A stretch of 16,644 nucleotides of DNA from Deltaproteobacteria bacterium (lineage in GTDB: Bacteria > Desulfobacterota > DSM-4660 > Desulfatiglandales > Desulfatiglandaceae): assembly GCA_013349725.1 (NCBI GenBank), contig DUZB01000019.1:1-16644 (forward strand), given 5' to 3'. Positions 1-16,644 of this stretch are shown here, one piece after another. The stretch's first letter is position 1. Each line of letters begins with the position of its first letter. The notes under the pieces are model-generated. The model ran no database searches. It was not told the origin of the DNA and worked only from the letters and a program-made list of their open reading frames with translations. Made by a program: the position numbers and the translations under genes.

Positions 1-420
1 AGCCACCACTTTGATACCCCTGAACGGCAGCCCCGCTAATTCATGACTGGAGACTTTGCTGGCAGTTACATCCTGGAGAAGGGACTGTTGGGCTTTTGGC
101 TTCAGGGCGTTTCCATTGAATAAGACCGAACCTGAGGAATCAAGGAGGAGTACCCCTGGGCCAGTAGCAACATAGGTTTTTTTGCCATCGAGGGTGGAAA
201 GCTGAATTTCGGTTTCAGGCAGAAGTCGATATTTGTGGCCGGGTTCAAGGTAATCGTACTCATGGATGGATTTACCTTTTGGTCCAAGAAACTGACCCTT
301 AACAACGACACACTGTAACCGATACGTGGTTTGGGCTGTAACCGGAAGAGGCTCTCCCAGAAGACCACTCCAGCAAAAAACAAGGAGAGCGATGAATAGT
401 AACAGGGTGGTTCTTTTCAT
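1..420 (-). CDS. Secreted protein of unknown function, C-terminus beyond left edge
   Basis: An open frame begins at the ATG at 420 and runs without a stop to base 1, so at least 140 residues are seen and the C-terminus is missing. A purine-rich GGGGCAAGGA stretch lies directly before the ATG. The N-terminus (MKRTTLLLFIALLVFCW and on to about residue 29, VTAQ) has a positive start and a hydrophobic core typical of a Sec signal peptide, so the protein is probably exported. The mature part has beta-rich stretches such as YLEPGHKYRLLPETEIQLS and KKTYVATGPGVLLLDSSG. These resemble the small beta domain of FecR-like or surface-sensing proteins, but I cannot assign a family. It is separated by a long gap from the next gene, so the context says nothing about its role. 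Confidence 0.7.
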   Translation of the reverse strand, partial: MKRTTLLLFIALLVFCWSGLLGEPLPVTAQTTYRLQCVVVKGQFLGPKGKSIHEYDYLEPGHKYRLLPETEIQLSTLDGKKTYVATGPGVLLLDSSGSVLFNGNALKPKAQQSLLQDVTASKVSSHELAGLPFRGIKVVA

Positions 421-1187
421 TCCTTGCCCCTGCCAAGGTCTGATTTAGGAAAGAAAGTTAACTTGCAATGATGTTTAATACACTAAAGTAAAATAACGAG
501 AATCTTAGGTCAAACAAAATCGGATTTAGGATGTGCTTTCTATAATTGAGAGACTGGAACCCCTTATGGCATTTCGGAATCTGCCAGCCTCATCCAGTTG
601 AAGTTTGCTTGCGTTAAGTCAGCATCGCGAATAGGCCAGTTTGCAGTAAATTTCAATAAGTTTATCAGCCGGAAACGGTAAAGCGATCAATGCAAGAATG
701 GAGATGCCAGCCTTGAAGCCACCGCTTTCACTCCCTTGGTCCAATTGTGTGGTATCCTAACAGGAAATGAGAAAGGTCTTCAACAAAAATAACAATTTGG
801 AAAAATTCACACACATACAAGATGTAGTAGCCTCTTACACTCCCAGTTCTGAAAACATAATCTTTTGAATCTGAAAGCCTTTTCACGTATTCAGTTCTTG
901 AAAATATCTAAATGATTCAAGACCGGGAATAATTGACGGTTATTGCCGTCTTCGGCGGAACGTAACTGCGTCTGGAAATAGATCCGCTTTTTCAAGAAAG
1001 CAAAAACCCTGAAAAGCGCTTTCTTCATCGAAGGGCGGCGCCTTCCACATCGCTCTGCCCGAATGGGAACGGCTTCGAGGCGAGAAAATGGCGTTTACGG
1101 CTTCCGTGCTGGGAGAGGTGGTTTCGGAGGAGGCGGGATGAAGAATTTCCCGTTTTGCGGGAGCATCCACAATTTCTAAGCAAAGAT
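421..1187. other. Long gap without an intact gene
   Basis: About 770 bases lie between two minus-strand genes. Bases 421-930 are AT-rich with short frames only, apart from a possible pentapeptide-repeat remnant at 564-686. Bases 930-1180 are noticeably more GC-rich and purine-rich on the plus strand, which could mark an inserted or decayed segment. I see no tRNA, no long palindrome and no convincing coding frame there. Confidence 0.5.
564..686 (-). pseudogene. Possible remnant of a pentapeptide-repeat protein
   Basis: On the minus strand the frame between a TGA at 687-689 and a TAA at 564-566 reads ...ANWPIRDADLTQANFNWM.... DADLTQANF matches the A(D/N)LxxANF pattern of pentapeptide-repeat proteins. 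There is no start codon with a ribosome site, and a neighbouring frame over 600-760 also reads like protein (GGFKAGISILALIALPF), as expected if a frameshift has broken the gene. The stretch is short, so chance is a serious alternative. Confidence 0.25.
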
Positions 1188-1230
1188 GATCAGGGCTCAA
1201 TAGAACTGGAAATCCTATTGAACCCTGATC
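1188..1230 (-). terminator. Long hairpin downstream of the dehydrogenase gene
   Basis: Bases 1188-1203 and 1215-1230 form a 16-base-pair inverted repeat with a single G-U type mismatch and an 11-base loop. It starts 12 bases after the stop codon of the minus-strand dehydrogenase gene. The U-run after it is weak, so it may protect the 3' end or stop transcription inefficiently rather than act as a canonical terminator. Confidence 0.55.
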
Positions 1231-1241
1231 CGATGGTGTGG

Positions 1242-2177
1242 CTATACTTTCTTATTCACTCGGAAGGTTTCATCCCCTTTTTCAAGAAAGTTGATGATCT
1301 GGGTGGCGGCAGCCACGCCGGCATTAATATTGGCCTCGGCGGTCTGGGCGCCCATCTTCTTGGCGGTAAAAAAGCTCCGGTCCCCGCAGGTCGCGCATAT
1401 TTCGTCCTTGCAGTCAGGGGTCAGGTCCGAGCCGTAGCAGAAATCCGGTCTTTCAGCAAACATCCGTTTCAAACCCTCCTCATCGATTACCCTTTTTCGG
1501 GCCGTGTTGATGAGGGCGGCGCCTTCCTTCATTTTGCTGAGAAGTTCAAAGTTGATGGAATTAACCGTTTCGCTATTTCGCGGAATGTGAAGGCTGATGA
1601 AATCACAAGTGGAGTAGAGCTCCTCCCTTGAGTCCACCGGCTTGACTTCATCTTGGATCATGATGCTCTTGTCCACAAAGGGATCATAGGCGTAAACATC
1701 CATCCCGAACCCTTTGGCCAGTCGCGCCACGCACTTGCCGGCGTTTCCATAGGCATGAATGCCGATGCTCTTCCCTCTCAATTCCGTCCCCGGCTTCCCC
1801 ATATACTGTTTTCGGACCAGGTTCAGCATCATACCAAAGGCCAGTTCTGCCACCGCGTTGCTGTTCTGCCCCGGCGTGTTCATGACGCAGATGCCTTTTT
1901 CAGTGGCCGCTTCCAGGTCGATATTGTCGTAACCGGCCCCAGCCCGGGCCACCACTTTCAGATTTTTGGCCGCATCCAGGACTTCCCGGGTGGCCATGTC
2001 GCTGCGGATAATAAGGCCGTCCACATCTTTCACGGCGTCCAGCAACTCTTGCTTGTCCGTATAGTTTTCAAGAAGCCGCAATTCAAAATCCGGATTTTTC
2101 GAAACCACCTCCTTGATACGTTCCACGGCGGCTTTGGCAAAAGGCTTTTCGGTGGCCACCAGTATTACTTTTGACAT
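1242..2177 (-). CDS. serA: D-2-hydroxyacid dehydrogenase, phosphoglycerate dehydrogenase-like
   Basis: This 311-residue protein belongs to the D-isomer-specific 2-hydroxyacid dehydrogenases and probably oxidises 3-phosphoglycerate with NAD in the first step of serine synthesis, in the cytoplasm. Visible landmarks are RAGAGYDNID (residues 78-87), NTPGQNSNAVAELAFG (100-115), a Rossmann loop HAYGNAG (141-147) where the usual first glycine is Ala142, and NTAR with the catalytic Arg227. The usual PHxGA histidine site reads KKMGAQT, giving Lys274. I recall this combination from the short SerA proteins of Bacteroidetes, so it is probably a subfamily trait rather than damage. The C-terminal ACT domain of long SerA proteins is absent. 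Cysteines 247, 256, 261 and 264 form a cluster of unknown meaning. GGGGGAG precedes the ATG. It stands alone, without serC. A related 2-hydroxyacid substrate cannot be excluded. Confidence 0.85.
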   Translation of the reverse strand: MSKVILVATEKPFAKAAVERIKEVVSKNPDFELRLLENYTDKQELLDAVKDVDGLIIRSDMATREVLDAAKNLKVVARAGAGYDNIDLEAATEKGICVMNTPGQNSNAVAELAFGMMLNLVRKQYMGKPGTELRGKSIGIHAYGNAGKCVARLAKGFGMDVYAYDPFVDKSIMIQDEVKPVDSREELYSTCDFISLHIPRNSETVNSINFELLSKMKEGAALINTARKRVIDEEGLKRMFAERPDFCYGSDLTPDCKDEICATCGDRSFFTAKKMGAQTAEANINAGVAAATQIINFLEKGDETFRVNKKV

Positions 2178-2588
2178 TTTAAGACTCCCCCATTTCTAAA
2201 ATTAAACAATCCGTTCCGGTTACGCCATAACATCAGCTCATCCAAATGTAATAATAAACAAATCATTCCAGAATTTTCCAAAGCCCATAGGGCTCCCGAA
2301 GAGGCAATATGCTACACCCGTCGATCAATTCAATCAAGAAATAAATGATGCCTTTATTCTTTCACCGTGGTCGGTTCACGCTTTTTTCAAACGCGACCTG
2401 CCATCCATCTCTTTCAGCTCCAGGCCTCCTGCAGACGGTTTTTAAGTAAAAAACCGGCATCCTTCACTCAAGCCAATCTCTCCGGACCTGAATATCTACA
2501 TATGGCTGCGACAGCTCGTTGGTGATTATGTGCGCCTGGCCCGTTAGATCCTCCCGGTATCTTTTCTGTTTTCGTGGATAGAAAAGCG
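2178..2588. other. Divergent intergenic region
   Basis: This gap of about 410 bases separates the divergent dehydrogenase and solute-binding genes. It holds two small hairpins: AGCCC-ATA-GGGCT near 2282-2294, and an 8-base-pair CGGTTTTT/AAAAACCG stem at 2436-2456. Neither is followed by a U-run. I see no coding frame worth reporting. The promoter of the dehydrogenase must lie near 2200-2290, but I cannot fix it. Confidence 0.4.
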
Positions 2589-2616
2589 TTGACATAGTGG
2601 TGGTTTATCGTATTCT
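2589..2616 (+). promoter_or_regulatory. Sigma-70 type promoter of the solute-binding protein gene
   Basis: A perfect TTGACA (2589-2594) and a TATTCT (2611-2616) are separated by 16 bases, 47 bases before the ATG at 2663. This is the clearest housekeeping promoter in the window and implies a leader of about 40 bases. Confidence 0.7.
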
Positions 2617-2662
2617 AAAGAATATCATCCAGAGTGTAGGCGCATAAAGGGGGGGGTGTGAC

Positions 2663-3391
2663 ATGGGCAGGTTGATTCAAGGTCTATTCTTCATGCTTCT
2701 GATCATGGCGGCCGGGTCAGTCTGGGCGGCTGAAACCATTGTCCTGGGGGCGGAAAATGACTGGGTCCCGTATTCGAACCAGGATGGTACGGGAATGGCC
2801 AACGAAATCGTTCTGGCTGCTTATAAGGCCGTGGGCATCAATGTGAAGTTCAACGTAGGACCGTACAACCGGTTGTTGAAAATGGTCAGGGATGGAGAGA
2901 TATTAGGCGCCTTCAATATCCCTAAAGAGAAGTCCAACGAGAAAGAATACTTGTTTGGTAAAACGCCGATTTTTAGCGCGCAGTCAGCCTACTATCAAAA
3001 CGTGGAGCACCCTCTGTCCGTCACCAGTAAGGAAGGGTTGAAGAACGGCGAAAAAATCGGTGTGGTCTTCGATTATGGATATGGGGACTTCTTTTCCGGA
3101 AATGACAGGATCGTCAAGATGGAAGTCCGATCGGACCAGTTGAACCTGCGGAAACTGGCCAAAGGAAGAATTGATGCCACGATCCTTTATGACAAGACGG
3201 CTCGAAAACTACTCAAGGAAGAGGGCCTTTCGGATAAGATTGTAAAGGCCTTTGACAGCGAGTCCGGTGATATCCATGTGGCCTTTTCAAAACGTTTTCC
3301 CAATGCGCAACAGTATGCGGACAAGCTGGATGAAGGCCTGGCGGTTATCAAAGCTTCCGGGATCCTGAAGCAGATCACGGATTCTTACTGA
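2663..3391 (+). CDS. Periplasmic solute-binding protein, family 3
   Basis: This 242-residue protein has a Sec signal peptide (residues 1-22 or 23, ending SVWAA) followed by a fold typical of extracellular solute-binding proteins of family 3, which bind amino acids or other small polar solutes. Family-like features are IVLGAENDWVPYSNQDGTGMANEIV near the N-terminus of the mature part, a hinge-like KIGVVFDYGYGDFF, and HVAFSKRFPNAQQYADKLDEGL near the C-terminus. The length fits the family. AAAGGGGGG about eight bases before the ATG is a strong ribosome site. No permease or ATPase gene is adjacent, so it is an orphan binding protein. Such orphans may serve a distant ABC transporter, a sensor kinase, or another periplasmic role. 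The substrate cannot be read from the sequence. Confidence 0.85.
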   Translation: MGRLIQGLFFMLLIMAAGSVWAAETIVLGAENDWVPYSNQDGTGMANEIVLAAYKAVGINVKFNVGPYNRLLKMVRDGEILGAFNIPKEKSNEKEYLFGKTPIFSAQSAYYQNVEHPLSVTSKEGLKNGEKIGVVFDYGYGDFFSGNDRIVKMEVRSDQLNLRKLAKGRIDATILYDKTARKLLKEEGLSDKIVKAFDSESGDIHVAFSKRFPNAQQYADKLDEGLAVIKASGILKQITDSY

Positions 3392-3426
3392 CCGTTCGAG
3401 ACTATAACTTTTAAGATAATAGTTTT

Positions 3427-3655
3427 GGGGACGCAGATTTTCGCAGACAAGCACAGATAATTAGTGCCTGAACGAAAACCCCGTTCAGGCACGATTTTGG
3501 ATTTTAGATTTCGGATTTTGGAATTATGGGACGAACTCCAACTCATTAAAGCCTCATTATTTATGCTGTACTCATTTTCATTCCGAGGTTTTCGTTCATG
3601 CACTAATTATTAAGAATAAAAAATTACGTATAATCTGCGTTTATCAGCGTCCAAA
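3427..3655. repeat. Interspersed palindromic repeat, copy 1, with an inserted element
   Basis: The left arm (3427-3460) starts GGGGACGCAGATTTTCGCAG and the right arm (3629-3655) ends with TTTATCAGCGTCCAAA. The arms are the same as those of the compact copy at 13202-13278, but here they are 170 bases apart because a 154-base element with its own inverted ends sits in the loop. It starts 35 bases after the stop of the solute-binding gene and ends in a TTCTTTTCC run, as in copy 2. Confidence 0.8.
3457..3610. mobile_element. MITE-like element with 24-base inverted ends
   Basis: Bases 3457-3480 and the reverse complement of 3587-3610 agree at 23 of 24 positions (the ends read ATAATTAGTGC, then C or A, then TGAACGAAAACC). 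The left end also forms its own perfect 11-base-pair hairpin (3464-3474 with 3482-3492). The interior is AT-rich, with GATTTTGGATTTTAGATTT-like repetition and no protein frame. No transposase is encoded, so it would be a non-autonomous element moved by an enzyme elsewhere. A target duplication cannot be recognised because the flanks are themselves palindromic. Confidence 0.6.
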
Positions 3656-3691
3656 TTCTTTTCCTTGTGGTGCGGCACGGAGGGGCCGGTT

Positions 3692-5170
3692 ATGAACGTG
3701 TTACTGATTTACCCGAAATTCCCGGATACTTTTTGGTCCTTTAATTATGCCTTGCGTTTTATCGGAAAACGTTCGGCTTTTCCGCCGCTGAGTCTGCTGA
3801 CCGTCGCGGCCCTGTTGCCGGAGAGTTGTCAAAAGCGCCTTGTGGATGTGAACGTAAACTGCCTCATCGATGAGGATCTTTTGTGGGCGGACTTCGCTTT
3901 CATCGGTGGAATGACTGTTCAACGGGACTCGGCGAAACAGATTATCGCCCGTTGCAAGGCGAAGGCTTTGACGATTGTTGCGGGTGGCCCCCTTTTTACT
4001 GCCCAACCGGAGGAGTTTGGGGATGTGGACCATCTGGTTCTCGACGAGGCCGAATCTACATTGCCCCCTTTTCTTGAGGATTTGAAAACCGGGCAACCGA
4101 AAAAGATCTACAGGGCAACCGGTTTCTGCGATATTCATCACACTCCCGTTCCCGTATGGGATTTGATACACACGAAAAAATATGCGTCCATGACGATTCA
4201 GTCTTCGCGAGGATGCCCGTTTAACTGCGAATTCTGCAATGTCACAGCCCTTTTCGGTCATCGACCACGTGTAAAAACACCGCAGCAGATTATTGCCGAA
4301 CTGGATCACATTTATAATGCAGGCTGGCGTAATTCCATATTTTTTGTTGACGACAATTTTATCGGAAACAAACAACACCTGAAGACAGCGTTGCTGCCTG
4401 CTTTGATCGAATGGAGAAAAGACAAAAAAGGATGTGTTTTCTTTACGGAGGCCTCCATCAATCTGGCCGATGATCCGGAGCTCTTGGACATGATGGTCAA
4501 GGCCGGATTTGATTCCGTCTTTATAGGCATTGAGTCTCCCGATGATGCCTGCCTTACGGAATGTCATAAGAGCCAGAACAAGGACCGGGATCTTCTGCAA
4601 AGCGTTAAAACTATCCACCAAGCGGGGTTGCAGGTGATGGGCGGGTTCATTGTCGGTTTTGACAGCGATACGCATTCTATTTTCCAGCGACAAATCGATT
4701 TTATTCAGCAAAGCGGAATTGTGGCCGCAATGGTGGGAATGCTACAGGCTCCTCCGGGGACAAGATTATTTGACCGGCTTCAAAGGGAAAACCGTTTGGT
4801 CAGCGCGTTCTCCGGAGACAATGTGGACGGAACGACTAATATCATCCCCAAAATGGGTATGGAAACTCTTTTAGCCGGGTATCGTTCGATCATGAAGCAT
4901 ATTTATGCTCCCCGCAACTTCTACCGGCGTGTGAGAAGGTTTCTGGAAGAGCTTAAGGCTCCTGATATCACTACTCCCATGGATCTCCAGAGGTTCCTGG
5001 CGTTTTTTCGGTCCGGCTTTCGGCTTGGTGTCTGGGGCAAAGAACGCCTCCATTTCTGGCATCTGATGATCTGGACTCTACTTCGCAGGCCCAGGCTGAT
5101 GCCGTTGGCTGTAACCCTTGCCATATACGGACATCACTATCGGAGGATATGTGAAATATATATTCCCTAA
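3692..5170 (+). CDS. B12-binding domain radical SAM protein with DUF4070-like C-terminus
   Basis: This 492-residue enzyme has an N-terminal cobalamin-binding-like Rossmann domain (about residues 1-135, with PPLSLLTVAALLP and TIVAGGPLFTAQPEEF), a radical SAM core with the [4Fe-4S]-binding CPFNCEFC (Cys175, Cys179, Cys182), and a C-terminal region that resembles DUF4070. The same layout occurs in HpnP, the hopanoid 2-methylase, and in many uncharacterised relatives. No hopanoid genes are nearby, so I do not name it. The expected chemistry is radical methylation or rearrangement of a lipid or other carbon skeleton, using S-adenosylmethionine and perhaps cobalamin. The ATG at 3692 is chosen because GGAGGGG lies seven bases before it; a TTG at 3665 would add nine residues without such a site. 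The ArgArg-rich C-terminus with aromatic stretches may contact the membrane. Confidence 0.85.
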   Translation: MNVLLIYPKFPDTFWSFNYALRFIGKRSAFPPLSLLTVAALLPESCQKRLVDVNVNCLIDEDLLWADFAFIGGMTVQRDSAKQIIARCKAKALTIVAGGPLFTAQPEEFGDVDHLVLDEAESTLPPFLEDLKTGQPKKIYRATGFCDIHHTPVPVWDLIHTKKYASMTIQSSRGCPFNCEFCNVTALFGHRPRVKTPQQIIAELDHIYNAGWRNSIFFVDDNFIGNKQHLKTALLPALIEWRKDKKGCVFFTEASINLADDPELLDMMVKAGFDSVFIGIESPDDACLTECHKSQNKDRDLLQSVKTIHQAGLQVMGGFIVGFDSDTHSIFQRQIDFIQQSGIVAAMVGMLQAPPGTRLFDRLQRENRLVSAFSGDNVDGTTNIIPKMGMETLLAGYRSIMKHIYAPRNFYRRVRRFLEELKAPDITTPMDLQRFLAFFRSGFRLGVWGKERLHFWHLMIWTLLRRPRLMPLAVTLAIYGHHYRRICEIYIP

Positions 5171-5196
5171 ACCGGCGAAACAGGAACCGGACTGAT

Positions 5197-5222
5197 CTCG
5201 CGCAGAGACGCAGAAACCAGAG
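5197..5222 (+). repeat. Single degenerate copy of the GCGCAGAGACGCAGA repeat
   Basis: The run CTCGCGCAGAGACGCAGA followed by AACCAGAGG matches the core of the tandem repeat at 10340-10433. It lies in the 76-base gap between the convergent radical SAM and START-domain genes. An ACCGG...CCGGTTTTTT arrangement around it could act as a terminator for the radical SAM gene. Confidence 0.5.
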
Positions 5223-5246
5223 GAATAAAAACAGAAACCGGTTTTT

Positions 5247-5981
5247 TCAATTTTTAAGGATGGCGTTCAACTGATCCAGGTAGCTCTGGAATGCGGGCCG
5301 TAATTGGAAGTGGGTCGTCGCGGCCTTTTCTTCCAGGGACCTGAGGAAATTATAGGGCAGTTCCTTTTGTTTCATGTTGACCAGCCAGGAGGGAATATAT
5401 CCTTCAGGATCCAGGTAGAACACAAACAGTATTTTGGTGCGGTCTTTGCCGACCGGTCGCATACAGGTTTTCCCCATATGCATGAAGGCCCTGACATTGC
5501 CTTTTCCAACCGGGAAGGATGCATCCTCCACGGAAAAAATATCAACTATCAGGTATTTTTTCTGTCGGTCCAGCCTCAGTTCGTTGCGGAGCAGCAACTC
5601 CCTGCCGGAAAAGGGCCAGGGTAATTTATTGACGCTGTAAGTGATACCGTCAAGGTCCGAGAACTCCTTGACCATATACTTGACTTCGATATCCGGCATC
5701 CATTCTTTGGCTATTTCGACTCTGCGCAATACTTCCATGATCTGTTCAATAGGGGCGTTCAGCGTACCGGTCGCCTTGAAAGCCAGAATGTTTGAATCCG
5801 GGACTTTCTGCGAATAAACATCTATTCCATCTTTGCTGAATATCTGCTCCCAACGGTCTTCGACAAAAGGAGGCTGTGCCGGTGAATCGACCGATGCGAG
5901 GCTTTTGAAGGCGAAAAGGAAAAAAAACGACAGGCATAAAAAGCATGATAAGCGTATTTTCAATTTATTTCCGATGCGCAT
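5247..5981 (-). CDS. Periplasmic START-domain lipid-binding protein
   Basis: This 244-residue protein has a signal peptide (residues 1-29, hydrophobic core LSCFLCLSFFFLFAF, likely cut after SLA) followed by a single START-like domain of about 200 residues. Typical START features are WEQIFSKDGIDVYSQKVP, ILAFKATGTLNAPIEQIMEVL, KEWMPDIEVKYMVKEFSD, and WPFSGRELLLRNE. Proteins of this kind bind lipids or other hydrophobic molecules in a deep pocket, so a periplasmic lipid carrier is a reasonable inference, but no ligand is known from the sequence. The start codon at 5981 has no good ribosome site, and it lies about 22 bases behind the U-run of the tRNA terminator. Either a promoter overlaps that terminator or the gene depends on read-through. 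It is convergent with the radical SAM gene; a joint role in lipid chemistry is conceivable but unproven. Confidence 0.8.
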   Translation of the reverse strand: MRIGNKLKIRLSCFLCLSFFFLFAFKSLASVDSPAQPPFVEDRWEQIFSKDGIDVYSQKVPDSNILAFKATGTLNAPIEQIMEVLRRVEIAKEWMPDIEVKYMVKEFSDLDGITYSVNKLPWPFSGRELLLRNELRLDRQKKYLIVDIFSVEDASFPVGKGNVRAFMHMGKTCMRPVGKDRTKILFVFYLDPEGYIPSWLVNMKQKELPYNFLRSLEEKAATTHFQLRPAFQSYLDQLNAILKN

Positions 5982-6003
5982 TACGAGATGGGATGTTCTC
6001 TGT

Positions 6004-6045
6004 CTTTAAAAAGAAAGGGGGAGCAGCCACGTTGACTGATCCCCC
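6004..6045 (-). terminator. Rho-independent terminator of tRNA-Glu
   Basis: Read on the minus strand, GGGGGA and TCCCCC (6040-6045 and 6017-6022) pair, with an extra CAG/CTG step above a one-base mismatch. This is followed by TTTCTTTTT (6008-6016). It lies just after the tRNA 3' end and immediately upstream of the START-domain gene. Confidence 0.75.
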
Positions 6046-6054
6046 AAAAAAAAT

Positions 6055-6132
6055 TGGCGTCCCCAAGGGGATTCGAACCCCTGTCGCAGGCGTGAAAGGC
6101 CTGTGTCCTGGACCTGGCTAGACGATGGGGAC
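6055..6132 (-). tRNA. tRNA-Glu, anticodon UUC
   Basis: The minus strand gives a complete cloverleaf. The acceptor stem is GTCCCCA/TGGGGAC, the anticodon stem CAGGC/GCCTG encloses the loop CTTTCAC (anticodon TTC at 6094-6096), and the T-arm is GGGG-TTCGAAT-CCCC. The discriminator base is G and the terminal CCA is encoded. It closely resembles the E. coli tRNA-Glu sequence as I know it. It stands alone rather than in a tRNA cluster. Confidence 0.95.
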
Positions 6133-6192
6133 GTTGTCGGTACAAACTTTGATTGACAGCGTATTTATGGCCACCGCCGAGGCTGTCGCCTC

Positions 6193-6254
6193 AGATGCAG
6201 TCCTGTATACAAATGAATAAGAGCATTCGCTGCTACTCTTTGTAAACTGCATCT
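6193..6254. repeat. Imperfect 62-base palindrome upstream of the malic enzyme
   Basis: AGATGCAGT (6193-6201) pairs with ACTGCATCT (6246-6254), and TACAAA pairs with TTTGTA further in. A competing pair CTGTATA (6203-6209) and TATACAG (6255-6261) is exclusive with part of it. It may be a small repeat element, or a structure in the region between the tRNA and the malic enzyme gene. Confidence 0.4.
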
Positions 6255-6370
6255 TATACAGTAAGAAAAATGCAATGTCAAATTAAATCATTCGGGAATG
6301 GTGAAAAATTGTATTTTTTTATTTGCTGTCATTGAAATATTATGAGAAAAGAATGCACCCTGTAACTAAA

Positions 6371-6389
6371 TCCGGCAAACCCTGCCGGA
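6371..6389 (+). promoter_or_regulatory. Leader hairpin or operator before the malic enzyme gene
   Basis: TCCGGCA (6371-6377) and TGCCGGA (6383-6389) form a perfect seven-base-pair stem with a five-base loop, ending 11 bases before the GAGGAG ribosome site. CTCTTGAG (6396-6403) overlaps that ribosome site and is self-complementary. Either a protein operator or a translation-controlling RNA structure would fit. Confidence 0.4.
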
Positions 6390-6414
6390 AGACACCTCTT
6401 GAGGAGTTTTGATC

Positions 6415-8670
6415 ATGTTATATGAAAAAGAAGCACTTCGGTATCACAGTGAACCTCGACCTGGAAAGGTCGAAGTCATCCCCAGTAAACCGTGCGTTAC
6501 CCCCTATGATTTGAGCCTGGCGTATACGCCGGGGGTCTCCGTGCCTTGCCTCAAAATCCAGGAAGACAATGACCTGTCTTTTGAATATACGATTCGCGGA
6601 AATCTTGTTGGCGTTATCACCAATGGAAGTGCCGTCCTGGGACTTGGCAATATCGGAGCCGTTGCGAGCAAGCCGGTCATGGAAGGGAAGGGCGTTCTCT
6701 TTAAACGGTTTGCGGATCTGAATGTCTTTGATATTGAGGTGGATGCGGATGATCCCGAAGCCTTTATTGACACCGTGAAACGTCTGGAGCCCACATTCGG
6801 TGGAATCAACCTGGAAGATATCAAGGCGCCGGAATGCTTTTATATTGAGGAACGTCTGATTTCCGAGATGCATATCCCTGTTTTTCACGATGATCAGCAC
6901 GGAACGGCGATTATCTCAGGGGCTGCTCTTTTGAATGCCTGCAGACTCACGGGCAGGAATCTTGAAGACATCCGGGTCGTCATTAACGGGGCAGGGGCTG
7001 CCGCCATCGCGAGTGCGAAAATGCAGGTGCAGCTTGGCGTAAAACGGGAGAATATTATCGTCCTCGATTCAGGGGGCGTTATTTACAAGGGCAGGGCGAA
7101 AGGAATGAATCCTTACAAGGAATTATTCGCCACGGACAGCCCGGCGCGAACCCTTGAAGAGGCGGTAAAAGGGGCCGATGTTCTCATGGGCCTGTCCGTA
7201 AAGGGGGCGTTCACTCCCTATCATTTATCCCTGATGAATAATAAACCGATCGTATTTGCATTAGCCAATCCGGAACCTGAAATAGGGTATGACGAGGCAA
7301 AAGCCGCCAGACCGGATGCCATTGTGGGAACGGGAAGGTCCGATTTTCCCAACCAGGTGAATAACGTGCTTGGTTTCCCATTCATTTTCAGAGGGGCATT
7401 GGACGTGCGAGCGGCGGCCATCAATGAGGAGATGAAAATTGCGGCTGTGCGGGCGCTGGCGGAGCTGACCAGAGAGGATGTGCCCGATTCGGTAATAAGG
7501 GCGTATGGGGGAAAACCCATTCAGTTCGGTCCTGATTATATTATTCCGAAACCGCTGGATTCGAGGGTTCTGCTGAAAGTGGCGCCTGCAGTGGCCAACG
7601 CCGCCATAAATAGCGGTGTCGCCAGAAAAGGAATTCCCAGCCAGAAAGGGTATGTGCAGGCCCTGGAAGCGATGTTGGGCCCTGAGCGTGAAATCATGAG
7701 GAAGATCATTATTCGCGCCCAGCAGGATCCCAGAAGAATTGTTCTGCCGGAAGGCAACCATCCCGTCATTTTGCGAGCCGCCCACCAGGTCGTAAGGGAT
7801 GGTATCGCGCGACCGTGGTTATTGGGGAATAAACAAGAAATCAAACTATTATCTGAAGAGCTTCACATATCACTGGAAGGGATTGAGATCCTGGATCCTG
7901 TGGAAAGCCCTCTGTTCGAACAGTTCTCCCATAAGTTGTTTGAAATGAGGGCACGCAAAGGCTGGTCAATGGATGAGACCAGGCGGCAGCTCCGCAGGAG
8001 GTATGTTTTCGGCGCCATGATGGTTCATGAAGGAATAGTGGACGGGCAGGTGCACGGGATAGACCGATATTATCCGGATGCCATACGACCGGTTTTGCAG
8101 GTTATTTCAAAAAAACCCGGCGTATCGAAAGTTTCAGGGGCTTATCTCATGGTGTTTCGGGAGCGGACCCTTCTTTTTGCCGACGCCACGGTAAATTTTA
8201 ACCCCAGTGCCGAGGAATTAGCCGAAATCGCCATTCAGACCGCGGAACTTGCGGAATATTTTGACATTAAGCCCAGAGTGGCCATGCTTTCCTTTTCCAA
8301 TTTCGGGAGTAGCGTGCATCCTGAAGCAGCGTGTGTGAAGGAGGCGGTTGACATTGCCCGCCGACGGAATCCCGACCTGATTATTGACGGTGAGATGCAG
8401 GCGGATACCGCAGTCACGGAGACGATCCTTTCAAAGGAATATCCTTTCAATCGGCTCGGCGGTTCAGCCAATGTGCTTATTTTTCCAAATCTCAGCTCCG
8501 GGAATATCGCCTACAAACTTCTGGAACGGCTGGGGGGCGCCAAGGTGGTTGGCCCTCTCCTGATGGGGATAAGCAGGCCTTTCAACGTATTGCACAGGGG
8601 TGCTGACATGGAAAATGTGGCGAACGTAATTGCCGTGACCGTTACCCAGGCGCAGAGCCATGTCAGCTGA
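6415..8670 (+). CDS. maeB: NADP-dependent malic enzyme with phosphotransacetylase-like domain
   Basis: This 751-residue enzyme decarboxylates malate oxidatively to pyruvate and CO2 in the cytoplasm, or runs in reverse. The malic N-terminal domain (about 15-155) shows AYTPGVS with catalytic Tyr37, KPVMEGKGVLFKRFAD with catalytic Lys92, and the metal-binding EDI at 134-138. FHDDQHGTAI (157-166) leads into the NAD(P)-binding domain, where GAGAAAIASAKM is the dinucleotide loop. From about residue 425 a PTA_PTB domain follows (RIVLPEGNHPVILRAA, DGEMQADTAV, LIFPNLSSGNIAYKLL). In MaeB proteins this domain is regulatory and binds acetyl-CoA rather than making it. Length and order match E. coli MaeB. 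The ATG at 6415 is chosen over a TTG at 6409 because GAGGAG ends eight bases before it. It is monocistronic and convergent with the next gene. In this setting it would link C4 acids to pyruvate and acetyl-CoA pools. Confidence 0.95.
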   Translation: MLYEKEALRYHSEPRPGKVEVIPSKPCVTPYDLSLAYTPGVSVPCLKIQEDNDLSFEYTIRGNLVGVITNGSAVLGLGNIGAVASKPVMEGKGVLFKRFADLNVFDIEVDADDPEAFIDTVKRLEPTFGGINLEDIKAPECFYIEERLISEMHIPVFHDDQHGTAIISGAALLNACRLTGRNLEDIRVVINGAGAAAIASAKMQVQLGVKRENIIVLDSGGVIYKGRAKGMNPYKELFATDSPARTLEEAVKGADVLMGLSVKGAFTPYHLSLMNNKPIVFALANPEPEIGYDEAKAARPDAIVGTGRSDFPNQVNNVLGFPFIFRGALDVRAAAINEEMKIAAVRALAELTREDVPDSVIRAYGGKPIQFGPDYIIPKPLDSRVLLKVAPAVANAAINSGVARKGIPSQKGYVQALEAMLGPEREIMRKIIIRAQQDPRRIVLPEGNHPVILRAAHQVVRDGIARPWLLGNKQEIKLLSEELHISLEGIEILDPVESPLFEQFSHKLFEMRARKGWSMDETRRQLRRRYVFGAMMVHEGIVDGQVHGIDRYYPDAIRPVLQVISKKPGVSKVSGAYLMVFRERTLLFADATVNFNPSAEELAEIAIQTAELAEYFDIKPRVAMLSFSNFGSSVHPEAACVKEAVDIARRRNPDLIIDGEMQADTAVTETILSKEYPFNRLGGSANVLIFPNLSSGNIAYKLLERLGGAKVVGPLLMGISRPFNVLHRGADMENVANVIAVTVTQAQSHVS

Positions 8671-8690
8671 CGGGAAGCATCAGCCAGGCC

Positions 8691-8912
8691 TTAATCCCGG
8701 CGCGGCCATTCAACGCCGTCCTGTTCTTCGGAATAATAGCAAAACCTGTCCCAGTCAAATTCCCTGAAAGAGACGGGACAGCGAAATTTCACTTTCCGTT
8801 CCGTCACTTCAAGGACTTCCCAGTCTCCCCCTCGAGGTCCACCCTCAATATGAATTTTCTGTCCCGTCTCAAAAGGGAAAGGTTTAAATAGAATAACCTT
8901 GTGTGTTGACAT
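8691..8912 (-). CDS. Small protein of unknown function, 73 residues
   Basis: The frame from the ATG at 8912 to the TAA at 8691 has an excellent AGGAGG ribosome site eight bases upstream, which decides against the ATG at 8936. The product begins MSTHKVILFKPFPFETGQKI and is rich in aromatic and charged residues (EGGPRGGDWEVLEVTERKVKFRCPV, FDWDRFCYYSEEQDGVEW). It has no signal peptide or membrane segment. The central GDWEVLEVTERKVKFRCP resembles a small beta-barrel, such as an SH3-like or TRAM/CSD-like fold, but this is only an impression. The two cysteines lack the spacing of a zinc site. It is divergent from the MFS transporter gene. I do not recognise a named family. Confidence 0.75.
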   Translation of the reverse strand: MSTHKVILFKPFPFETGQKIHIEGGPRGGDWEVLEVTERKVKFRCPVSFREFDWDRFCYYSEEQDGVEWPRRD

Positions 8913-9037
8913 AATTGTGCCTCCTGGATAGTACATGATTCGATGCTTATGGTTGGTTGATAAACCTTGAGACGAAAAATGTAAACTCTTTTTGCAGTCT
9001 TTTCCGAAATCGCGGTGGTGATTTGCCAGGGAGTGGA

Positions 9038-10315
9038 ATGCTCAAGAAATTCAGCCTGTATGGGTTTTTAAAAAACCAGCAGTACTACGACTATTTCCTT
9101 TTGCTTGCTTTCAGGCAGATGGGGTTGACCTTCTTTCTCATTGGTCTGCTGATTGCGTTTCGCGAGATCATGGTCAACCTTATGGAAGTACCCAGTGGGG
9201 CCATTGCCGATCTCAGTGGGCGCCGCAGGGCCATGATCTTCAGCTTTGCAGCGTATATCGTCAGCTTTTTCATTTTCGGCCTTTCGGGAACGCTTTCCCT
9301 GAAGGGAGTGTTGGATCAAAATTCCCTGATTCTGCTTTTGATGCTGGCTATGGTCTTTTTCGCCATTGGGGAGGCTTTTCGAAGTGGAACCCATAAATCG
9401 ATCATTTTCATGTGGCTGGAGATAGAGGACAGGACAAAGGAACGCACCCGGGTGTATGGATATACCCGTTCGTGGAGCAAAATAGGTTCAGCTGTTTCCG
9501 TGCTGCTGGCATGTGTGTTTGTCTTTGCGACCAGCAACTATATTTATGTTTTCTTTTTTGCCATCATCCCTTATGTGTTGAACATTGTAAACTTGGCAAG
9601 CTACCCCCGGGAACTGGATGGAAAGGTGGTAGAAAGGCTCTCGATCAGGCGGATGTTCGGGCACCTGAAAGATGCCATGGTGGTCTCTTTTAAAAGACCC
9701 AGCCTCAAAAGGCTCATTCTTGAATCGATGGGATTTGAAGGGTTTTTCAAGGCTTCCAAGGATTATCTTCAGCCTATTTTAAAATCCGCGGCTCTTCCGA
9801 TTACGGCAGTTCTCTTTTCCGGGATGGAATTGACCGATGAACAGAAATCCGTTGTTCTCATCGGACCCGTGTTTTTCATCCTGTTCCTCTTGTCTGCTGT
9901 TGCCAGTCGAAATGCCTATCGATTGGTAGAAAAAAAGGGAGAGGAGGAGCATGCCGCCCGATTTCTGTGGGGTGTCACCGTACTGGTCAGTCTTATTCTT
10001 TTACCGGCCATGTTCTACGGTATCTACCTGGTGATGATTGTGGGGTTTGTAGCACTTTACATTCTGCAGAATATCTGGAGGCCGGTCCTGATCAGCCGAT
10101 TTAACGCCAATACCGACAAAACCCAGGGGGCCACGGTCCTTTCCATAGAGTCTCAGGCGAAGAGTGTTTCCACCATGCTGATTGCCCCTTTTTTGGGATT
10201 GGCTATCGACCTGGCAAGGGAACACGGCATCGGGGCAAGCGAATTCTGGCCGGTGGGTGTTTTAGGCTTAGGCATCGGGTTGGGTTTTTTCCTGACGGCG
10301 AAGAGGCATAAATGA
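9038..10315 (+). CDS. MFS transporter of unknown substrate
   Basis: This 425-residue integral membrane protein has roughly 10-12 hydrophobic segments, among them LTFFLIGLLIAFREIMVNL, VSVLLACVFVFATS, AIIPYVLNIVNLASYP and LILLPAMFYGIYLVMIVGFVAL. The MFS motif A is seen as GAIADLSGRRRAM between the second and third segments, preceded by EVPSG, as in drug/metabolite-type MFS carriers. The likely direction is export driven by proton exchange, but the substrate is unknown. I chose the ATG at 9038, which follows AGGGAG closely. The frame is open back to a TTG at 8957, but that extension has no ribosome site and no transporter-like sequence. It is divergent from the 73-residue protein. Confidence 0.8.
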   Translation: MLKKFSLYGFLKNQQYYDYFLLLAFRQMGLTFFLIGLLIAFREIMVNLMEVPSGAIADLSGRRRAMIFSFAAYIVSFFIFGLSGTLSLKGVLDQNSLILLLMLAMVFFAIGEAFRSGTHKSIIFMWLEIEDRTKERTRVYGYTRSWSKIGSAVSVLLACVFVFATSNYIYVFFFAIIPYVLNIVNLASYPRELDGKVVERLSIRRMFGHLKDAMVVSFKRPSLKRLILESMGFEGFFKASKDYLQPILKSAALPITAVLFSGMELTDEQKSVVLIGPVFFILFLLSAVASRNAYRLVEKKGEEEHAARFLWGVTVLVSLILLPAMFYGIYLVMIVGFVALYILQNIWRPVLISRFNANTDKTQGATVLSIESQAKSVSTMLIAPFLGLAIDLAREHGIGASEFWPVGVLGLGIGLGFFLTAKRHK

Positions 10316-10339
10316 GATTCCAAGAAAAGACTGTTGTCC

Positions 10340-10433
10340 GAAAGAATCACTGTATTTTTTCGCGCAGAGACGCAGAGACGCAGAGGGAAAGAATCACTGT
10401 ATTTTTTCGCGCAGAGACGCAGAGACGCAGAGG
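10340..10433 (+). repeat. Perfect 47-base tandem duplication of a GACGCAGA repeat
   Basis: Bases 10340-10386 and 10387-10433 are identical 47-base units. Each starts GAAAGAATCACTG, continues with a run of T, and ends in CGCGCAGAGACGCAGAGACG plus CAGAGG. Inside each unit the eight-base step GCAGAGAC is itself repeated. The perfect identity indicates a recent duplication. A related single copy lies at 5197-5222. Confidence 0.9.
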
Positions 10434-10753
10434 GTGATAATTTTTAATGAAGCAGAAAGAACCCGTCCGCATTGACTTCATCCCATTGTTTTTTTGGCTT
10501 ATCGTGGGCTCTTGTCGCTTCTTTTTCCGCGCCTCCGCGCGAGACAATCCCTGTAGTCTGCTTTCCTATCTGGCCAGCCTTTCAAGTTGTTCCCGGAACT
10601 GCTTCGCGCCTCCATTGACAGGCCAGGTGATCGGGAGAGATTCCCTGAATTATTCTTGTGGACAATCCTTCGGAATCGAAGAAGCTTGGGTATTTGAATT
10701 CGCCGAAACCTGAGACCTTTACAGTGATCGTATCCGGTTAAAGGGGTGAGGAG
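10434..10753. other. Gene-free stretch between repeat and convergent hairpin
   Basis: These 320 bases hold no gene I can support. On the minus strand a short frame near 10571-10650 ends with VNGGAKQFREQLERLAR before a stop and looks protein-like, but it has an upstream stop and no start, so it could be the tail of a decayed gene. CGCGCCTCCGCGCGAG near 10530 may be the degenerate opposite arm of the neighbouring repeat. Confidence 0.4.
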
Positions 10754-10801
10754 GCGCTCTGTCCTGTTTCAGCCCTTGGCAGGACTGAAACAAGACAGCG
10801 C
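10754..10801. terminator. Long hairpin downstream of the transporter gene
   Basis: GCGCT-CT-GTCCTGTTTCAG (10754-10772) pairs with CTGAAACAAGACAGCGC (10785-10801), leaving a two-base bulge, one mismatch and a 12-base loop. It starts 19 bases past the stop of the minus-strand ArsB/NhaD-like gene. The U-run is short on either strand, so it may be a strong 3' stabiliser or a weak bidirectional terminator. Confidence 0.55.
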
Positions 10802-10819
10802 TTTAAACTCCGATAGCTG

Positions 10820-12565
10820 TTAGGTAGGCCTGAAGAGGAGCAGCCAGGCGTGGGCTATCACAATGGTAATGATCATGTAGGGGAACGCGGTTTTCATGAA
10901 GCCGATGAAGCTTATCTTGAACCCCCTTGCCTCGGCGATTCCCATGGTGACCACGTTTGCCGAGGCCCCGATGATGGTTCCGTTTCCACCAAAACAGGCC
11001 CCTATTGCCAATGCCCACCAGAGTGTGTTTTCAGCTCCCGGAATGACCTGGCTGAGATAGGCGACAATGGGCAACATGGTGGCCGTGAACGGGATATTAT
11101 CCACAAAAGCCGACATGATGGCGGCCACCCAGAGGATAAGGGCACAGGCGACAAAGAAATTGCCTGCGGAAAGACTCAATATCCAGTCGGCGATGACGGC
11201 CAGAAGTCCGCTCTGCTCCACTGCGCCGACCAGGATGAAGAGGAAGATGAAGAACATGAGCGTGGGCCACTCAATGTCTTTTTCGATCAAATGAATCAGG
11301 TCGACCTTTTCCGTGAGAACGGCAATGGTCAGGAGTACCGCTGCACCCATCACCGCCGCCACGCTGACCTCCATGTGCCAGTATCCATGGCTCAAAAAGA
11401 GGAAAACGGCAAAACCCAGCACCGCCAAGCCGTAGGTGAGGAGTTTGGGGTCCGTGATTCGGTATTTTTCCTTGAGATCCTTGATATACTCCGGCACATT
11501 GTCCACCTTTGCGGAGCTGTAGCTTTTTCCCCATACCAGTTTGGTATAAATAATGAGGACAGTCATGCAAACGGCGCAGATCAGGGCCAGGGCAACCACG
11601 AAGTCCATGAATGTCAGTCCCGCATAGGAACCTATCATGATGTTGGGTGGATCACCAATTAAAGTAGCGGTACCCCCGATGTTTGACGCCAGGACCAGGG
11701 GAATCAAAAGATGCAGGGGATTAATAGAGAGGGAGATGCAGATTTCGATGGCCACACCGGTCAGAAGGAGCATGGTGGTCACATTATCCAGAAAGGCGGA
11801 GGCAACGGCCGTGAATATCATGAGATAAACAGCAAGGACGAAGACCTTCCCCTTGGCCAGTTTATAGGATATGTAAGCGCACCATTGAAAGACCCCCGTG
11901 TTTTTCAGCACTCCCACGATAATCATCATGCCCATGAGCAGGAAAACCACGTTCATATCAATGGAATTGATGGCGCTGTCAAAAGAGACGATATGGTATT
12001 CCGGGTTGACCGTTCCGATGGTATAGGAGATCAGCAGCATGAGGGCGCCGCCCAGCATGGCCGCCACGGTCCTGTGGAGGAGTTCAAAGGCGATGAGCAC
12101 GTAGGCAAGAATGAATACCACCGTTGAAATCCAGAACGCAGGGCCCAAGACCCTGTCGAGGCTGATATCTTCGCTGATGTAGAAATGATCGCCCGAGTTG
12201 GCCAGTTCCGAGCCTTTGAATTCTATTTGGTTGGTCTTGAAACTGGTCTTGCTGGCTCTCACATCAACCGTAGCTTCAACGACCTTCCCTTTTTCCACCT
12301 GGAAACGGGATACATACCTTCCGCTGTGGGCCGTGGTAACCCTGTCTACTTCTTTTCCGTTGAAGAGAATGGCGACTTCTGCTTCAGCGACCGGTTCCTT
12401 GTGGCTGTCTAAAATAATACCCGATATATTGACGGTTTCTCCGCCTTCGATGGCTGCCTTCGGGGGGCCGCCGCCGGCGCCGTGACCAGCGAAAGCGGGC
12501 GGGGTCATGAATAGGAAGCTGATGATAAGAAAAATGAAAAGGGAAATCTGTCTGAGGGTTCGCAT
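10820..12565 (-). CDS. ArsB/NhaD-like ion transporter with N-terminal Ig-like domain
   Basis: This 581-residue protein begins with a signal peptide (residues 1-26, ending PPAFA), then has an extracytoplasmic beta-rich domain of about 110 residues (ETVNISGIILDSHKEPVAEAEVAILFNGK, with HSGRYVSRFQVEKGK). That domain looks like a carboxypeptidase-regulatory or Ig-like module. From about residue 145 a permease of the ion transporter superfamily follows, with eleven or so membrane segments. The signature NIGGTATLIGDPPN and its second-half counterpart FGGNGTIIGASANVV form the two discontinuous helix loops expected for ArsB, NhaD and CitM relatives, along with AFLDNVTTMLLL and AFVDNIPFTATMLP. It probably moves sodium, an anion or an organic acid. 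The ATG at 12565 follows AGGAGG; an upstream ATG at 12622 lacks one and would spoil the signal peptide. The N-terminal fusion is uncommon in the family as I know it. Confidence 0.85.
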   Translation of the reverse strand: MRTLRQISLFIFLIISFLFMTPPAFAGHGAGGGPPKAAIEGGETVNISGIILDSHKEPVAEAEVAILFNGKEVDRVTTAHSGRYVSRFQVEKGKVVEATVDVRASKTSFKTNQIEFKGSELANSGDHFYISEDISLDRVLGPAFWISTVVFILAYVLIAFELLHRTVAAMLGGALMLLISYTIGTVNPEYHIVSFDSAINSIDMNVVFLLMGMMIIVGVLKNTGVFQWCAYISYKLAKGKVFVLAVYLMIFTAVASAFLDNVTTMLLLTGVAIEICISLSINPLHLLIPLVLASNIGGTATLIGDPPNIMIGSYAGLTFMDFVVALALICAVCMTVLIIYTKLVWGKSYSSAKVDNVPEYIKDLKEKYRITDPKLLTYGLAVLGFAVFLFLSHGYWHMEVSVAAVMGAAVLLTIAVLTEKVDLIHLIEKDIEWPTLMFFIFLFILVGAVEQSGLLAVIADWILSLSAGNFFVACALILWVAAIMSAFVDNIPFTATMLPIVAYLSQVIPGAENTLWWALAIGACFGGNGTIIGASANVVTMGIAEARGFKISFIGFMKTAFPYMIITIVIAHAWLLLFRPT

Positions 12566-12598
12566 TGGTGGGTTTCCTCCTGCTGATTCAATAATCTG

Positions 12599-12620
12599 GT
12601 TTTGCTCATGCAAGCAAAAC
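12599..12620 (-). promoter_or_regulatory. Leader hairpin of the ion transporter gene
   Basis: GTTTTGCT (12599-12606) and AGCAAAAC (12613-12620) form a perfect eight-base-pair stem with a CATGCA loop, 33 bases upstream of the start codon in the expected leader of the minus-strand gene. It could be a protein-binding site or an RNA structure; nothing identifies its ligand. Confidence 0.35.
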
Positions 12621-12642
12621 AAATTTAAACGATTTCGAAAAA

Positions 12643-12699
12643 ATAGATTCTACTCAAGAAATTTGCCGGAATCTATCAGAGGGGGATTCAAACTGTCAA
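12643..12699 (-). promoter_or_regulatory. Candidate promoter and inverted repeat of the ion transporter gene
   Basis: On the minus strand a perfect TTGACA (12694-12699) is followed after 18 bases by TAGATT (12670-12675), a four-of-six -10 match. The -10 lies in one arm of an inverted repeat, ATAGATTC (12643-12650) and GAATCTAT (12669-12676), spaced by 18 bases. Overlap with the promoter suggests a regulator site, but this is inferred from position alone. Confidence 0.45.
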
Positions 12700-12750
12700 G
12701 GGAAACATTGAGGTAGAACAAATTCTTCAGAAGTGTTAAAAATAGAGAAT

Positions 12751-13179
12751 ATGGAAACACAGATTTTTATTATCAAATCGCTTTTTGTCCAGAATACGAT
12801 CATGCTGCTGTCTCTTGGCGTGGTTCTATTTCTCTTTATCCTGGCTCTTAAGAAAAAAAGACAAAAGTCTGTTATTGCTACACTTATATGGATTGCGATC
12901 ATGTTCTGGTTCTTTAACAGCCCTTTTTTCGGTTTCAGCGCTGTTTCGGTGAGCAGGGATGGGGTTCGTTTGAACTACGGGATTCTTTCCATGAGAAATG
13001 ATCTGCTTCCCCTCGAATCTTCCTGGAAAATTGAAAACTATTTTGGCGGGATACGGAGAATGGAACGTCTTCATTTTCTCAGGATCGGCAACCATGAGAG
13101 TATGAAGGTCAGGGGCGCGGAGGACCTGAAGACGCTTCAGGAGATCGGAAAGGCAGTTGATGTGATGAGGTCAAGGTGA
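12751..13179 (+). CDS. Small membrane protein with PH-like tail
   Basis: This 142-residue protein has two hydrophobic helices close to the N-terminus (about residues 15-33, IMLLSLGVVLFLFILAL, and 42-60, ATLIWIAIMFWFFNSPFFG) separated by the basic loop KKKRQKS. A soluble C-terminal part of about 75 residues follows, with VSVSRDGVRLNYGILSMRNDLLPLESSWKIE, which resembles the beta-strand pattern of bacterial PH-like membrane proteins. No named family is recognised. The ATG at 12751 has only a weak AGAG behind it; a GTG at 12733 is the alternative and has no better site. It is divergent from the ion transporter gene, so the two may share control. Copy 2 of the palindromic repeat follows 22 bases after its stop. 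Confidence 0.65.
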   Translation: METQIFIIKSLFVQNTIMLLSLGVVLFLFILALKKKRQKSVIATLIWIAIMFWFFNSPFFGFSAVSVSRDGVRLNYGILSMRNDLLPLESSWKIENYFGGIRRMERLHFLRIGNHESMKVRGAEDLKTLQEIGKAVDVMRSR

Positions 13180-13201
13180 AAGGTTTTAAGGCAATCGTTC
13201 T

Positions 13202-13278
13202 GGGGACGCAGATTTACGCAGATAGGCGCAGATAACTATTAAAACGAAAGAGATAATCTGCGCTTATCAGCGTCCAAA
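13202..13278 (+). repeat. Interspersed palindromic repeat, copy 2, terminator-like
   Basis: GATAGGCGCAGAT pairs with ATCTGCGCTTATC (13 pairs, one G-U), and below an 11-base bulge GGACGC pairs with GCGTCC. The whole is followed by CTTTTTCC. It starts 22 bases after the stop of the small membrane protein gene and could end its transcript. The sequence is clearly homologous to the arms at 3427-3460 and 3629-3655. Confidence 0.8.
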
Positions 13279-13328
13279 GTCTTTTTCCTAAGCAGTAAAT
13301 GGGGTTTTTAAGAATCTTTTAAAAGGCT

Positions 13329-13496
13329 CTACTTGGGGAGGTTTCCCCCTTTTGTCTCTATCTGTGTGATGATTTTTTTCGGGTCGCCTACCTGGCAACT
13401 GTTGCTCATTCAGGTGGAAATCCCGAACTTCGGAAGGATGTATGCCTGAAGGAGCACCCATCCCACAACGATTAACAGCAATACCCAGATGCTCAT
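13329..13496 (-). CDS. Candidate 55-residue membrane selenoprotein (TGA read as selenocysteine)
   Basis: The ATG at 13496 has a good ribosome site (AAAGGAAACAGT before it). The product starts MSIWVLLLIVVGWVLLQAYI, a single membrane helix, then LPKFGIST, then an in-frame TGA (13410-13412), then MSNSCQVGDPKK and ITQIETKGGNLPK before a TAG at 13329. If the TGA is selenocysteine (residue 29), it and Cys34 form a U-x4-C pair right after the helix, as in a small membrane-anchored redox protein. The RNA directly after the TGA forms a SECIS-like hairpin (separate entry). Read conventionally, the gene would be a 28-residue membrane peptide, possibly followed by a 26-residue frame starting at the ATG next to the TGA. 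The gene follows an FmdB-type gene on the same strand after 89 bases. The frame is open for about 20 codons before the ATG (with LECRLAEDRLEHIEQKQKG), so a longer N-terminus from a TTG is possible. The role is unknown. Confidence 0.65.
13367..13412 (-). promoter_or_regulatory. SECIS-like hairpin after the in-frame UGA
   Basis: Ten bases after the UGA, GUUGCC (13394-13399) pairs with GGCGAC (13383-13388), with one U-G pair, and encloses the loop AGGUA (13389-13393). The loop starts 16 bases after the UGA. It resembles the E. coli fdhF SECIS as I recall it, whose loop begins AGGU about 17 bases after its UGA. UGA-A-UGA at the base can also pair with UCAUCA further down (13367-13372). A competing GCAA-CAG-UUGC stem exists at 13395-13405. 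Confidence 0.6.
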
Positions 13497-13585
13497 ACTG
13501 TTTCCTTTCTGTTTCTGTTCAATATGTTCCAACCTATCCTCCGCCAAACGACATTCCAGCTCACGGCCGGATTATATCATCCAGC

Positions 13586-13801
13586 TCAGGAGAATCCCCC
13601 ATGGGACCCGCAGGATGAAGATGCACTGCTTCCGAGACTGTGACCGGAACCGGAACTCACTGATGAGAACGTGGAAAGAAGCTTCTCTCCTTCCTGTTCC
13701 CCGCAAGACGGGCACGGACCTTTATCCTCTCCTGAACTGCGAAAGCAGAGCGATTCATAAACATTTCCACATTTTCCACATTTAAACTCATAGATAGGCA
13801 T
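13586..13801 (-). CDS. FmdB-family zinc-ribbon protein
   Basis: This 71-residue protein begins MPIYEFKCGKCGNVYESLC and continues to PCPSCGEQEGEKLLSTFSSV, the two CxxC knuckles of the FmdB zinc-ribbon family, which are expected to bind one zinc. The second half is a Ser/Gly-rich tail ending SSSCGSHGGFS, common in the family. FmdB proteins were named from a putative formamidase or formylmethanofuran regulator, but their function is not established, so no gene symbol is given. GGGAGGAG lies a few bases before the ATG at 13801. The open frame continues upstream to 13915 without a ribosome site and is not used. The candidate selenoprotein gene follows on the same strand and may be cotranscribed. 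Confidence 0.85.
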   Translation of the reverse strand: MPIYEFKCGKCGNVYESLCFRSSGEDKGPCPSCGEQEGEKLLSTFSSVSSGSGHSLGSSASSSCGSHGGFS

Positions 13802-14033
13802 TTTTCTCCTCCCGGAATTTCTTGATTTTTTTGTTAAGAACCAAAAAGAATGAAAAGGTTTCAAATTTCTCATTTTCATTTGTTTCACAAACACAACAAC
13901 GATGCATTCAGGCACTGGGAAAATTCGAGATCTATTTCGTTAAACCTATAGTAACAATTCCCGGTGAGCGATCAACCCCATAATTTCTGTGGAGGAGAGG
14001 AGTCTTCCGGAAGTTATAAGATTGAAATAGTTA
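13802..14033. other. Divergent intergenic region
   Basis: This AT-rich region of about 230 bases separates the minus-strand FmdB-type gene from the plus-strand CoA-transferase operon. It must hold the FmdB promoter, which I cannot place. I see no further gene. Confidence 0.4.
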
Positions 14034-14064
14034 TTGACACGGCATGCGGTATACGGTATACCGT
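14034..14064 (+). promoter_or_regulatory. Promoter with GTATAC operator before the CoA-transferase operon
   Basis: A perfect TTGACA (14034-14039) is followed after 17 bases by TATACC (14057-14062). The -10 box is part of two overlapping palindromes, GGTATACGGTATACC (14048-14062, seven-base arms around one base) and ACGGTATACCGT (14053-14064). A dimeric repressor bound here would block RNA polymerase. GTATAC cores of this kind are typical of GntR-family (FCD-type) regulators of organic acid and CoA-ester metabolism, but no such gene is in the window. Confidence 0.65.
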
Positions 14065-14138
14065 AACCACTGTTGGTACGACTCCCCCGTTACCCATTTT
14101 TCCATTCCTTGAAGGGATTTTCCCTTTTGGAGGCGCAT

Positions 14139-15326
14139 ATGGATCTCTTCAAGAAGCTCACCGTTCTTTCTCTGGAACAGGCCACGGTACTTCCCTATCT
14201 AACCTACAGACTGGCGCAGGATGGCATGCAAGTCATCAGGCTGGAACACCCCGTATATGGGGATCCCAACAGGCTGATTGGTGAAAATGTCCTTCGCGAG
14301 GAAAGGATGAATGCCTATTTCCTCTGCATCAATGCCGGCAAAAAGGCCCTGACGCTGAATCTGGCTGAGCCGGAAGGGCGGGAGATCTTTTATGCCCTGA
14401 TAAAGGAGTTGAACGCCGATATTTTTACGACCAATCAACTTCCCAGGAATTATAAAAAATTAGGAATCGATTATGAATCTCTCAAGGCGGTCAAGGAGGA
14501 TATCATCTGGCTGGGTGTAACCGGGTTCGGACCGGACAGCAATGAAGGCGCCTACGATCCGGTCCTTCAGGCCAGGTCCGGGCTTATGGAGATGACCGGT
14601 GAGGCTGGAGGGACCCCCCAGGCCATGGGTATTCCCCTGCCGGATATGGGAACGAGTGAACACGCCTACGGTTCCATTATGAAGGCGCTGTATAAAAGAA
14701 CCGTGACGGGGCAGGGCTCCCGCATCGATCTTTCCATGTTTGAGTCTTCCCTCTCCTGGCTTACGGTGCCCATCACGTTCACGGCCAGTTTCGGCAAGAA
14801 AGCCACCCGCAGTGGAAATACTCACGAGTTTTTCTGCCCGGTTTCCGTATTCGAGACAATGGATGGGTATATCTACCTTGCGGTAGGGAACGACCGGCAG
14901 TGGAAGGCACTCGTTTCACAGGATATGTTCAGGGATCTGGACAGACCTGAATATGAAAAGAACCAGGGCCGCATACAGGACGTGGAAAATCTGAACCAGG
15001 TAATCAGCACTATTACCAGGCGGCACAGCTCAGCTGAACTGATCGAACTCTTTCATTCCATTACCCTGCCCGTCAGCAAGATCAACACCATGGAAGAAGT
15101 GATTGCGGACCCTTTCGTGGAGCGGAGCCTCCTTTCTGCGGAAGATTCTGTATCCGGGAGGAAAATCACACTGGCGCCTCCTCCCTGCAGGACACAGTTC
15201 CTGGAGCAGCAAAATCGAAGACTTTCTTTCCCTCCCCGGTTTGGAGAACATAACAGCCTGCTGTATGGAAAGATCGGGTATTCGGAAGAGGATCTGGAAA
15301 GACTCAAGAAAGAGAAAATCATTTAG
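14139..15326 (+). CDS. Class III CoA-transferase (CaiB/BaiF family)
   Basis: This 395-residue protein is a full-length family III CoA-transferase, which moves CoA from an acyl-CoA donor to a free carboxylic acid in the cytoplasm, usually to activate the substrate of a reductive or oxidative pathway. Asp169 in GIPLPDMGTSEHAYGS sits exactly where the catalytic aspartate of formyl-CoA transferase (Asp169) lies. Other family landmarks are VIRLEHPVYGDPNR (residues 32-45), LNLAEPEGREIF, ADIFTTNQLPR, YDPVLQARSGLMEMTGE and GSRIDLSMFES. The substrate cannot be inferred. The ATG at 14139 follows GGAGG by five bases and is preferred to the open frame from 14073. The gene is first in an operon, 25 bases before etfB, which suggests activation of an acid whose CoA ester is then reduced or oxidised by an acyl-CoA dehydrogenase linked to Etf. 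Relatives include the carnitine CaiB. Confidence 0.9.
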   Translation: MDLFKKLTVLSLEQATVLPYLTYRLAQDGMQVIRLEHPVYGDPNRLIGENVLREERMNAYFLCINAGKKALTLNLAEPEGREIFYALIKELNADIFTTNQLPRNYKKLGIDYESLKAVKEDIIWLGVTGFGPDSNEGAYDPVLQARSGLMEMTGEAGGTPQAMGIPLPDMGTSEHAYGSIMKALYKRTVTGQGSRIDLSMFESSLSWLTVPITFTASFGKKATRSGNTHEFFCPVSVFETMDGYIYLAVGNDRQWKALVSQDMFRDLDRPEYEKNQGRIQDVENLNQVISTITRRHSSAELIELFHSITLPVSKINTMEEVIADPFVERSLLSAEDSVSGRKITLAPPPCRTQFLEQQNRRLSFPPRFGEHNSLLYGKIGYSEEDLERLKKEKII

Positions 15327-15351
15327 GAAACAACCAATCGGAGTAACCACC

Positions 15352-16143
15352 ATGAACATTATCGTTTTAGTGAAACAGGTTCCGGATACAACCGATGTGA
15401 AACTGGACCCGAAGACAGGCAACCTGATCAGGGAAGGGATCGATAGCATTATCAACCCTGATGACCGTCATGCCCTGGAAGCCGCCATCCTTTTAAAGGG
15501 AAGCACGGGTGGAAAGGTTACAGTCCTTTCCATGGGTCCCCCTCAGGCGATTGATGCCGTATCGGAGGCTCTTGGGATGGGCGCGGACAAAGGCCTCCTC
15601 CTCTCTGACAGGGCGTTTGCCGGCGCCGACACATGGGCGACGTCCACCACCCTTGGCAAAGCCCTGAAGAAGATCGGAGATTATGACCTGATCATTTGCG
15701 GACGTCAGGCCATCGACGGGGATACGGCCCAGATCGGGCCCCAGGTGGCAGAGTTTTTAGGAATTCCGCAGGTCTCCTACGTTTGCGGGATAGAGGAAGT
15801 GGGAGAGAGAAGCATGGTGGTCAAGAGACGCTTAGAAGATGGATACGAGCGTCTGGAATGTAGTCTGCCCGCTCTGCTCACGGTTATCGGCGAAATGAAC
15901 GCCCCGCGATATGCAACGGTAGGTGGTCTGATCAGTGCCTGCAGGGAAAAAGCTCCTATAAAGGTCTGGAATGCGGCGGATATCGGTATGCAGGTGAGTG
16001 AAGTGGGACTTGAAGGGTCCCTTACCCATGTGATCAAGACCTTTTCTCCAAAATTCCAACGACAGGGGGAGACCCTTGAGGGGGATACTGCAACGAAGGT
16101 GAGTAGTCTCATGGGGAAGCTGAAAGAGAATCGACTCCTTTAG
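15352..16143 (+). CDS. etfB: Electron transfer flavoprotein, beta subunit
   Basis: This 263-residue protein begins MNIIVLVKQVPDTTDVKLDP and carries the family signature IICGRQAIDGDTAQIGPQ with the following VAEFLGIPQVSYV. Other landmarks are INPDDRHALEAAILLK and VTVLSMGPPQA, and EAPR-like MNAPRYATVGGLI near residue 185. EtfB pairs with EtfA in the cytoplasm to pass electrons between acyl-CoA dehydrogenases and other carriers. It holds AMP in ordinary Etf and a second, bifurcating FAD in bifurcating Etf. GGAG eight bases before the ATG is the ribosome site. It lies between the CoA-transferase gene and etfA, with short gaps on both sides, so the three genes are likely one transcript under the GTATAC-type operator. 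Confidence 0.95.
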   Translation: MNIIVLVKQVPDTTDVKLDPKTGNLIREGIDSIINPDDRHALEAAILLKGSTGGKVTVLSMGPPQAIDAVSEALGMGADKGLLLSDRAFAGADTWATSTTLGKALKKIGDYDLIICGRQAIDGDTAQIGPQVAEFLGIPQVSYVCGIEEVGERSMVVKRRLEDGYERLECSLPALLTVIGEMNAPRYATVGGLISACREKAPIKVWNAADIGMQVSEVGLEGSLTHVIKTFSPKFQRQGETLEGDTATKVSSLMGKLKENRLL

Positions 16144-16177
16144 GGGCAGATGAATCGAGTTTTCAGGGGGATGTGAA

Positions 16178-16644
16178 ATGAGTATTTTGATCAATGAGGA
16201 TCTTTGTAACGGCTGTAAACGATGTGAAAAGACCTGTCCTTACGGAGGGGTCGAGGTCGTTGATGGAAAGGCACACATCCTGGAGCGCTGCACATCCTGT
16301 GGGGCCTGTATTGAAGTCTGCAAGGAAAAGGCGATCGTTTCAGATGCACAACCGAGAGTGATCCCGGACTTCAGCGACAGGAAAGGGGTGTGGGTATTCG
16401 CGGAACAGAGACAGGGCGTCCTTGGAAAAATCTCCCTTGAACTCCTTGGCAAGGCGCAGGAATTGGGCGAAATATTGAGCCAGGAGGTGTCTGCACTTCT
16501 GATTGGGGAAAATGTGAAAAATCTCGCTGACGAATTGATGGAATTCGGTGCAGACAGGGTGTACCTGGCGGAAGGTCCGGACCTGGAAGATTACAGGACG
16601 GGCGCTTACAGCAAGGTCATCTGTGAACTTGTGGAACAATACAA
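16178..16644 (+). CDS. etfA: Electron transfer flavoprotein alpha subunit with ferredoxin domain, truncated at right edge
   Basis: The first 155 residues are visible. An N-terminal ferredoxin domain shows CNGCKRCEKTCP (from residue 10) and CTSCGACIEVCK (from about 40), the ligands of two [4Fe-4S] clusters. From about residue 67 the EtfA N-terminal fold begins (GVWVFAEQRQGVLGKISLELLGKAQEL, then SALLIGENVKNLADELMEFGADRVYLAEGP). Ferredoxin-fused EtfA subunits are known from flavin-based bifurcating or confurcating complexes such as the caffeyl-CoA reductase CarCDE of Acetobacterium woodii. The FAD-binding C-terminal half is beyond the edge. AGGGGG lies seven bases before the ATG at 16178. The gene follows etfB by 34 bases. 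The partner acyl-CoA dehydrogenase is expected just outside the window. Confidence 0.93.
   Translation, partial: MSILINEDLCNGCKRCEKTCPYGGVEVVDGKAHILERCTSCGACIEVCKEKAIVSDAQPRVIPDFSDRKGVWVFAEQRQGVLGKISLELLGKAQELGEILSQEVSALLIGENVKNLADELMEFGADRVYLAEGPDLEDYRTGAYSKVICELVEQY

Follow-up and report, generated by a model that had tools for sequence, protein, structure and literature searches.

On the minus strand of the window (the whole 16,644-nucleotide stretch of DNA analysed here), a tiny gene at positions 13329..13496 almost certainly incorporates selenocysteine (Sec) at an in-frame UGA, codon 29. The selenoprotein reading with its various parts, leaving aside the proposed function, is likely to be correct as well. 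The family to which the gene belongs is, judging from profile matches, widespread in its phylum, with relatives in many bacteria of the sulfate-reducer type; this could not have been known from the window sequence on which a preliminary description of this DNA was based. The new tiny membrane selenoprotein suggested there is now supported by a conserved UGA, Cys-containing forms, a covarying hairpin, and Sec machinery in relatives. Moreover, an unexpected selenoprotein signal, absent from the preliminary description, was encountered in the adjacent gene for an FmdB-type zinc ribbon.

A conserved UGA and its downstream hairpin

The frame opens with an ATG at 13496 and proceeds through 28 codons to a TGA at 13412-13410, behind which 26 more codons lead to a TAG at 13331-13329. 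Translation with TGA as Sec gives the 55-residue product MSIWVLLLIVVGWVLLQAYILPKFGISTUMSNSCQVGDPKKIITQIETKGGNLPK, in which Cys34 is found five residues past Sec29 (U-x4-C). A Shine-Dalgarno-like AAAGGA is located just 5′ of the ATG (13503..13508, minus strand). In the AlphaFold model of the product only a helix is confident, a predicted transmembrane segment at approximately residues 2-20 (block pLDDT 92 and 88); the tail is of low confidence and disorder-like (later blocks 45-55). The minimum-energy fold of the RNA behind the UGA is the hairpin GUUGCC-AGGUA-GGCGAC (13383..13399, minus strand), with −8.4 kcal/mol, a z-score of −1.8 and a gap of 16 bases between UGA and loop. The preliminary description had given the frame exactly as it stands, and the ribosome site, the single membrane helix and the hairpin that it named were likewise recovered. 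Its caution that 26 open codons alone are not significant is borne out, as at least 14 open codons follow 52% of random TGA triplets (n = 5000). Because of this, and because the fold z-scores of the window are modest (−1.4 and −1.8), open-frame length and single-sequence fold energy were dropped as evidence. An Rfam scan of the window returned a tRNA as the sole match above the gathering score. Taken alone, the window sequence is not compelling; it is comparison with related sequences that puts the case far beyond chance.

Scanning genomes with the 55-residue product, as had been proposed for Desulfobacterota with TGA translated as Sec, retrieved 32 loci. All are from metagenome-assembled genomes (MAGs), titled Thermodesulfobacteriota, Deltaproteobacteria, Desulfobacterales, Desulfobacteraceae, or plain Pseudomonadota/Proteobacteria. 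Codon 29 (13410..13412 in the window, minus strand) is TGA in 32/32 of these tblastn relatives, residues are kept on both sides, and the frame behind it reads U-[LMVF]-x-x-[SA]-C-Q or near variants thereof. Invariant in 30 aligned members are Y19-T28, U29, C34 and Q35. A first profile found the family in 164 of the 395 genomes sampled from the relatives' phylum (E ≤ 0.01) and a broader one in 168 (E ≤ 0.001). TGA was present in all matches listed from the broader search, as well as in 80/80 extra loci, picked by hand from the first-profile matches, for which the DNA was fetched. These counts describe the reach of the family within the 395 genomes sampled from one phylum, and related genomes among them represent non-independent events. 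The 111 members with a start codon comprise 44-68 residues (median 53). A second Cys is found as U-x4-C in 103 and as U-x5-C in six of them, i.e. at +5 or +6 in 109/111. Neither spacing applies to the remaining two, L102, which has no second Cys, and L134, where it follows 12 residues past the UGA. Thus, the pattern that the preliminary description had listed as contrary evidence, TAA or TAG at this codon with loss of the Cys34 region, was not observed among these members. As a separate observation, one MAG (DAOWNP01) holds three contigs (L026, L030 and L032) with the same selenoprotein tail and most of the helix. L030 diverges from the other two just upstream of the helix, as in a duplicated or mobile segment or by an assembly effect.

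According to the available part of a 2026 catalogue (PMC13188914), bacterial SECIS (bSECIS) elements have a loop of 3-9 nt with a G in loop positions 1-2, a stem of 4-16 bp, a spacing of 16-37 nt, and a minimum free energy of at most −7.5 kcal/mol. The window hairpin fits this model with its AGGUA loop, 6 bp and spacing of 16, its energy being borderline (−8.4 kcal/mol in the full fold, −7.4 kcal/mol in isolation). Hairpins of bSECIS geometry were found at −7.5 kcal/mol in 48/112 members versus 178/5000 background TGAs, and at −4 kcal/mol in 90/112 versus 716/5000; the other 22 of the 112 members have no hairpin or one above −4 kcal/mol. The family hairpin covaries in three loop classes, which lends weight to the earlier suggestion of a SECIS behind the UGA. 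In the 5-nt-loop class, to which the window belongs, the covariation score is 0.348 versus ≤0.126 for slid partners, and the GGA-loop class reaches 0.711 versus ≤0.245. The 4-nt-loop class gives 0.320 versus ≤0.163. Here, CG (15 sequences) alternates with UA (10) at pair 15/28, and UA (17) with CG (eight) at pair 18/25, neither pair being broken in any sequence. The cell and score measures of this class beat shuffles; the numbers of variable pairs and of additional pair types do not rise above them. Since position 18 falls on the wobble base of the codon for the conserved Cys, the change there is synonymous.

The tail behind the UGA evolves as protein, as judged from pN/pS in 36 close, non-independent pairs. 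The ratio is 0.15 before the UGA, 0.26 over the first eight codons after it and 0.39 beyond, as compared to 0.99 in a shifted frame. Within the hairpin region pS is 0.207, lower than before the UGA (0.355) or further downstream (0.419).

SelB scored above cut-off in 20/21 of the first relatives and tRNA-Sec reached the Rfam cut-off in 16/21. At least one of the two was found in 168/168 family-positive genomes. SelB itself exceeds its cut-off in 160 of these genomes; the other eight (G030, G033, G060, G081, G107, G128, G190 and G350) carry tRNA-Sec in 8/8 and selA in 7/8 cases. SelB was detected in 353 of the 395 phylum genomes, namely 160/168 positives versus 193/227 negatives (Fisher p 0.0009, genomes not being independent). 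As SelB is common in the phylum, this co-occurrence is regarded as moderate, supporting evidence and not as decisive. In four further loci (L175-L178, from G002, G009, G018 and G021) a tRNA-Sec of 88-90 nt, identified by Rfam match and with anticodon TCA, adjoins a SelB gene or fragment. Another SelB is present in G002, G018 and G021, and a longer tRNA-Sec in G002 and G009, so that these loci look like a second Sec-decoding pair within one genome. The idea that such second pairs decode something else was rejected, since the anticodon TCA in all four is of the Sec type.

Possible function at the membrane

In the proposed mechanism, the hairpin immediately 3′ of codon 29 would direct decoding of this UGA by SelB and tRNA-Sec. 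The resulting protein would consist of the membrane helix, the segment ILPKFGIST-Sec-MSNS-Cys-Q, and a short charged tail. In the family, net charge averages −0.14 over residues 1-5 and +2.2 over the 25 residues past the helix. As positive charge follows the helix, insertion is expected to be N-out/C-in, which would place the Sec/Cys pair at the cytoplasmic face of the membrane. There, Sec29 and Cys34 could alternate between a selenenylsulfide and the selenol-plus-thiol state, transferring electrons to a partner or engaging it in thiol exchange. We consider this redox role moderately probable. Thioredoxin is found among upstream neighbours (4/77 proteins scanned), which was counted in favour of the overall explanation. 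In layout the peptide can be likened to SELENOK and SELENOS, eukaryotic selenoproteins that are likewise small, cross the membrane once and carry Sec in a tail on the cytosolic side; it differs in being smaller and in having its Sec beside the helix. An exact-phrase search of the open-licence literature for bacterial selenoproteins of the membrane gave no result.

The main alternative to a redox pair is metal binding. The protein would still be a selenoprotein, but Sec and Cys would bind a metal, or the peptide would serve a membrane complex as a small structural subunit. Tiny proteins with a single helix often turn out to be accessory subunits, and the size of the peptide fits this. So do the low-confidence, seemingly disordered tail, the zinc ribbon neighbours and, in some lineages, MobB and (by sequence reading) MoaE. 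Against this stands the lack of any single conserved operon or complex partner over the loci examined. Likewise, the paucity of Cys forms among the proteins inspected suggests that selenium chemistry is needed. A metal-binding or purely structural role is thus considered unlikely, albeit to a lesser degree than the other alternatives treated below, and the redox reading is preferred.

Pfam matches among 77 upstream neighbour proteins comprise zinc ribbon (10), 3D domain (9), MobB (4), thioredoxin (see above) and CMD (3), and among 52 downstream neighbours sigma factor (7) and zinc ribbon (3). Inferring function from molybdenum cofactor genes (MobB at eight loci, MoaE at ten by sequence reading) was considered and abandoned. 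The same holds for ATP synthase (by sequence reading), ECF sigma factor, 3D-domain, DsbD-like and ResA/TlpA-like neighbours. Each of these occurs in 4-10 of 113 loci, often in the same gene order, and none was built on for this reason. In seven loci (L012, L014, L015, L024, L025, L070 and L103) a sigma-factor ORF, taken in its longest form, starts 37-40 nt past the UGA and thereby overlaps the selenoprotein tail; a short ORF then follows in 6/7.

In the window and in close relatives, the selenoprotein gene is flanked by two further genes. The window shares a convergent ORF of 148 residues without clear family (12733-13179, plus strand) with L001, L002 and L004. It shares a transporter of CitMHS/ArsB type that has an additional N-terminal region (10820-12622, minus strand) with L001, L003 and L004. 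A ATCTGCGTAAATCTGCGTC-like repeat with inverted arms separates the selenoprotein gene from the gene that follows, at window positions 13204-13275. It recurs at 3430-3448 and 3633-3651, giving three copies in the window at ≤3 mismatches versus 0.01 expected.

The adjacent FmdB-type zinc ribbon

The gene at 13580..13801 (minus strand) encodes a member of the FmdB family, scoring 49.5 bits against TIGR02605 (cut-off 31.3) when scanned without the proposed Sec tail. Its apparent stop codon, TGA at 13586..13588, is followed by a second stop, TGA at 13577-13579. Read through, the protein would end in ...GGFS-Sec-Ala-Gly. We consider a C-terminal Sec (...GFS-Sec-Ala) in this FmdB very probable. In 32/113 loci an FmdB gene is the neighbour of the family gene, in the same orientation (26 upstream, six downstream), and at one further locus it lies 2.6 kb off on the other strand. 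The stop codon of the adjacent copies, including that of the window, is TGA in 32/32 cases; ORFs of at least 200 aa in the same loci end in TGA (254), TAA (218) or TAG (133). A second stop follows after one codon in 17 and after two codons in 15 copies, again 32/32, as compared to 14% of control TGA stops (n = 503) with a second stop within three codons. The residue following the UGA is Ala in 23, Gly in eight and Ser in one.

A putative SECIS with a long stem and an apical CGUGA spans 13543..13585 of the window (minus strand; −21.2 kcal/mol, z −3.0). Across the adjacent copies a hairpin is found 16-21 nt past the UGA with a G in loop positions 1-2. It is present at ≤ −4 kcal/mol in 32/32 copies versus 83/503 control TGA stops, at ≤ −6 in 31/32 versus 32/503, and at −7.5 in 20/32 versus 25/503. 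The homologous apical hairpins covary in all seven pairs (26 of the 32 copies, 64 double-change cells), with a score of 0.886 versus ≤0.208 for slid partners. Because the apical hairpin lies almost wholly 3′ of the second stop, this covariation is not explained by coding constraint.

All four ribbon Cys are invariant in 28 aligned sequences, where UGA occurs at the C-terminus only. The proposed Sec would sit 6-9 residues past a conserved Cys, apparently as Cys-x7-Sec-Ala-Gly in the window copy. When the full FmdB alignment was searched against 297 genomes, the best 30 loci all showed TGA and a tail of one or two codons. A comparison of coordinates by hand showed that 23 of these 30 adjoin a family gene, the adjoining FmdB in G164 being a second copy that is cut by the contig end. 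The same Sec-type tail was seen in all 20 loci of L230-L249, which were chosen for a counted TGA and are not independent, three of them repeating places among the best 30. A few individual FmdB hairpins are weak (L207 −0.4, L233 −3.4, L193 −3.6 and L203 −3.9). Seven Sec-FmdB genomes that lacked a family match in the broader profile search were examined, and tRNA-Sec is present in 7/7. For two of them, G054 and G063, SelB was not matched up to E = 1e-62; selA was found in G054 and not in G063.

The hairpin of the window FmdB was also flagged as terminator-like, so that it could be asked whether these hairpins are transcription terminators behind an ordinary UGA stop. Such an interpretation seems very improbable. 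By eye, the FmdB hairpins mostly lack a T run (the terminator scan covering the window only), and the loop G is kept at its spacing of 16-21 nt. The uniform UGA with a second stop at most two codons away (32/32) is also difficult to reconcile with terminators. A sister FmdB class of 20 loci, selected for having no TGA counted inside the match and for a match reaching model position 70 or 71, has mixed stops (TAA 9, TGA 8, TAG 3). It is without such a tail, ending in CH in 12/20 and with 2-48 codons past its TGA stops. The Sec reading of the FmdB UGA is therefore retained. With Sec next to last, a nearby Cys and flexibility, the thioredoxin reductase-type GCUG tail is similar to that proposed for the Sec-FmdB, which is a zinc ribbon and no flavoprotein.

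In part of the family, the Cys...Sec arm at the C-terminus of the adjacent FmdB, expected to be cytoplasmic as well, might be the exchange partner of the Sec/Cys pair in the membrane peptide. FmdB as obligate neighbour is not supported, as 81/113 loci are without an adjacent copy (some contigs ending early) and other neighbours vary. A direct partnership of FmdB and the window selenoprotein is possible, with the balance slightly against it. Equally tentative is a two-protein selenium module, in which the Cys...Sec-Ala arm of FmdB would hand electrons or metal to the membrane Sec-x4-Cys peptide. The same caution applies to the joint proposition that both proteins of such a module are hidden by databases stopping at the UGA.

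Known selenoproteins and database records

The catalogue mentioned above lists 119 bacterial selenoprotein families and subfamilies in its Table 1 (PMC13188914). In its available part, these resemble the window family in the in-frame UGA, the downstream hairpin, the SelB/tRNA-Sec genomes and a U...C motif. None of the motifs given there is like U-x4-C after ILPKxGxxT, some rows having no motif (“-”). The FmdB entry of the same part shows UxxU with two Sec, elsewhere given as U/CxxU. The available part of the GOS study (PMC2398784) describes a Sec form of FmdB from two sequences with a CxxU motif. It is alike in being a Sec form of the TIGR02605 family; it differs in that Sec is in the ribbon motif, whereas window-type FmdB keeps its ribbon Cys and would have Sec at the C-terminus. 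A C-terminal Sec form was not found in the accessible parts of the open-licence literature on FmdB with selenoprotein or selenocysteine. With its proposed SECIS almost wholly past the coding region, the Sec-FmdB suggests that ordinary-looking UGA stops can hide C-terminal Sec.

None of 30 members of the membrane peptide family matched an NCBIfam model at E up to 0.1, with no hit to any named selenoprotein family there; Pfam gave weak, inconsistent and scattered matches only. The family, found in 168/395 sampled genomes of one phylum, thus appears unannotated, plausibly because its members are tiny and have very few Cys homologues. According to the available part of the deep-Sep study (PMC12013277), selenoproteins lacking Cys homologues may be lost by its filter. 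If the assignment is correct, the membrane peptide alone could be one of the most widely distributed selenoproteins in Desulfobacterota.

Among database proteins, a first search returned 14, and 14/14 stop at ...GIST, directly ahead of the UGA, as anticipated by the remark that gene callers would cut the product to 28 residues. A profile search gave 560 proteins at E ≤ 1, most of the 120 matches listed having 29-41 residues. A 29-residue copy is known from Desulfonema ishimotonii, a cultured relative (DENIS_2149). The best 15 of the 560 all run past the UGA and show Cys (2) or Trp (13) at position 29. With a second search, 302 proteins were obtained at E ≤ 0.1; in 16 inspected of the 120 listed, Cys was found in a further two, Trp in eight and Gly in one (P0135). 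The Cys-for-Sec homologues that the preliminary description had proposed to look for thus exist (P0016, P0017, P0138 and P0141), albeit rarely among the database proteins inspected. P0018 and L018 are almost identical, and the DNA of L018 reads TGA; from this we infer that Trp and Gly stem from gene callers using TGA-sense codes.

The truncated records, together with a hairpin kept as RNA, would also fit a 28-residue membrane peptide for which the UGA is a genuine stop, followed by a conserved regulatory RNA. This is hardly credible given the protein-type constraint on the tail (pN/pS 0.26 and 0.39 versus 0.99) and the Cys five residues past the UGA in 103/111 members. In members inspected at the DNA level, codon 29 is never UAA or UAG, and the four full-length Cys forms are hard to reconcile with a stop. 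Decoding of the UGA as another amino acid, e.g. the Trp (or Gly in P0135) of some database copies, is weaker still and practically negligible in view of the Cys forms, a hairpin whose loop, spacing and G placement fit the bSECIS model, and the Sec machinery of family-positive genomes. A small subgroup (L102, P0059, P0068 and P0103) reads FG[VI]KT-U/W-LxPxRQ or a close variant without a second Cys, and here Sec may act alone.
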